A stretch of 64,000 nt of DNA. Origin: Yersinia vastinensis (GTDB lineage: Bacteria; Pseudomonadota; Gammaproteobacteria; Enterobacterales; Enterobacteriaceae). The notes beneath the pieces were generated by a model. That model was not told the origin of the DNA. It saw only the letters and a list, made by a program, of their open reading frames with translations, and ran no database searches. The stretch spans positions 124,001 to 188,000 of the forward strand of contig NZ_CACVAF010000008.1 of the NCBI RefSeq assembly GCF_902726565.1. The letters are read 5' to 3'. Positions within the stretch are counted from its first letter, which is position 1. The number at the start of each line of letters is the position of its first letter. This document shows positions 1-64,000 of the stretch, one piece after another. A program made the translations under genes and the position numbers.

Positions 1-1
1 G

Positions 2-442
2 CTGAACACTGCGGCAACGTTGTGGTGTTCAGCGGGAATCGGTGTGCTTTGTGGGCTAGGGCTGTATTGGAATGCCGTTGCTGCAACCGCTGTTATTCTA
101 TGTGCCAATATATTGCTCCGTGAAGCCGCGCAGCGGATTAATATGCAACCTCAGCAACAAGCTGTCGATTTAGCGGTTCGATATCGGATTCAAGTCACTT
201 GCGGTGCGGAAGATGAAGTTTTGGTGCGTACCTTGATTTTACAGGCACTAAATGGTGTGGCATTGCGGCTACAGTCACTTTGTAGTGCCGATATTGCAAG
301 ACCTGGCCAGTTAGAAGTCTGCGCTGAAATTATGGCAACGCCAGCAGAACAAAAAGAAATTGAAAGTATTGTTTGCCGCGTAAGTTTGGAGCGTAGCGTT
401 AGCTCTGTTCATTGGCGTATTGCGTCGGAATTGCCGGTTTAA
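2..442 (+). CDS. mgtC: MgtC virulence protein, C-terminal part (5' end outside window)
   Basis: Partial gene entering from the left edge; the frame is open from base 2. The visible 146 residues hold the end of a hydrophobic segment (GLYWNAVAATAVILCANILL) followed by the soluble ACT-like C-terminal domain typical of MgtC. Known role of the family: an inner-membrane protein needed for growth in low Mg2+ and inside macrophages, acting on F1Fo ATP synthase and phosphate uptake. The following gene is the Mg2+ ATPase mgtB, the classic mgtCB arrangement controlled by PhoPQ; no PhoP box is visible because the promoter is off-window. The family call rests on the C-terminal half and the neighbour. Confidence 0.85.
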   Translation: MNTAATLWCSAGIGVLCGLGLYWNAVAATAVILCANILLREAAQRINMQPQQQAVDLAVRYRIQVTCGAEDEVLVRTLILQALNGVALRLQSLCSADIARPGQLEVCAEIMATPAEQKEIESIVCRVSLERSVSSVHWRIASELPV

Positions 443-543
443 TCATATTAACTACTGATTTATTTAAGTGGTATGAAATTAGGTTATTTAATAAATATTT
501 GAATAATAAATAGCGCTAACCCATGTGGTAGTAAGGAGTTGTT

Positions 544-585
544 ATGGACGATCACCCCGAAGTTAACTCAATCAGCCGCTGCTGA
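544..585 (+). CDS. possible 13-codon leader peptide between mgtC and mgtB
   Basis: A 13-residue ORF (MDDHPEVNSISRC) begins five bases after a strong AAGGAG ribosome-binding site, far better than the site in front of mgtB. It lies in the mgtC-mgtB intergenic region and ends 104 bases before mgtB. Leader peptides and riboregulators are known in Mg2+ transport operons of enterobacteria, so translation of this ORF could couple to mgtB expression. No similarity to a named leader peptide is recognised; it may be fortuitous. Confidence 0.35.
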   Translation: MDDHPEVNSISRC

Positions 586-689
586 TAAAAATAAATACAA
601 TATTGGCAGCGCAATAATAGTTCGGCACATTTACCTCTCAATTATTGAGTGGGTAAGATCAGTGCATTCAGAATTAAATGAGATGCGTT

Positions 690-3389
690 ATGACCAAATT
701 TAAAAAGACAGCGACGAGTCGGAGCAATAATAAAAAACCTTTTACTATTGCATTAGAGGCTAAGAATAGCCTAGACCAAACTTTATCCAAGCTAAATGCA
801 AATTTTAATGGGTTAACTGAAGAAGATGCTAAAGAAAGGCTGGAATTATACGGTATTAATCAAGTTGCGCATGAGAAAGCACCTCCAGCATTAATTCAAT
901 TATTGGCTGCGTTTAATAACCCTTTTATTTTTGTTTTAATGATTTTGGCAATAATCAGTTTCTTCACTGATTATTGGTTGCCGCTACAAAGAGGTGAGGA
1001 GACGGATCTCGTTGGTGTTTGCATCATTGTGACGATGGTCATGATCAGTGGCTTGCTGCGCTTCTGGCAGGAATACCGCACCAATAAAGCGGCTGAAGCA
1101 TTGAAATCGATGGTGCGAACCACGGCAACAGTGTTACGTCGGAATAGCCATAGCGCTCAACCGGCAAAACAAGAAATTGCCATTAAGCAGCTTGTGCCGG
1201 GTGATATCATTTTATTATCTGCCGGGGACATGATTCCGGCTGATCTGCGACTGATTAAATCCAGAGATCTCTTTATTAGTCAGGCAATCCTGACGGGCGA
1301 AGCCATACCCATAGAGAAGTATGATGCAATGGGCGCAGTCACTCCGAAATCAGTTGATGCAGACGCTAGCAGTGAAAGTGAATTACTTGAACTGTCTAAC
1401 ATCTGTTTGATGGGAACTAACGTTGCCAGCGGAACGGCAATGGCAGTGGTGGTTGCCACTGGTGGGCAGACTTATTTCGGGTCGCTTGCTAAGTCGATTG
1501 TGGGTAATCGCGCTCAAACGGCCTTTGACCGTGGGGTTAATAGCGTCAGTTGGTTATTGATTCGTTTTATGTTGGTGATGGTGCCCATAGTCTTGCTGAT
1601 TAACGGCTTTACTAAAGGGGATTGGAGCGAAGCGGCGTTGTTTGCGCTTGCCGTTGCCGTCGGTTTGACGCCTGAAATGTTGCCTATGATTGTTAGTTCT
1701 AATCTGGCGAAAGGTGCGATAGCAATGTCGCGGCGAAAGGTGGTAGTTAAGCGACTCAATGCAATACAAAACTTTGGTGCGATGGATGTGTTGTGCACCG
1801 ATAAAACCGGGACTTTAACTCAAGACCGCATCATTCTTGAGCACCATCTGGATGCTCACGGTAATAATGATAGTAAAATATTGCAACTAGCTTGGCTTAA
1901 CAGCTTCCATCAAAGTGGTATGCGTAATTTGATGGATCAGGCAGTGATCAAATTTAGTCGTGGTAAACCCGAAATTGATGCTTTACGTCGCTTTAATAAA
2001 GTGGATGAGTTGCCATTTGATTTCATTCGGCGTCGTCTATCCATTGTGGTCAAAGATGAACAACAGCATCAACAATTGATCTGTAAAGGTGCCGTGGAGG
2101 AGATGCTCAGTATCTGCACCCATGTGCGAGAAGGAGAGGAAACTTATCCACTGGATGAGGCGCGTCGAACATCATTATTAGCACTGGCCACACAATATAA
2201 TGAAGATGGTTTTCGCGTTCTCTTGCTCGCTACTCGCGAGTTAGGGACTCAAGCCAGTGAGTTGCCGCTGAATATTCAGGATGAGCGTGATTTGGTTGTT
2301 CAGGGGGTGTTGACCTTCCTTGACCCGCCAAAAGAGAGTGCAGAAGCGGCGATTACGGCACTGCGGGAAAATGGCGTTGCTGTCAAAGTGTTAACTGGTG
2401 ATAACCCTATTATTACGGCCAAAATATGTCGTGATGTTGGGCTAGATCCCGGTGAGCCGTTGAGCGGTCGTGCAATTGAAAACATGGATGACGAGACACT
2501 GGCTCGTGAAGTGGAGTTGCGTACCGTGTTTACTAAATTGACGCCCCTGCAAAAATCACGAGTGCTGAAAATGCTGCAAAGCAATGGTCATACTGTTGGT
2601 TTTCTGGGGGATGGTATCAATGATGCTCCAGCATTGCGTGATGCCGATGTGGGTATTTCAGTTGATACTGGTACTGATATTGCTAAAGAGTCAGCCGATA
2701 TTATTTTGCTGGAAAAGAATTTAATGGTCCTAGAAGAGGGGGTCATTAAAGGCCGTGAAACATTTGGGAATATCATAAAATACTTGAATATGACGGCCAG
2801 TTCTAATTTCGGCAATGTATTCTCAGTATTGGTTGCTAGTGCATTTATTCCATTCTTACCTATGCTCGCCATCCATTTATTACTGCAAAATCTGATGTAT
2901 GACATCTCCCAGCTCTCTCTGCCCTGGGATAAAATGGACAAGGAGTTTTTACGTAAACCACGTAAGTGGGATGCGAAAAATATCGGGCGCTTTATGTTGT
3001 GGATTGGGCCAACATCCTCAATTTTTGATATTACAACCTTTGCGTTGATGTGGTTTGTTTTTGCCGCGAACAGTGTCGAACATCAGGCATTATTCCAGTC
3101 TGGCTGGTTTATCGAGGGTTTACTGTCGCAAACATTAGTCGTCCATATGTTGCGCACACAAAAAATTCCATTTATTCAAAGTACGGCAGCACTGCCTGTG
3201 TTATTGACCACCGGAATCATTATGGCCATCGGCATTTATATTCCGTTCTCCCCTTTGGGGACATTAGTCGGATTACAGCCGCTACCATGGCAATACTTCC
3301 CATGGCTGGTGGGTACGTTGGTCAGCTACTGTGTGGTGGCGCAACTGATGAAGCAGTTCTATATTCGCCGCTTCGGCAAATGGTTCTAA
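690..3389 (+). CDS. mgtB: Mg2+-importing P-type ATPase MgtB/MgtA
   Basis: P3B-type ATPase of the inner membrane that imports Mg2+ under Mg2+ limitation; very close to Salmonella MgtB along its whole length. Visible motifs: TGEA actuator loop (VGLTPEMLP in the membrane helix region), phosphorylation motif DKTGTLT near residue 371, nucleotide-binding domain with CKGAVEE, hinge TGDNP and GDGINDAPALRDADVG, then a C-terminal membrane domain of several helices. 899 residues from this ATG (MTKFKK); an in-frame ATG 12 bases upstream is also possible, neither having a strong ribosome-binding site. The N-terminal cytosolic part begins with a basic stretch as usual. It is the second gene of an mgtCB operon. 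Confidence 0.95.
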   Translation: MTKFKKTATSRSNNKKPFTIALEAKNSLDQTLSKLNANFNGLTEEDAKERLELYGINQVAHEKAPPALIQLLAAFNNPFIFVLMILAIISFFTDYWLPLQRGEETDLVGVCIIVTMVMISGLLRFWQEYRTNKAAEALKSMVRTTATVLRRNSHSAQPAKQEIAIKQLVPGDIILLSAGDMIPADLRLIKSRDLFISQAILTGEAIPIEKYDAMGAVTPKSVDADASSESELLELSNICLMGTNVASGTAMAVVVATGGQTYFGSLAKSIVGNRAQTAFDRGVNSVSWLLIRFMLVMVPIVLLINGFTKGDWSEAALFALAVAVGLTPEMLPMIVSSNLAKGAIAMSRRKVVVKRLNAIQNFGAMDVLCTDKTGTLTQDRIILEHHLDAHGNNDSKILQLAWLNSFHQSGMRNLMDQAVIKFSRGKPEIDALRRFNKVDELPFDFIRRRLSIVVKDEQQHQQLICKGAVEEMLSICTHVREGEETYPLDEARRTSLLALATQYNEDGFRVLLLATRELGTQASELPLNIQDERDLVVQGVLTFLDPPKESAEAAITALRENGVAVKVLTGDNPIITAKICRDVGLDPGEPLSGRAIENMDDETLAREVELRTVFTKLTPLQKSRVLKMLQSNGHTVGFLGDGINDAPALRDADVGISVDTGTDIAKESADIILLEKNLMVLEEGVIKGRETFGNIIKYLNMTASSNFGNVFSVLVASAFIPFLPMLAIHLLLQNLMYDISQLSLPWDKMDKEFLRKPRKWDAKNIGRFMLWIGPTSSIFDITTFALMWFVFAANSVEHQALFQSGWFIEGLLSQTLVVHMLRTQKIPFIQSTAALPVLLTTGIIMAIGIYIPFSPLGTLVGLQPLPWQYFPWLVGTLVSYCVVAQLMKQFYIRRFGKWF

Positions 3390-3419
3390 CTGTTTTTATT
3401 CACGATTTAATATAACTAA

Positions 3420-3439
3420 CCGGGGCCATCTGGCCCCGG
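3420..3439. terminator. GC-rich hairpin between convergent mgtB and curA
   Basis: Perfect 9-bp inverted repeat (CCGGGGCCA / TGGCCCCGG) with a minimal loop, 31 bases after the mgtB stop and 28 bases before the curA stop. A loose T-rich stretch (ACTTATTTTT) follows on the + strand. It probably serves as a shared terminator for the two convergent genes. Confidence 0.6.
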
Positions 3440-3466
3440 GATAATAAAACTTATTTTTAGTGCGGG

Positions 3467-4501
3467 TTATTCGCTACTGACGCGAATCACCAACTTGCCA
3501 AAGTTTTTGCCTGCTAGTAGGCCAATAAAGGCTTGTGGCGCATTCTCTAGCCCATCGACCAAATCTTCTCTGAATTTGATTTTTCCTTGATCGACCCACT
3601 GTGTCATTTGCTGCAGGAATTCATCAAAATGTGGGGCATAGTCATCAAAAATGATAAATCCTTGCATCCGAATCCGTTTGCGCAAAATGATGCTCTGTAG
3701 CAGTGGCAAACGATCAGGGCCAGTAGGTAATTCTGTGTCGTTATAACGGGCAATAAGACCACAAACCGGAATGCGGGCGCGTGGATTCAGTAATGGCAAT
3801 ACGGCATCAAAGACGGCTCCGCCGACATTTTCATAATAGATATCAATACCTTTTGCGCAATTTTTTTCCAGTTGCTGCGCGAAATCTGTTGCACGGTGAT
3901 CAAGGCAGGCGTCGAAGCCCAATTCCTCGACCACATAACGACATTTCTCAGCACCCCCAGCAATACCAATAACGTGGCATCCTTTCAACTTACCTATTTG
4001 CCCCACCACCGAACCCACCGCTCCGCTGGCTGCAGCAACGACTAATGTTTCACCGGTTTTAGGTTGACCAATATCCAGTAGCCCCATATAAGCGGTAAAA
4101 CCTGGCATACCCAGAACCCCTAAGAAACGGGAAGGATGGGCGAGTTGTGGCCCTAGATTGCGGATGCCCGCACCATCAGAGAGGGAATAGTCCTGCCAGC
4201 CGCTACTGGCCAAAACCCAATCACCAACTTGAAAGTCTGGATGTTTTGACGCTTCAACTCGTGAGACGGCACCTCCTACCATCACATCGCCAACTTCGAC
4301 AGGAGCGGCATACGATGGCGCATCACTCATCCGCCCACGCATATAGGGGTCAAGAGAGAGATAGCGAGTGCGGAGTAAAATTTGGCCTGCGGTAGGTTGC
4401 GGGATGGGCTGAATATCGAGTGTGAAATTCTTATCGATTGGTGTGCCATGCGGGCGCGAAGCCAACAGAATTCGGCGGTTATTAATTTTATCTTGTGGCA
4501 T
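3467..4501 (-). CDS. curA: NADPH-dependent oxidoreductase CurA (MDR family)
   Basis: Zinc-free medium-chain dehydrogenase/reductase of the leukotriene B4 12-hydroxydehydrogenase/CurA (YncB) type; the E. coli enzyme reduces curcumin and other enones with NADPH. 344 residues, full length. Visible landmarks: LSLDPYMRGRMSD near the N terminus, the Rossmann glycine motif AASGAVGSVVGQIGKLKG around residues 155-172, YYENVGG and the C-terminal GKNFGKLVIRV. It is a single gene, convergent with mgtB and separated from the next - strand gene by about 160 bases. The physiological substrate in this organism is unknown. Confidence 0.9.
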   Translation of the reverse strand: MPQDKINNRRILLASRPHGTPIDKNFTLDIQPIPQPTAGQILLRTRYLSLDPYMRGRMSDAPSYAAPVEVGDVMVGGAVSRVEASKHPDFQVGDWVLASSGWQDYSLSDGAGIRNLGPQLAHPSRFLGVLGMPGFTAYMGLLDIGQPKTGETLVVAAASGAVGSVVGQIGKLKGCHVIGIAGGAEKCRYVVEELGFDACLDHRATDFAQQLEKNCAKGIDIYYENVGGAVFDAVLPLLNPRARIPVCGLIARYNDTELPTGPDRLPLLQSIILRKRIRMQGFIIFDDYAPHFDEFLQQMTQWVDQGKIKFREDLVDGLENAPQAFIGLLAGKNFGKLVIRVSSE

Positions 4502-4658
4502 CAGGTTCCCTTACTTGTGAGGCATAAATCGGGATATTGAAAACGGTAGGTGCTGAAAAATCATAGTTGAACTCTTTACATTGGTTTCAGTTAATAGTGC
4601 GAAAGGCGCAGTCGTTTTATTCCGACAGGCGCCATATAACAAGGAAGAGGGCGATGAA

Positions 4659-5081
4659 TTAAAGGGGGACAATCAACACATCGACCGTGCTGGTATTAAT
4701 TAACCGGGCAGCAGAACAGGAGAATTTATTCATCAGGCTAGCACTGTGGTTACCACATATTACTAAATCAATATGATGTTGACGGCAAAAATACGCCAGA
4801 CTATCGGCGAATTCCCCATGAACAACACTTCTTTTTTCAATGGGATAATCTGAATTAACCGCTAGTTCTTCCATAAAAAGCTGAGCTTCTTCTTGTAAAA
4901 CAGAGCGTAAATCACCCAGCATCGGTGCGGCATAGCTACTGTACATTTCAGGTTCTGTTGTCAGCGTAATCAATGAAATTCGTCCATCATAGGGCCGAAC
5001 GATGGATACGGCTTTATTAACCAATCGTTGGCTATCAGGTGAAAGAGCAACTGCCACTAGCACATTCCTGTATCCCATCAT
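4659..5081 (-). CDS. uspC: universal stress protein UspC
   Basis: 140-residue UspA-superfamily protein, cytoplasmic. It aligns along its length with E. coli UspC (YecG): N-terminal NVLVAVALSPDSQRLV, central SLITLTTEPEMYSSYAAPML, and the HHIDLVICGNHS and VDVLIVPL strands. The C-terminal region lacks an obvious G-2x-G-9x-G(S/T) ATP-binding loop, as in other UspC proteins. It starts at the first of two adjacent ATGs, preceded by AGGAG. uspC stands divergent from flhDC in enterobacteria and in E. coli is linked to motility and osmotic stress, which supports the name here. Confidence 0.85.
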   Translation of the reverse strand: MMGYRNVLVAVALSPDSQRLVNKAVSIVRPYDGRISLITLTTEPEMYSSYAAPMLGDLRSVLQEEAQLFMEELAVNSDYPIEKRSVVHGEFADSLAYFCRQHHIDLVICGNHSASLMNKFSCSAARLINTSTVDVLIVPL

Positions 5082-5672
5082 TAGGCTCCTATAAGTACGG
5101 TGATACTTTAAAGGTTAGGGGATCGTATCTTTAAGAAATGAGAGATTAATCACACTTAGTAGTAGCAGGCAATAAAAGCTTTTAGAGCAGAGGGTTACTC
5201 AAAAAAATAGTAAAGGTGGTCGAAGTGAAACTTCTGTTTCAAACATTATTAATTAATTTTACTTACATTTGATTCACAAGGCCCTTGCAAAAATATGGAT
5301 ATGAAGCAAAGTTGAAAAAGTGTCTGATAAATATGTACAGAACATAGGAGTGAAACATGTGGTTACCTCTGTTGCCTTTTTTAATACGTCTTGTTGATTT
5401 TTCTAACAGTAAAAGGCAAATAGGTTAATAAATAATCGAAGGAATAACTTTTTGGCAAGCGCATAAATATTCGTTAAAACAAAATAGTTTCGGAAGGTTA
5501 TTTATAGCATTGTAGGGTAATAAAGTTTCATCTTAGACCTTCATGCTGATAATTTCGAGTTACGACAGATTTATGTACTGCTATTTTGCTTTAGGAATGC
5601 TTTTGTTCGAATTGATCTAAAAACACTAAGAATTGGGCCTATATCCTTAGTTTTTTAGCTCTTTTCTGACTT

Positions 5673-5714
5673 CTGCTCATTTTTTGATCATGCAATTGAT
5701 CAAAAAATGAGCAG
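5673..5714. repeat. 18-bp perfect inverted repeat upstream of flhDC
   Basis: CTGCTCATTTTTTGATCA is repeated in exact inverted orientation after a 6-base spacer (TGCAAT). The arms contain T6/A6 runs. It lies 35 bases upstream of the CRP site. It could be a transcriptional terminator protecting flhDC, a cruciform, or an operator for an unidentified dimeric regulator. No gene ends nearby on the + strand, which makes a simple terminator role less obvious. Confidence 0.85.
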
Positions 5715-5749
5715 TAAACGGAAAAAAGAACAACTTTATATTTTATTTT

Positions 5750-5765
5750 TGTGATTCGCGTCACA
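5750..5765. promoter_or_regulatory. consensus CRP (cAMP receptor protein) site of flhDC
   Basis: TGTGATTCGCGTCACA matches the CRP core TGTGA-N6-TCACA at every defined position. In E. coli, CRP activates flhDC from a site centred at about -71.5. Counting from this site predicts a start at about 5829, directly before the RcsAB-like palindrome, which reproduces the E. coli architecture. This implies catabolite control of motility. Confidence 0.85.
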
Positions 5766-5793
5766 TTACATTTAAAATGAATCACTAGTCACA

Positions 5794-5823
5794 TTGTATG
5801 TGCTAACGATTCGGGAGTAGAGT
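5794..5823 (+). promoter_or_regulatory. putative flhDC promoter
   Basis: TTGTAT and TAGAGT are separated by 18 bases. The position is chosen mainly because it agrees with the spacing to the CRP site (centre about 71 bases upstream of the predicted start) and to the RcsAB-like box just downstream. The -35 match is weak, as expected for a CRP-activated promoter. Confidence 0.45.
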
Positions 5824-5832
5824 TGGGCCTCT

Positions 5833-5848
5833 TTAGGATTAATCCTAA
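5833..5848. promoter_or_regulatory. RcsAB-type box downstream of flhDC start
   Basis: TTAGGATTAATCCTAA is a perfect 16-bp palindrome matching the RcsAB box pattern (TAAGAAT/ATTCCTA-like). In E. coli the RcsAB box lies at about +4 to +18 of flhDC and represses it; here the palindrome begins at about +4 relative to the start predicted from the CRP site. It links envelope stress (Rcs phosphorelay) to motility. Confidence 0.7.
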
Positions 5849-6093
5849 TATTTTGTAAGAAAAGTTTCATGGCGCAGGTGCAATATCAGAGCAGCATAAA
5901 GTTCAACTGCCAAACCAGTGACATGCTATCTCATACCGAAATGGTATTTTTGTAATGTAACACCAGTAGGCTTTAATTACTTTTAGTTCTATAGGTTCTA
6001 ATTAACTGTATAACGGGAAGGATCCCTGGTCTTGGGTGAGGAGTACTATCATCCAACTTATGTTTTAAAACATAATCAGTCGGGATGTATAAA

Positions 6094-6444
6094 ATGAGTA
6101 CGTCTGAATTACTCAAGCATATTTATGATATTAATTTGTCCTACTTGCTTTTAGCACAACGCTTAATTAACGATGAGAAAGCCTCAGCGATGTTTCGTCT
6201 GGGTATTACCGATACCATGGCTGACACATTATCGCAGTTAACTTTACCGCAGATGGTTAAATTAGCTGAGACTAACCAATTAGTCTGCCATTTCCGTTTT
6301 AGCGATCACAATACTATTCATCATCTGACGAAAGAATCTCGTGTGGATGACTTGCAGCAAATTCATACCGGGATTTTATTGTCGAGCCACTTACTCCACG
6401 AGCTATCGTTAAAAGACGGTAGTGCGCCTAAGAAAAGAGCATGA
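6094..6444 (+). CDS. flhD: flagellar master regulator FlhD
   Basis: 116 residues, homologous to E. coli FlhD ([50 protein letters not shown]). With FlhC it forms the heterohexameric activator of class 2 flagellar operons. The ATG at 6094 is preferred over the in-frame ATG at 6085 because the family starts at this position and GGGA sits 8 bases upstream. The gene is intact, unlike the frameshifted flhD of Y. pestis. It is followed three bases later by flhC; the leader of about 260 bases leaves room for CsrA or sRNA control. Confidence 0.97.
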
Positions 6445-6447
6445 CTG

Positions 6448-7029
6448 ATGGTTGAGAAAAGTATTGTCCAGGAAGCCAAAGACATTCATTTGGCAATGGA
6501 GTTGATAACTTTAGGTGCACGCTTGCAGATGCTTGAAAGCGAAACGCAACTCAGCCGGGGGCGTTTAATTAAGCTCTACAAAGAGCTGAGAGGCAGTCCA
6601 CCACCTAAAGGCATGTTACCGTTTTCGACCGATTGGTTCATGACCTGGGAACAGAATATCCATTCATCGATGTTTTATAACGCCTATAGCTTCTTGCTAA
6701 AAAGCGGGCAATGCACCGGTGTTGAGGCCGTTATTAAGGCTTATCGTCTTTACCTCGAACAGTGTCCAGATCAGTCTGGGATACCGCCATTGCTGGCGTT
6801 AACCCGTGCCTGGACATTGGTTCGATTCGTTGACAGTGGTATGTTGCAACTTTCTGGTTGCAACTGCTGCGGTGGGACTTTTATCACCCATGCGCACCAG
6901 CCGCGAAACAGCTTTGTTTGCAGTCTTTGCCAACCACCTTCCCGCGCAGTAAAAAAACGTAAACTTTCTCCGCAATCTGCCGATATAACTTCACAACTGC
7001 TGGATGAGCAGGTTAGACGCGCAGTTTGA
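6448..7029 (+). CDS. flhC: flagellar master regulator FlhC
   Basis: 193 residues, full-length partner of FlhD. The C-terminal zinc site is visible as C-x2-C ... C-x2-C (GCNCCGG and VCSLCQ, about residues 138-161), which is needed for DNA binding. It is translated directly after flhD, which supports fixed stoichiometry. The complex activates flhBA, flgA, flgB, flgMN, fliA, fliE, fliF and fliL-type promoters in the family. Confidence 0.97.
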
Positions 7030-7054
7030 GTTTCTTTGAGTTGTCAGCATTTTT

Positions 7055-7090
7055 GGTTACAGCCGCGGTATGGATACCGTTTCTGTAACC
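7055..7090. repeat. two-part hairpin between flhC and motA
   Basis: GGTTACAG pairs with CTGTAACC (8 bp), a 3x3 internal loop follows, then CGGTA pairs with TACCG around a 4-base loop. No T-run follows, so it is not a standard terminator. It may be a degenerate small palindromic repeat or an RNA structure separating flhDC from motA expression. Confidence 0.6.
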
Positions 7091-7165
7091 CATTAATGGC
7101 AATCAGGGTACTCAAAGGGTGCTAACGCCTCACCTTCCACCCACACACTTTGCTAAGGATATCGC

Positions 7166-8053
7166 GTGTTAGTTATTTTGGGTTATATCGTGGTCTTAGG
7201 TGCGGTTTTTGGCGGCTACATCATTGTTGGTGGTCACCTGGGCGCACTATATCAACCGGCTGAATTTTTAATTATCGGCGGGGCAGGTATCGGCGCGTTT
7301 ATTGTGGGTAACAATGGTAAAGCGATAAAAGCCACAATGAAGGCCATGCCTAAATTGATGCGCCGCTCTAAATATAACAAAGTTTTATATATGGACTTAA
7401 TGGCGCTGCTTTACCGCTTATTAGCGAAATCTCGTCAACAAGGAATGCTCTCACTGGAGCGTGATATAGAAAGTCCATTAGAAAGTGAAATTTTCTCTAA
7501 TTATCCGAGGATTTTGGCCGATAAGCTATTAGTAGAATTTATTACAGACTATTTACGGTTAATTGTCAGCGGGAATATGAACGCTTTTGAAATTGAAGCG
7601 CTGATGGATGAAGAAATTGAAACTCACGAGCAGGAATGTGAAGTGCCAGCCGGCAGTTTGATGATGGTAGGGGATTCTTTACCCGCATTCGGCATTGTTG
7701 CTGCGGTTATGGGGGTCGTCCATGCACTGGCTTCCGCAGACCGACCCGCAGCAGAACTTGGCGCGCTAATTGCTCATGCAATGGTGGGAACATTCTTAGG
7801 TATTTTGCTGGCATATGGGTTTATCTCGCCTTTGGCAACTTTGTTACGTCAACAAAGTGCAGAAACGACCAAAATGATGCAATGCATCAAAGTTACTCTG
7901 CTTTCTAGCTTGAATGGATATGCGCCACAAATTGCAGTGGAATTTGGTCGTAAAACACTCTACACCACTGAGCGTCCATCGTTCATTGAGCTGGAAGAGC
8001 ACGTGCGCAGAGTGAAAGCTCCGGCACCGCAAGCGACAGAAGAGGACGCATGA
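7166..8053 (+). CDS. motA: flagellar motor stator protein MotA
   Basis: 295-residue inner-membrane protein forming the MotA5MotB2 proton-driven stator. Four membrane helices are visible (about 3-25, 34-50, 170-190, 200-220). Known functional residues are present: the charged loop [13 protein letters not shown] (Arg90 and Glu98 equivalents) and the prolines in GDSLPAFG and ISPLATL. It starts at GTG, as in E. coli, after AAGGA. It overlaps motB by ATGA, implying translational coupling. I find no convincing sigma-28 promoter immediately upstream. Confidence 0.97.
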
Positions 8054-9210
8054 AGCATCAGAACCACCCCGTTATTCTGGTCAAAAAGCGCAAAGCCAAA
8101 CACGGCGGAGCCCATCATGGCGGGTCATGGAAAATCGCTTACGCTGACTTTATGACAGCGATGATGGCCTTCTTCCTGGTGATGTGGTTGCTTTCGGTTT
8201 CCAGCCCACAAGAGCTGACGCAAATTGCAGAATATTTTCGTACACCGCTGAAAGTGGCACTGACCAGTGGTGATAAAAGCAGTTCCAGTACCAGCCCAAT
8301 TCCTGGCGGGGGCGATGACCCAACGCAGCAAGTGGGTGAGGTGCGTAAGCACATTGATTCAGAAGAAAGTCGGAAAGAAGAGTATCGACTCAATAAGTTA
8401 CGGGAAAAGTTGGATCAGCTTATTGAGTCTGACCCAAGACTGAGAGCGTTACGGCCACATTTGCTGATTAACATGATGGACGAAGGGCTGAGAATTCAGA
8501 TTATCGATAGCCAAAATCGGCCAATGTTCAAGATGGGGAGTGCACAGGTTGAGCCATATATGCGCGATATTTTGCGTGCAATCGCCCCTATTTTGAATGA
8601 CATCCCAAACAAAATCAGTCTTTCCGGCCACACCGATGACTTGCCGTATGCCACAGGCGAACGGGGCTACAGCAACTGGGAGCTATCAGCAGATCGCGCT
8701 AATGCGTCGCGACGTGAATTGCTCGCCGGTGGTTTAGATGAAGGCAAAGTATTACGCGTGGTTGGAATGGCCTCGACGATGCGGCTAAAAGAGCAAGCTT
8801 CAGATGATCCGGTTAACCGCCGCATCAGTATCTTGGTGCTGAACAAACAGACTCAACACGACATTGAGCATGAGAATTTAGATAACAAAGCGCTGGATAT
8901 CGAAAAAGCGGAGAGCTTGAAGCAGATTGATTCTACTGGCACAACACCAGCGGTGACATCGCCCGGTGTTACAGCAACGAAGAGTGCAGCCGCATCAACA
9001 GAACAATCGGTGACGACGAGTTCAGTCTCCGTACCCGCAGCCGCCGCAACGGAACCTGTAAAAGCGGCCGTTTTGCCAGCAACAGCACCACAAATACAAC
9101 AATCGAGCACGGAGAACACGACTCCGGTTACCCGCGGACCAACGACATCGTTGCCAGCGGCACCGGCAAGTGATGCACCGGTCTCTCCGACAAGCCGCGA
9201 CGCACAGTAG
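8050..9210 (+). CDS. motB: flagellar motor stator protein MotB with long C-terminal tail
   Basis: Stator subunit: short cytosolic basic N terminus, one membrane helix carrying the proton-carrying Asp33 ([11 protein letters not shown]), a plug region and the OmpA-like peptidoglycan-binding domain ([12 protein letters not shown] ... [13 protein letters not shown] ... RRISILVLN). 386 residues, about 75 more than E. coli MotB; the extra is an Ala/Ser/Thr/Pro-rich low-complexity tail after about residue 290. It overlaps motA (ATGA) and is followed by cheA within 11 bases. The tail probably lies in the periplasm and may be dispensable. Confidence 0.96.
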
Positions 9211-9220
9211 AGGTGACACC

Positions 9221-11281
9221 GTGAGCATGGATATTACCGCGTTTTATCAGACGTTCTTTGATGAAGCAGATGAATTGCTGGCAGATATGGAGCAGCACTT
9301 GTTATTGCTGGATCCGCTGGCACCAGACAATGAACAACTTAATGCCATTTTCCGAGCTGCACATTCTATCAAGGGCGGTGCGGCGACATTTGGTTTTACG
9401 GTATTACAAGAGACAACCCATCTGTTGGAAAACCTGTTGGATGGTGCTCGCCGCGACGAGATGCGCTTGAGCACTGACATCATCAACCTGTTTTTGGAAA
9501 CGAAAGATATTATGCAGGAACAGTTGGACGCCTACAAAACCTCTCAAGAACCTAATGCGGAAAGTTTTGAGTATATCTGTCATGCATTGCGCCAACTGGC
9601 ACTTGAGGCATTAGAGCAGCAAGGTAATACAAATAAAGCGGTGGTAGCTGAGCAGAGTAATGCTATCGCCACGCCAGCTATTGAAACCAAAACGGGCAGC
9701 AAGTCTCCGGCTCTGGTGCAGGGCGGTATGCGTATTCACCTTTCTGGTCTGAAAGCACCAGAAATTCCTTTGATGCTCGAAGAGTTGGGTAATTTGGGCG
9801 AGGTGAAAGATCCCCATCAAACAGCCGACAGCCTGGAAGCAACGCTGATAACTTCTGTCAGTGAAGATGACATCAGTGCAGTACTCTGTTTTGTGCTCGA
9901 ACCTGAACAAATCAGTTTTGTACAGGATGAGATTGCATCTGAGCCAGAGATTGAAGCAGCCGTTGCCGTGGCAAACCCTCAAGTGACTGTCGCCGCTGTT
10001 GCAGAAGTTAAAAGTGCACCCAAAGCTGATGTTGCCGCAGTGCCAGCCAGTGCTGAACATGTCAAACCGAAAGCGAAGGCGAGTGAATCAACCAGTATCC
10101 GTGTGGCGGTCGAAAAAGTAGACCAACTGATTAATCTGGTGGGTGAATTAGTCATTACCCAATCAATGTTGGCACAGCGCTCCAGCACATTGGATCCGGT
10201 GATTAATGGTGATTTACTCAATAGTATGGGTCAGTTGGAGCGAAATGCGCGCGATTTGCAAGAATCGGTAATGTCGATTCGTATGATGCCGATGGAGTAT
10301 GTCTTTAGCCGCTTCCCTCGACTCGTGCGTGATTTAGCCAGCAAGCTGAATAAACAGGTTGAATTGACTTTACTGGGTAGCTCGACTGAATTGGATAAAA
10401 GCCTGATTGAACGCATTATCGATCCATTAACCCATCTGGTGCGTAACAGTCTGGATCACGGCATTGAAGATCCTGAAACGCGTATCGCGGCAGGGAAACA
10501 GCCCGTGGGGAATCTGACACTGTCAGCGGAGCATCAGGGCGGGAATATCTGTATTGAGGTTCTTGATGACGGTGCCGGACTGAATCGGCAAAAAATTCTG
10601 GCGAAAGCACAATCGCAAGGCATGGCGGTTAATGAGCACATGAGCGATGAAGATGTCGGGATGTTGATTTTTGCACCTGGATTTTCGACTGCCGAACAGG
10701 TTACTGATGTTTCAGGCCGTGGTGTTGGGATGGACGTCGTTAAGCGGAATATTCAGGAAATGGGCGGCCATGTGCAAGTCAGTTTTCAGGCAGGCAAGGG
10801 CACGTCCATTCGTATCTTACTCCCGCTGACACTGGCTATTCTTGATGGCATGTCCGTTAAAGTCAGTGATGAAGTTTTCATTCTGCCATTGAATGCTGTA
10901 ATGGAATCGCTGCAACCATTGGCTGAAGATCTTCATCCATTGGCCGGTGGTGAACGTGTGCTACAAGTCCGTGGTGAATATCTGCCGCTGGTTGAATTGT
11001 TCCGTGTATTTGATGTTGAGAATGCGAAAACTGAAGCCACTCAAGGCATTGTTGTCATTCTGCAAAGTGCCGGTCGTCGTTATGCACTGTTGGTAGACCA
11101 ATTGATTGGCCAGCATCAAGTGGTCGTGAAAAATCTGGAAAGCAACTACCGAAAGGTCCCAGGTATTTCAGCGGCCACCATTTTGGGTGATGGTAGCGTG
11201 GCATTAATTGTCGATGTGTCGGCATTGCAGGCCTTAAACCGGGAAAAGCGTGTCACGGCTGATGATACAGCCGCGGCATAG
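9221..11281 (+). CDS. cheA: chemotaxis histidine kinase CheA
   Basis: 686-residue class II histidine kinase that phosphorylates CheY and CheB in receptor arrays. Domains in order: P1 Hpt with His48 (FRAAHSIKGGA), P2 CheY/CheB-binding domain (about 160-230), linker, P3 dimerisation, P4 ATPase with N box (HLVRNSLDHGIE), G1 (DDGAGL) and GRGVGMDVV, and P5 CheW-like domain. The GTG start (VSMDIT) is chosen because AGAGG lies about 8 bases upstream and the product then matches E. coli CheA. It is the third gene of the mot-che operon. Confidence 0.97.
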   Translation: MSMDITAFYQTFFDEADELLADMEQHLLLLDPLAPDNEQLNAIFRAAHSIKGGAATFGFTVLQETTHLLENLLDGARRDEMRLSTDIINLFLETKDIMQEQLDAYKTSQEPNAESFEYICHALRQLALEALEQQGNTNKAVVAEQSNAIATPAIETKTGSKSPALVQGGMRIHLSGLKAPEIPLMLEELGNLGEVKDPHQTADSLEATLITSVSEDDISAVLCFVLEPEQISFVQDEIASEPEIEAAVAVANPQVTVAAVAEVKSAPKADVAAVPASAEHVKPKAKASESTSIRVAVEKVDQLINLVGELVITQSMLAQRSSTLDPVINGDLLNSMGQLERNARDLQESVMSIRMMPMEYVFSRFPRLVRDLASKLNKQVELTLLGSSTELDKSLIERIIDPLTHLVRNSLDHGIEDPETRIAAGKQPVGNLTLSAEHQGGNICIEVLDDGAGLNRQKILAKAQSQGMAVNEHMSDEDVGMLIFAPGFSTAEQVTDVSGRGVGMDVVKRNIQEMGGHVQVSFQAGKGTSIRILLPLTLAILDGMSVKVSDEVFILPLNAVMESLQPLAEDLHPLAGGERVLQVRGEYLPLVELFRVFDVENAKTEATQGIVVILQSAGRRYALLVDQLIGQHQVVVKNLESNYRKVPGISAATILGDGSVALIVDVSALQALNREKRVTADDTAAA

Positions 11282-11389
11282 CAAAAGCCCCTGTATGAAA
11301 CCCGTAATAAAACAGGTATAGGGCTGTGAGGTGTATTCCCGGCTCTAAAAACAAACATAAATTCAACCTATTGATTGAAGGGTAAAAAC

Positions 11390-11887
11390 ATGGCAGGACT
11401 AGCAACCGTCACGAAGCTGGCTGGCGAAACGGTAGGACAAGAGTTCCTGATTTTTACGCTGGGCGCTGAAGAGTACGGCATTGATATTCTGAAAGTACAA
11501 GAGATCCGTGGCTATGATCAGGTGACTCGCATTGCTAACACCCCGGCTTTTATTAAAGGTGTGACTAACTTACGCGGTGTCATTGTTCCGATTATTGATC
11601 TGCGGGTTAAATTTGCCCAACAAGGTGTTAGTTATAACGAAAATACGGTAGTTATCGTGCTGAATTTTGATCAGCGCGTTGTCGGTATTGTGGTTGATGG
11701 TGTATCTGATGTGTTGTCGCTAACCACGGAACAAATCCGCCCAGCGCCTGAGTTTGCCGTGACGTTGGCAACAGAATACCTGACAGGGTTAGGTTCGCTC
11801 GGCGAAAGAATGCTGATTCTGGTTGATATTGAAAAGCTGTTGAGCAGTGAAGAGATGTCGCTGATTGACTCGGTAGTGAAGGGTTAA
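11390..11887 (+). CDS. cheW: chemotaxis coupling protein CheW
   Basis: 165-residue adaptor linking chemoreceptors to CheA. The SH3-like double barrel is visible through [36 protein letters not shown] and GMGLF-equivalent GVSDVLSLT. The ATG at 11390 follows GAAGGG by about 7 bases. The cheA-cheW gap of 108 bases contains an imperfect hairpin (AGCCCCTGT ... ACAGGTATAGGGCT). It is the last gene before a 620-base gap and a new sigma-28 promoter. Confidence 0.97.
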
Positions 11888-12507
11888 TACGTTATTCAGT
11901 TTTCAACGCGGGGTATCAGCACAACATTATGAGCTGATACCTCGTTCATTTATGAAAACCCCTTCAATAATTATTATTAAATGGAAAATTTACTGTCACA
12001 TCCTAATCTGGGACAGCAATGATTTTTTGAAATGGTTACAGTAATTAGAATAAATAAAAATTAAAGAAAATAGACTTTATCAGTTATTTAAGAAACAAGT
12101 GCTGGGTTGTTAAATGTTTTATTTATCAAGTGGTTATAATTGGTTGCTAATAAAATAACTTGCCCATGTTTATTCGGGGATTAACTTTTTATTCTGTGGG
12201 AATATCTTACTCTAAGTATAAGAAATGATTAAAATTATCATCAACATTTTCTTGGAAATTAATGTTTAAGTACCTCCGTATAATTTCCTTTTCTAAACTA
12301 GTAGTTAGCTGCGCTAAATGAGTTTTATGAACGTTAGCTTATATCTATTTTGCTGTTAACTGCGGCGAAGTGTTAACACCCAGCTACACCTCGTTAAAAT
12401 AATGTCTCTTCCCGGTAAAGTTCCCCCTTGCAGTGCCGATAACACTCTTAATTAGACGTCTTATGTTTTGGCGTACCGGTGTTTTGACGTACTTATGAAG
12501 GGATAAC
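11888..12507. other. 620-base AT-rich gap between cheW and tsr
   Basis: No gene is supported. The stretch is strongly AT-rich in its first 450 bases with no recognised repeat. Its last 100 bases hold a consensus sigma-28 promoter for the downstream receptor gene. A - strand frame here has no credible start or similarity. Confidence 0.7.
12416..12442 (+). promoter_or_regulatory. sigma-28 (FliA) class 3 promoter for tsr
   Basis: TAAAGTTC-N11-GCCGATAA; the -10 element is identical to the FliA consensus and the -35 differs at one base, with the exact 11-base spacing. It lies 66 bases upstream of the chemoreceptor ATG, so the receptor and probably the following che genes are class 3 genes released when FlgM is exported. 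Confidence 0.9.
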
Positions 12508-14181
12508 ATGTTCAAGCGTATGAAAGTGGTCACCAGCCTGCTGCTGGTGTTAGTGCTATTTGGTGCCTTACAGTTGGTTTCCGGTGGGCTTTTCTTTAAC
12601 TCACTGAAAAATGACAAAGAAAATTTTGAAGTTTTACAAGTTATCCGTCAGCAACAGTCGGTTTTAAATGAAAGTTGGGTCAATCTGCTGCAAACGCGTA
12701 ATACACTAAACCGAGCTGGTATCCGCTACATGATGGATGTCAACCACACGGGAAGCGGCCCAACAGTGAATGATCTGCTGGCTTCGGCCAAAGGGACATT
12801 GGGCGTCGCTGAAGAGCGTTTTAAAAGCTACGAGCAAATTCCACTCGATAGTCAGCAAGATCCTGAGTCAGCTAAAAAATTAAAGCAGACTTATGACCAA
12901 TACTTTGGTGCATTGACCGAACTTATCCAGTTGATGGAAGTGGGCAAAATTAATGAATTCTTTGATCAGCCGACTTCCAGCTTCCAAAATGCCTTTGAGC
13001 ATGATTACAACACCTATCTGACACAGAATGACCGTTTGTATGCTTCTGCCGTAGAAGACAGTAATCAGTCCTTCAGTTTTGCCATGGGTGTGATTGTTAC
13101 TGTGCTGATTGTTGTATTAGCAGTGATAATTGTTGTTTGGCTGGGCATGCAACACATCTTAATTAACCCACTTAAGCATCTGATTGAGCACATTAAACAT
13201 ATTGCTAATGGCGATTTGACCCAAACCATTGAAGTGCATAGCCGCAACGAGATGGGCACCTTGGCGGCCAGCCTGAAACATATGCAATCAGAATTGATTA
13301 CCACGGTGAGTGATGTGCGTTTAGGGGCTGATGCCATCTATAGCGGCGCGTCAGAAATTGCTGCCGGTAATAATGATTTGTCAGCTCGAACTGAAGAGCA
13401 GGCGGCGTCGTTAGAAGAAACCGCAGCCAGCATGGAACAGTTGACTGCCACCGTAAAACAGAATGCTGAAAATGCTCGTCAAGCAAGCCAATTGGCATTG
13501 AGCGCATCAGAAACCGCGCAGAAAGGCGGAAAAGTTGTGGCTAACGTGGTGCAAACCATGCACGAGATTGCGGGTAGCTCACAAAAAATTGCTGACATTA
13601 CCAGTGTCATCGACGGCATTGCTTTCCAAACCAATATTCTGGCACTAAATGCTGCCGTTGAAGCGGCGCGCGCTGGTGAGCAAGGCCGTGGTTTTGCGGT
13701 GGTTGCGGGGGAAGTACGTAATTTGGCGCAACGCAGTGCACAGGCAGCAAAAGAAATTAAGGGCTTGATCGAAGATTCGGTCAGCCGTGTCGACATGGGG
13801 TCTGTTCTGGTTGAAAGCGCCGGTGAAACCATGGGTGATATCGTGAATGCGGTAACCCGAGTCACTGACATCATGGGCGAAATCGCTTCCGCCTCTGATG
13901 AACAAAGTCGCGGTATCGATCAGGTAGGCCAAGCGGTTACCGAAATGGACCGCGTCACACAGCAAAATGCTTCTTTAGTCGAAGAGTCTGCTTCTGCCGC
14001 CGCAGCACTGGAAGAACAAGCCAGTATGTTAACCCAATCCATGTCCGTATTTGTTTTGCGTATGGATAACAGTAGTACCACAAGAAATATCAAGAAACCC
14101 AAGCAGCCGACACAGGATCTGAGCGGCACTGCTAAAAAAACACTGGGAAGTGACCTGCAAGAGAATTGGGAAACTTTCTAG
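12508..14181 (+). CDS. tsr: methyl-accepting chemotaxis protein, Tsr-like (serine)
   Basis: 557-residue receptor: N-terminal membrane helix, periplasmic four-helix ligand domain (about 32-190), second helix (about 191-214), HAMP, and cytoplasmic signalling domain with the strictly conserved hairpin tip ([20 protein letters not shown]). The ligand region is very close to E. coli Tsr, including [18 protein letters not shown], which contains the serine-binding Arg and Asn. It ends in NWETF, the tether for CheR and CheB, so it is a high-abundance receptor type. It is driven by the sigma-28 promoter just upstream. Confidence 0.93.
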
Positions 14182-14199
14182 ACCCCTACACAAAAACAT

Positions 14200-14327
14200 A
14201 TACCCCAAATAATTCAAGTTGCAGGAAGACGGTAACTAAGAGCATCCCCAAGAGCTGACATCAGCAAGTGACTGGGGTGAACGAAGGAAGCCAACGCATA
14301 TGCAGCTTGAAGTACGACGGGGATAAA
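14200..14327. repeat. complete ERIC (IRU) element
   Basis: About 127 bases with terminal inverted repeats (TACCCC ... GGGGTA-like, here TACCCC and GGGGATA) and a core that matches the ERIC consensus, including AAGTGACTGGGGTGA and GAAGCCAACGCA. ERIC elements are imperfect palindromes found in intergenic transcribed regions of enterobacteria and are frequent in Yersinia. It separates the two chemoreceptor genes and could alter mRNA stability or translation of the second. Confidence 0.92.
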
Positions 14328-14330
14328 TAA

Positions 14331-14350
14331 AGCCGGCCAACGAGCCGGCT
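14331..14350. repeat. short hairpin before second chemoreceptor gene
   Basis: AGCCGGC pairs with GCCGGCT across a 6-base loop, immediately after the ERIC element and just upstream of the AGAAGAGG ribosome-binding site. There is no T-run, so termination is unlikely; it may act as an mRNA structure in the intergenic region. Confidence 0.6.
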
Positions 14351-14364
14351 GAGAAGAGGTTACG

Positions 14365-16017
14365 ATGTTTGGCCGAATCCGGATTTCTACCAGCTTTTTC
14401 CTGTTACTCATGTTGATTTGCTCAATACAGTTAATTTCGAGTGGTCTGTCATTTACCGCTTTCCGTTCAGACTACCAAAATTTAAACCGAGTGGATCTCA
14501 GCAGTCAGCAACGGGATGCATTAAGCCTCAGTTGGGTATCCTTACTTCAGGCACGTAATACCTTAAACCGGGCGGGGACGCGCTCGGCTCTCAAAGTACC
14601 TCAGGAGCAAGTTAATGCGTTAATGGGGAATGCCCGCAGCTCATTACAGAAAGCTGACCTCTATTTTAATCAGTTCCTGGCCGTACCGCGTCTTGATGAA
14701 AGTGAGACCGGAGGGGAGTTATTGAATGCGACTAAAAACAGCTATCAAAACTTACGGGCCTCATTACGCCAATTAATTGATTTTCTGGAAGCGGGTGATT
14801 TACAAGCCTTCATGGACCAACCGACTCAGAAAACACAGGATTTGTTTGAAGCCGATTTTGTGCAGTATTTGCAGTATGCCAATGAGGTGATTGCTGAGGC
14901 GGGCACGCAGAATCAGCAAGCTTACCATCTCTCCATGTGGATCTTTGGTGGTGCGATCCTAATGGTGATTGTGATGGCGATATCTTCACTGATTTGGTTG
15001 CGTACTATGTTTGTTACGCCACTGAAAATCATGCGCGCTCATTTTGAACGCATCGCGCGCGGGGATCTTTCCGGGCAGATTTATGTCTCTGGTCGTAATG
15101 AAATCAGTCAAATGTTTGCCAGTTTACGCACCATGCAACACTCGTTGATAACGACAGTGAGTCATGTTCGCGATGGCACCGAGTCCATGTTGACGGGTAT
15201 TCAGGAAATTTCTGCTGGTAACAATGATTTGTCCGCACGAACGGAGCAGCAAGCGGCTTCTCTGGAGCAAACGGCGGCAAGTATGGAACAGTTAACTGCC
15301 ACAGTGAAGCAGAATGCGGATAACGCGCGTCAGGCCACATTACTGGCGCAAGATGCGTCGGGAACCGCAGCTAAAGGAGGCGATTTAACGAGCAGTGTTG
15401 TCACCACCATGCACGATATCGCCACCAGTTCGCAGAAAATTGGCGCTATTACCAGCGTGATCGATGGCATTGCATTCCAAACCAATATTCTGGCATTGAA
15501 TGCGGCGGTTGAGGCTGCCCGTGCGGGTGAGCAGGGGCGTGGTTTTGCGGTAGTCGCGGGTGAAGTGCGTAACTTAGCCCAGCGCAGTGCGCAGGCAGCA
15601 AAAGAAATTAAAGGGTTGATCGACGAATCGGTCAGCCGTGTTCGCCAGGGCTCCACACTGGTCGAAAATGCGGGTACTACCATGGAAGAGATCGTTCGCT
15701 CAGTGACACGGGTTACCGACATTATGGGTGAAATCGCTTCCGCCTCGGATGAACAGAGTCGGGGTATTGAGCAGGTTTCACTCGCAGTAACACAAATGGA
15801 TCAGGTCACTCAGCAAAACGCCGCATTAGTGGAAGAGGCTGCGGCTGCAGCTAATGCATTGGAAGAGCAGGCAAGTCTGCTCTCCAATGCCGTGTCTGTT
15901 TTTCGTTTGGAGCAGGATGGCGACAGCGGGGAGGGGCAGGCAGCAGAGGGCAGTAGTCAGCAATCGGTTGTAAAAACAGCGGTCGCAAAGGAAATCCCAG
16001 ATTGTCAAACGGTGTAA
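14365..16017 (+). CDS. methyl-accepting chemotaxis protein, Tar/Tsr family, no NWETF tether
   Basis: 550-residue transmembrane receptor with the same layout as its upstream neighbour: helix about 8-30, periplasmic domain, helix about 192-213, HAMP, signalling domain with the standard tip. The periplasmic part is divergent but keeps [16 protein letters not shown], the amino-acid-binding helix of Tar/Tsr-type receptors. The C terminus is KEIPDCQTV, without the NWETF CheR-binding pentapeptide, so its methylation probably depends on neighbouring receptors, as for Trg and Tap. Ligand unknown. It lies where Tar/Tap genes stand in other enterobacteria. Confidence 0.9.
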
Positions 16018-16031
16018 CGAAGACGATGTTA

Positions 16032-16062
16032 TGGGGTGAGGCCGGATGAAACCATCACCCCA
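16032..16062 (+). promoter_or_regulatory. inverted repeat enclosing the cheR start codon
   Basis: TGGGGTGA and TCACCCCA form a perfect 8-bp stem whose 15-base loop contains the ATG and part of the ribosome-binding region of cheR. The right arm encodes cheR codons 4-6. Such a structure would restrict ribosome access and could keep CheR at the low level known for this enzyme; that role is inferred. Confidence 0.6.
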
Positions 16063-16906
16063 AGAATCTGGGTCTATTCTGACCCAGATGATTCAACGGC
16101 TCCCGCTGTCGGATGTTCACTTCCGGCGCATTTGCCAACTTATTTATCAACGGGCCGGGATTGTTCTGGCCGATCACAAACGGGAAATGGTCTATAACCG
16201 CTTGGTCCGGCGGCTAAGATTGCTGGGAATTAACGATTTTGGTCAATATCTGGCGTTATTGGAGACCGATCCGAACAGTGCGGAATGGCAGGCATTTGTC
16301 AATGCGTTGACCACTAACCTGACGGCATTTTTCCGTGAGGCACACCATTTTCCGATTCTGGCTGAACATGCGCGCCAGCGACCGGGAAATTACTCGGTAT
16401 GGAGTACAGCGGCATCGACGGGCGAAGAGCCTTATTCTATCGCGATGACACTATGTGATGCGTTAGGAAATCGTTCGGGATCCTGTCGCGTGCTAGCCAG
16501 TGATATCGATACACAAGTGCTGGAAAAAGCGACCAGTGGCGTATACCGACAAGAGGAATTGCGTTCTTTGTCAGCGCAGCAGATGCAACGCTATTTTTTG
16601 CGCGGCACCGGCCCCCATCAGGGGATGGTACGAGTGCGACCGGAACTTGCCAACATGATTCAGTTTCAACAACTCAATCTGTTAGCTCCGGAGTGGGCGT
16701 TGCCTGGGCAATTTGACGCTATTTTTTGTCGTAACGTGATGATTTATTTTGATAAAGAAACGCAGGAACGCATTCTGCGTCGCTTTGTCCCTTTGCTAAA
16801 ACCCGGTGGCTTGATGTTTGCAGGTCATTCGGAGAATTTCAGTCAGATTAGTCGGGAATTCTATTTGCGCGGGCAGACCGTTTATGGACTGACCAAGGAG
16901 AGGTGA
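16046..16906 (+). CDS. cheR: chemotaxis protein methyltransferase CheR
   Basis: 286-residue S-adenosylmethionine-dependent methyltransferase that methylates glutamates on chemoreceptors. The N-terminal helical domain (about 15-90) is followed by the catalytic domain with [12 protein letters not shown], the SAM-binding [11 protein letters not shown] loop, [10 protein letters not shown] and the [10 protein letters not shown] motif. 286 residues, same as E. coli. It overlaps cheB (TGATG), so the opposing methyltransferase and methylesterase are co-translated. Confidence 0.97.
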
Positions 16907-17955
16907 TGAGTAAAATCAGAGTATTGTGCGTTGATGATTCTGCATTGATGCGCCAGTTAATGACAGAGATTATTAACAGTCACCCGGATATGGAAATGGT
17001 TGCAGCTGCACCTGATCCGTTGGTTGCCCGTGATTTGATCAAAAAATTCAATCCGCAGGTGTTGACACTTGATGTTGAAATGCCGCGGATGGATGGTTTG
17101 GATTTTCTTGAGAAATTGATGCGGTTGCGGCCAATGCCAGTAGTGATGGTGTCGTCGTTGACGGGTAAGAACTCCGAAATAACGATGCGAGCGCTGGAAT
17201 TGGGGGCTATCGATTTTGTTACCAAACCGCAACTCGGTATCCGAGAAGGGATGCTGGCTTACAGCGAGCTGATTGCAGAGAAAATCCGGACTGCGGCGAA
17301 AGCGCGTTTACCTCAACGTGGCCCGGAACATGTACCGGTTATGCTCAGTCATACACCATTGCTCAGTAGCGAAAAGCTCATTGCTATTGGTGCATCGACC
17401 GGAGGCACGGAAGCTATCCGTACCGTATTACAGCCTTTGCCGCCCACTAGCCCGGCACTGTTAATTACGCAGCATATGCCACCGGGATTTACCCGTTCAT
17501 TTGCCGAGCGGCTCAATAAATTGTGCCAGATTACCGTGAAAGAAGCAGAAGATGGCGAACGGGTATTGCCCGGACACGCCTATATTGCACCCGGTGATCG
17601 GCACATGGAGTTGGCTCGTAGTGGGGCAAACTATCAGGTGCGTATTCATGATGGGCCGGCGGTCAACCGCCATCGTCCCTCGGTCGATGTGCTTTTTCGT
17701 TCGGTAGCGCAGTATGCCGGACGGAACGCTGTCGGTGTCATTTTGACCGGTATGGGCAACGACGGTGCTGCTGGTTTATTAGAGATGCATCGTGCTGGGG
17801 CTTACACCATTGCACAAAACGAAGCGAGTTGTGTGGTGTTTGGTATGCCACGTGAAGCCATTGGGATGGGGGGGGTCAATGAGGTTCTGGATCTGAATCA
17901 GGTCAGTCAACGGATGTTGGCGCAGATCAGTAGCGGACAAGCGTTGCGCATCTAG
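16906..17955 (+). CDS. cheB: chemotaxis response regulator / methylesterase CheB
   Basis: 349 residues: receiver domain with phosphoacceptor Asp56 ([14 protein letters not shown]) and Lys in DFVTKP, linker, and methylesterase domain with the catalytic Ser motif GASTGGTEA, His in TQHMPPGFT and Asp in LTGMGNDGA. It demethylates or deamidates receptor glutamates when phosphorylated by CheA. The ATG at 16906 follows AAGGAGAGG, better placed than the in-frame GTG three bases upstream. Confidence 0.97.
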
Positions 17956-17990
17956 CCACCTTTCGTCCTTGATATGCGGGGGAGAGTTTA

Positions 17991-18072
17991 CTCACTTACC
18001 CGAATCACTGACTTGAGTAAGTTTATCGGGATTTGCTTGTTGGCAGCCTACCGGCAACGTCAATGATTTTGG
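17991..18072. repeat. degenerate ERIC-related remnant between cheB and cheY
   Basis: The stretch reads like the right part of an ERIC element in the opposite orientation to the complete copy at 14200: an AATCACTGACTTGAGTAAG core, GGGATTTGCTTGTTGGCAGCC and an AATGATTTTGG end. The left terminal part is missing and several positions have diverged. It lies in the 205-base cheB-cheY gap. Confidence 0.65.
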
Positions 18073-18124
18073 ATGATATTGCTGGATAGAATTTTTCCAT
18101 TATAAACAGGATTTTGGTATTTAA

Positions 18125-18550
<426 letters not shown>

Positions 18551-18559
18551 GGAGGCGAG

Positions 18560-19204
18560 ATGAGTAACCATCAAATGCCCGCAACAGATGCGGCATCAGC
18601 CAGTGATATCATTAGCCGTATTGGTCAGCTTACGCGGATGTTGCGCGACAGTTTACGTGAATTAGGTCTTGATCAAGCAATTGCTCAGGCAGCAGAAGCT
18701 ATCCCTGATGCCCGTGACCGCCTTGACTATGTAGTTCATATGACGGCGCAGGCCGCAGAACGGGCATTGAACTGCGTCGAAGCAGCGCAACCGCGTCAGA
18801 ATGAGCTGGAATCCTCGGCTAAAGCACTTAAAGTTCGCTGGGATGAATGGTTCGCTAACCCAATTGAGCTTTCGGATGCTCGTGAGTTGGTTACGGATAC
18901 CCGTGAATATCTGGATGTTGTGCCACAACATACGTCATTTACTAATGCGCAACTGTTGGAAATCATGATGGCGCAGGATTTCCAAGACCTAACGGGTCAG
19001 GTTATCAAGCGTATGATGGATGTGGTGCAAGAAATTGAGAAGCAATTACTGATGGTCTTAATGGAGAACATTCCAGATATGCCATCAAAACCGCAAAAAC
19101 CGGCGGATAGCTTACTCAACGGGCCTCAATTGGATAAAAATGGTGCAGGCGTTATCGCCAATCAAGATCAAGTAGATGACCTGCTCGACAGCCTCGGTTT
19201 CTAG
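18560..19204 (+). CDS. cheZ: CheY-P phosphatase CheZ
   Basis: 214-residue, mostly helical dimer that removes phosphate from CheY-P. The catalytic region [15 protein letters not shown] carries the Asp and Gln equivalents of E. coli Asp143 and Gln147. The C-terminal CheY-binding peptide [12 protein letters not shown] is intact. It is the last gene of the che operon, followed by a strong terminator. Confidence 0.97.
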
Positions 19205-19233
19205 CGGATATTGAACTCTGTAAATGATACGGT

Positions 19234-19283
19234 GCAGATGAGGTCTCTTGTTGTTGGGGCAACCTCATCTGCCACTCTTTTTT
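19234..19283 (+). terminator. rho-independent terminator after cheZ
   Basis: GCAGATGAGGT and ACCTCATCTGC form a perfect 11-bp stem with a 17-base loop, followed by CACTC and a run of seven T. It closes the che operon, 30 bases after cheZ. The convergent protease gene ends just beyond it. Confidence 0.88.
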
Positions 19284-19314
19284 TAGCTGGACTTACCCCT
19301 CAGCTTGAGCAAAT

Positions 19315-20955
19315 TTACTGCACATCATTGATGTGTTCATCCCACTCTCTGGCTAACTGCACGGCATTCCCGGCATTGATTCGCCCGTAGCCATACCATT
19401 GGCTGTGCCCCTCTTTATCATAAAAACCATACTTTTTGTCTATTTGGTCACAGGTATATCGAATAATATCTTTAACCTCGAGAATAGTGAGCGACGGATT
19501 AACGGAGAGAATAAGGGCTGCCACACCCGCGGCTCCCGGACAGGCGCTGGAAGTCCCACTAAAGCTATTGGTATAGTTGCCAAAAATATCACCGGTATTT
19601 ACCGCACCTTTATTGTTGCCATATTCATTTCGTAAATCGGTCGTCCAGATGCCCGGTGTTAATGGTGTTGGGTGGAGTTCCATCGGATTGGCACAATCGC
19701 CGCTTGGGAAGGCGCACCACAGTGATTTGCCATAATCGCTGTAAGCGGAGCGCATACCGCGATCATTGCAGGCACCGACGGCAATGACATGCTTGTAGCT
19801 TGCATAACCGTCATTATCCACGGATTCATTGCCATTCCCTGCGGCAAAAAAGATGACACAACCTTTGCCATCACGCCCTTTTGTTACTGCATAATCAATT
19901 GCTGCGCGTGTTAACGCCGGAAGCTCGGCTATCACTTCGTGTTCAGGGTCATCTGGATCGAACCACATACCCTCGACCGGTCCCCAACTGCAAGAGATAA
20001 TATCTGCGCCCATATCGGCCGCCCAAACAAAAGCCAAAGCTTCCCCTAGTGAACCCAAGCCTTCAGCTAGCCGTATCGGCATGAGATTTGCCTCTGGCGC
20101 GACACCGGATGCACCATAACGACCATCGGCACAGGCGACCCCTGCACAAGGTGTTCCGTGAGTATCATTAGGCCCAGGGCTGGGGTCATTATTTGAACTC
20201 ACCCCCGAAAAGTTGGCTGGATGCACAATTTTCCCCTCACGCATAAACTCCGGATGGGTTAAATCAAAGCCATCATCAATGACGGCGATTGTGGTGCCTT
20301 TTCCTTGCGTCATTCTATGTGCGTCTTCCACATTGGCGCTGGCATCAACATCAATTTCAACCCGCACGACAGTTTTCTTCAAATGCCATTGATTTGGGTG
20401 AATAATCTTAGGTTCTTTATGATGAATTAACTCAGGATGGCAATGTTCAATATCATGACGTTTTAATATATCCTCAGCAAGAATAAAGACTTTATCTCCA
20501 GTGTTGGGTTGTGCGGAAACGAAATAGCCATTGGTCATAAAGGTTAATCTTACTTTAATAGTAAGGTTATATTGGCTGATTATTGTTTTGCATTCATCCT
20601 CCGTTAAGTCATCATTAAATTTAATAAACAAGTTCTCGGTATAAATAATAGGCTCTTTATTTCTCTCTGTTTTAAAGGCATAGCCAACAAATCTAACATC
20701 CCCATTCGCTGCTATGGCGGTCTTTAATTCATCTGTTTTGTTTTTGTTACATTGTATATCAACGACATACACATCAGCAGAGGCAAGAGTGAAAATAACC
20801 CTATATTGTGTGTTTTTTTTCATTACCTTATGCATCATCGCCGCAAAATCTTTCCCTTGCCGCATTCTAATAATGAACATGTCGTCTGATTTGATAATAG
20901 ATAGTGTTTTCCTATTATGATTTTGAACATCATATGTAACATTGAATTTCTTCAT
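19315..20955 (-). CDS. subtilisin-like (S8) serine protease inserted in the flagellar locus
   Basis: 546 residues. The subtilase domain (about 215-535) has the full catalytic triad: Asp227 (AVIDDGFD), His266 (NDTHGTPCAG), oxyanion Asn374 (FAAGNGN) and Ser469 (SFSGTSSACPG). The first 200 residues are an unrecognised, lysine-rich N-terminal region. No signal peptide or membrane segment is visible, so the enzyme is cytosolic, unless exported by a leaderless route such as the flagellar apparatus (speculative). AAGGAA precedes the ATG. It is transcribed against its neighbours, between cheZ and flhB, with its own AT-rich upstream region, which suggests later insertion. Substrate unknown. Confidence 0.88.
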   Translation of the reverse strand: MKKFNVTYDVQNHNRKTLSIIKSDDMFIIRMRQGKDFAAMMHKVMKKNTQYRVIFTLASADVYVVDIQCNKNKTDELKTAIAANGDVRFVGYAFKTERNKEPIIYTENLFIKFNDDLTEDECKTIISQYNLTIKVRLTFMTNGYFVSAQPNTGDKVFILAEDILKRHDIEHCHPELIHHKEPKIIHPNQWHLKKTVVRVEIDVDASANVEDAHRMTQGKGTTIAVIDDGFDLTHPEFMREGKIVHPANFSGVSSNNDPSPGPNDTHGTPCAGVACADGRYGASGVAPEANLMPIRLAEGLGSLGEALAFVWAADMGADIISCSWGPVEGMWFDPDDPEHEVIAELPALTRAAIDYAVTKGRDGKGCVIFFAAGNGNESVDNDGYASYKHVIAVGACNDRGMRSAYSDYGKSLWCAFPSGDCANPMELHPTPLTPGIWTTDLRNEYGNNKGAVNTGDIFGNYTNSFSGTSSACPGAAGVAALILSVNPSLTILEVKDIIRYTCDQIDKKYGFYDKEGHSQWYGYGRINAGNAVQLAREWDEHINDVQ

Positions 20956-21334
20956 CTCAATTTCCTTTTGATATGTTTAATTATCACTTAACTTAGTGTG
21001 ATAATTATTTTCAATTAACACTGGTGGGCAATAAAAATAACTGAGTTGGATTTGTTTCTTATATCACATCAAAAAGATCAGTTTATAAAAAAAGTTATTA
21101 TTAAACTTGAATTATTAAATTATCAGCCAGAGTGGTTTTGTTTTGGCTCCTAAAAATCACCGTGTGCAAACACTGGAGAGAAGGCGACGACTAGGGCTGA
21201 TCCGAGAAATAACCGCCTAATTGCAGCGTTGTTCCATCCATAGGCTGCCTAAATGTTTGTCATGCTAGGCAGCAATTTTACTGTTACTCATGTCTTTGAT
21301 ACGGGAACGCTCACGCTGAACAGGAATACCTGCT
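20956..21334. other. divergent control region between protease gene and flhB
   Basis: 379 bases. The half next to the protease is AT-rich and probably holds its promoter. The half next to flhB carries an 8-bp inverted repeat (GCTGCCTA at 21244 and TAGGCAGC at 21266, 14-base spacer). flhB operons in this family are FlhDC-dependent class 2; I cannot place the FlhDC box with confidence. Confidence 0.5.
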
Positions 21335-22483
21335 GTGGCTGAAGATAGCGATCTGGAAAAAAGCGAGGAACCCACAGCCCATAAGCTGGAGAAGGCTCGC
21401 GAGAAAGGCCAGATCCCGCGCTCGCGCGAACTGACCTCGATGCTGATGCTCGGGGCCGGTTTGGCGATCTTGTGGGTCTCTGGGGAGTCGATGGCGCGAC
21501 AACTTGCTGCCATGATTGCCCAAGGGTTGCATTTTGATCACGGCGTGGTGAGTGATGACAAGCAGATGCTGCGACAAATAGGCATGTTATTGAGCCAAAC
21601 GTTGATGGCGCTGCTGCCGATCTTTGCCGGCTTGGTGATAGTGGCGCTGGCAGTGCCGATGTTGTTAGGTGGCGTGTTGTTTAGCGGCGAATCGATCAAA
21701 TTTGATCTCAAGCGTATGAGCCTTATTTCTGGCTTGAAACGCATGTTTTCTTCTCAGGCGCTGGCCGAGTTACTCAAAGCCATTTTGAAAGCGACACTAG
21801 TCGGTTGGGTTACTGGCATTTTCCTCTGGCATAACTGGCCTGACATGATGCGGCTGATCGCCGCCCCCCCAATAGCCGCTTTAGGTGATGCACTCCACTT
21901 GATTATTTTTTGCGGATTGGTGGTGGTATTGGGGCTAACTCCGATGGTTGGGTTCGACGTGTTCTTCCAAATAACCAGCCATATTAAAAAATTGCGTATG
22001 ACCAAGCAGGAAATACGCGATGAGTTCAAAGATCAAGAGGGTGACCCGCATGTGAAAGGGCGTATACGTCAACAGCAGCGGGCTATGGCCCGCCGGCGAA
22101 TGATGGCCGATGTACCGAAAGCCGATGTCATCGTGACTAACCCGACACACTATGCTGTGGCACTGCAATATAACGAGGCCAAGATGAGCGCGCCCAAAGT
22201 CTTGGCGAAAGGTGCGGGCGCTGTTGCGTTACGTATCCGTGAGCTGGGTGCCGAACATCGCATTCCTTTATTAGAGGCCCCGCCGCTGGCCCGAGCATTA
22301 TTCCGGCACAGCGATGTTGGCCAACATATTCCCGCCACCCTGTATGCAGCGGTGGCAGAAGTCCTTGCCTGGGTCTATCAGCTAAAACGCTGGAAGCGGG
22401 AAGGTGGGTTAATCCCGAAAAAACCTGAACATCTGCCGGTACCGGAAGGGCTGGATTTTGCAACAGAGAGTGAGACTGACTAA
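21335..22483 (+). CDS. flhB: flagellar export switch protein FlhB
   Basis: 382-residue membrane component of the flagellar type III export gate. Four membrane helices lie in the first 210 residues. The cytoplasmic domain has the NPTH autocleavage site (VIVTNPTHYAVAL), which switches export from rod/hook to filament substrates after hook completion. GTG start with AGGAA 8 bases upstream. The stop overlaps the flhA start (TAATG). Confidence 0.97.
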   Translation: MAEDSDLEKSEEPTAHKLEKAREKGQIPRSRELTSMLMLGAGLAILWVSGESMARQLAAMIAQGLHFDHGVVSDDKQMLRQIGMLLSQTLMALLPIFAGLVIVALAVPMLLGGVLFSGESIKFDLKRMSLISGLKRMFSSQALAELLKAILKATLVGWVTGIFLWHNWPDMMRLIAAPPIAALGDALHLIIFCGLVVVLGLTPMVGFDVFFQITSHIKKLRMTKQEIRDEFKDQEGDPHVKGRIRQQQRAMARRRMMADVPKADVIVTNPTHYAVALQYNEAKMSAPKVLAKGAGAVALRIRELGAEHRIPLLEAPPLARALFRHSDVGQHIPATLYAAVAEVLAWVYQLKRWKREGGLIPKKPEHLPVPEGLDFATESETD

Positions 22484-24561
22484 TGGCTAACTTGGCCGCC
22501 CTGCTACGTTTACCGGGCAACTTTAAAGATACGCAGTGGCAAGTTCTTGCCGGGCCAATTCTGATCTTAATGATCTTGTCGATGATGGTGTTGCCGCTCC
22601 CACCATTCATCCTTGATTTGCTATTTACCTTCAACATTGCACTGTCCATCATGGTGCTGCTGGTTGCTATGTTTACCCAGCGCACCTTAGATTTCGCCGC
22701 ATTCCCTACCATTTTGCTGTTTTCAACATTATTGCGTTTGTCGCTAAACGTGGCCTCAACTCGTATCATTCTAATGGATGGTCATACGGGGGCGGCGGCG
22801 GCGGGTCGCGTAGTTGAAGCCTTTGGTCACTTTCTGGTAGGCGGTAACTTTGCCATTGGTATCGTGGTCTTTATCATTTTGGTTATCATTAACTTTATGG
22901 TTATCACCAAAGGGGCAGGGCGTATTGCTGAAGTTGGGGCGCGTTTTGTGCTGGATGGGATGCCCGGTAAGCAGATGGCAATCGATGCGGACTTAAATGC
23001 CGGATTAATTGGTGAAGATGAGGCGAAGAAACGCCGCTCGGATGTCACCCAAGAAGCGGACTTCTATGGCTCTATGGACGGGGCGAGTAAGTTTGTTCGT
23101 GGCGATGCCGTTGCCGGGTTATTGATCATGGCTATTAACGTGGTTGGTGGTTTGCTGGTCGGGGTACTGCAGCACAATATGGCTGTCGGCCATGCGGCAG
23201 AAACCTATACGTTGCTGACCATTGGTGATGGCTTGGTGGCACAGATCCCGGCATTGGTTATCTCCACTGCGGCGGGTGTGATTGTGACTCGCGTCAGCAC
23301 TGATCAGGATGTGGGCCAACAAATGGTCACCCAGTTGTTCAACAACCCAAGGGTGATGGTGTTGAGTGCCAGTGTTTTAGGCTTGTTGGGCATGGTGCCG
23401 GGAATGCCTAACTTTGTCTTCCTGCTATTTACCGCAGCCCTGCTGGCATTGGCTTGGCATTTACGCGGCAAACAAAAACAGCAACCCGCAGTGGCTGAAT
23501 CCCCCGTTGTGCAAGATCAACAACAAGCCACTGAAGCAACATGGTCAGATGTTCAGTTGGAAGATCCTTTGGGGATGGAAGTGGGTTATCGCCTGATTCC
23601 AATGGTGGATTTCCAGCAAAATGGTGAGTTATTGGGCCGAATTCGCAGTATCCGTAAAAAGTTTGCCCAAGAAATGGGCTACCTGCCACCGGTCGTACAT
23701 ATCAGGGATAATCTGGAACTGCCCCCCGCCAGCTATCGAATATTAATGAAAGGGGTTGAAATTGGCAGTGGTGAAGCGCATCCAGGTCGCTGGTTAGCCA
23801 TCAACCCAGGTAATGCCGTTGGCACATTGCCCGGCGAGGCGACCCATGATCCAGCCTTTGGTTTGGCGGCGGTGTGGATTGAAAGTGCATTACGTGAACA
23901 GGCACAGATTCAGGGCTTTACTGTGGTTGAAGCAAGTACCGTTGTTGCAACTCACCTCAATCACCTGATTAGCCAATTTGCGAGTGAACTGTTTGGTCGC
24001 CAAGAAACCCAACAACTACTGGATCGTGTCACGCAAGAGATGCCGAAGCTGACGGAAGACTTTATCCCCGGTGTCGTCACTCTCACCACGCTGCATAAGG
24101 TATTGCAGAATCTATTGATGGAGCGAGTCTCAATCCGCGATATGCGCACCATTATTGAAACTTTGGCTGAACACGCACCGAATCAAACCGATCCATACGA
24201 ATTAACCGCCGTGGTGCGTGTTGCATTAGGCCGCTCTATTGCACAGCAGTGGTTTCCCGGTACTGGCGAAATTCAGGTCATTGGACTGGATGCCGCACTG
24301 GAACGCTTGTTATTGCAGGCTCTGCAAGGAGGAGGGGGGTTAGAACCGGGTCTGGCAGACCGCTTATTAGAACAAGCAAAACAGGCATTACAACGCCAAG
24401 AGATGCTGGGCGCGCCGCCAGTATTGTTGGTCAATCATGCACTCCGGGCACTATTGGCTCGTTTCCTGCGTCGCAGCTTGCCGCAGATGGTGGTGCTCTC
24501 GAATCTGGAAATTGGTGATAATCGCCAAATCCGCATGACATCCACAATAGGAGCGGCATGA
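22483..24561 (+). CDS. flhA: flagellar export gate protein FlhA
   Basis: 692 residues. About eight N-terminal membrane helices, the FHIPEP-type loop (RIAEVGARFVLDGMPGKQMA, about 145-165) and a large cytosolic C-terminal domain that forms the nonameric ring and docks chaperone-substrate complexes. Full length and intact. Translationally coupled to flhB and overlapping flhE. Confidence 0.97.
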   Translation: MANLAALLRLPGNFKDTQWQVLAGPILILMILSMMVLPLPPFILDLLFTFNIALSIMVLLVAMFTQRTLDFAAFPTILLFSTLLRLSLNVASTRIILMDGHTGAAAAGRVVEAFGHFLVGGNFAIGIVVFIILVIINFMVITKGAGRIAEVGARFVLDGMPGKQMAIDADLNAGLIGEDEAKKRRSDVTQEADFYGSMDGASKFVRGDAVAGLLIMAINVVGGLLVGVLQHNMAVGHAAETYTLLTIGDGLVAQIPALVISTAAGVIVTRVSTDQDVGQQMVTQLFNNPRVMVLSASVLGLLGMVPGMPNFVFLLFTAALLALAWHLRGKQKQQPAVAESPVVQDQQQATEATWSDVQLEDPLGMEVGYRLIPMVDFQQNGELLGRIRSIRKKFAQEMGYLPPVVHIRDNLELPPASYRILMKGVEIGSGEAHPGRWLAINPGNAVGTLPGEATHDPAFGLAAVWIESALREQAQIQGFTVVEASTVVATHLNHLISQFASELFGRQETQQLLDRVTQEMPKLTEDFIPGVVTLTTLHKVLQNLLMERVSIRDMRTIIETLAEHAPNQTDPYELTAVVRVALGRSIAQQWFPGTGEIQVIGLDAALERLLLQALQGGGGLEPGLADRLLEQAKQALQRQEMLGAPPVLLVNHALRALLARFLRRSLPQMVVLSNLEIGDNRQIRMTSTIGAA

Positions 24562-24983
24562 TGCTCATTCGTCTTTCCCCTACCATGATTGGCATTGTGC
24601 TTTCAGCCTGTTTGTTGCCATTAAGTGCAGTGGCTTCCGGTTCTTGGGTGGCGGACGATATTGGCGTGACACAGAGTTTACGGGGGGTGGCAACATCGGC
24701 CAAACCGTTAAGTTCACCAGCGGCATTGGCGCAGGAGAATGCGCGAATTGTGTCGGTAGGCTGGCGCTACCAATTGATGTCGGCCGCGCCAGCGGGGTTG
24801 CAAGTGAAGCTATGTACTCCCACCCGCTGTATGCCGCTAGAAGGGGGGAGCGGGCAAAGTCGAGGGTTGGCAGGTGAACCTGCCGCAACCCAACTGACGT
24901 TTGTATATTTTATGGCAGGTACCGGCCGAGTTAATCCGCCGCTGCAAGTGCTCAGTCACCAAGTGTTGGTCAACTACCGTTAA
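24561..24983 (+). CDS. flhE: flagellar protein FlhE
   Basis: 140-residue exported protein with a signal peptide ending AVASG (cleavage after about residue 25). The body contains two cysteines (LCTPTRCMPL), probably disulfide-linked. FlhE is periplasmic and in Salmonella prevents proton leak through the export gate. The second of two adjacent ATGs is preferred because AGGAG lies 7 bases upstream. Last gene of flhBAE. Confidence 0.92.
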   Translation: MLIRLSPTMIGIVLSACLLPLSAVASGSWVADDIGVTQSLRGVATSAKPLSSPAALAQENARIVSVGWRYQLMSAAPAGLQVKLCTPTRCMPLEGGSGQSRGLAGEPAATQLTFVYFMAGTGRVNPPLQVLSHQVLVNYR

Positions 24984-25184
24984 TCACAAAAATATCGGTA
25001 ATCGCAAAGAATGGCTAACCACAAAATCAGACGATAACCATATCGGGTAAATGCAGGTAAAACAGATAAGAGGGAGGGGTTTTAACGGCCTACTGTTGAG
25101 TTCTTTTGCCTGTGCCACTGCAGCTACCGACAGAGTCATGACACTACAAAAAACCAAACTAAATAATACGCGTTGTATTTTCAT
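24984..25184 (-). CDS. small exported protein of unknown function, convergent with flhE
   Basis: 66 residues starting MKIQRVLFSLVFCSVMTLSV with a clear signal peptide (cleavage likely after AVAQA), preceded by CGAGGAAAC. The mature part is short, proline- and cysteine-containing (PLICFTCIYP) and resembles no family I know. The stop codon abuts the flhE stop. The signal peptide and ribosome-binding site favour a real gene; the odd C-terminal half could reflect a decayed or frameshifted frame. Confidence 0.45.
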   Translation of the reverse strand: MKIQRVLFSLVFCSVMTLSVAAVAQAKELNSRPLKPLPLICFTCIYPIWLSSDFVVSHSLRLPIFL

Positions 25185-25401
25185 ATAGTTTCCTCGAAAC
25201 CAGACAAAGCATTGTCCGACCACGAGAGATTAACGCATCGTGAAACCAGAGAATAATCCCTTTTTTGAGTGAACAATAAGCAAAGTCATCACAACAGGTG
25301 AGAGTAGTTCGGGGCTGAGAATAGCCGCAGACATAAGCCCGAGTGGGGAAATTTATCTCTGCGGAGCACTAAATGCAGTTGTGAATAACGGCAGGAGACA
25401 A

Positions 25402-25845
25402 CTAAATCCCGATCTTTCGGCCCAGTAAACTGGCCCCTTTAGAGTGGCCATCAGGCCCGTACAATGACTGGCTGTAGCGAGTCTTGAGCACCGCCAGAGC
25501 TTGAGCATTATGCTCAATGTGCTGTTGCAACAATAAGCCATTGTGCAGGTTGCTGTATTGGAGGCTTTCGGCTAATTCCAACATACGCTGCCAACGCACG
25601 GCCAGTTCGACCATGCTGCTATAAGGTGCTTTCATATTAACCGTTTTTTCGGTGGTGAGCCGAGTTTGATCCAGATAGGCCAAGGTTGCCAGTATTGAGC
25701 TTTTTTGTTCGGTTACACCTTGCAATACTGTCCCTTGAATCCGACCAGAGCATAGCAATTGCTGCTCTTGCGCGACCACTGTCTTCAGCAATTCCAGAAG
25801 TTCCAGTTGTTGGTCCAGATTGGTCTGTAATCTTTCCACCACCAC
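25402..25845 (-). CDS. flgN: flagellar export chaperone FlgN
   Basis: 147-residue, mostly helical chaperone for hook-associated proteins FlgK and FlgL, escorting them to FlhA. It matches the FlgN family in length and in the leucine/glutamine-rich N-terminal coiled coil (LDQQLELLELLKTVVAQEQQ). Three GTG codons in a row open the frame after AAAGGA; the second or third has better spacing, so the start may be 3-6 bases later. Second gene of flgMN. Confidence 0.9.
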   Translation of the reverse strand: MVVERLQTNLDQQLELLELLKTVVAQEQQLLCSGRIQGTVLQGVTEQKSSILATLAYLDQTRLTTEKTVNMKAPYSSMVELAVRWQRMLELAESLQYSNLHNGLLLQQHIEHNAQALAVLKTRYSQSLYGPDGHSKGASLLGRKIGI

Positions 25846-25878
25846 GTATCCTTTTACGGTTAAAGATTGTTGCTATCT

Positions 25879-26178
25879 TTAGCTATTCTTCAAATCATCC
25901 GCGACATTTTTCAGCAGGGCATCAGCAATTTTACCGGTGTCCATGGTCAGTTGGCCTGAGCGAATAGCCGCTTTTAATGTTTCGACGCGTTCTACATTGA
26001 TATCCTGACTGCCCGGTTGCATCAGTTTTGCCTGCGCATCACTCAATTTAACCTCGGTACCACTGACTTGCGTTTTTGTTTGGGTCGACGGTTTACGCGC
26101 CTGTTGCGCAATATCACTGGTTTCCCGTGGCTGCACTTGTGTTACCGGTAATAGCGGTTGAGTGCGTTCAATACTCAT
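25879..26178 (-). CDS. flgM: anti-sigma-28 factor FlgM
   Basis: 99-residue anti-sigma factor that holds FliA inactive until it is exported through the finished hook. The N terminus [12 protein letters not shown] carries the export signal; the C-terminal half (about 45-95, [20 protein letters not shown]) is the FliA-binding part. A perfect sigma-28 promoter lies upstream, giving the usual feedback loop. Confidence 0.95.
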
Positions 26179-26295
26179 ATTGTGTTGCTCCCTTTATAGC
26201 GGGATTGACGTTTATCGACCCGCGAGACTTTATTTTTTTACAAAAAGAATCGCGGGATTGTCACTGTGTGACCCGCAAATAACTGCATACCAAAG

Positions 26296-26322
26296 TTATC
26301 GGCAAAGGTTACAAAAACTTTA
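26296..26322 (-). promoter_or_regulatory. consensus sigma-28 promoter of flgMN
   Basis: Read on the - strand: TAAAGTTT-N11-GCCGATAA, identical to the FliA consensus in both boxes and spacing. It sits in the flgA-flgM gap, so flgMN can be transcribed by FliA independently of flgA, in addition to read-through from the flgA promoter. Confidence 0.95.
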
Positions 26323-26326
26323 ATCA

Positions 26327-27004
26327 CTATAACATAATGAGAATTGTCCCATCCTCGGCCACGGTCCCACTGACGATTTGGCCCGATGGCATACGCACTC
26401 GTACGTTATCTTGAATGGCCGCATTATTCATGGCTTTGCCATTACTATTCACATTAAATCCATCACCTTGCGCTAATACTTGTACATCTTGTCCCGCCTT
26501 TATGACCCACAGGCGGCGCATCATATTGCGTGTTAGCGGTTGGCCGGCATTAATGCGCCGTAAACTTACAGCACCTTGAGCAGAATGAGGGTCCAGCAAT
26601 GCACCGAGAGGCAAGGTATCGAGCCGACCTTGCTTCATCTCGATATCCTGCGGGGTAATTTTCACTCCGCTGGCGAGTTGGCGAGCCGCAACAGCATAGC
26701 GCCCGCTGACTTGTACTTGAGTCTGGATAAAGCGACGTTGCCCATCGCAACGCACGGATAGACTGATATTTCCCCAAGGGCGCGCATTGGGGGGCAGTGT
26801 GATTTCAGGCATTTCACATTGTGGCCACTGGCTCTGTGGTGTTTTGATGACAACCTTTACTTGACTGTCTTTGTCCGGATACTGTTGTTGGAAGAATTGA
26901 TTTACCTGCGCAGATAAATCTGCCGCCACTGCTTGATGCGCCAGTGCCTGACTCGCCAGCAGCCCCATCGCTAATGTTATGGCGCCACTTCTTTTTATCG
27001 CCAT
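26327..27004 (-). CDS. flgA: P-ring assembly chaperone FlgA
   Basis: 225-residue periplasmic protein required for assembly of the P ring (FlgI). N-terminal signal peptide (MAIKRSGAITLAMGLLASQA, cleavage after AVAA) and a C-terminal SAF domain (about 90-225: YAVAARQLASGVKITPQDIE, LRRINAGQPLTRNMM). The ATG at 27004 follows AGGAAA; an in-frame TTG precedes it. Divergent from flgB across 190 bases containing the class 2 control region. Confidence 0.95.
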   Translation of the reverse strand: MAIKRSGAITLAMGLLASQALAHQAVAADLSAQVNQFFQQQYPDKDSQVKVVIKTPQSQWPQCEMPEITLPPNARPWGNISLSVRCDGQRRFIQTQVQVSGRYAVAARQLASGVKITPQDIEMKQGRLDTLPLGALLDPHSAQGAVSLRRINAGQPLTRNMMRRLWVIKAGQDVQVLAQGDGFNVNSNGKAMNNAAIQDNVRVRMPSGQIVSGTVAEDGTILIML

Positions 27005-27197
27005 CAATTTTCCTCTTCACCTGCACAATTTTGGCCGTTCTTTTATTACCCACAGCCTCTTTTCGCACACTAGTGTACCTGTACCGCAAGAAGGTTAAGG
27101 GGATAAATAGCGACGCATTTTGCCCTTATTCTGACGATAGGCTTCCCTGTGCGACGTTTATGCTGTCGACTCCAAATTCTAACCTTGCGGGGGGACT

Positions 27198-27611
27198 ATG
27201 CTCGACAAACTGGACGGTGCTCTGCGTTTTCAACAAGAAGCGCTTAACTTACGCGCTCAACGACAGGAGATCCTGTCGTCCAACATTGCAAACGCAGATA
27301 CACCCGGCTTTCAGGCGCGTGATATTGATTTCTCCAGCCAACTGAAAAAAGTGATGGAGCAAGGGCGTGCCAATGGTACAGGGGTGTCGCTCAGTTTAAC
27401 GTCAGCCCGTCATATCCCGGCAAGCACAGTTCAGCCACCTGATCTTGATCTGTTATTCCGTGTACCAGATCAGCCATCAATGGATGGCAACACAGTGGAT
27501 ATGGACCGTGAACGTACCAATTTTGCCGATAACAGCCTGAAATATCAGACCGATTTGACTGTCCTTGGCAGTCAGATTAAAGGGATGATTTCAGTGTTAC
27601 AACAAGGATAA
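27198..27611 (+). CDS. flgB: flagellar proximal rod protein FlgB
   Basis: 137-residue rod protein; begins the flgBCDEFGHIJ operon. It has the conserved rod/hook N-terminal motif [16 protein letters not shown] and a C-terminal helix ([17 protein letters not shown]). Exported by the flagellar type III system without a cleaved signal. Confidence 0.97.
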
Positions 27612-27616
27612 GACGT

Positions 27617-28021
27617 ATGTCTTTACTGAATATTTTTGATATTGCCGGTTCTGCATTATCAGCTCAGTCGCAGCGAATGAACGTCAGCGCCAGTAACATG
27701 GCAAACGCCGACAGTGTCACTGGCCCGGATGGTCAGCCTTATCGCGCCAAGCAAGTGGTATTTCAGGTCGCCGCTCAACCAGGGCAAGAGACGGGTGGGG
27801 TGCGAGTTTCCCAGATAGTCGATGACCCTTCGCCAGACCGTTTGGTCTTCCAACCGGGTAATCCGCTGGCCGATGCCAAGGGATATGTCCGTATGCCTAA
27901 CGTAGATGTGACCGGTGAGATGGTAAACACCATTTCAGCTTCACGTAGCTATCAAGCCAACGTTGAAGTGTTGAATACGACGAAATCTCTGATGCTCAAA
28001 ACACTGACATTGGGCCAATAA
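27617..28021 (+). CDS. flgC: flagellar proximal rod protein FlgC
   Basis: 134-residue rod protein. N-terminal [20 protein letters not shown] and C-terminal [20 protein letters not shown] are the terminal coiled-coil elements shared by rod and hook proteins. Five bases after flgB. Confidence 0.97.
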
Positions 28022-28036
28022 CAGGAGCCTGCATAA

Positions 28037-28723
28037 ATGGCTATTACCAATTCTCTGACCGATAGCGATTACGGTATCACCAGCACCACCGGGACTAGCT
28101 CGACTACCGGCAGCACCAGTCAGGATCTGCAAAACAGCTTTCTGACCCTGTTGGTCGCGCAGTTAAAGAATCAGGACCCGACCAACCCAATGCAAAACAA
28201 CGAGTTGACCACGCAATTGGCGCAGATCAACACCGTGAGTGGTATTGAAAAACTGAATACAACCTTGGGTTCCATTTCCGGGCAAATCGACAGCAGCCAA
28301 TCTTTGCAAGCCAGTAGCTTGATTGGTCATGGCGTGATGATCCCAGGCACCACCATATTAGCAGGCACTCAAGATGGCACGGTCACCACCACGCCATTTG
28401 GTGTTGAGCTGGAACGTTCAGCCGATAAAGTGACCGCCACTATCACTGATAGCAATGGTCTGGCAGTTCGCACCATAGAAATAGGTAGCCTGACGGCGGG
28501 CGTGCACTCCTTTACATGGGATGGCTCACTGGAAGCCGGTGGCAATGCGCCAGATGGGGCTTACACCGTGACCATTACTGCCAGCAGTGGGAGTGAATCG
28601 CTGGTTGCTACCCCACTTAGCTACGCCATTGTTAATGGTGTGACCCGCGGTAGCGATGGGTCCAAATTGGATTTGGGCATGGCGGGAACAACCACCATGG
28701 ATAACATCCGTCAAATTTTGTAA
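28037..28723 (+). CDS. flgD: hook cap / scaffold protein FlgD
   Basis: 228 residues. The N-terminal export and capping region (LQNSFLTLLVAQLKNQDPTN) is followed by the tudor-like and fibronectin-like domains of FlgD (SLIGHGVMIPG ... FTWDGSLEAGGNAPDGAYT). It caps the growing hook and is discarded when the hook is complete. Confidence 0.96.
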   Translation: MAITNSLTDSDYGITSTTGTSSTTGSTSQDLQNSFLTLLVAQLKNQDPTNPMQNNELTTQLAQINTVSGIEKLNTTLGSISGQIDSSQSLQASSLIGHGVMIPGTTILAGTQDGTVTTTPFGVELERSADKVTATITDSNGLAVRTIEIGSLTAGVHSFTWDGSLEAGGNAPDGAYTVTITASSGSESLVATPLSYAIVNGVTRGSDGSKLDLGMAGTTTMDNIRQIL

Positions 28724-28762
28724 GCCGAATCGTTGACGGAAGCAGCAGTAAAACAACATTAC

Positions 28763-28791
28763 GGTGGGTCAATGATTTGCACTGACTCACC
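28763..28791 (+). terminator. weak hairpin between flgD and flgE
   Basis: GGTGGGTCA and TGACTCACC form a 9-bp stem with one G-U pair and an 11-base loop, followed by TTCATTTTT. It resembles a leaky intrinsic terminator or an RNA processing site in the 146-base flgD-flgE gap and could lower transcription of distal genes. Confidence 0.5.
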
Positions 28792-28869
28792 TTCATTTTT
28801 AAACGTGGCATTTGATATGTCATCAATGCTTAAGGTCTCTCATCGACCTCGAATTTAACGGAGAAGAAA

Positions 28870-30156
28870 ATGGGCTTTTCTCAAGCAGTCAGCGGTTTGA
28901 ACGCAGCGTCCAGTAATCTGGATGTGATCGGTAACAATATCGCCAACTCGGCGACCTCAGGTTTTAAAGCCGGCTCAGTTTCTTTTGCCGATATGTTCGC
29001 CGGTTCTCAAACCGGTATGGGCGTTAAAGTTGCCGGGATTACTCAGGACTTTAACGACGGCACGCCAACAACCACTAACCGCCGTCTGGATTTGGCTATC
29101 AGCCAGAGTGGTTTTTTCCGTATGCAAGACAGCAGCGGCGGCATTTACTATGCCCGCAACGGCCAGTTTAAGCTCGATGAAAACCGCAATATCGTCAATA
29201 TGCAGGGCTTGAGCCTAACCGGTTACCCGGCAACAGGGACACCACCAACAGTGCAGCAAGGGGCTAACCCGATTCCGCTGTCTATCCCTCAAGATATGAT
29301 GGGGGCGAAAGCGACGGAGTCCGGCAACATGGTGGCTAACTTGACCTCAACTCATGATGTCATTACCGACGCATTTGACCCAGAAAAACCAGAAACGTAC
29401 AGCTTTGTTAATAACATGACCACCTTTGACAGCTTGGGCAATCGCCATGTTATCAATGTGTTCTACGTTAAAACGGGTGAAGACGCGGCGAATGGCAACA
29501 CATGGTCGGTGTACACCAAAGACAGCAGTGCAACACTGGCTGATGCAAGCAAGCCACTGGACCCTACCGACCCGGCAGCCGCTTCACTGCGTGGCACGAT
29601 GGTATTTGATACCAATGGTGCACTGAAAAGCGTGACGAACGGCACTGGCACTGCAAGTACCACTAACTTCAATATGACTATTCCTATGGGGGTGGTAAAT
29701 GGTGCACCTGCGCAAGATTTCGCTCTGAATGTGGGCGGCAGCAAGCAGCAAAATACTGGGACTGACAGCATCGTTACCCAGAACCAGACTGGCTATGCAG
29801 CGGGTGAGTTCACTGGTTTCCAGATCAATAACGACGGCTCTGTCGTCGGGACTTATTCAAACCAACAGACTCAACTGCTCGGTCAAATTGTGCTGGTTAA
29901 CTTTGCTAACCCTGAAGGTTTATCTCCTGAGGGCGATAACGTCTGGAAAGAAACCAAATCGTCTGGCAACCCAATCCTCGGCACAGCCGGTGGTGGTGGC
30001 TTCGGTACATTGACCAGCGGTGCGTTGGAGTCTTCTAACGTCGATTTGAGTAAAGAACTGGTGAACATGATTGTGGCGCAGCGCAACTATCAGTCCAATG
30101 CGCAGACCATCAAAACTCAGGATCAGATCTTACAAACTCTGGTTAACCTGCGTTAA
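28870..30156 (+). CDS. flgE: flagellar hook protein FlgE
   Basis: 428-residue hook subunit. It starts MGFSQAVSGLNAASSNLDVI with GNNIANSATSGFKAG and ends with SKELVNMIVAQRNYQSNAQT; the middle forms the D1/D2 hook domains. Length is close to E. coli FlgE (402). AACGGAGAAG gives the ribosome-binding site. Confidence 0.97.
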   Translation: MGFSQAVSGLNAASSNLDVIGNNIANSATSGFKAGSVSFADMFAGSQTGMGVKVAGITQDFNDGTPTTTNRRLDLAISQSGFFRMQDSSGGIYYARNGQFKLDENRNIVNMQGLSLTGYPATGTPPTVQQGANPIPLSIPQDMMGAKATESGNMVANLTSTHDVITDAFDPEKPETYSFVNNMTTFDSLGNRHVINVFYVKTGEDAANGNTWSVYTKDSSATLADASKPLDPTDPAAASLRGTMVFDTNGALKSVTNGTGTASTTNFNMTIPMGVVNGAPAQDFALNVGGSKQQNTGTDSIVTQNQTGYAAGEFTGFQINNDGSVVGTYSNQQTQLLGQIVLVNFANPEGLSPEGDNVWKETKSSGNPILGTAGGGGFGTLTSGALESSNVDLSKELVNMIVAQRNYQSNAQTIKTQDQILQTLVNLR

Positions 30157-30177
30157 TCGAACTGACGGGATAAGCTC

Positions 30178-30933
30178 ATGGATCACGCAATATATACCGC
30201 GATGGGGGCTGCCCGGCAATCGCTGGAGCAGCAAGCGGTCACGGCGAACAACTTGGCTAACGCCTCTACGCCGGGGTTTCGTGCACAGTTGACCGCTATG
30301 CGTGCTGTCCCAATCGACGGGCCGAGCATGCCAACCCGCACAATGGTTGTGGCATCGACCCCAGGTGTGGATATCAGTCAAGGGACCATCAACTTCAGTG
30401 GTCGCCCGCTGGATGTGGCTTTACAGCAAGATGGCTATTTGGCCGTGCAACTGCCCGATGGTACTGAAGCCTATACCCGTAACGGTAACATTCAGGTGGG
30501 GGCTAACGGGCAAATGACCGTGCAGGGTTACCCGTTAATGGGAGATAACGGCCCGATTGAAGTGCCTCCTGAAGCCGCCGTCACTATCGCTGCTGATGGC
30601 ACTATCTCGGCACTGAATGCTGGCGATTCACCGAATACTATCGCTCAACTTGGCCAAATTAAGCGGGTCAGGGCAACGGCAGGTGAAGTGATGCACGGTG
30701 ATGACGGTTTGTTCCATTTGACGCCCGCCGCGCAGCAAGCGCGTGGCGCTCAGTTGGCTAACGACCCGCTTATCAAAATTATGCCGGGTGTGCTGGAAGG
30801 CAGTAACGTGAAAGCGGTTGAAGCCATGACCGACATGATTGCCAATGCCCGCAGTTTCGAAATGCAGATGAAGGTCATCCACAGTGTGGATGAAAACGAA
30901 CAGCGCGCTAATCAACTGTTAGCATTGGGTTAA
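30178..30933 (+). CDS. flgF: flagellar proximal rod protein FlgF
   Basis: 251 residues, rod/hook family: N-terminal [19 protein letters not shown], a middle FlgE/F/G-type domain ([20 protein letters not shown]) and C-terminal [20 protein letters not shown]. Twenty-one bases after flgE. Confidence 0.97.
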
Positions 30934-30959
30934 GCGCGAAGGCGCAGAGGAATAAACCG

Positions 30960-31742
30960 ATGATCCGATCATTATGGATTGCCAAAACCGGGCTGGATGC
31001 ACAGCAAACCAACATGGATGTGATCGCCAACAACTTGGCGAACGTCAGCACCAATGGTTTTAAACGTCAGCGGGCGGTCTTTGAAGATTTGCTGTACCAA
31101 ACAATGCGTCAGCCGGGGGCACAATCTTCCGAGCAGACGACATTGCCATCCGGTTTACAGATTGGTACTGGTGTTCGCCCAGTTGCCACTGAGCGTTTGC
31201 ACAGTCAAGGCAACTTGTCCAAGACCGATAACACCAAAGATATCGCTATTAAAGGTGAGGGGTTCTTTCAGGTGCAGATGCCTGATGGCACCAATGCTTA
31301 TACCCGCGATGGTTCCTTCCAGGTTGACCAAAATGGTCAGTTAGTGACCTCAGCCGGTTTTCCGATCCAACCGGCCATTACCATTCCGGCAAATGCATTG
31401 AGCATGACGGTTGGGCGTGACGGGATAGTCAGTGTCACCTTGCAGGGGCAAACGGCCACGCAGCAAGTTGGGCAACTGACACTGACCACCTTTATTAATA
31501 ACAGTGGTCTGGAAAGTATGGGTGAGAACCTGTATCAGGAAACCGCCAGCTCCGGTGCACCGAATGATTCCACTCCGGGTCTGAACGGCGCGGGTTTGTT
31601 GTATCAAGGATATGTTGAAACATCTAACGTCAATGTGGCGGAAGAGCTGGTCAACATGATCCAGACGCAACGCGCTTATGAAATCAACAGTAAAGCGGTT
31701 TCAACTTCAGACCAGATGTTGCAAAAACTGACACAGCTGTAA
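30960..31742 (+). CDS. flgG: flagellar distal rod protein FlgG
   Basis: 260-residue distal rod protein, forming the drive shaft through the P and L rings. N-terminal [20 protein letters not shown] and C-terminal [20 protein letters not shown]. Length identical to E. coli FlgG. A short G6/C-type hairpin (GGGGGC ... GCCCCC, 31754-31771) follows in the flgG-flgH gap. Confidence 0.97.
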
Positions 31743-31846
31743 ATCCGCTTTCGGGGGGCGAGAGTGCCCCCTGATTGCCGCAGAATAATGAGTATTCGGG
31801 GCTGACCTTGCCAGCCTCTAACAGGTTACAGGATCGATAATCAGAG

Positions 31847-32563
31847 ATGGATACATCGCCGCTGCGAAAATTAGGTGAGTTGAGATGGGTTGGTGCACCG
31901 TTGATGGCCATGCTGTTGCTCAATGGTTGCGCGTATATTCCGCATAAACCCTTGGTGGATGGCACGACATCTGCACAGCCAGCTCCTGCCAGTGCGCCAT
32001 TACCGAATGGCTCGATTTTCCAGGCTGCTCAGCCGATGAATTATGGTTATCAGCCGCTATTCGAAGACCGTCGACCGCGTAACGTCGGTGACACCCTGAC
32101 GATCACCTTGCAGGAAAATGTCAGCGCCAGCAAAAGTTCCTCAGCCAATGCCAGTCGTAATGGGTCGAGTTCCTTTGCTGTGGCAACAGCACCGCGCTAT
32201 CTACAAGGTCTGCTAGGTAATGCCCGTGCTGATATGGACATTTCTGGTGACAACACCTTTGGTGGCAAGGGTGGGGCAAATGCCAATAACACCTTTAATG
32301 GCACTATCACAGTGACGGTTAACCAAGTGTTGGCTAACGGCAATTTACATGTGGTGGGTGAGAAACAGATCGCAATCAATCAGGGAACCGAATTTATCCG
32401 CTTCTCTGGGGTAGTTAACCCACGCACCATCAGCGGCAGCAATACAGTGACCTCAACACAGGTCGCTGATGCGCGCATCGAGTATGTGGGCAATGGTTAT
32501 ATCAATGAAGCGCAGACCATGGGCTGGTTGCAGCGGTTCTTCCTTAATATTTCGCCGTACTAA
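31847..32563 (+). CDS. flgH: flagellar L-ring lipoprotein FlgH
   Basis: 238-residue outer-membrane lipoprotein of the L ring. The lipobox is LLLNGC with the lipidated Cys near residue 28; the mature part matches FlgH from [20 protein letters not shown] to the C-terminal [13 protein letters not shown]. The N-terminal signal is longer than in E. coli, so a start further in cannot be excluded. Confidence 0.95.
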
Positions 32564-32574
32564 GAGGCCCACCA

Positions 32575-33696
32575 ATGCGTAAACCGTCACTTGTCACACT
32601 GTTTGTTGTACAGCTTGTTGCGTTCATTTCGTTGCTGTCATTACCGGCGTCAGCTGAACGTATTCGCGATTTGGTGACCGTTCAAGGGGTGCGTGATAAC
32701 GCGTTGATCGGTTATGGCCTGGTGGTGGGTTTGGATGGTTCCGGTGACCAGACCATGCAGACGCCGTTCACCACGCAAAGTTTAAGCAACATGTTGTCGC
32801 AATTGGGGATAACAGTACCGCCGGGCACCAATATGCAGCTTAAAAACGTGGCTGCAGTGATGGTGACCGCTAAGTTACCAGCCTTTTCCCGCGCCGGACA
32901 AACCATCGATGTGGTGGTTTCCTCAATGGGGAACGCTAAGAGTATCCGCGGCGGCACACTACTGATGACACCACTAAAAGGGGTCGATAATCAGGTTTAT
33001 GCACTGGCTCAAGGGAATGTCTTGGTGGGGGGCGCCGGTGCCTCCTCCGGGGGCAGCAGCGTGCAGGTCAACCAATTGACTGGCGGGCGAATCAGCAACG
33101 GTGCCACTATCGAGCGTGAACTGCCGACGACCTTTGGTACTGATGGGGTGATTAATCTTCAGTTGAATAACGAAGACTTCACCCTAGCGCAGCAGGTGAG
33201 TGATGCCATTAACCGTCAGCGTGGTTTTGGTTCAGCAACCGCTATTGATGCTCGTACCATTCAAGTGTTGGTGCCGCGCGGCAGCAGTTCGCAAGTCCGT
33301 TTTCTGGCTGATATTCAAAACATTCCCGTCAATGTCGACGCGGGTGATGCAAAAGTGATTATCAACTCCCGTACCGGCTCCGTTGTTATGAACCGCAACG
33401 TGATGCTGGACTCTTGTGCGGTGGCACAAGGTAACTTGTCCGTAGTGGTTGACCGGCAAAACATCGTTAGCCAGCCGGATACGCCATTTGGTGGTGGCCA
33501 GACGGTGGTAACACCGAACACCCAGATTTCTGTTCAGCAACAAGGCGGTGCACTGCAGCGTGTCAATGCCAGCCCGAACTTGAACAATGTGGTGCGTGCC
33601 TTGAACTCGCTGGGGGCAACACCTATCGATTTGATGTCTATCTTGCAGGCGATGCAAAGTGCCGGTTGCTTACGGGCTAAATTGGAAATTATCTAA
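32575..33696 (+). CDS. flgI: flagellar P-ring protein FlgI
   Basis: 373-residue periplasmic P-ring protein with a signal peptide (cleavage after ASA, mature start [15 protein letters not shown]). Its two conserved parts include [13 protein letters not shown] and [20 protein letters not shown]. Requires FlgA for assembly. The stop overlaps the flgJ start (TAATG). Confidence 0.97.
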
Positions 33697-34658
33697 TGAG
33701 TGATTTGATGGCAATGTCCGGTACAGCCAATGACATGTTCGGGGCGGCTTATGACGCCCAGTCACTGAATGCGTTGAAACGCGATGCAGCAAGAGATCCG
33801 CAGGGGAACCTGAAGCAGGTTGCTCAACAGGTAGAAGGCATGTTTGTGCAGATGATGCTCAAAAGCATGCGCTCTGCCTTGCCGCAAGATGGCGTGATGA
33901 ACAGTGATCAAACCCGGCTTTATACCTCGATGTATGACCAACAAATCGCACAGCAAATGTCGGTCAAAGGACTCGGTCTGGCAGATATGATGGTGGAGCA
34001 GCTTTCTGGTTCAACCTCACCAAGTGAAACCGCCGGTACAGTGCCGATGATGCTGGACAATGAAGTTCTACAAACGTTGCCAACACAGGCATTGGAACAA
34101 ATGGTACGTCGGGCCATGCCAACGCCGCCGGCCAATAATGCGGCATCATTGCCGCAAGGCACCGGCAGTTTCGTGGCGCGAATGTCTATTCCGGCGCAAA
34201 TCGCCAGTCAGCAAAGCGGCATTCCTCACCAGCTTATCGTGGCACAGGCTGCGCTGGAGTCAGGTTGGGGCCAGCGTGAGATTCCAACCCATGATGGCAA
34301 GACCAGCTATAACGTCTTTGGGATTAAAGCGGGCAGTAACTGGGATGGTCCAGTCAGTGAAATTACCACCACCGAATATGAACAGGGTGTAGCGAAGAAA
34401 ACCAAAGCACGCTTTAGGGTGTATGGCTCTTATGTCGAAGCGGTCAGTGATTATGTCAAATTGCTGACTCAAAACCCGCGCTACGCCAATGTGGCCGCAG
34501 CTCAAAGCCCAGAACAAGGGGCGCATGCCCTACAAAAAGCCGGTTATGCTACTGACCCACAATATGCCCAAAAATTGGTCAGTGTCATCCAGCAGATGAA
34601 GAGTGCCGGGGAGCAGGCGGTGAAGGCTTATAGTAGCGACTTAAGCCAGCTCTTCTAA
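33696..34658 (+). CDS. flgJ: rod cap and muramidase FlgJ
   Basis: 320-residue bifunctional protein. The N-terminal rod-scaffold half contains VEGMFVQMMLKSMRSALPQD; the C-terminal half (about 165-315) is a glycosyl-hydrolase family 73 glucosaminidase (QLIVAQAALESGWGQREIP, YNVFGIKAG) that opens a hole in peptidoglycan for the rod. The Glu in ALESGWG is the expected catalytic acid. Last gene of the flgB operon. Confidence 0.97.
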   Translation: MSDLMAMSGTANDMFGAAYDAQSLNALKRDAARDPQGNLKQVAQQVEGMFVQMMLKSMRSALPQDGVMNSDQTRLYTSMYDQQIAQQMSVKGLGLADMMVEQLSGSTSPSETAGTVPMMLDNEVLQTLPTQALEQMVRRAMPTPPANNAASLPQGTGSFVARMSIPAQIASQQSGIPHQLIVAQAALESGWGQREIPTHDGKTSYNVFGIKAGSNWDGPVSEITTTEYEQGVAKKTKARFRVYGSYVEAVSDYVKLLTQNPRYANVAAAQSPEQGAHALQKAGYATDPQYAQKLVSVIQQMKSAGEQAVKAYSSDLSQLF

Positions 34659-34659
34659 G

Positions 34660-34730
34660 AATCCCTTCGTATTTGAAGTTGCAGGGGCGTTTGCTTGCCG
34701 CCTACCGGCAACCCCAATTATTTTGGGATT
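34660..34730. repeat. ERIC-derived mini-repeat after flgJ
   Basis: Terminal inverted AATCCC / GGGATT flank a core (TATTTGAAGTTGCAGG, TTGCTTGCCGCCTACCGGCA, CCAATTATTTTGGGAT) that corresponds to the two ends of an ERIC element with the middle deleted. It shares the TGGCAGCCTACCGGCAAC-like section with the remnant at 17991. It directly follows flgJ and may act as a 3' RNA structure. Confidence 0.6.
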
Positions 34731-34758
34731 AAAGCCGAGTTTGGACCCACATTTTTAC

Positions 34759-34785
34759 TCAAGTTATCAAAAGTCTGGTCGATAA
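34759..34785 (+). promoter_or_regulatory. near-consensus sigma-28 promoter of flgKL
   Basis: TCAAGTTA-N11-GTCGATAA; spacing exact, one mismatch in the -10 (GCCGATAA) and two in the -35 (TAAAGTTT). It lies about 100 bases before flgK, as expected for a class 3 promoter adding to read-through from flgB. Confidence 0.8.
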
Positions 34786-34887
34786 CCTTTACAGGCTGTG
34801 CGGGGGCTTCGGTTTCCTCAGGCAGTATCCCAATATTAATAAACGCAGGTTCGCGAGAGTTATCGCCTGCTGTAAAAGGATTTCTTC

Positions 34888-36555
34888 ATGTCCAATAGTT
34901 TAATGAATACTGCGATGAGTGGTCTGAGCGCAGCACAATATGCCCTGAGCACCGTCAGTAATAACATCACCAATTATCAGGTGGCAGGCTATAACCGCCA
35001 GAACACCATTTTTGCGCAAAACGGCGGAACGTTAAGCCCTGCGGGTTTTATTGGTAACGGTGTGACGGTGACGGGTGTTAACCGCGAATATAACTCTTTT
35101 ATTACCAATCAATTGCGTTCTGCACAGACTCAAAGCAGTGGGTTGACGACCTATTATCAGCAAATATCGCAAATTGATAATTTGCTCTCTAACACGTCCA
35201 ATAACCTCTCAACGACGATGCAGGATTTCTTTAGCAACCTGCAAAACTTGGTCAGTAATGCCGATGATGATTCGGCACGCAAGACTGTACTCGGCAAGGC
35301 TGAAGGGCTTGTTAACCAATTCCAGAATGCCGATAAATACCTGCGCGATATGGATACGGGCGTCAATCAGAAGATCACTGAAAGTGTCGCGAAAATTAAT
35401 AACTATGCCGATCAAATCGCTAAGTTAAATGACCAGATAACCCGTCTGCGTGGCAGCAGTGGTAGCGAACCGAACGCCTTACTGGATCAACGCGACCAGC
35501 TTGTGACCGAGCTGAATCAGATTGTCGGCGTGACAGTCACGCAACAAGATGGTGATGCTTATAACGTCTCATTTGCTAACGGCTTGCCGTTGGTTCAAGG
35601 GCCAACGTCTTACCAAGTGGAAGCGATGCCTTCCAGCGCGGATGCAACACGTTTATCCATTGGCTACAAATATGGTAGCGGCACCACGCTGGAAGTCGAT
35701 GAAAGTCGTTTGATGACCGGCAGTCTTGGTGGCACGTTAAAATTCCGCAGTGAAGCACTGGACAGTGCGCGCAATCAACTAGGTCAACTGGCTTTGGTGA
35801 TGGCTGATAGCTTCAATACTCAGCACAAAGCCGGGTTTGATTCCAACGGTGATGTGGGTACTGACTTCTTTAGTTTTGCCGAACCGACTACGTTGAAAAA
35901 TTCAAGAAATCAGGGTGATGCTAGCCTGACGGTCTCTTATACCGATACTTCAAAAGTCAAAGCCAGTGATTATAGCGTTGAGTTTGATGGGACTGACTGG
36001 CAGGTGACTCGCTTATCGGATAACACCAAGGTGGCGGCCAGCCCGGTGAAGGATGCGAGTGGTAACACGACCGGCTTAAGCTTTGATGGCGTTGCTGTCA
36101 GTATTGATAATGGTACTAATGGTGCGCAAGCCAGAGATAAATTTACTGTAAAAACAGTTTCTAACGTAGCGGCTAATTTGCAGGTTGCAATTACAGACTC
36201 CAGTAAAATTGCAGCTGCGGGCACCGCGGCAGGTGGCGAGAGTGATAACGTCAATGCCCAAGCGTTAATGGATCTGCAAACCAAAAAATTGGTGGACGGT
36301 AAAGCAACTCTTTCTGGCGCTTATGCCGGATTGGTCAGCACCGTCGGTAACCAGACGAACACCGCGAAAACCAACAGTACGGCGCAGGCCAATATTGTGA
36401 CTCAGTTGACCGCCGAGCAGCAGTCTATTTCCGGGGTGAACTTGGATGAAGAGTACGGTGACCTTCAGCGTTTCCAACAATATTATTTGGCGAACGCACA
36501 AGTCATGCAGACCGCGTCAACATTATTCAGTGCATTGCTGGATATCCGCGGTTAA
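34888..36555 (+). CDS. flgK: hook-filament junction protein FlgK (HAP1)
   Basis: 555 residues. N-terminal SLMNTAMSGLSAAQYALSTV with VSNNITNYQVAGYNRQN and C-terminal GVNLDEEYGDLQRFQQYYLA are the terminal helices of axial proteins; the middle is variable. Exported with chaperone FlgN. Preceded by a sigma-28-type promoter. Confidence 0.97.
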   Translation: MSNSLMNTAMSGLSAAQYALSTVSNNITNYQVAGYNRQNTIFAQNGGTLSPAGFIGNGVTVTGVNREYNSFITNQLRSAQTQSSGLTTYYQQISQIDNLLSNTSNNLSTTMQDFFSNLQNLVSNADDDSARKTVLGKAEGLVNQFQNADKYLRDMDTGVNQKITESVAKINNYADQIAKLNDQITRLRGSSGSEPNALLDQRDQLVTELNQIVGVTVTQQDGDAYNVSFANGLPLVQGPTSYQVEAMPSSADATRLSIGYKYGSGTTLEVDESRLMTGSLGGTLKFRSEALDSARNQLGQLALVMADSFNTQHKAGFDSNGDVGTDFFSFAEPTTLKNSRNQGDASLTVSYTDTSKVKASDYSVEFDGTDWQVTRLSDNTKVAASPVKDASGNTTGLSFDGVAVSIDNGTNGAQARDKFTVKTVSNVAANLQVAITDSSKIAAAGTAAGGESDNVNAQALMDLQTKKLVDGKATLSGAYAGLVSTVGNQTNTAKTNSTAQANIVTQLTAEQQSISGVNLDEEYGDLQRFQQYYLANAQVMQTASTLFSALLDIRG

Positions 36556-36602
36556 TTTTTTATCTGCGGCAAAGTGATATGCCGCTACTTATCTTCTTTC
36601 GA

Positions 36603-36630
36603 GCTAAGTCAGTCTGTTTACTGACTTAGC
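36603..36630. repeat. 11-bp perfect hairpin between flgK and flgL
   Basis: GCTAAGTCAGT and ACTGACTTAGC form a perfect stem with a 6-base loop (CTGTTT), ending about 10 bases before the flgL ribosome-binding site. No T-run follows. Likely an RNA processing or stability element that sets flgK:flgL ratios (inference), or a decayed terminator. Confidence 0.75.
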
Positions 36631-36653
36631 TGTTGCTAAAAGGAACTGACATT

Positions 36654-37634
36654 GTGCGCTTAAGTACCAGCATGATTTATCAGCAAACTATGCAGGGCGT
36701 CACTAATGCCCAATCCCTTTGGATGCAGTCGGGTCAACAACTGTCTACCGGTAAACGGGTTGTGAACCCCTCGGATGACCCAATGTCGGCGTCCCAAGCG
36801 GTTATGGTTTCACAGTCTGAAGCTGAAAATAGTCAATATACCTTGGCACGTAGTTTTGCCCGCCAAAGTTCCTCATTAGAGACCACGGTTCTTGCACAAG
36901 CGACAACCACTATCCAGTCAATTCAAAGCATCATCATCAGTGCTAAGAGCGATATTCTAAGTGACGATGACCGTGCCTCCTATGCGACACAGTTACAGGG
37001 TTTAAAAGATCAGCTCCTCAATCAGGCAAACTCTAAGGATGGTAACGGCCGCTATATGTTTGGTGGGTTTAAAAGTGACAAGGCTCCTTTTGTGGTCAGC
37101 GCGACAGGTGAAGTGACTTACGCGGGGAGCGATACAGCAATTACACAGAAAGTCGATTCGAACCGTTCCATGACAGTAGGGCATACGGGTTCTAGCATAT
37201 TTATGGCATTAACCAGTAATGCGAAACCAGAACCTGATGATGTCAATGGTGATCCGGTAGCCTCTGAAGCCAATATCTTTAATACGATAGATACGGTATT
37301 AAATTCGTTGAAGACGCCTTTACAAGGCGCAACGGATGAGGTTAAAGCGCAGGCAACAGCTGATATGGATAAAGGTATCCGTGGTATGGCTAACTCACTG
37401 AATAATGTCTTATCTGTGCAAGCAGAGATTGGGACTCAGTTGCAGGAGTTAGACAACCTGGATAGCTTAGGTGCAGACCGTACTTTGATCAATAAACAAC
37501 GGTTAAGTGACTTGGTTGATGTGGATTGGAACTCTGCTATCTCTTCATATGTCATGCAACAAGCCGCATTGCAGGCATCCTACACGACATTTACCAATAT
37601 GCAGGGCATGTCTCTGTTCCAACTGAATAAATAA
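36654..37634 (+). CDS. flgL: hook-filament junction protein FlgL (HAP3)
   Basis: 326 residues, flagellin-like N terminus (LSTSMIYQQTMQGVTNAQSL, STGKRVVNPSDDPMSASQAV) and C terminus (ISSYVMQQAALQASYTTFTN). The GTG start is chosen because AAAGGA lies just upstream and the product then aligns with E. coli FlgL; the longer frame adds seven non-conserved residues. Confidence 0.95.
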   Translation: MRLSTSMIYQQTMQGVTNAQSLWMQSGQQLSTGKRVVNPSDDPMSASQAVMVSQSEAENSQYTLARSFARQSSSLETTVLAQATTTIQSIQSIIISAKSDILSDDDRASYATQLQGLKDQLLNQANSKDGNGRYMFGGFKSDKAPFVVSATGEVTYAGSDTAITQKVDSNRSMTVGHTGSSIFMALTSNAKPEPDDVNGDPVASEANIFNTIDTVLNSLKTPLQGATDEVKAQATADMDKGIRGMANSLNNVLSVQAEIGTQLQELDNLDSLGADRTLINKQRLSDLVDVDWNSAISSYVMQQAALQASYTTFTNMQGMSLFQLNK

Positions 37635-37644
37635 TCCGTCGACG

Positions 37645-37666
37645 ACTGTGGGGTTCGCCCCACAGT
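37645..37666. terminator. hairpin between convergent flgL and fliR
   Basis: ACTGTGGGG-TTCG-CCCCACAGT: a perfect 9-bp stem with an extra-stable UUCG tetraloop in the 35-base gap between the two convergent operons. No T-run on either side, but the position between two converging transcripts fits a bidirectional terminator. Confidence 0.65.
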
Positions 37667-37669
37667 ATC

Positions 37670-38452
37670 TCAGCTTGCCAATCCGCTTAATACACCCGCC
37701 AGACGGTCAAAAAACTCACTAAACAGATGCTCGGCAAACGGTGCTAACAGCGGCATAACCAGCCCCAACGAAATAATACCGACCGTCAAGGTCAGTGGGA
37801 AACCGATGACGAACACAGAGAGTTGTGGCGTCATACGATTTAGCATCCCCAATGCCATGTTTAAGGTGAGTAGCAACGTAATCAGTGGTAAGGCCAGCAT
37901 CAAACCATTCATGAAGATCAATGAACCTGCCTGCGTCAATGCCAGAAATCCATTGCCATTGAGTGGTTCGAACTGGATAGGTAAGGTATGAAAACTGTCT
38001 GCCAGCAATGAAATCAGCCACAAATGTCCATCAAAGGTGAGAAATAACAGCATCGCCAGCAGGTTCAATAACCGGGCGAGAACCGGCATGTTTGGCCCTC
38101 CCGAGGGGTCAAAGAATGTGGCAAAAGAAAGCCCCATTTGCAAGCCAATCACTTCACCTGCCAGGCGGATAGCGGCAAAAGCAAATTGCATGGTTAAGCC
38201 GATAGCCACCCCAATCAAGACTTGTTGGGCTGCAACCCACACCGCACCGGCGGAGACGAGGGGAATATTGACCGGTGGCAGAGAAGGGGCAATCAGAAAG
38301 GTAATTAATACCGCCAAACCCACTTTGACCTTGCGGTTTATCTGCTTCTCACTGAGTACTGGGGCGGTGGTGATCAGTGCCAGTATGCGGATTAATGGCC
38401 AGAAGTATTGGCTGACCCAAAGGCTCAGTTGCGTGGCGTCGAGGGGGATCAT
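37670..38452 (-). CDS. fliR: flagellar export gate protein FliR
   Basis: 260-residue integral membrane protein of the FliPQR gate complex. Start [20 protein letters not shown] chosen from the family; a longer in-frame extension would run through fliQ and is not conserved. Several membrane helices, with [17 protein letters not shown] in the middle loop. Last gene of the leftward fli array and placed directly after fliQ. Confidence 0.95.
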
Positions 38453-38454
38453 TA

Positions 38455-38724
38455 TTACCCGATCAACGTCGGCAGACTGGTGAATAAATTGCGCATATAG
38501 TCGAGTATCAGGCTCAACATCCACGGGCCTGCAATCACCATGGTGGTGAATACGGCCAGTATTTTCGGGATAAATGACAATGTCATTTCGTTAATCTGTG
38601 TTGCTGCCTGCAATAGGCTTACAATCAAACCGCTGATCAGCGCAGCCAATAATAGTGGTGCCGCCAATGCAAGGGCGATTTTCATTGCCTCGACGCCGAG
38701 TGCCATTACCGATTCTGGTGTCAT
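38455..38724 (-). CDS. fliQ: flagellar export gate protein FliQ
   Basis: 89-residue protein with two membrane helices (about 16-38 and 52-75), same length as E. coli FliQ. Conserved [19 protein letters not shown] loop. Part of the FliPQR export channel. Preceded by fliP with about 66 bases between them. Confidence 0.96.
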
Positions 38725-38790
38725 GACGAGTCCCCCTTGCTTAAATGTGATGGATAAAAACGTAATTTGTTTCTCGGTGATAAAACATCA

Positions 38791-39539
38791 TCAACTATAA
38801 AAACTCTGCGCCAACGAGCCTAATAACAGTTGCCAGCCATCAACCAAGACAAACAGCATCAACTTGAAGGGGAGCGAAATACTGGCAGGAGGAACCATCA
38901 TCATCCCTAGGGCCATCAGCACACTGGCGACCACCAAGTCGATAATTAAAAATGGAATAAAAACGGTAAAGCCAATTTGGAATGCGGTTTTCAACTCACT
39001 GGTGACATACGCTGGCAGCAAAATACGCATAGGAACGACTTCCGGCCCTTCCAATGGTGGAAGGTTTGCCAGCCGTGCATACAGTGCTAAGTCTGACTCG
39101 CGTGTTTGGCGCAGCATAAATTCACGTAACGGTTGCGAACCTTTATCCATCGCGACTTCCATACTTATCTTGTCTTGGCTAAAAGGCAGATAGGCATCCT
39201 GATACACTTTGTCGAATACCGGCGACATAATGAAGAACGTCAGAAATAGAGCTAACCCCAGCATGACTTGATTGGGGGGGCGGATGGAGTACCTAAGGCG
39301 TTGCGCAGCAAACCGAGTACAATAATGATGCGTGTAAAACTGGTCATCATCAGCAACGCGGCGGGCAGGAAACTCAGTGTGGTAATAAAAACGAGTGTCT
39401 GCACCGGTAACGACCAACTTTGCCCACCATTTGCTAAAGGCTGGCTAATAATACCGGGCAGTTGAGCAAATGCTGCTGGAGAGCAGAAAAGGATGAGCAG
39501 CAGAGCGGCTTTATTCAGAAGCGGACGCAGGGACATCAT
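38791..39539 (-). pseudogene. fliP: flagellar export gate protein FliP, frameshifted in a poly-C tract
   Basis: The two halves of FliP lie in different frames. The 5' part (signal peptide, [20 protein letters not shown] ... [11 protein letters not shown]) runs out of frame at a run of seven C on the coding strand (G7 at 39274-39280) and stops within 9 codons; the 3' part continues as [20 protein letters not shown] to the normal end GSLAQSFYS. One extra C (eight) would restore a full protein of about 249 residues, exactly as in E. coli. As read, the export gate would lack FliP and flagella would not form. It may be a sequencing error, a true null, or a phase-variable tract. Confidence 0.9.
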
Positions 39540-40114
39540 GCCGATTTTTCCGGATGTTTCAATTTTTTGTTAAACAGATGGTTATTCAGTAGTTGGCGAA
39601 AATCAGCCGGTTTTGCTGAGTCTGACGACGGCGCGGTATGTGTCTCGTCAACAGGAGGGCGCGGCAATGTATGAAGTGGCGTCACATTTTGTGCGGTGAC
39701 GCCTAATACTAGCCAAGTATTATCGACTTCGACCACCACCACTCGTTCACGCTGACCCACCTGACAACTGGCGCGAACATTTAATAGTTTATTGTTGCGC
39801 GCCTGTGGCGCAAAACCTAAACGGCGAACCAACCAGGCGGCACACAAAATCAACAGTAAAATGCCCCCTAAGACCGAGCCAACTTGCGTGAGCACCGAAC
39901 CTGCGGGCATGGCTGGCGCAGCTTGCTGCGTGGCAACACCCGGATGGCTGGTAGCAAACCCCGTCACCGGTGTTTGCGTAGTGATTGCTGGCGGGGTAAT
40001 AGCTGGCTGATTCACTTGCGTAGCATTCATTTGTGCCGAATGCACTATTACCGGGACATCGGTTCCAGTGGATGAATCAGTTAGCGTTGCTGCCACGGTT
40101 TGCGCTGCGGTCAT
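39536..40114 (-). CDS. fliO: flagellar export gate assembly protein FliO
   Basis: 192 residues. A Thr/Ala/Pro/Gln-rich N-terminal segment of about 70 residues, absent from short E. coli FliO, precedes one membrane helix ([20 protein letters not shown]) and the conserved cytosolic domain ([20 protein letters not shown]). FliO stabilises FliP during gate assembly. Coupled to fliN (TAATG) and overlapping fliP (ATGA). Confidence 0.93.
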
Positions 40115-40530
40115 TAGCGACTCAGACGACGCATACGTTCTGATGGGGTAATAATGTCAGTGATACGCACGCCGTACTTATCCGCCACGACCACCACTTC
40201 ACCCTGAGCAATCAGATAACCGTTAATCAAGATATCCAGTGGTTCGCCCGCTAAACCATCAAGGGAAACCACCGAGCCTTGTGACAGGCGCAGCAACTCT
40301 TTGATAGTCATTTTGGTGCGCCCCAGCTCCACTGTTAGCTTCACCGGGATATCCAGAATCAAGTCGATATCCTGCAAGTTACCCAGTGCGTCCGGTGCTT
40401 CCAGTGATTTAAATACGCCTTCGGTTGTGGCCGTTGGTTTATCCGCCGCTTGCTGCTCATTAAACGCATCAGCCCACAGATCATCCACGGATTCCTTTCC
40501 ATCATCAGACGGAAGCTTAGGGTCACTCAT
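40114..40530 (-). CDS. fliN: flagellar motor switch protein FliN
   Basis: 138 residues; C-terminal SpoA domain (about 60-138) nearly identical to E. coli FliN (LGRTKMTIKELLRLSQGSVV, KYGVRITDIITPSERMRRLS). Forms the lower C ring and docks FliH/FliI. The ATG (MSDPKL) follows AGGAAC and overlaps the fliM end by 8 bases. Confidence 0.97.
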   Translation of the reverse strand: MSDPKLPSDDGKESVDDLWADAFNEQQAADKPTATTEGVFKSLEAPDALGNLQDIDLILDIPVKLTVELGRTKMTIKELLRLSQGSVVSLDGLAGEPLDILINGYLIAQGEVVVVADKYGVRITDIITPSERMRRLSR

Positions 40531-41527
40531 TGGGCTGTTCCTCATTCAGAGCATTCAAAATAGGGTTAATCAAATGTTCAACACGTAGGGCATATTGCCC
40601 GTTTAATGTCCCGTACTGACTGGTCAGTACCGGTACGCCGTCGACATGACCAATCAGTCGATCCGGTTTATCTATAGGGAGCACATCCCCGGGTTGCAGC
40701 TTGAGTATCTGCGACAATCTGAGCGGGATATCGACAAAATTAGCGACCAGCTCTAGCTCTGAATGCTGAACTTGTTTAACCAGCGTTTCACGCCAATGGC
40801 TATCTTCCTGACGGGAGTTTTCCAGTGGTGGATTGGTCAACAGTTCGCGCAATGGCTCAATCATGGCAAACGGAATACAGATGTTAAACTCACCACTCAA
40901 CGCGCCAATTTCCACGTGGAAAGGGGTTGTCACCACAATATCGTTAGGGGAGGTGGTGATATTGGTAAACTTCACCTGTATTTCAGAACGGACATATTCC
41001 ACATCTATTTTATAGATAGGCGCCCAAGCATCGCGGTAAGCATCCAGCGCCAGCCGTAACATCCGATTGATAACGCGTTGTTCGGTATGCGTAAATTCAC
41101 GGCCTTCCACTTTTGTCGGGAAACGGCCATCACCGCCAAACAGGTTATCAACGGCGATAAACACCAAACTTGGGGCGAAAACAAACAGCGCCGTACCGCG
41201 TAAGGGTTTCAAATGTATTAGGTTGAGGTTGGTGGGCACCGGCAGATTTCGAGCAAAATCATGGTATGGCTGAATTTTGATCGGCCCCACCGTGATATCG
41301 GGACTGCGACGCAATAGGTTAAACAGCCCCATTCGGAACTGACGAGCAAACCGCTCATTAATGATCTCCAACGCATGTAGGCGCTCACGCACCACACGTC
41401 GCTGGGTCGTTGGATCATAAGGTTTAACGTCTGTCTCGTTACCTATCACAGCCTCGGGTTCATCACCTCCGCTGTCACCGTTTAACAGTGCGTCAATCTC
41501 TGCTTGTGAAAGAATGCTATCGCCCAT
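40523..41527 (-). CDS. fliM: flagellar motor switch protein FliM
   Basis: 334-residue C-ring protein. The N-terminal CheY-P-binding peptide (DSILSQAEIDALLNGD) is intact; the middle domain contacts FliG and the C-terminal SpoA domain contacts FliN. Full length. Confidence 0.97.
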   Translation of the reverse strand: MGDSILSQAEIDALLNGDSGGDEPEAVIGNETDVKPYDPTTQRRVVRERLHALEIINERFARQFRMGLFNLLRRSPDITVGPIKIQPYHDFARNLPVPTNLNLIHLKPLRGTALFVFAPSLVFIAVDNLFGGDGRFPTKVEGREFTHTEQRVINRMLRLALDAYRDAWAPIYKIDVEYVRSEIQVKFTNITTSPNDIVVTTPFHVEIGALSGEFNICIPFAMIEPLRELLTNPPLENSRQEDSHWRETLVKQVQHSELELVANFVDIPLRLSQILKLQPGDVLPIDKPDRLIGHVDGVPVLTSQYGTLNGQYALRVEHLINPILNALNEEQPNE

Positions 41528-41532
41528 AATGA

Positions 41533-42003
41533 TTATCGCAGTATAAATGCGGTAAACAGCACATCGCTGACTACCTGATTAGGTTGACCTTTAACCATTG
41601 GCGGGCTAAGTACGTTTTTAATTTCACCGACTAAACGCTGTTTGCCTTCTTCATTCGACAGGCTGTCAGCTGACTGGCGGGAGAGCAACAGCAGCAAGCG
41701 GCTGCGCACTTCCGGCAGATAGTCATTGAGTTTTGCGCGAGTGGTATCGTCGGGCAGCCTTAACGTCAATCCGATATAAAGGACACGATCCAGATTATTA
41801 TCTGGCGTGATCAGATTGACCGTGAAGGTCTCCAAAGGCATGAATACAGGGATCACCGGCACGGCTTTCACTGTGGCGGGTCTACTCTGATTGAGCATCC
41901 ACCAGCTATAACCGCCACCCGCTGTTGCTGCTACCGCGATCAACACCAGCAAGATCACCCAGATCGAACTCTTACGCTTGGCCGGGAAGGTATTTTCAGA
42001 CAT
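41533..42003 (-). CDS. fliL: flagellar basal body-associated protein FliL
   Basis: 156 residues from [10 protein letters not shown]: basic N terminus, one membrane helix ([20 protein letters not shown]) and a periplasmic domain ending [10 protein letters not shown] as in E. coli. FliL surrounds the stator. No good ribosome-binding site sits right before this ATG; an in-frame GTG ten codons upstream is possible. Begins the fliLMNOPQR operon. Confidence 0.93.
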
Positions 42004-42050
42004 GGAGAAGACAAATTCCTGTTTCGGTATCACACCGGTGAATCACGATA

Positions 42051-42075
42051 ATAACGTGGAGAAAATCCACGTTAT
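42051..42075. terminator. hairpin between fliK and fliL
   Basis: ATAACGTGGA-GAAAA-TCCACGTTAT: perfect 10-bp stem, 5-base loop, in the 186-base gap separating fliFGHIJK from fliLMNOPQR. No T-run on the - strand side, so it may be an attenuator or processing site rather than a full terminator. Confidence 0.6.
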
Positions 42076-42189
42076 CCGAATTATTGATGATGATTATCCC
42101 GCGTATCATGAATGCCAATAGGCAGAATAGGTGGCGAAAAACAGCCTAACTTGCTCGTTTGTCGCCTTTTGGTGAAACTAACATCAATC

Positions 42190-43542
42190 TTAGGCGAAAA
42201 TATCAACGCCACCATTCCCGTTCGCCAGAGCCTGTAATGCGGCTGGTGTGGTAAGCGGTGTGCTGGTTAAGGCGTCGCCTGCGGTGATTTCACCGTATCC
42301 CGGTTGACCTCGAGAGGCGAAATCTTGTTGATTTTGCTGACTCTGTTGCTGTGCTTGTTGCCATTGTCCTTCACTGCCGACGCTGCTTTGACCTAACTGA
42401 ATACCACTTTCAGCCAAGGCGCTACGTAGACTTGGCATGGCGGCTTCAATGGCGGCACGTACTTGGCTGTGTGCTGAAGCAAAGTGCAGCTGCGCTTGAT
42501 TATCTTCGATTTTCAGACTGATTTGCAGAGCGCCAAGCTCCTGTGGATTGAGCCGCAACTCGGCATTTTGCTGACCATTGCGACTGAACATCACCACTTG
42601 TTGACCAAGGGCTTGCTGCCATTCTTGGCTACCTAATTGAGCACTTAAATGGCCACTGACTGGGGCGCTGACAAGGGGGCTGGCGGTTGTCGATAATACT
42701 GGGCTAGAAACGGGCGGCAGAGAGGGGGGGACGGTGTTTGAATTGGCGAGGCTTTTGTCCAGAGTTGCAGCCGTCACATTGGTTTCTACCAGCGCAGTTT
42801 TTATATTAAGAGCGTTATTGTCAGCCCCTTTTGCTGTCGATGGGTCAAGCTTGCTTTGTGCGGATGCTGCTTTAGATTTTGTGGTCACGCCCGGCAATAT
42901 CTCGTTGCTCGTGGCCTTATCATTTTTTACTGTATTCAGTGTGCTACCTATCAGCGCCGCTAAACCTTTATCTTGCGAAGTCAGAGTGGTCAGGGCCGCA
43001 ACATCTTGCTTGACGCTGGTTTTACTCTCAGTCAGGCCATTGGCATTGGCTGCTGTCGCTTTTTGTCCGTTAGTCGCGGTGCCCAACGTATTGGCAACTT
43101 GATGTGGCAGCATTGCCAGTAATGTTTGCAATGCTGAAAGGTCGGTTTTGTTGCCACTTTTATCAAGTGTACTGTCATCATCTGCCACGGTTTTTTTAAT
43201 GCCAGCGGCGTCTCCGGTCTGCCCGGCATGTGTCAGGCCCGCAGGTAACGTGGCACTGATATCGCCCAATGCAGCCAACAACTGATTCAATTTGCTATTA
43301 CCAACGAGGGATTTACCACCGTCGGCATCAGCCGTGATATCAGTCGCCGCTGCCAGAGAGGATTTCAGTGTTGAGGCATCCATGGCGGTTAGCTCTTTAC
43401 CCAGTTGGTCACCCAAGAGTTTGGCAAAATCTGCCGGCAATCCCGCATCGGTAAACAGCGCTGCAATGGAGGACAAGGATGTCGCCCCTTCAGCTTCACT
43501 GGTGGTAGATAATGCAGCAGTCGGCAGTAAAGACAGATTCAT
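42190..43542 (-). CDS. fliK: flagellar hook-length control protein FliK
   Basis: 450 residues. The N-terminal two thirds are Ala/Thr/Ser-rich and poorly conserved, serving as the molecular ruler. The C-terminal Flg_hook domain (about 315-400) has [19 protein letters not shown] and contacts FlhB to switch substrate specificity. Start overlaps the fliJ end by four bases. Confidence 0.94.
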
Positions 43543-43985
43543 GAATTTAGACTCCTTTGTGAGGCGCGCTGGGCGAACTCATCCATCAATTTTTGATCCA
43601 AACGGTTTTCTTGCAGGCGAGCGGTGCTCTCAGCCCGCTCTTGTAATGTTTCAAACGCATTTAACCGTTGCTGTTTTTCTTGCCAATGCTTAACTGCCTG
43701 TTCCACTTTGACATTCCATTGAGCTAACTGATTGCGATGTTGATCAATGGCTTGTTCCAGAGTTTGAATAAATTGTTGATAATTTTGCCAACTGGAGGAG
43801 GCCATCCCGTTGCTCAAGGTGTCATTCAACCGCATCCGATATTCATCCTGATAAGACAGCAACATGGTGAGTTGCTGCTCAACATTTTGATAGGACAGAC
43901 GCGCTTGTCCTAGTTGAGTCGTTGCCTGCTCGACGGCCTTTTGGGCCAGTTCGCACAGGGTAACGAGAGGTGACTGATTTTTCAT
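43539..43985 (-). CDS. fliJ: flagellar export chaperone/escort FliJ
   Basis: 148-residue coiled-coil protein, glutamine-rich throughout, same length as E. coli FliJ. It binds FliI and FlhA and helps activate the export gate. Lies 15 bases after fliI. Confidence 0.94.
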
Positions 43986-44000
43986 CGCATTCCCCTTTGA

Positions 44001-45368
44001 TTAGCCAGGAAACAGGCTTTTCAGGTGCTGGCAGGCATCTTCATAACTACTGCGTTCGAACATGCCCTGCTGTAAGAAAATTTCCATCTGTGGGTACAAG
44101 GCAATCGCCTTATCCAGTAACGGGTCGCTGCCCGCCGCATAAGCACCCACACTGACCAGATCACGATTACGTTGAAAACTGGCCAGTAACTGTTTGAATT
44201 GGCGGACTTTACTGTAATGGTTCTCATCAATCAGCGAGGTCATGGCACGACTGATTGATGCCTCGATATCAATCGCGGGGTAGTGACCGGATTCCGCCAA
44301 ACGGCGTGATAACACCACATGCCCATCAAGAATGGCGCGAGCAGAGTCGGCAATGGGGTCTTGCTGATCATCGCCTTCGGTTAATACCGTATAAAATGCC
44401 GTAATGGAGCCACCACCAGAGACACCGTTACCCGCCCGCTCAACCAGTGCGGGTAATTTAGCGAATACGGAAGGTGGATATCCTTTGGTTGCCGGCGGCT
44501 CACCAATCGCCAACGCAATTTCACGTTGTGCCATGGCATAACGGGTGAGGGAGTCCATAATCAACAATACGTGTTGACCACGGTCACGAAAATCTTCTGC
44601 AATGCGGGTGGCATAGGCTGCGCCCTGCATACGTAACAATGGCGAGACATCGGCAGGGGCAGCTATCACCACCGAACGTGCACGCCCCTCAGCCCCTAAA
44701 ATATTCTCGATGAAGTCTTTCACTTCACGGCCACGTTCGCCAATCAACCCCACGACAATGACATCCGCTTGGGTGTAGCGGGCCATCATCCCTAAAAGCA
44801 CACTTTTACCGACCCCTGAACCGGCGAACAGGCCCATACGCTGGCCACGACCTACGGTCAGTAAGGCATTAATGGTGCGCACCCCGACATCCAAAACTTG
44901 CTCAATAGCGGTGCGCTGCAACGGGTTAATGGGCGGAGTGATGAGGGGGGCGCGATAGCCAGTTTCAGGTGCAGGTAAACCATCCAGTGGTTTGGCGCTG
45001 CCATCTAACACGCGCCCCAGCAATTCTGGGCCGAGGGGCAGTTGTTTGCTGGCTGAGGCGCCACCGGTTGTCACACGGGCATAAACTCGCGCGCCCGGAA
45101 CAATCCCTTCCACTTCTTCCAGTGGCATCAGAAATAGGCGTTGGCCATTAAAACCAACCACTTCACTCTCCACCTCTTGTACTTCACCATTGTCATGGCG
45201 TTCAATCAGACAGGTGGCACCCAGTGGGAGTTGTAGGCCGGTAGCCTCCAGTACCAGACCGGTGGCACGCGTCAATCGCCCGTAGCGGCGAATGGGGGTT
45301 GATTGACTGATTCGCTCTTCGAATTTATCTAAAGAGGTAAGCCAGCGGCCAAGACGGGCGGTCATCAT
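44001..45368 (-). CDS. fliI: flagellar export ATPase FliI
   Basis: 455 residues, F1-beta-like ATPase. Walker [15 protein letters not shown], catalytic Glu in [10 protein letters not shown], Walker [14 protein letters not shown]. Hexamer at the base of the export gate. GGAGAATT precedes two adjacent ATGs; the first overlaps the fliH stop. A longer frame extends into fliH and is not conserved. Confidence 0.97.
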
Positions 45369-46087
45369 AATTCTCCCGGCGCTGCCAAACGGCACAGCTC
45401 ATGCCAGCGAGTTGCCAAACTTGCATCCAAGTCACCTTCTTCGGCGCTGACTTTACAACCACCCGGATGAATTTGGCTGTCACCCAATAAGCGCCAACCA
45501 TGCAGACTCAGCGTCGATCCCAGACGTTGTTCGACGACCGCCAAATCATTTGGATTGACCCGTAATTGTGGCTTCCCGGCAAACATCGGTTCTTGCTGAA
45601 TCATTTGCTGGATTTGGGCCAGCAACGCAGTACCATCACAAATGGCCGGTTGCCCCAGAATTTGTTTTGCTGCGGCCAATGCCATTTGCATTAATCGTGA
45701 GGCAATCACGCTGTCCAGCGCATCCAGCGTGCTTTGGAAGTCGTTGACCAGCAATTGCCAATGCGCGGTGATTGGTGCTAGCTGTTTCTCGGCATCGGCC
45801 AACGCTTGTTGATGGCCCTCTTCAAGACCGGTTTGGTAACCTTTATCCAAACCTTCTTGCAACCCTTTGGCAAACCCTTGCTGCCGCCCCTGCTTCTCTG
45901 CTTCGAGTTGCAGGTTTATCAGTGTTTGTTGCGCATCATTTTCAGTCGGCTCAGTGTCGGTCCCCGGCTCATCAGTGAACAGCATGCTGATATCCGGTGC
46001 CGGGGCCGCAGCGATGGATTCTGCCTGGCTGGCAAAATCGTTAAGTGACCAAGGCTGCCAGGGCAGGGTATTAATCCGATCAGACAT
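45365..46087 (-). CDS. fliH: FliI regulator / stator-like protein FliH
   Basis: 240 residues from [15 protein letters not shown], the FliN-binding N terminus with conserved tryptophans. The middle has the GxxxG-type repeats ([20 protein letters not shown]), a FliH hallmark. It binds FliI and docks it at the C ring. Overlaps the fliG end by 8 bases. Confidence 0.95.
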
Positions 46088-47072
46088 AGATATCCTCGCC
46101 ACCGCCAATGACTATCTCGCCGCTCTCTGCCAGACGACGGACGATGAGCAAGATGGCTTTCTGTTCGTTTTCCACCAGAGACATACGCACCGGCCCGCGG
46201 GTGGCCAGATCGTCGCGCAGAATTTCTGCTGCACGCAGGGACATATTGCTGAGGAAGCGCTCGCGCAGTGCTTGGTCGGCACCTTTCAAGGCAATCAACA
46301 ACGACTCGTTGTCGATCTCTTGGAGTAAACGCTGAATGCTGCGGTCGTCGACACTGACCAAATTCTCGAACAAGAACATTTCGTCGATGATTTTTTGTGC
46401 CAATTCGCCGTCGTATTCGCGTACTGCGTCCATGACTGTTTCTTCCTGCTGAGTTTTCATCAGGTTGATAATCTCGGCCGCTGTGCGGATACCCCCCATT
46501 TTGCTGCGTTTGAGATTTTGACCATCAAGCAGGTTATTCAGCACTTCAGTCAATTCAGCCAATGCCGCTGGCTGGACTCCCCCAAAGGTGGCGATACGTA
46601 GCATGACATCGTTGCGCAGACGCTCGTCGAACAGGGCCAGAATATCGGCAGCCTGTGCACGTTTGAGGTGAACCAAAATGGTAGCGATAATCTGCGGGTG
46701 TTCGTCGCGAATCAGATCAGCGGCCATCTGAGGTTCCATAAAGTTGAGCGTTTCCATCCCACTGGTGGTTTCGCGCGACTCCAAAATGTCTTCCAACAAA
46801 CTGGATGCACGCTCTTCCCCCAATGCTTTTATCAGCACACTGCGCAGATAATCGCTGGCATTTACACTCAAAGCGGCGTACTGCTCGGCATCGTCTTCAA
46901 ACTCAGCTAATACATCAACTAGCTGCTGGTGAGAGACCTGACGCATACTCGCCATAGTGGTACTGAGTTGTTGTACTTCGCGCGAGGAGAGGTGCTTAAA
47001 CACCTCGGCGGCGTGGTCTTCACCCAGAGTCATCAGCATGATGGCGCTTTTTTCAGTTCCGGTCAGGCTCAT
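46080..47072 (-). CDS. fliG: flagellar motor switch protein FliG
   Basis: 330-residue rotor protein. N-terminal FliF-binding domain, middle EHPQ motif ([15 protein letters not shown]) that binds FliM, and C-terminal charged torque helix ([20 protein letters not shown] ... [20 protein letters not shown]). Full length. Overlaps fliF by ATGA. Confidence 0.97.
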
Positions 47073-48775
47073 TGGTCATTACTCATCCATTGACGGATAA
47101 CCAGCGCAACAACACGTGGGTCTTTATCCGCAAGTTCGCGTATACGCTGGGCCTGAACTTCAGCACTTACCCGCTGCTGATTTTTCTTACGTAGGGCCAG
47201 CTCTTCTTTACTCTGTTTCGCTGTTTCAGTGGCTTGGGCGGTCTGCACAATGTTATTGACCGAGGCCGCTGCCTTATCAGCAAGTTGTTTCTTAGCAATT
47301 AATGGGCGTACCAGCTTGCGCCACAAGACCCATGCCACCAGTAAGATGAGCAGATAACGGCCAGCATTCAGCAACTGATCAAAGAACGATTGCTGTTGCC
47401 AGAACGGCAGGGCGCTGCCGGAGGCATCGTCTGTCGCATTAAATGGTGTGTTCACCACATTTAATGTGTCGCCGCGCTCAGTGGAGAAGCCCATTGCCTC
47501 GCGGGTCAATGATTCCACTTGCGCTAACTGATCTTTACTCAGCGCAATCGGTTTGCCCGCTTTATCGCTACCGTAATTGACCACGACTGCAACAGAGAGA
47601 CGCTGCACCATGCCCGCTTGTTGCTGGGTGTGGCGAATAGTGCGATCCACTTCGAAGTTTGTGGTTTGGTCATGGCGGCTATTACTGGATGTGGCAGTCG
47701 ACCGAGCAGCCGTGGCCGCTGGACGATTTGCCGCATTGGCGGCAGCACCTGTAGCTCCAGGGGCGGCGGCGGGTTGAGGGACTTCAATCGGAGCAACCGG
47801 TGTCGCTGACGGTTGATTGGATAATGCGCCCGGCACACCGCCTACATTCGTGCCGCCCAGTTGTTCACTGGTGCTGACTTGTTGAGAGCGCACGGCTCCT
47901 TGGTTGGCCGCCTGATTCGGTTTGTACTCTTCGTCGGTTTGCTCGCGGCTGGCGAAATCAACTTGTGCAGTGACCTGCGCGTGCACATTGCCACTACCGA
48001 CCATCGGGGCCAGAATGGTTTCAATACGGCGTTGGAAGCGGTTTTCCACTTCGTTGGTAAATTTGAGTTGTGCGGCATTTAAGTCACGACCAGCACTGTC
48101 AGATTGCGTGAGTAAACGGCCTGTTTGGTCAACCACAGTGACATTCGCCGGTGGCAAACCTGCCACACTGCTCGATACCATGTACACGATAGCGTTGATC
48201 TGACCATCATCAAGAGCACGGCCCGGTTGCAGGGCAAGAGTGACAGAGGCGGTTGGTGATTTCTGTTCGCGAACAAACAGTGAGGGTTTTGGCATTGCCA
48301 AATGAACTCGGACATTCATCACCGGCCCAAGAGTACCGATAGTTCGGGCGAGTTCGCCTTCCAGTGCCCGCTGGTAGTTCACTTGTTCACTGAACTGGCT
48401 GATGCCAAATTTTTCCTGGTCCAGTAGTTCAAAACCGACTGCACCGCCTTTAGGCAAACCTTGTTGTGCCAGACGTAGACGGGTTTCATGCACCTTCTCT
48501 GCCGGGATCAACAACGCTCCGCCATTATCAGCGAAGCGATAAGGAATATTCAGTTGCGTCAGTTGAGTGACGATATCACCACCGTCACGATCACTCAGAT
48601 TGCTATAAAGAACGCGATAATCCGGGCTTTTGGCCCATAACATCAGCGCGACAATGATAGCGATAGCTGCTGCTGCTGCAATCAGCAGTGGGATTTTTGG
48701 ATTCGCGCGTAGGCGTGCCAGTGTCGTCGCAAAGGTATTTTCACGATTTTCACCGCCGGTTATCGAGGCATTCAT
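47069..48775 (-). CDS. fliF: flagellar MS-ring protein FliF
   Basis: 568 residues. First membrane helix about 31-47 ([20 protein letters not shown]), ring-building motifs in the periplasmic part, an Ala/Pro/Thr-rich variable loop (about 330-365), second helix about 455-475 and a C-terminal FliG-binding tail ([20 protein letters not shown]). First gene of the leftward fliFGHIJK operon. Confidence 0.97.
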
Positions 48776-49092
48776 ACACGTCCTTGGCCAAGCTGAACAA
48801 CGTTTGAGTGAGTATTCTTTATGTAACTAATGTGTCGAAACAAAACAGACTCCCAAGTGAAAGCATCAATAACTGACATCCCCTTTTATGGGCACGCCAT
48901 TATTTGCCGTAAATAACCAATTCGATGGCTCAATAAGCCGGTATTTTTGTGTCTAATTAGCCGCTTTAGCGCAAAAATGATGTGTTAGGGTGTCATCCTG
49001 AAAAAAGTGATTCAGGGCAGGCGGTGAATAACCGCATTGATAGGATCACTTGCCATGATGTTATTCGAACAACTGAGTGTTCTGGGGTGAGT
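48776..49092. other. divergent control region fliF / fliE
   Basis: 317 bases between divergent fliF and fliE. In the family both promoters are class 2 and share FlhDC binding; an AT-rich centre is visible (around 48890-48980) but I cannot define the FlhDC box. No small gene is supported; the frame opening at 48982 is only the fliE frame extended upstream. Confidence 0.5.
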
Positions 49093-49404
49093 ATGTCTGT
49101 TCAAGGTATCGAAGGGGTTTTACAGCAATTGCAAGTCACGGCATTGCAAGCATCTAACTCTGCGAAGGCATTACCCGCAGAGGCCGGCTTTGCTAGCGAA
49201 TTAAAAGCGGCTATCGGTAAAATCAGTGAAAACCAGCAAACTGCTCGCACTCTGGCGCAGAACTTTGAATTGGGTGTTCCCGGCGTTGGTCTGAATGATG
49301 TAATGGTGAATATGCAAAAGTCATCTGTCTCTTTACAACTCGGTATTCAGGTGCGTAATAAGCTGGTTGCGGCTTATCAGGATGTAATGAATATGGGTGT
49401 GTGA
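49093..49404 (+). CDS. fliE: flagellar hook-basal body protein FliE
   Basis: 103-residue adaptor between the MS ring and the rod. Conserved C-terminal GLNDVMVNMQKSSVSLQLGI QVRNKLVAAYQ part. The ATG (MSVQGIEGVLQQ) is chosen by family length; the preceding GTG is also possible. It is the last flagellar gene seen before prophage DNA, which begins within about 35 bases. Confidence 0.96.
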   Translation: MSVQGIEGVLQQLQVTALQASNSAKALPAEAGFASELKAAIGKISENQQTARTLAQNFELGVPGVGLNDVMVNMQKSSVSLQLGIQVRNKLVAAYQDVMNMGV

Positions 49405-49439
49405 GTTGGTAAGGTTATTGAATTATATAGTAAAAAACA

Positions 49440-50729
49440 CTATCCGATTTTCTTATGGGGCATGAGTGGGGCATTTCTAGAAAATTTAGCATTGATTAAT
49501 GTCATTTGTTCATCATTACTGTCTGGCATCCACTCCCCATAAACAGAGAAAACCATCTGTGCTGATGCGTGACCCATCTGTGATGCAATGAATGATGGGT
49601 TTGCCCCAGCAGATAACAACCAGCATGCGAAAGTATGACGCGATTGATATGGTTTTCTGGATCTTATTCCTGACCTCCTTAATGCATTGTTCCATATTTG
49701 CCCTAATGATTCCGTCGAGTAGTAATCGCCGCATATTTGATTTGAAGATGTAACCTTGGGAATAAAGACGAAAGTGCAACTGTCTTTCCTTGTTTTCCTT
49801 GCCTCTCTTGTATGGACCAGTATTTCATATTGAGGCCCCATCCTGGTGTATAGCATTTGACTGCGCAGAGTTTCTTTTGCATGGTCCGTCAACTGAATAA
49901 TGCGATCTGTTCCTGCGTCAGTTTTTGGCAAAGTAAACTGCTTAACCCGAGTGAGATTTCGTCTTACCATAATTGTGCCAGCTTCTAGGTCTACGTCCTC
50001 CCACGCCAACGCACATAGTTCTCCGTGGCGCATCCCGGTATACACCGCCAGTGTCCATAAATTTTTTATTTGTTGATGGGTGCAACCATCAAGCATTCTA
50101 AAAAATTCATCCCTTGTTAGCGGATCTGGCTGGGGTTTACTTTTCCTTAATCTAGTTAGTGTGGATGTGGGGTCTGAATTGGCGTACCCATTACTAGCAG
50201 CAAACATAAAAGCAGACTTAACACATGCCAGACAGTAATTCACTGTTGGGACTGCCCTGCCTTTAACGGGATTGATCTGATGCCTTCTTGGTAGTTGCAT
50301 ACCATTAAGCAGCTCATTCCTCAATTTAAGGATGTCTTCATTCCTAATGGATGAAGCTTGACGATCAGGTCCAAGCAGAGTGGCTGCGGTTTTAAGCGTT
50401 GATGTATACCTGTCATGAGTATTTAGTGAAACCTCTGGCTCCTTCAATGACAGCCATTTGTTAAACAACTCTTGAATAGTGATATTCCGTACCTGTGTTG
50501 TTACATACTGAGCCGCACCAATCGAGCCAGGGAATTGCTTTGCATAGTCAAAGTTTCCAGTCTTAATTGCATAACCAATCGACTGTCGCAAATCTGCTGC
50601 AGCCTTTCTATTTTTGGGTGTGTCAGGGATCCCGAGGGACTCCCTGCAACGCTTCTTTTGATACATAAACCAAATGCGTAAATATCCTCCATGATGTTCT
50701 ACGCCAGTTGGATACTGAGTTTTACTCAT
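49440..50729 (-). CDS. int: prophage tyrosine integrase
   Basis: 429-residue site-specific recombinase. N-terminal arm-binding domain of the DUF3596 type (GVEHHGGYLRIWFMYQKKR), core-binding domain (about 85-185) and catalytic domain with Arg234 (TGMRHGEL), Arg364-His365 (SRHTFACWLL), His387 (MGHAS) and nucleophile Tyr397 (VFSVYGEW). The usual first His of the HxxR box is replaced by Tyr (YQSR), as is common in this subfamily. The gene ends 35 bases from the fliE stop, so the attachment site should lie between them; no attachment repeat can be identified without the other end. Confidence 0.93.
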   Translation of the reverse strand: MSKTQYPTGVEHHGGYLRIWFMYQKKRCRESLGIPDTPKNRKAAADLRQSIGYAIKTGNFDYAKQFPGSIGAAQYVTTQVRNITIQELFNKWLSLKEPEVSLNTHDRYTSTLKTAATLLGPDRQASSIRNEDILKLRNELLNGMQLPRRHQINPVKGRAVPTVNYCLACVKSAFMFAASNGYANSDPTSTLTRLRKSKPQPDPLTRDEFFRMLDGCTHQQIKNLWTLAVYTGMRHGELCALAWEDVDLEAGTIMVRRNLTRVKQFTLPKTDAGTDRIIQLTDHAKETLRSQMLYTRMGPQYEILVHTREARKTRKDSCTFVFIPKVTSSNQICGDYYSTESLGQIWNNALRRSGIRSRKPYQSRHTFACWLLSAGANPSFIASQMGHASAQMVFSVYGEWMPDSNDEQMTLINAKFSRNAPLMPHKKIG

Positions 50730-50762
50730 AAAGTTAACCTCAATGTAATAGGAGACGGTAGG

Positions 50763-51023
50763 TTAAGCGGTTTTCTTGAGCTTTGCAGCACCAGGTTGTC
50801 GTTTTGACTGCCGCTCTATCCACTTATCTATAGCCTCTCTGTTATACATACATTCACTATTGGGCTTTGGATCATCAACAGGAGAGAACAATAAATACTC
50901 CCTCCCTTGTAACCATGAATTTTCTCTAGCTCTCTTAATAGTTCCTGGTCGCAATCCGGTAACAGCAATAAGCAAATCCTCTGATACCCATTTGTTAGGC
51001 TCGATCTGAATAACATTAGTCAT
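50763..51023 (-). CDS. xis: prophage excisionase
   Basis: 86-residue small DNA-binding protein of the DUF1233 excisionase family: VIQIEPNKWVSEDLLIAVTG, LRPGTIKRARENSWLQGREY and NSECMYNREAIDKWIERQ form the winged-helix pattern. Directly upstream of int in the leftward operon, as expected for a directionality factor. Confidence 0.9.
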   Translation of the reverse strand: MTNVIQIEPNKWVSEDLLIAVTGLRPGTIKRARENSWLQGREYLLFSPVDDPKPNSECMYNREAIDKWIERQSKRQPGAAKLKKTA

Positions 51024-51053
51024 AGCTGGCCTCTTATCTCTTTATCAATCTCA

Positions 51054-51278
51054 TCACCGGCTCCACTTAAACTGACCATTCAGTACTCCGATGGCGAAAA
51101 GAAGCCAAGCCAGCTTGTAGCCAAGTGGCTTTATCTTCTCGTAATGGCGCAGAATGATAGGGCGGGTGATGGAGTCTTTGTTTGTGTTAGCCGGCAGAGC
51201 GGCTAAGGTGGTTTTAATTTCGTTGTTACAGTTCTTTGCAGCCGATTGGAGAGCGTTCTGTTTTTCTTCAGGAGTCAC
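51054..51278 (-). CDS. small phage protein, unknown
   Basis: 74 residues, GTG start after GGGGTGAG. A charged N-terminal half and a hydrophobic C-terminal segment (LGYKLAWLLFAIGVLNGQF) that could span or touch the membrane. No family recognised. It is adjacent to a 32-residue membrane peptide gene, which hints at a joint membrane role. Confidence 0.6.
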   Translation of the reverse strand: MTPEEKQNALQSAAKNCNNEIKTTLAALPANTNKDSITRPIILRHYEKIKPLGYKLAWLLFAIGVLNGQFKWSR

Positions 51279-51281
51279 AAC

Positions 51282-51380
51282 TCACCCCGCACCACTAAAC
51301 GTATAAATCGTTGCTGCTATTGCGTATCCGATTATGCAAATCCAGAACAGGGTGCCGCTTGATATTTTTGGTAGTTTCAT
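51282..51380 (-). CDS. 32-residue single-helix membrane peptide
   Basis: A short gene, MKLPKISSGTLFWICIIGYA and on to TFSGAG, with one strong membrane helix (about 11-28). Its ATG overlaps the adenine methyltransferase stop codon (ATGA), which argues for translation by coupling. Function unknown; such peptides in prophage early operons can act in exclusion or regulation of membrane proteins, but nothing here shows it. Confidence 0.6.
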   Translation of the reverse strand: MKLPKISSGTLFWICIIGYAIAATIYTFSGAG

Positions 51381-51919
51381 GCTGCTTTACTCCCGGTCAA
51401 TATTTCCTGCCCAATCGCCTTTAGCTCATCGCGCTTAACCGTGGTGAACATGCAGCGAGGCTTGATGAATGGTCGCCAGATGAATAACAGCGAGCCCTTG
51501 TTATTGCCGTTGATTGGTTTGCCAGTGTCAGAGCGAATAAACGATATACGGCCATCGGTAATGAATCGCACCTCATCGACTGATTGCAGTGCTTGGCTAA
51601 ACCAGCCGACAGATGAATCGGCCGGCACAAGCATCACAATTGGCTGGAGTTGTGCTTTGCATTGCTCGGCGGCCTTGCTTACCCAAGGTGAAATATCGGA
51701 ATAGGGTGGATTGCACCAGATAGCCCCACAACTCTCCCATGCACTATTCAGTGCATCGCCTTGCTCTGTGATATATCGAGCGCACAGGGCGCTTTTCTGA
51801 CTGGCTGCCGCATCAAGGTAAAAGCCAAACTCGATGTCTAGTGCGGTGAATATATCGGCGGGGGTCATCCATAAATCTTTCAGGTTGTCCGGTGTGTGGC
51901 TGCCGCCAAAGTCACTCAT
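51377..51919 (-). CDS. phage DNA N6-adenine methyltransferase
   Basis: 180 residues of the phage Dam family: it begins with a DLWMTPADIFTALD block (the family's substrate/SAM-site start), followed by FYLDAAAS and the catalytic NPPY motif (WCNPPYSDISPW, about residue 68). It methylates adenine in phage DNA, probably to avoid host restriction or alter gene control. It overlaps the C5 methyltransferase gene (ATGA). Confidence 0.9.
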   Translation of the reverse strand: MSDFGGSHTPDNLKDLWMTPADIFTALDIEFGFYLDAAASQKSALCARYITEQGDALNSAWESCGAIWCNPPYSDISPWVSKAAEQCKAQLQPIVMLVPADSSVGWFSQALQSVDEVRFITDGRISFIRSDTGKPINGNNKGSLLFIWRPFIKPRCMFTTVKRDELKAIGQEILTGSKAA

Positions 51920-52845
51920 GCCGCCTCCATATATGCTTCTATAAAGACCTTTGCCGCTTCAGCATTGATAGCGTTTCCGTAGGCGCGCAGTCGTCCCACG
52001 CGACTGGTAATCCCATCAGCCAGCGGGAATGTGCCGGGTTCAACTGGCCGCCACTTTCCATCTCTGCACAGGAGCCAATCAGCATCTCGCCAGAAGCCGT
52101 TAACCGCGCCGCCTGATGCAACTGAAGATGGTCTCGGCTCCCAATTGAATTGATCACTACTGTTGTGAGACTTTCCTGAGTTCCCTTTTTGCCCGTGTTC
52201 CGGTTCTGATACCCCAGTCGGGCCTCTGTTGCTAACGGTGTCGGCCATCCCGCTAATGATGCCGCCCACCCCAACTTGTTTGGTGTTGTTCGCCCATCTG
52301 AGGACATCTGCACCGAAGTGTCGTTGTTTATCGCTGATACCAGAGGTGTCGGCCACCCAGAAAAGGCGCTGCCTGATGTTCGGCGCACCGAAGCCCGCAG
52401 CGCAAAGATCGACCGCTGTTGGGGTGTAGTTCGCACCTTCCAGATCAGCTTGTACAAGGTCGAGCCATGTAAGTCCGTCTTTGCTTGCAACCTGCTCACC
52501 AAAAATTGTTGGAGGCCGGCGCTGCTGGATGAGATGAAAGAATGCGGGCCATAGGTGCCGCTCATCATCAAACCCATCTCCTTTGCCTGCCGCGCTGAAA
52601 GGTTGGCATGGGCAACTTCCTGTCCAGACTGGCTTATCATCGGGCCATCCTGCTTGTCGCAATGCGTATGACCAAACTCCAACGCCGGCGAAGAAGTGGC
52701 ACTGTGTGAATTCTCGTAAATCATCGGGTCTGACATCTTCAATGCTCCGCTCGTCAACATAGCCAGGTGCGATGTGACCGGCTTTAATAAGGTTTCTCAG
52801 CCATTGGGCCGCGTAAGGGTCAATCTCGTTGTACCAAGCTGTCAT
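51916..52845 (-). CDS. phage C5-cytosine DNA methyltransferase
   Basis: 309 residues. Motif [14 protein letters not shown] (about 50-62), motif IV with catalytic Cys80 ([12 protein letters not shown]), motif VI FGEQVAS, motif [12 protein letters not shown] and C-terminal [12 protein letters not shown]. The target-recognition part between about 170 and 260 is short, which suggests a compact phage enzyme. Likely anti-restriction. It contains, in another frame of the same strand, a second long ORF listed separately. Start follows a GGAGGCGGC junction shared by several genes of this operon. Confidence 0.92.
51939..52760 (-). CDS. 273-codon ORF nested in the C5 methyltransferase gene, same strand, other frame
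   Basis: The frame lies entirely inside the methyltransferase gene. Its product has features I recognise from phage proteins of unknown function: [18 protein letters not shown] near the N terminus, repeated GWPTP motifs (three), and a C-terminal [20 protein letters not shown] block. These motifs are not expected by chance and argue for true dual coding. Several internal ATGs exist (codons 1, 9, 13, 41), so the real start is uncertain. No function is known to me; the association with cytosine methyltransferases suggests a linked role. Confidence 0.6.
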
Positions 52846-53060
52846 GCCGCCTCCATTATCTTTCTCACTTTCGCTTTCACTGACTTCACCGTTTTAACTG
52901 GAGTAGGCGGGACAACTTGCCGTGGCACCGGTCTATTTGACTTATCGCCGGTTCGTAGCCGCTGCTTTATTTTCATATCCCACAGGTAGCAGTCTTTATG
53001 GTCGCGCCCGTCATCCGGAGCGCGGGACACGGTTAGAATGAGTTCGCTGATATCGTCCAT
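52842..53060 (-). CDS. small basic phage protein, unknown
   Basis: 72 residues, lysine/arginine-rich in the second half (KIKQRLRTGDKSNRPVPRQV). Start is the ATG overlapping the previous stop (TGATG), and its own stop overlaps the methyltransferase ATG. No family recognised; the basic tail suggests nucleic-acid binding. Confidence 0.6.
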   Translation of the reverse strand: MDDISELILTVSRAPDDGRDHKDCYLWDMKIKQRLRTGDKSNRPVPRQVVPPTPVKTVKSVKAKVRKIMEAA

Positions 53061-53275
53061 CACGCGGCCTCCGCTAATTTAGTTGGAATGCGCCAGCACT
53101 TAATTGAATAGTTGCCGCTGGGCTTTTCAGTACATTCAGCGCCAAAGAATGAATTACTTATTGCGCCGCTTGGATTGGGAAATTCACCATTCCCACGACC
53201 TTTAATAAATGCATTTAGTGCGCGTGTGGCGAATTCAACGCAGCCGGGGTCCGGCGCTGATATAGTTACTCGCAT
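53060..53275 (-). CDS. small phage protein, unknown
   Basis: 71 residues (MRVTISAPDPGCVEFATRAL). Coupled by overlap to the next gene. No motif recognised beyond a short glycine/asparagine-rich middle. Kept as a gene because of the tight operon packing and the clean start and stop overlaps. Confidence 0.6.
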   Translation of the reverse strand: MRVTISAPDPGCVEFATRALNAFIKGRGNGEFPNPSGAISNSFFGAECTEKPSGNYSIKCWRIPTKLAEAA

Positions 53276-53289
53276 AGGGAATCTCCAGT

Positions 53290-53445
53290 TTATTTAGATG
53301 AAGTCCGTTTCCCTTTGATTGCTTTCTCGCAATCTGTCCATACTGATTTAGCGAAGTGTTGACGGGGTATACTGAGGACGTAGCGGCGTTGCTCACCGTT
53401 AGGGCCAATAGGCTCGTTGAGCCACTTTTCGAATGAGTCGCTCAT
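53290..53445 (-). CDS. 51-residue phage protein, unknown
   Basis: Short gene starting MSDSFEKWLNEPIGPNGEQR with CGGAG seven bases upstream. Basic C terminus (KAIKGKRTSSK). No family recognised. It fills an otherwise empty gap in the packed leftward operon. Confidence 0.55.
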   Translation of the reverse strand: MSDSFEKWLNEPIGPNGEQRRYVLSIPRQHFAKSVWTDCEKAIKGKRTSSK

Positions 53446-53462
53446 GATTTACTCCGAATTAT

Positions 53463-53630
53463 TTACTGCCGATAGACTTCGCTACACATAAGCACAGCAT
53501 CAGGCCGCCGCTCATGTATCAGCGTTGATATTTGTTGGCATTCAGATTGAGTAGGGTAGATATCTTCGGTTACTGGCTGGGCGGTGCAGGTAAGGCATGA
53601 ACTGACGAGCAGAACGAAACCTATGAGCAT
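53463..53630 (-). CDS. small secreted or lipoprotein-like phage protein
   Basis: 55 residues: hydrophobic leader MLIGFVLLVSSCLTCTAQPV with a possible lipobox (VSSC), then YPTQSECQQIS and a cysteine near the end (LMCSEVYRQ). The pattern resembles the DUF1482 type of small exported prophage proteins. Its start overlaps the end of the preceding gene by ten bases; AAGGGGG precedes it. Confidence 0.55.
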   Translation of the reverse strand: MLIGFVLLVSSCLTCTAQPVTEDIYPTQSECQQISTLIHERRPDAVLMCSEVYRQ

Positions 53631-53848
53631 GGTTCCCCCTTAATTGCTGCCAGTTCTGCGCGGAGCTTTCTATTTTCTGCACTAACAGCCGCCAACTCGT
53701 TAGTACACATGACAGCCGTTTTTTTCCAACTGCGTAAATCCAATAACTCAGCCGCCATTTGTGTAACGATAGGGCTTTGAGTGCCGCCGATATCGTTTTC
53801 ACCCGGATTAGCTATTTTCTGTAGTTGCTGCTCAGTTAGCTTGTTCAT
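53621..53848 (-). CDS. small helical phage protein
   Basis: 75 residues (MNKLTEQQLQKIANPGENDI), with a C-terminal coiled coil (ELAAVSAENRKLRAELAAIK) of the kind found in Ead/Ea22-like accessory proteins. Overlaps its upstream neighbour by ATGA. Function unknown. Confidence 0.65.
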   Translation of the reverse strand: MNKLTEQQLQKIANPGENDIGGTQSPIVTQMAAELLDLRSWKKTAVMCTNELAAVSAENRKLRAELAAIKGEPCS

Positions 53849-54141
53849 TGTTCACTCCAATAATCTTCAATCGCGGCGCCCATACGTTGCAGCCATTCCG
53901 CAAGTTTTAGCGCAGCCTCCCGTTCCGAACCGAAATCTTTAGGAAACCCGCCCATATCCATACGGGCCGTGAAATGTTGATAGGATAAATCGCCGGTTAT
54001 AATTAATTCTTGGTCAAGTATCGAATAGCTATTTTTACCCACAATCTTAACGCTATTAGAGGCGTGCTGAGTGAAATACACCGCCTCAGTTTTTCTTGTC
54101 TTTCTGTCCAGCGAATAGGATATTAATTGAGAAAAGCTCAC
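53845..54141 (-). CDS. phage protein, unknown
   Basis: 98 residues from a GTG start that overlaps the stop of the upstream gene (TAGTG). Predicted mixed beta/alpha protein ending in a helix (EREAALKLAEWLQRMGAAIE). No family recognised. Confidence 0.6.
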   Translation of the reverse strand: MSFSQLISYSLDRKTRKTEAVYFTQHASNSVKIVGKNSYSILDQELIITGDLSYQHFTARMDMGGFPKDFGSEREAALKLAEWLQRMGAAIEDYWSEQ

Positions 54142-54839
54142 TACTCACCCCCTTCAACCGGATTACTGGCTTGACGGTCTAACCTTTCCAGTTCAGCAAC
54201 TATTAGTGCTGCTGCTCTGATTAAATCACGGCGCGGGTTCTTAGGTTTCCACCACTTATAATCCCAAGGCCAACCGCTAGGCTCTGGTTCGCTTTGGTAA
54301 TCACCGGGGTTATTTTTGAAAACCCACTGACGGGCATTAACGTGTTTTGCGTAACATGCCGCTGCGCCAGCTAGTTCACCGCTTGAATGTTGATCATCAT
54401 GGCAAGGTGTCCAGCCTTCAGTGTTAACTTGCCGAAACCTCTCATCTGCGATTTCTTGCAGAACCGGCACAAGTAGCCGCGCCTCTGCTGCCTCTGCGCG
54501 TTGTTTCAATTCGGCGTTTTCAGCCTCCAGCGCTTTACGCTTCCTGAATTGAGCCTTTCGACTGGCCTTGATGTTATGAATGGCTAAATCCTTCATATAA
54601 AGCTGATGTTCTGCATTCTCTAAACGCTGCTGGAATTCCTGATTATGAAGGTCAAAAAGCTCTTTCTGTGCCGCTTCCAGTTTGGCTATCAGTGCGAGAA
54701 CTACGCTAGGGTTAGCAGCAGCGATAAATTTCGATACCGCTTCGCTATAGCCGTCGGCGTTTAACGCATCCTCAAATCCCGTCCATCCGTGAAGATTTGC
54801 TCCTAACGCTACTTTCTTCAACTCTTCGATGTTATTCAT
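54141..54839 (-). CDS. Ead/Ea22-like phage accessory protein
   Basis: 232 residues. The N-terminal part and central coiled coil (RKALEAENAELKQRAEAAEA) are of the Ead/Ea22 type; the C-terminal part (EIADERFRQVNTEGWTPCHD ... RRDLIRAAALIVAELERLDR) is a widespread phage module. These proteins are mosaic and sit in the left early operon of lambdoid phages; function unknown. Starts by overlap with the upstream gene. Confidence 0.75.
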   Translation of the reverse strand: MNNIEELKKVALGANLHGWTGFEDALNADGYSEAVSKFIAAANPSVVLALIAKLEAAQKELFDLHNQEFQQRLENAEHQLYMKDLAIHNIKASRKAQFRKRKALEAENAELKQRAEAAEARLLVPVLQEIADERFRQVNTEGWTPCHDDQHSSGELAGAAACYAKHVNARQWVFKNNPGDYQSEPEPSGWPWDYKWWKPKNPRRDLIRAAALIVAELERLDRQASNPVEGGE

Positions 54840-55432
54840 CAGCTCTTACCCCTCAGGCTGGCGGCGAAACTCAATGCTTCTTTGCTAGCCACTGCCCAAT
54901 GCCGTTCGGCCTCGTAATCACCATTGCTGTCATCTGCCCACGATTTAAATGCTTCCGCCAATTCATCCACACCCTGAGCCTTTATCTCGTTAAGCGTCTG
55001 AGTGGTGGTAGTGGTCTTAATTTCATCTTCGAGTTGGTAATCACAGGTTTGATAAGTGTGACCTGCTTCTGATTCGTGAATGCCCTGCGCATCACGCCCC
55101 TGCGCAGACTGAATGATGATCCCCCACGCTGTTCTTCCTACTCCATCATCCCATCCATCCCCATCAAGGTAGCCCTCTCGATGAAGTTCAATTTCTTGAA
55201 GGCAGACGTCAATGGCGGCTTGCTTATCTCTGAATAAGTCGAACCCATATTCAGAACCGCAGGCAAAGTATGTAGCACCAGACTTCATCACTGCATTCTC
55301 AGCAACCAGCGATTGACACTTTTTCTCTAGAACCGCGTAATCACTGAATCTCACAACATCAACGACAAAGCCGTCTTTCGGACTGGCGTCATGAATAAGA
55401 CTGCTATCGAGTCCGTATACTTTTGCAGACAT
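54839..55432 (-). CDS. phage protein, Ea22-like mosaic
   Basis: 197 residues. The segment VLEKKCQSLVAENAVMKSGA resembles the coiled-coil hinge of Ea22-like proteins; the rest is acidic with no recognised domain. Directly coupled to the next gene by one-base overlap. Confidence 0.6.
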   Translation of the reverse strand: MSAKVYGLDSSLIHDASPKDGFVVDVVRFSDYAVLEKKCQSLVAENAVMKSGATYFACGSEYGFDLFRDKQAAIDVCLQEIELHREGYLDGDGWDDGVGRTAWGIIIQSAQGRDAQGIHESEAGHTYQTCDYQLEDEIKTTTTTQTLNEIKAQGVDELAEAFKSWADDSNGDYEAERHWAVASKEALSFAASLRGKS

Positions 55433-55473
55433 AGAAAGTCCTCAGCAGATTGACTGCCGGTTAAATGGGGGGG

Positions 55474-55863
55474 TTAGGCTGCCGAAAGCAGTCGTAGGCA
55501 TTCTTGACGCCGCGCCACTAACTCTTCCTGAGTTGAGCAGTACGGCGTAGGGTTGGCTGACATAAACTCTGGTTTAAGCCGGTATATAATCCCTTTAGCT
55601 GAGAACTCTTTAGCTTCCCAACACTCTTCCGTGAGCAGGTGACGCATATTCATTACATACGTCAGTCCGATATGTATTGATACTGCCTCAAATCCATCAC
55701 CCAATCCTTTATAGAATGAGTCTTTGTAATTCAACGTACACCCGCCAGTAGCGCCACCAGACAAATAATTCCCGCCACCCACGCTGCCAATTGACCGGTG
55801 GAATGAGGTTATATATGCATCAGGGTGGGCGCGGAGGCAGGCCAGTATTTGTTCTGGCTGCAT
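55474..55863 (-). CDS. phage protein, unknown
   Basis: 129 residues (MQPEQILACLRAHPDAYITS), with a glycine-rich centre (GSVGGGNYLSGGATGG). No family recognised. Lies between the ssDNA-binding-like gene and the Ea22-like group. Confidence 0.6.
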   Translation of the reverse strand: MQPEQILACLRAHPDAYITSFHRSIGSVGGGNYLSGGATGGCTLNYKDSFYKGLGDGFEAVSIHIGLTYVMNMRHLLTEECWEAKEFSAKGIIYRLKPEFMSANPTPYCSTQEELVARRQECLRLLSAA

Positions 55864-55880
55864 GATGGTTACCTATGAAT

Positions 55881-56477
55881 TTAGAACTGAGGGCCATCAC
55901 TAAAGAATTGGTCATCACCCTGATAGTTTCCGGAGTGTGTTGGTGCGCTATTTACTTGCTTGCGCTCATCCTTGTCTTTCAGGGTGGTTAACATCTTAGC
56001 TATTGTTTCGGCTGGAGCGTTGGCTACATGTTCCTGTAGTGTTCTCTGACTTTGTGCAAAGTAAGGAATGCGAATATCAAAGTTGTAAGTCTCACGACCA
56101 TCATCTTTTGTTTTCAGCGTTTTTTGCAGCACCAACCCCAGCTTGCGACCTACAAACTCAGGGGCTACATAAACACCTACCTCATTCTTAATCATGGTGA
56201 GCTGTTTAACGCCGGAACAACCCATCATTGCATTTATCATGTTTACGCCATGCGTATTGGAGCTTCCATCTTTCTTGACGGTATAAACATTCAGGTAATT
56301 AGCTTTTCTGCCGTCATCAGTTTCAACAGAGAATTCAATTGATTTAGCACCACCGGAACTAATCACATATTTAGCTTCTGAGATAGTGAAGATGTAAGCC
56401 CCAGACTCATTAATGAAACCGCTTAATCCTGCTGATAAACCCGAATCTTGGTCATAGACGAAAGTTACATTGCTCAT
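55881..56477 (-). CDS. probable phage ssDNA-binding / annealing partner protein
   Basis: 198 residues. Beta-rich core and an acidic, flexible C terminus (GNYQGDDQFFSDGPQF), similar in plan to SSB proteins whose acidic tail recruits partners. It overlaps the Sak4-like ATPase gene by four bases (stop/start), the typical pairing in phage recombination modules. The assignment comes from context and shape more than from a clear motif. Confidence 0.55.
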   Translation of the reverse strand: MSNVTFVYDQDSGLSAGLSGFINESGAYIFTISEAKYVISSGGAKSIEFSVETDDGRKANYLNVYTVKKDGSSNTHGVNMINAMMGCSGVKQLTMIKNEVGVYVAPEFVGRKLGLVLQKTLKTKDDGRETYNFDIRIPYFAQSQRTLQEHVANAPAETIAKMLTTLKDKDERKQVNSAPTHSGNYQGDDQFFSDGPQF

Positions 56478-57154
56478 GCTGCGTTTCCTTTAATTTGGTG
56501 AATATTACTGATGCCGTAGTAATCGCAAATATCCCGATCTACAGTCAGAAGGTCATTTTCAATTTCGTTGGTTTCAAATAGGCCCATCGGTGATTTAACG
56601 GTGTCGTACCCGTTGTTTTGAGTGGTAAAAAAGTATTGCCCATCGTGAACGGTGGTTCTCAGAACGATAGTGAACATTCCTTCTACCGTTACTTTCTCAT
56701 CCAACATCTTGCCAATAGTTTTCATTTTTACTCGACCAAGGTTTGTTTCCTCGGTGTGGGCCATAAAGTAAATTCTCAGATCATCTGGCGCATCCTGTGC
56801 CGCTTTGATTATTTCCCACATGTGAAGTCCCATTTTCGCGAACTTATCAAATCCCTTATCGTTCACTGTTTCCATGAACTCAGTGCACATCACATACTGG
56901 AAGTCATCAATGATGACTATTTTCTTCCCGTACTTTGTCGCGCCATTAATAACAGCCTTAATCAGTGACCAGTCATGCGTTGCAACAATACTCCCTGTTT
57001 TATTCACGCCATCCCATGGCTGCCAGTTAGTAGATTTGAACGGTAGCCGCTTCCTTACGACTTGGATCAGCAAGCAATCATCAGGGTTAAGATTGCGCAA
57101 ACTGGTAGACTTCCCTGTACCAGATTCACCAAGGATTAATGTTGCGGTACCCAC
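56474..57154 (-). CDS. Sak4-like P-loop ATPase (phage recombination)
   Basis: 226 residues. Walker A GESGTGKSTSLRNL at the N terminus and Walker B KIVIIDDFQYVM (about residue 72); the fold belongs to the AAA_24/RecA-like phage ATPases that include the Sak4 single-strand recombinases. GTG start with a very strong GGAGGTGAG site. With the adjacent SSB-like protein it probably replaces the lambda Red system. Confidence 0.8.
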   Translation of the reverse strand: MGTATLILGESGTGKSTSLRNLNPDDCLLIQVVRKRLPFKSTNWQPWDGVNKTGSIVATHDWSLIKAVINGATKYGKKIVIIDDFQYVMCTEFMETVNDKGFDKFAKMGLHMWEIIKAAQDAPDDLRIYFMAHTEETNLGRVKMKTIGKMLDEKVTVEGMFTIVLRTTVHDGQYFFTTQNNGYDTVKSPMGLFETNEIENDLLTVDRDICDYYGISNIHQIKGNAA

Positions 57155-57374
57155 AACTCACCTCCATAAATGATTTACGCTTTTTGGCTGCCGATTCCCT
57201 TACTTGCTCAACCAATTCGCCTTTAATCCCCATTGCGTCTAGTGCAATAATTGCCAACTGTTCTGCTGATACTCGACCGCACTCCAATTCATTTTTTACA
57301 AATGCCAGAGTATCCATGCTCTTTAGTGATTCGCGTCTGGTTGTTATTAGCACCTTAAATTGCTCTTCCGTCAT
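57126..57374 (-). CDS. small phage protein, unknown
   Basis: 82 residues (MTEEQFKVLITTRRESLKSM), helical, overlapping the start of the ATPase gene by 29 bases. Its ATG overlaps the upstream stop (ATGA). No family recognised. Confidence 0.6.
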   Translation of the reverse strand: MTEEQFKVLITTRRESLKSMDTLAFVKNELECGRVSAEQLAIIALDAMGIKGELVEQVRESAAKKRKSFMEVSCGYRNINPW

Positions 57375-57544
57375 GCTGCCTCCTGATGCTCAATTGATAC
57401 CGATACATCCCATTGGTAAATGCGACGCTTGGCAGAGGCGCAGGTTAGCTCTCTGGCTGCTGCGCCATTACTTCCAGCAAGACGGCAAGATTTCGCACTT
57501 TCCAGCCAGTGCTTATGCCACCACTTGAGTTCCTTTTTGGTCAT
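57371..57544 (-). CDS. 57-residue phage protein, unknown
   Basis: Short gene starting MTKKELKWWHKHWLESAKSC after AGGGGAATC, ending in an overlap with the next gene. Basic and tryptophan-rich at the N terminus; helical. Possible small DNA-binding protein, but unproven. Confidence 0.6.
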   Translation of the reverse strand: MTKKELKWWHKHWLESAKSCRLAGSNGAAARELTCASAKRRIYQWDVSVSIEHQEAA

Positions 57545-57714
57545 AGCGGATTCCCCTTACTGCGTAGAAACTCGACTATCTTGTCCAGCAAGCTCTTGCG
57601 AGGTGGTGGGGTGAAGCTTGCTGATGTGAGGCGGTAAGCCGGTGAATGCTGAATTTTGGTCAAATAGTTAGTAGAGCAGCCCAATGCGGTCTGCCCAGCA
57701 AATGCATGTTGCAT
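57541..57714 (-). CDS. 57-residue phage protein, unknown
   Basis: Begins MQHAFAGQTALGCSTNYLTK with GGAG seven bases upstream; the C-terminal part SFTPPPRKSLLDKIVEFLRS looks like an amphipathic helix after a proline linker. Overlaps its downstream neighbour by ATGA. No family recognised. Confidence 0.6.
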   Translation of the reverse strand: MQHAFAGQTALGCSTNYLTKIQHSPAYRLTSASFTPPPRKSLLDKIVEFLRSKGNPL

Positions 57715-57731
57715 GGGTTACTCCAGTTTAA

Positions 57732-58715
57732 TTAGTAAGTGATACGAACTGAGGAAATGAGGTTCTTAGCGATAGCGGCTACACATTTCTGTGCGCAATC
57801 TTCTGGCAGCCCGTTTGCAATTAAGTCGGCTACCGCTTGGCGGTTGATGGTGCGACGGTGTTCGACGTCAGCCGAGCGTTTAGCAGCTTCATCAGCAACG
57901 CGCTTTTCTTCTGCTAGCCGGGCATCTTCTTTCTGTTGAGCTTCACGCTTAATGCGATCTGCTTCTTCCTGCGCTTTACGTTGCTCGGCTGCGATAGCTT
58001 CCTGTTTCTCGCGCTCGACACGTTCAGCTAATTCCTTGGCGTCACGTTCGGCTTTGGCGGCGGCATCCTTTACGGCCTGTTCAGCTCGTTCCTGAGCCAG
58101 CTTTGCATCACGTTCACGCTGTTCTGCTGATTCAATGTCACGCTTGGCTTTTTCTTCAGCTTCGCGTTTCGCTTTCTCTGCTGCCTGTTGAGCAATGAAT
58201 TCCTCATGAGCCTTACGCAGCCGCTCAACTTCTTCAGCTTTCTCTTTAGCGTCACGGTCGAAAGCGTCATTCATCAGCAATGCCATTTCGTGAGCCACTT
58301 CAATTTCTGCCGCTAACTCTTCAGCTTTCTTCTTGGCTTCAGCTTCCTGCTTTAATCGTTCCTGTTCAGCCTCGTATTCAGTGACTGGTTTTCTGATATC
58401 AACTGCAATTTTGTCCATCTCATCACGAAACTTTTTGCGGTTGGCATCTATCAGGGCGGGGCGCGCTTTTAGTTCAGCAACCAACTCTTTGGCGCGAACC
58501 TCAAATGCTGCTTTTGATTTGCGCACTTGGTCAGCCATCGTGATGTAAACGCCGCGGCCTTTTGTCGTCTTCAGGTCGCCAACTACCGAACCGGCTGTTT
58601 TGCGAACGTTATCAATCAGCTCATCAATGAATTTGTCATTGAGCAACGCGACTTCTAAATCTATTTTCTCGACCGGCAGTGTGACGAGTGCCAGTTCCTT
58701 TTTTTCTTCTGCCAT
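57732..58715 (-). CDS. long coiled-coil (TolA-like) phage protein
   Basis: 327 residues. A globular N-terminal part (about 1-110) is followed by some 170 residues of continuous Ala/Glu/Lys/Arg-rich coiled coil (about 115-285), then a short globular end (RQAVADLIANGLPEDCAQKC). No membrane helix, so the resemblance to TolA is compositional only. The family occurs beside phage recombination genes; function unknown. Confidence 0.75.
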   Translation of the reverse strand: MAEEKKELALVTLPVEKIDLEVALLNDKFIDELIDNVRKTAGSVVGDLKTTKGRGVYITMADQVRKSKAAFEVRAKELVAELKARPALIDANRKKFRDEMDKIAVDIRKPVTEYEAEQERLKQEAEAKKKAEELAAEIEVAHEMALLMNDAFDRDAKEKAEEVERLRKAHEEFIAQQAAEKAKREAEEKAKRDIESAEQRERDAKLAQERAEQAVKDAAAKAERDAKELAERVEREKQEAIAAEQRKAQEEADRIKREAQQKEDARLAEEKRVADEAAKRSADVEHRRTINRQAVADLIANGLPEDCAQKCVAAIAKNLISSVRITY

Positions 58716-58806
58716 GCTGATTTCCTTGTGCTACTCCCACGGCAAAATACCCGACTATGCTTTGTCAGTTATTCAGTGGTGGGAGTGGGGAGTTAGTGGG
58801 GGAGGG

Positions 58807-59028
58807 TTATTCGGTTTCTGTTACGGTGCAGCCTTCACTTTCTAACCAAGCAATGACATCTGTTTTACCAATTTCTTCTAACAGGTCAGTGGCACCGTAT
58901 TCGATAACTATTTCTTTTATTTCTACTGCTTCAACGAGTTCTGCATCACTCAATTCAAGAGTAAGGCCGTCATATCTACCGCGCTCTGTGCTGACAGTCT
59001 TGGCTGTTATTGTAAAATCTAAACTCAT
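58807..59028 (-). CDS. small acidic phage protein, unknown
   Basis: 73 residues (MSLDFTITAKTVSTERGRYD), strongly acidic with a C-terminal helix (VIAWLESEGCTVTETE). No family recognised. AGGTGAG precedes the ATG. Confidence 0.6.
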   Translation of the reverse strand: MSLDFTITAKTVSTERGRYDGLTLELSDAELVEAVEIKEIVIEYGATDLLEEIGKTDVIAWLESEGCTVTETE

Positions 59029-59039
59029 ATCTCACCTAC

Positions 59040-59261
59040 TTAGTTGGAGGGGTTGGCTGTTGATGCTTTTTCTTTTTCCCAAGCTATTTTTTTTGCATGA
59101 GAGTCTTCTATCATGCTGATAACCTTTTCCCGCTTATCTCGAGGAAGAGCTAAAAATAACTGGTCAATGCATCCAATAATTCCACCACTGCACTCTCCAG
59201 TTATTCCATCGCTCCAATATTTAACCTTAGCGCTGTAATTCGGTTTTTTAGTGCTTGCCAT
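59040..59261 (-). CDS. small phage protein, unknown
   Basis: 73 residues from MASTKKPNYSAKVKYWSDGI; the ATG at 59261 follows GAGGGTAAGACG, better than the upstream in-frame codon. Central GIIGCIDQLFLALPRDKREK, charged C terminus. No family recognised. Confidence 0.6.
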   Translation of the reverse strand: MASTKKPNYSAKVKYWSDGITGECSGGIIGCIDQLFLALPRDKREKVISMIEDSHAKKIAWEKEKASTANPSN

Positions 59262-59293
59262 CGTCTTACCCTCTATCAGTGAATTTAGGGAAT

Positions 59294-59316
59294 AAAAAAG
59301 GCCGCTTATGCGACCT
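59294..59316 (-). terminator. leftward terminator in the early operon (tL-like)
   Basis: On the - strand AGGTCGC-ATAA-GCGGCCT forms a 7-bp stem (one G-U) followed directly by a T-run. It sits about 1.3 kb downstream of the leftward promoter and would stop transcription that has not been modified by the N-like antiterminator. Confidence 0.7.
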
Positions 59317-59367
59317 GTATAATTTGTGCTGGGATATTTACCCACGCCCAGCCGTGGTTTCCCTGCT

Positions 59368-59413
59368 TTCCACAGTCAAAGGAAATTGATATGTTGGTTA
59401 TTCCACAGTCAAA
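59368..59413. repeat. 13-bp direct repeat in front of a + strand gene
   Basis: TTCCACAGTCAAA occurs twice with start points 33 bases apart, about three helical turns, just upstream of the rightward gene at 59428. This spacing fits cooperative protein binding on one face of DNA. Confidence 0.7.
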
Positions 59414-59427
59414 ATAAGGAAATAGAA

Positions 59428-59607
59428 ATGTCAGATAAATTAAGTCCGCTTAAATATCCAGATTATGCAGCTCACGAAGTGGTTATTGAGATGATAAAAG
59501 CAGGAAAAATTTCATACGCTAAAGATGCGATGGATATTTTTACTCACGTTCTTGACCATTATCGTTCTGAACAGAAGCGGATTCTGGCTGAAAATACATC
59601 TCGATAA
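59428..59607 (+). CDS. 59-residue protein encoded against the leftward operon
   Basis: Starts MSDKLSPLKYPDYAAHEVVI with AAGGAAATAGAA upstream; helical, charged. It is the only rightward gene inside the leftward early operon and its 3' end overlaps the next - strand gene by 68 bases. A direct repeat precedes it. The ribosome-binding site and codon pattern support a real gene; function unknown. Confidence 0.5.
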   Translation: MSDKLSPLKYPDYAAHEVVIEMIKAGKISYAKDAMDIFTHVLDHYRSEQKRILAENTSR

Positions 59608-59746
59608 ATGCTTCTCTTACCTCTCGGGCCAGTGTCTTAACTGGCTCTGTTCGCTCTTTCACTCCTGCGCCCAACGTAGAAAGCCTGTTTGAAAGTGTCT
59701 GAGCTGCTATTAACTGTACTTCACGTGGTAATTCTTCGAATTTCAT
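59540..59746 (-). CDS. small phage protein, unknown
   Basis: 68 residues from MKFEELPREVQLIAAQTLSN; AAGGGGTAAGAG precedes the ATG, so the longer frame is not used. Helical, charged C terminus. Overlaps the opposite-strand gene at its 3' end. Confidence 0.6.
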   Translation of the reverse strand: MKFEELPREVQLIAAQTLSNRLSTLGAGVKERTEPVKTLAREVREAFIEMYFQPESASVQNDNGQERE

Positions 59747-59750
59747 TCTC

Positions 59751-60020
59751 TTACCCCTTAACAATGTGAACAGCTTCTTTACGGTTGGTGCGGTTAAACT
59801 TATTGAGATGCTTATCAAGCAGGGTTAGTGCTTCATCGAAGTATGCTTTCTGCTCTTCGCTGTAGCCTTTGATATGCCTTTTCTCTTCATAGAGGCACCC
59901 ACCCGGTGACCATGCAGTAATAGCGCCGAACACCATCACCCTCTGCTTACATAGGCTCTCTTCTGAGTGCGCATTGTTATTAATTGATGTCAGCAATACT
60001 GAGTTAGGTTTGTCTGCCAT
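59751..60020 (-). CDS. small phage protein, unknown
   Basis: 89 residues (MADKPNSVLLTSINNNAHSE), with a lysine-rich helical C-terminal half (YFDEALTLLDKHLNKFNRTN). AAGGGGTGAG precedes the ATG. First gene after the antiterminator. No family recognised. Confidence 0.6.
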   Translation of the reverse strand: MADKPNSVLLTSINNNAHSEESLCKQRVMVFGAITAWSPGGCLYEEKRHIKGYSEEQKAYFDEALTLLDKHLNKFNRTNRKEAVHIVKG

Positions 60021-60023
60021 ATC

Positions 60024-60392
60024 TCACCCCTTAATAACGTGATAGCAATCTTCACGAACGTTACGGAAGCCTGCTGCAAACTTAGCTACTTCAGGCAAAC
60101 ATAATCCGCCTTCAATTACCGGCTTACGCTTGAACTCATATTCGAAGAGATACGAAGCGCGAATAATTTGCATCTTGTATGCCTTCACTCGACCAAATGC
60201 TGCTTTAGCAATCATCCGTAGCGGAGCAGGTGAGTAACCAGCGCGTCTAACCAGTGATACTGACTGAGCGTTAACCTGATACTTGCGACCGACTGACATA
60301 GGGTTAGCGCTGGCATATGCCTGTTGCTTCGCTTTACGCAGCGCATCACGACGGCTGCGGCAATTTTCTTTGATAGTGTGCGGCTTAATCAT
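60024..60392 (-). CDS. N: N-like transcription antiterminator
   Basis: 122 residues. An arginine-rich motif at residues 12-26 (CRSRRDALRKAKQQAYA) followed by SANPMSVGRKYQVN parallels lambda N (RRRERRAEKQAQWKAANP and following); the C-terminal block GGLCLPEVAKFAAGFRNVRE resembles the end of P22 N (gp24). First gene of the leftward operon, downstream of pL and of a boxB hairpin. By analogy it binds boxB in nascent RNA and lets RNA polymerase read through early terminators with Nus factors. Highly diverged family, so the call uses motif plus position. Confidence 0.8.
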   Translation of the reverse strand: MIKPHTIKENCRSRRDALRKAKQQAYASANPMSVGRKYQVNAQSVSLVRRAGYSPAPLRMIAKAAFGRVKAYKMQIIRASYLFEYEFKRKPVIEGGLCLPEVAKFAAGFRNVREDCYHVIKG

Positions 60393-60563
60393 GTTGTTCT
60401 CCTGAGATAGCTTTGGTGGTGTGTGCTGGGGAGGGTTACCCGTATCGACTCGCTTCTGGCTACTCTTATTCGCCCAATTTCTGCAAGCCTCGCCGCTTCA
60501 CATGCGACACATTCCAGTCCATTGACCTCTGGTCACACACCCCAAACCTATCTCGTTTGGTTA

Positions 60564-60588
60564 TTTGCACTTTTCAGCGCTCGATTGA
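60564..60588 (-). promoter_or_regulatory. nutL: boxB hairpin for the N-like protein
   Basis: On the - strand GCGCT-GAAA-AGTGC forms a 5-bp hairpin with a GNRA-type loop, as in lambda/P22 boxB. A 25-base block around it is repeated exactly, in inverted orientation, at 63492-63516 after cro. Each copy reads in the same sense relative to its early transcript, as nutL and nutR must. Confidence 0.85.
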
Positions 60589-60637
60589 GTTTTAACTTCC
60601 TGTCGTGCTTTTGGCGTCCTGCCGTTTCGATGGAATG

Positions 60638-60666
60638 ATTATCACCATTAGTAATTCGATAGTCAA
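60638..60666 (-). promoter_or_regulatory. early leftward promoter pL
   Basis: TTGACT-N17-GATAAT on the - strand, embedded in operator-like repeats. The promoter mirrors pR on the other side of the immunity region with the same -10 and spacing. Confidence 0.85.
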
Positions 60667-60700
60667 CACTAATGGTGATAATAAATTACTAGTGGTGATT
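60640..60700. promoter_or_regulatory. left operator region (three CI/Cro sites)
   Basis: Three repeats with the half-site ATCACCA: TATCACCATTAGTAATTCGA at 60640, inverted TATCACCATTAGTGTTGAC at 60662-60680, and inverted AATCACCACTAGTAATTT at 60683-60700. They overlap pL, as in lambda OL. The middle site is identical in its core to the central site of the right operator. Confidence 0.8.
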
Positions 60701-60820
60701 TTGATTTTGATTTTTAAGGTAATTTAATTTAAAAATAATTCAGACGTGACCCTTCGCGCCGGCTATCAGGCGTGAAAAGTGTGCTAAATTGGGTGAAATT
60801 TATTCTTTGATGGGTGAGAT

Positions 60821-61027
60821 ATGGATAGCGAACAAGAGTTTTTCGAGCAGCAGCGGCCGGAAGTGGCGCAGGTTATCGGTACTGCTGTGATGCAGCTACT
60901 AATAGAGAGTGGGGAAGTGTCGAAGGATTCTATAGCAGAGATGATAGAGGTGCTGTATCAGGAGGAACAGGTAACTTTAGCCGTCGAGTTAGCTATTGAT
61001 ATTCTGAGATTACCGCCAGAAGGCTGA
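60821..61027 (+). CDS. 68-residue acidic protein in the immunity region
   Basis: Rightward gene between pL and the toxin-antitoxin cassette, starting MDSEQEFFEQQRPEVAQVIG after GGTGAG. Strongly acidic and helical (SIAEMIEVLYQEEQVTLAVE). It is transcribed in the opposite sense to cI and the cassette and is flanked by leftward terminators, so it could be expressed in the lysogen. No family recognised. Confidence 0.6.
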   Translation: MDSEQEFFEQQRPEVAQVIGTAVMQLLIESGEVSKDSIAEMIEVLYQEEQVTLAVELAIDILRLPPEG

Positions 61028-61037
61028 TTACAGGCAT

Positions 61038-61065
61038 AAAAAAGCCCACACGGGACGCGGTGGGC
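61038..61065 (-). terminator. leftward terminator
   Basis: On the - strand GCCCAC ... GTGGGC (6-bp stem, 10-base loop) is followed by TTTTTT. It blocks leftward transcription from the cI side before it reaches the rightward gene at 60821 and the pL region. Confidence 0.75.
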
Positions 61066-61154
61066 AAAGGTAAAGACTAAGTTTATATATTTGTAATCCC
61101 TGATGTTGTGCTCTTAGCGTAGATGAGTTTCTTTACATTGCAAGATTACAGGCA

Positions 61155-61181
61155 CAAAAAACCCGGCAGCGGGGCCGGGTT
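61155..61181 (-). terminator. terminator of the toxin-antitoxin cassette
   Basis: AACCCGGC ... GCCGGGTT, an 8-bp GC-rich stem with a 6-base loop, followed on the - strand by a T-run. It lies six bases beyond the SecB-like gene and closes the leftward three-gene cassette; a T-rich stretch on the other side may also make it work rightward. Confidence 0.82.
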
Positions 61182-61186
61182 AGGTA

Positions 61187-61594
61187 TTATTTTTTAGGCC
61201 TAGACCAAGGAAGTTCAATTGATTTTATTGAAGTATGTTTTAGAGTTGATTCAACAGTTAACTTCGTGGCTATTGATACGAAATTATCGAAGAACCAAGA
61301 ATTTTTAGAGCACTCATCCTCAGTCATGTCTCTATCTGATTCAAAGTCAAAATACAACCGAAGGGCTATTTTAACTTTGAATGCCAAATCGTCTTCATCT
61401 TCCCCGTCTTCACTGTAGCCATTTATTGAGGGCGCTGCTTCTATTATAATTTCCCTGTTACCATCATCATCTGCATCTTGCAGTAACTTATAATGGTCGA
61501 ATAAAACCCTAAACTTCCCACCCTCAGCATCTTTATACTCATTATATTCTGATGAGGTAACCTCGAAGCCTTTGAATATGATTTTATCAAGCAT
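61187..61594 (-). CDS. SecB-like protein, third gene of the HicAB cassette
   Basis: 135 residues. The segment DLAFKVKIALRLYFDFESD followed by FFDNFVSIATKLTVESTLKH and SIKSIELPW follows the SecB pattern (two beta strands, a long helix with an S-x-LT turn, and a terminal LP strand). The N-terminal half is beta-rich with an acidic loop (SEDGEDEDD). The ATG overlaps the hicB stop (TAATG). In known toxin-antitoxin-chaperone systems a SecB-like protein protects the antitoxin; that role is inferred from order and coupling. Another beta-sandwich family is possible. Confidence 0.6.
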   Translation of the reverse strand: MLDKIIFKGFEVTSSEYNEYKDAEGGKFRVLFDHYKLLQDADDDGNREIIIEAAPSINGYSEDGEDEDDLAFKVKIALRLYFDFESDRDMTEDECSKNSWFFDNFVSIATKLTVESTLKHTSIKSIELPWSRPKK

Positions 61595-62052
61595 TAGTGA
61601 TGCGTCCCTTTTTCTACTGTGCCAACCCATTTGGCTGATTCACTTGATCTTTTAACATAGCCAAATGCATCTCTAGACTCTTCAGAGCGTCGCTCAATAT
61701 GAAAATGAAATTCTTTCTTACCAACCAACTTCTCTTCTATTGAGTTTTTAACTATTTCATTCAGCGAAATACCCGCATCTTTAGCCGCTAGATATGCTTT
61801 TTTATGAAGATCTTCACCAATTCTTATATTAAAAGAACCACTCATTGGCTTTTCTGGGGTTTTTCCCACAATAGCGCAAGTTTCAATGTAATCATCCACA
61901 GCCTCCTCAAAAGCAGATTTCAACCCAGGCAAATCAGCAGCTTCATATGTTACTAAGTCATTGATACATTCAATCTTTCCATAAAGAACCATATCTTCAA
62001 TGGAAAATTCAATGCTACCATAGAATCCTTTATATTTCAGCATGTTACTCAT
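61594..62052 (-). CDS. hicB: HicB-family antitoxin with C-terminal extension
   Basis: 152 residues. Residues 4-55 form the partial RNase H-like HicB core (LKYKGFYGSIEFSIEDMVLY, GLKSAFEEAVDDYIE) and residues 70-110 the ribbon-helix-helix DNA-binding part (SGSFNIRIGEDLHKKAYLAA, GISLNEIVKNSIEEKL). Residues 111-152 are a tail not usual in HicB, rich in aromatic and basic residues (FHFHIERRSEESRDAFGYVK). Such a tail is where chaperone-addiction segments occur in chaperone-dependent antitoxins. Overlaps hicA by 8 bases and the next gene by one. Confidence 0.88.
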   Translation of the reverse strand: MSNMLKYKGFYGSIEFSIEDMVLYGKIECINDLVTYEAADLPGLKSAFEEAVDDYIETCAIVGKTPEKPMSGSFNIRIGEDLHKKAYLAAKDAGISLNEIVKNSIEEKLVGKKEFHFHIERRSEESRDAFGYVKRSSESAKWVGTVEKGTHH

Positions 62053-62293
62053 GAGCTTCTAACTCTTCTAGCAAAATTTTAACTTCTTTGAGGACATAGG
62101 CCTTCACAATGTTACCTGGATGTGGACAGTGAAGAGCCACTATGCGTTTATTTTCATTTATAAATTTTCTTTTTGAACCAGAGCCATTTAGTGTGCTGAA
62201 CCCATACTGTTTCATTAGGGTGACTAACTCATCCCACGTAAAGTCTTTAGGTAGAGAGAAAAGCCTATCCCTAAGTTTTTTGCTCCTACTCAT
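62045..62293 (-). CDS. hicA: HicA-family mRNA interferase toxin
   Basis: 82 residues with the dsRNA-binding-like HicA fold: DFTWDELVTLMKQYGFSTLN, GSGSKRKFINENKRIVALHC and PHPGNIVKAYVLKEVKILLE. It belongs to the HicA branch with an H-x2-HPG block (His55, His58) in place of the usual GSHH, so the catalytic His assignment is uncertain. First gene of the cassette; TATACT-like boxes upstream (around 62310-62320) could be its own promoter, normally autorepressed by HicB. Confidence 0.88.
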   Translation of the reverse strand: MSRSKKLRDRLFSLPKDFTWDELVTLMKQYGFSTLNGSGSKRKFINENKRIVALHCPHPGNIVKAYVLKEVKILLEELEAHE

Positions 62294-62456
62294 GCAAAGT
62301 ATATCCTTCAGACACAGTATAGCAACTGGAAAACAGGTGCAATATGTTAAACATTTTATATACGACGATCAAATTTATTTATCGCTGTATATAACTATTT
62401 GTATTAAATTAATTATTTACTTACTTTTACCCACCCCTCTATGGGCTAGCAGTGGG

Positions 62457-63170
62457 TTAGCTGAATGTCTCTTCGGGCCACTGAGCCTTAACTACCTTCC
62501 CGATGATCCGGCAGTTATCATTGCACTCAATGCTTTGGTAGCGAGGATTGGGGTTTAGAGGTTCCAGCCATGGCTTGCCATCCTCCCAAACGAATTTCTT
62601 GAATGTTACTTCGGTATCTCCATAGATACCGGCGACACAGAAGTCACCAGGGTCAACATCTTCTGCTGGGTCAACTAAGATCAACATACCTTCTGGAAAG
62701 CTCGGTTTGCTTCCTGGTGGTGCCGTCATGGAATGCCCAGAAACCTCCAGCCAAAATGAATCATTGCTCGCCTTTCTGGTCGTATCAACCCAGCATTTTG
62801 CGTCAGCCTCACGAAACGATCCTACCGCAGCGAATGCCCCCGCCTGAACTTCAGTAAGAAGCGGGTACGTATAACGCCTTACCTGATTTCCATTTTGGTC
62901 TACAGCCTCAAACATTCCGGCTATTTCTCTAGCTAACGAAGGGCTGAACTCATCAACTTTGATTCCTAGTGCCTTTGCAAATTGAGCTGCATGCGTCGCG
63001 TTTATAGCGTTAGAACCATTCAATAGTTGAGACACTCCGCTTTGGCCCATGCCCAACTGCTCGGCCAGCGTTTCCTGCGAAAGGCCGAGGTCATTTTTTT
63101 TAGCTTCAAAGATTAACTTTAATCTTTCAGCGTCAGCTAACTGCTCGTTTGTTAAAGGCTTCTTTTTCAT
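62457..63170 (-). CDS. cI: prophage repressor CI (lambda type)
   Basis: 237 residues, close to lambda CI throughout. N-terminal helix-turn-helix ([20 protein letters not shown]), linker with the Ala-Gly self-cleavage site (EVQAGAF), and S24 peptidase domain with catalytic Ser ([17 protein letters not shown]) and Lys (VTFKKFV). Maintains lysogeny by binding OL and OR and is inactivated through RecA during the SOS response. Ends QWPEETFS, like lambda. Confidence 0.97.
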
Positions 63171-63180
63171 AGGCTAAATT

Positions 63181-63244
63181 TATCACCAATAGGAATATCC
63201 ACCAATCACCATTAGTGTTGACAGTATCATTACTAACAGTGATA
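63181..63244. promoter_or_regulatory. right operator region (three CI/Cro sites)
   Basis: Three 20-bp sites spaced about 21-23 bases: TATCACCAATAGGAATATCC (63181), AATCACCATTAGTGTTGACA (63204) and TATCATTACTAACAGTGATA (63225), the last nearly palindromic. They cover pR and the start of cI transcription, as OR1-OR3 do in lambda. Confidence 0.85.
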
Positions 63245-63246
63245 AT
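63218..63246 (+). promoter_or_regulatory. early rightward promoter pR
   Basis: TTGACA-N17-GATAAT: consensus -35, near-consensus -10, ideal spacing, directly upstream of cro and overlapped by two operators. Confidence 0.92.
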
Positions 63247-63272
63247 TGATATTGATTCACAAGGAGACCTTT

Positions 63273-63470
63273 ATGGAACGAATCCCGTTAGAAGAGTTTG
63301 TGTCCAGTAAAGGCCAAGAGAAGACGGCTGAAATTTTTGGCATTCGACAGAGTGCGATCAGCAAGGCTTTGGCCTTCGGACGGAATATTACGGTCATCAT
63401 TCATGATGATGGTCGCGTGGAGGCTGAAGAATTGAAGCCATTCCCAAATAACAAACATTTAGCAGCTTAA
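63273..63470 (+). CDS. cro: Cro repressor
   Basis: 65 residues homologous to lambda Cro: FGIRQSAISKALAFGRNITV is the helix-turn-helix, and the C terminus VEAEELKPFPNNKHLAA matches the lambda VKPFPSNKKTTA end. The ATG follows AAGGAGACC; the longer frame upstream is inside pR. It shuts off cI transcription during lytic growth. Confidence 0.95.
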   Translation: MERIPLEEFVSSKGQEKTAEIFGIRQSAISKALAFGRNITVIIHDDGRVEAEELKPFPNNKHLAA

Positions 63471-63491
63471 TCACCACCCGCATTAAACACT

Positions 63492-63516
63492 TCAATCGAG
63501 CGCTGAAAAGTGCAAA
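63492..63516 (+). promoter_or_regulatory. nutR: boxB hairpin after cro
   Basis: GCGCT-GAAA-AGTGC hairpin at 63500-63513, 30 bases after cro, exactly where lambda nutR lies. A boxA-like CGCATTAAA precedes it at 63479. The 25-base block is an exact inverted copy of the one at 60564. Confidence 0.85.
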
Positions 63517-63591
63517 CCAAAAAACTAATCACCAGTGGCATTAGCTCACAGCTTTGTCACGTAACAACATCTAACAAGGGAAGAGTACGCA

Positions 63592-63882
63592 ATGGAACGT
63601 GCAAGTAACAGCAAGAGAATTATGGAAGTTGAATCTGAGCTACGAAGCCGAATGGCTATCAAGGGCCAGAGCAAGTTTGCGCGGGATGCTGGCTGGGCCG
63701 AATCAAAGGTAAGCCGGTTGAACGTACATGATATGGCAGTGACGTTTGTTCTTCTTGAGAAGATATGGGAGACGAGCGTGATAAGGGAAATCGCAAGGCA
63801 GGCTGTGATTGCGGTGACAGGAAAGCAAAAAGCCCCACCTGCACGAACAGGAGAGGCTTCTCAAATAACGCTCAATTTCTGA
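63592..63882 (+). CDS. cII: transcriptional activator CII
   Basis: 96 residues matching lambda CII: N-terminal RIMEVESELRSRMAIKGQSK, helix-turn-helix FARDAGWAESKVSRL, and C-terminal RTGEASQITLNF, which is the degradation-prone tail in lambda (ERSEQIQMEF). Activates cI and int promoters for lysogeny. GGGAAGAG lies upstream. Confidence 0.93.
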   Translation: MERASNSKRIMEVESELRSRMAIKGQSKFARDAGWAESKVSRLNVHDMAVTFVLLEKIWETSVIREIARQAVIAVTGKQKAPPARTGEASQITLNF

Positions 63883-63893
63883 GGTAACTATAC

Positions 63894-64000
63894 ATGAGTT
63901 TATCTACGGTAGTAAACCCGACTATGACCAGTCAGGAAATAGCTGATCTCGTTGAGTCTCGTCATGACAAAGTTAAGCAATCAATAGAAAGACTGGCACT
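63894..64000 (+). CDS. Rha/Roi-like phage regulatory protein, N-terminal part (runs off window)
   Basis: The first 35 codons are visible: MSLSTVVNPTMTSQEIADLV and ESRHDKVKQSIERLA. The pattern matches the N-terminal DNA-binding part of Rha/Roi-type phage regulators (SREIAELV.KRHDNV). GAGGTAA provides the ribosome-binding site 12 bases after cII. In lambda this position holds gene O; here a regulator gene is placed first. The rest is outside the window. Confidence 0.75.
   Translation, partial: MSLSTVVNPTMTSQEIADLVESRHDKVKQSIERLA

Follow-up and report, generated by a model that had tools for sequence, protein, structure and literature searches.

The three leftward genes hicA, hicB and a third, hicC-like gene, found in the 64,000-nucleotide stretch of DNA that was analysed (the window), very probably make up a HicAB-type toxin-antitoxin-chaperone (TAC) module with three components, carried by a lambda-like prophage. 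The cassette has the three-gene operon of a TAC system, with a type II toxin, an antitoxin and a chaperone, the last recognized by its predicted fold; this architecture is well supported, dependence of HicB on the chaperone is likely from the comparison of related loci, and use of the module against rival phages is plausible by analogy with characterized systems. The kind of module is already known, as a HicAB-type TAC has been published (PMC5105189, in excerpt) and phage homologues are labelled HicC chaperone in GenBank. What our analysis adds is the fold evidence, the linkage between the HicB tail and the chaperone, the prophage slot, and a HicA branch without the usual catalytic histidine.

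Organization of the cassette

The features of the cassette, in window coordinates, are:

62045-62293, minus strand: hicA, 82 aa, putative RNase toxin (PF07927, phrog_8887)
61594-62052, minus strand: hicB, 152 aa, antitoxin with RHH-type domain (PF05534, phrog_9151)
61597-61722, minus strand: hicB codons 111-152, C-terminal tail outside the Pfam domain, putative ChAD (chaperone-addiction) segment
61187-61594, minus strand: hicC-like gene, 135 aa, predicted SecB-fold chaperone (AlphaFold2 model; phrog_19522, function unknown)
61160-61181, minus strand: terminator-like hairpin at the operon end, at the position of Timm

The reading frames overlap as the first-pass annotation had described, the ends of hicA and hicB having 8 bases in common (ATGAGTAA) and the hicB/hicC junction, TAATG, one. 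A longer open reading frame of the third gene (147 aa, start at 61630) is also available; we favour the ATG at 61594 because of the TAATG junction and because, in the alignment of relatives, most begin with ML.KI or similar at this position. HicA and HicB both scored above the cut-offs of their families (38.6 bits against 27 for PF07927; 65.7 bits against 21 for PF05534, over residues 55–102), while single-sequence searches of the PDB returned no relatives of either, the one hit being a chance match (E 0.37). No Rfam family reached its gathering score in the window, and no tRNA was found there. The terminator proposed after the cassette is present as a hairpin of eight pairs, six of them G-C, followed by a T run (61181-61160), five bases past the hicC stop; the terminator scan by itself lends this weak support (four terminator-like hairpins in the region versus 2.9 expected in shuffles), and the equivalent site of phage mEp234 carries the annotation Timm in its record. 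A promoter scan performed at chance level (6 found versus 6.4 expected in shuffles), its candidate before hicA lying at 62325-62298.

A predicted SecB fold without a SecB sequence

The AlphaFold2 model of the third protein is of moderate confidence (pLDDT 76.7, pTM 0.70) and predicts a SecB fold. SecB-type chaperones topped the structure searches with this model by both Foldseek and VIA-align, the first of them being 5mtw, a structure of a TAC chaperone together with its ChAD peptide. The first-pass annotation had named a fold unrelated to SecB as the result that would speak against its reading, and the model search was instead led by 5mtw and SecB; as to the SecB-like helix and LP strand that it had described at the end of the protein, the model has a helix (residues 99–118) ahead of the LP motif (128–129).

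Sequence comparisons gave a different picture, and the HMM search against SecB (PF02556) suggested at the outset was negative for the third protein and for its 32 relatives, with no PF02556 match in any of these 32 family members at E≤1. Sequence searches of Pfam, NCBIfam, PADLOC and the PDB found no match to the third protein, the same routes failed to lead from the 32 relatives to SecB, and hhalign of the family profile against 25 SecB proteins gave a probability of 0.2%. No sequence family tested names the protein a chaperone, and it falls outside Pfam family PF02556 although its model has the SecB fold. The sequence routes to SecB all failed, and the chaperone was recognized by its fold.

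Prophage immunity region

The cassette occupies the interval from cI to oL/N in an immunity region of lambda type, whose features are:

63180-63246, unstranded: oR-like operators, with a pR-like promoter at 63218-63246 (plus strand)
62457-63170, minus strand: cI repressor, directly upstream of the cassette, HTH and S24 domains (PF00717, PF01381, phrog_4)
60637-60701, unstranded: oL-like operators, with a pL-like promoter at 60666-60638 (minus strand)
60024-60392, minus strand: N-like antitermination gene, downstream of pL (phrog_271, 2.7e-9)

Cro and CII are encoded on the opposite strand past cI and, together with cI and the N-like protein, follow the lambda gene order by Pfam and PHROGs matches; the N-like protein scored 24.9 bits against PF25694, under the cut-off of 27.9. 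The 18 bases at 60662-60679 recur exactly, in the opposite orientation, at 63205-63222 and contain two overlapping exact 17-mers; the best 17-mer among 200 random window stretches matched at 15 of 17 positions. We place the cassette between cI and oL because these operator repeats flank it beside the pL-like and pR-like promoters, and the position behind cI that had been claimed for it is thus borne out. A 68-aa ORF of phrog_3946 (unknown function) lies on the plus strand at 60821-61027, between the terminator and oL.

The interval from cI to oL is the rexAB site of lambda. Located just downstream of cI, rexAB shares this slot with the cassette; its proteins are unrelated to those described here and act by a membrane channel mechanism (PMC12894663, in excerpt). 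From the layout, hicABC may be co-transcribed with cI from pRM in the lysogen. Among ten HicAB-type loci chosen for a repressor-looking upstream ORF, nine had one that was cI-like at E≤1e-10, and that of the tenth (L064) matched phrog_4 at 2e-10. Nine other loci were listed, of which seven carry the third gene and two (L034 and L035) lack it; in these the large upstream ORF scanned was not cI-like, the ORFs being UmuD-like, methyltransferase, anti-repressor, integrase and others, with two lacking any match. The cI neighbourhood is thus common, not universal.

Relatives in phages and relation to known TAC systems

The same three genes in the same order, and in the same position between cI and the terminator/oL, occur in the Escherichia phages mEp234, HK106 and mEp506 (EF120460, EF120461, PV340539, PV340542). 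The 8-base and 1-base overlaps of EF120460 are identical to those of the window, and the mEp234 proteins are diverged in sequence, with 59% (HicA), 54% (HicB) and 41% (HicC) identity to those of the window. The GenBank labels are HicA toxin, HicB antitoxin and HicC chaperone in PV340539 and PV340542, and hif-contiguous proteins plus a hypothetical protein in EF120460. Among the matches listed from open-licence PMC articles, none dealt with HicABC of these phages: PMC4159516 names mEp234 with neither hicA nor hicB, and the excerpt of Gerdes 2024 (PMC10865869) gives 14 HicA contexts with no occurrence of 'SecB' or 'chaperone'. A 'hicABC' match in PMC8790059 proved to be HicAB with a superscript C.

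A close published counterpart is Mmet-TAC of Methylomonas methanica, a HicAB-type TAC shown in 2016 to be functional in E. coli; like the cassette it combines a HicAB pair with a SecB-like chaperone, and its antitoxin has a C-terminal ChAD at residues 119–159 (PMC5105189, in excerpt). Unlike the prophage cassette, Mmet-TAC comes from a bacterial genome, and we liken the two by description, not by sequence. The E. coli systems CmdTAC and HigBAC/MqsRAC share the TAC logic and a SecB-like chaperone with the cassette and differ in their toxins and antitoxins. In CmdTAC the chaperone is the phage sensor, the T4 capsid protein outcompeting the antitoxin for CmdC (excerpt of PMC11618068); for HigBAC the reported trigger is the major tail protein of lambda, again with the chaperone as sensor (as cited in the excerpt of PMC11980606). 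Mtb-TAC (HigB1-HigA1-SecBTA, Rv1955-Rv1957) has a HigBA pair instead of HicAB, and its chaperone has 8–12% identity to the third protein in structure alignments. Mtb-TAC is not known to be phage-borne.

Toxin-antitoxin genes can stabilize mobile elements, and a module so placed would be expected to be expressed in lysogens; the cassette could thus be a TAC module whose role is to retain the prophage, by halting the growth of cells that have lost it, and not to exclude other phages. In keeping with this, attempts to delete hicAB2, a two-component HicAB without chaperone in a Pseudomonas putida prophage, mostly lost the prophage, although the same study, in its excerpted text, found no phage defence by HicAB2 on testing and concluded that it acts in neither prophage stability nor defence (PMC12894663). 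A SecB-like chaperone, which could sense foreign proteins, would moreover be superfluous for simple addiction, and the TAC systems of E. coli act against phages (PMC11618068, PMC11980606, both in excerpt). We therefore consider the keeping of the prophage an unlikely explanation of the module's role, if the strongest of the alternatives considered.

A HicA branch lacking the usual histidine

The HicA toxins studied so far have a conserved catalytic histidine (PMC11594946, in excerpt), which aligns after GS. Among 27 aligned HicA-family matches from a sample of 60 genomes, the window's HicA included, 18 have GSH, three have GTNH and six have GSR or GSK; these six, with the window's HicA among them, carry a histidine in an HxPHP motif instead. 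The window's HicA (62045-62293) has lysine where the histidine of GSH or GTNH is expected, and HicA of relatives that bear the third gene has R, K or G at this position.

A lysine in place of the catalytic histidine could mean that the toxin is inactive and that HicB and HicC are kept for regulation, as an RHH repressor with its chaperone. We think this improbable: the R or K with HxPHP recurs in six of the 27 matches and the third-gene relatives have R, K or G, so the K/R form is a form of the lineage, not decay of the window copy, and of the 36 loci listed, 34 have an uninterrupted hicA-like frame ahead of hicB (none was found for L035 and L040). The branch may instead use another catalytic residue.

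The HicB tail and its link to the third gene

The 42-residue tail attributed to HicB (residues 111–152) is indeed an extension outside the family domain, the PF05534 match ending at residue 102. Scans with the HicB alignment turned up 56 loci (38 distinct HicB sequences), 12 of them in genomes and 44 of them in viral contigs. HicB has at least 148 residues in 50 of these loci, and a relative of the third gene lies just downstream in all 50 (32/32 distinct), a count that is partly circular as the profile used to detect the third gene was built largely from the counted loci; HicB is shorter in the remaining six, none of which has the third gene (0/6 distinct). In a control of 30 HicB-family loci from the class sample, the third gene was found within the stretch around each locus in one case, the window's own; of the other 29, HicB ends at most 26 residues past the domain match in 26, and in the remaining three it extends 43–51 residues past a partial domain match with no third gene.

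The 32 distinct tails are invariant at H116 and H118 (100%), nearly so at W142 and H152 (94% each), and looser elsewhere. Tail distances track HicC distances beyond those of the HicB core (partial r 0.52, 0/2000 permutations), though as a test this is weak, since relatedness still contributes. In the HicB model the pLDDT is 40 overall, a quality insufficient for searching by fold, and very low (24–27) in the tail.

Two of the six shorter loci are informative on the rule itself. In Lelliottia sp. V86_10 (L034:2501-2896) hicB is cut within the tail at 131 residues and adjoins a transposase-like ORF, recognized by eye; hicA is open, and no hicC remnant was seen in the 2.4 kb after hicB. This would be a case in which both tail and chaperone were lost in nature, as expected if HicB without its tail no longer needs the chaperone. 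L035, by its sequence, speaks against a strict rule: its HicB of 142 aa has an HxHFH stretch and no third gene follows.

That the cassette is an ordinary two-component HicAB, with an independent SecB-fold protein beside it and an irrelevant tail, is very unlikely: HicAB pairs elsewhere function without a chaperone, the L034 core pair persists without hicC and the partly tailed L035 has none, yet the full tail and third gene co-occur, the frames overlap, tail and HicC distances correlate, and L034 fits the TAC rule equally well, tail loss removing the need for a chaperone.

Distribution of the chaperone family and a second putative pair

The family of the third protein was found at seven places in six of 392 genomes of the bacterial family, the window's own genome included, and only in that genome in the class (369 genomes) and order (394 genomes) samples; a profile scan of genome contigs with a four-member chaperone alignment confirmed nothing in 105 stretches. 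Two of the seven places, the window and L008, are HicAB-type. In the other five (L007, L009, L010, L011 and L012) the chaperone is preceded, in overlapping frames, by a protein of 134-135 aa and then an HTH protein whose C-terminal part is long. Phage mEp237 has this second arrangement, with two small genes after its repressor and then the chaperone. The first protein of the second type, a candidate TAC toxin of 134-135 aa, is encoded at:

L004:3029-3436
L007:673-1080
L009:692-1099
L012:688-1092

This first protein had no match in Pfam (L004, L009 and L012) or in PHROGs and NCBIfam (L004 and L012), and the 135-aa mEp237 protein upstream of the HTH antitoxin matched nothing in Pfam, PHROGs, NCBIfam or, by sequence, the PDB. 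A likeness of the 134-135-aa protein to RelE/HigB would be one judged by eye; to call that of mEp237 a HigB-type toxin would be to infer it. The HTH protein passes PF01381 in L004 (28.2 bits, cut-off 23) and just misses in L012 (22.7).

One chaperone family thus appears, from gene neighbourhoods, to serve two unrelated putative toxin-antitoxin pairs. SecB-like chaperones in general are paired with differing toxin-antitoxin pairs (PMC5105189, in excerpt), and a family that also follows a second kind of antitoxin is what published TAC systems lead one to expect; with the predicted SecB fold and the co-occurrence of tail and third gene in relatives, this supports the TAC reading built on HicAB that had been proposed. 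The mEp234 type of hicABC occurs in six of 5426 complete E. coli genomes, where the third gene is labelled hypothetical protein by RefSeq in all six places. The mEp237 type had no near match among the same 5426 genomes, and the window DNA none in 20,395 E. coli records.

Proposed mechanism and significance

Under the TAC reading, hicABC would be transcribed together with cI in the lysogen, and the HicB tail would likely be a chaperone-addiction segment, such that HicB folds and survives only while bound to HicC, itself probably a tetramer; HicB so stabilized would block HicA. Plausibly, an infecting phage might then divert HicC, most likely through one of its freshly synthesized, abundant proteins, a step modelled on what was shown for CmdTAC and reported for HigBAC. 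With HicC lost, HicB could be degraded, and free HicA might cleave RNA, stop growth and abort the infection. Counting against the TAC reading are the lack of a link to SecB at the sequence level, the moderate confidence of the model, the partly circular count, L035, the missing histidine and HicAB2.

More tentatively, and with the odds somewhat against the proposal as a whole, we speculate that lambdoid prophages use the interval from cI to oL as a site at which TAC modules are exchanged; there the phrog_19522 chaperone would sense phage while the warheads vary, being either HicAB or a toxin lacking any match together with an HTH antitoxin. Expression would be linked to the repressor, lysogens would abort infections by rival phages with structural proteins that sequester the chaperone, resident phage proteins would not trigger the module or would do so only at induction, and the HicA branch would use another catalytic residue.

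The finding would add a further setting for TAC systems, the immunity region of prophages resembling lambda, with phage relatives in mEp234, HK106, mEp506 and mEp237, and the fold evidence would help annotators recognize a third gene that RefSeq calls 'hypothetical protein' at the six E. coli places. What merits following up is the prophage slot with its interchangeable warheads, and likewise the HicA branch. With one chaperone family and two putative toxin-antitoxin pairs, one can test directly whether it is the chaperone that determines the range of phages sensed.
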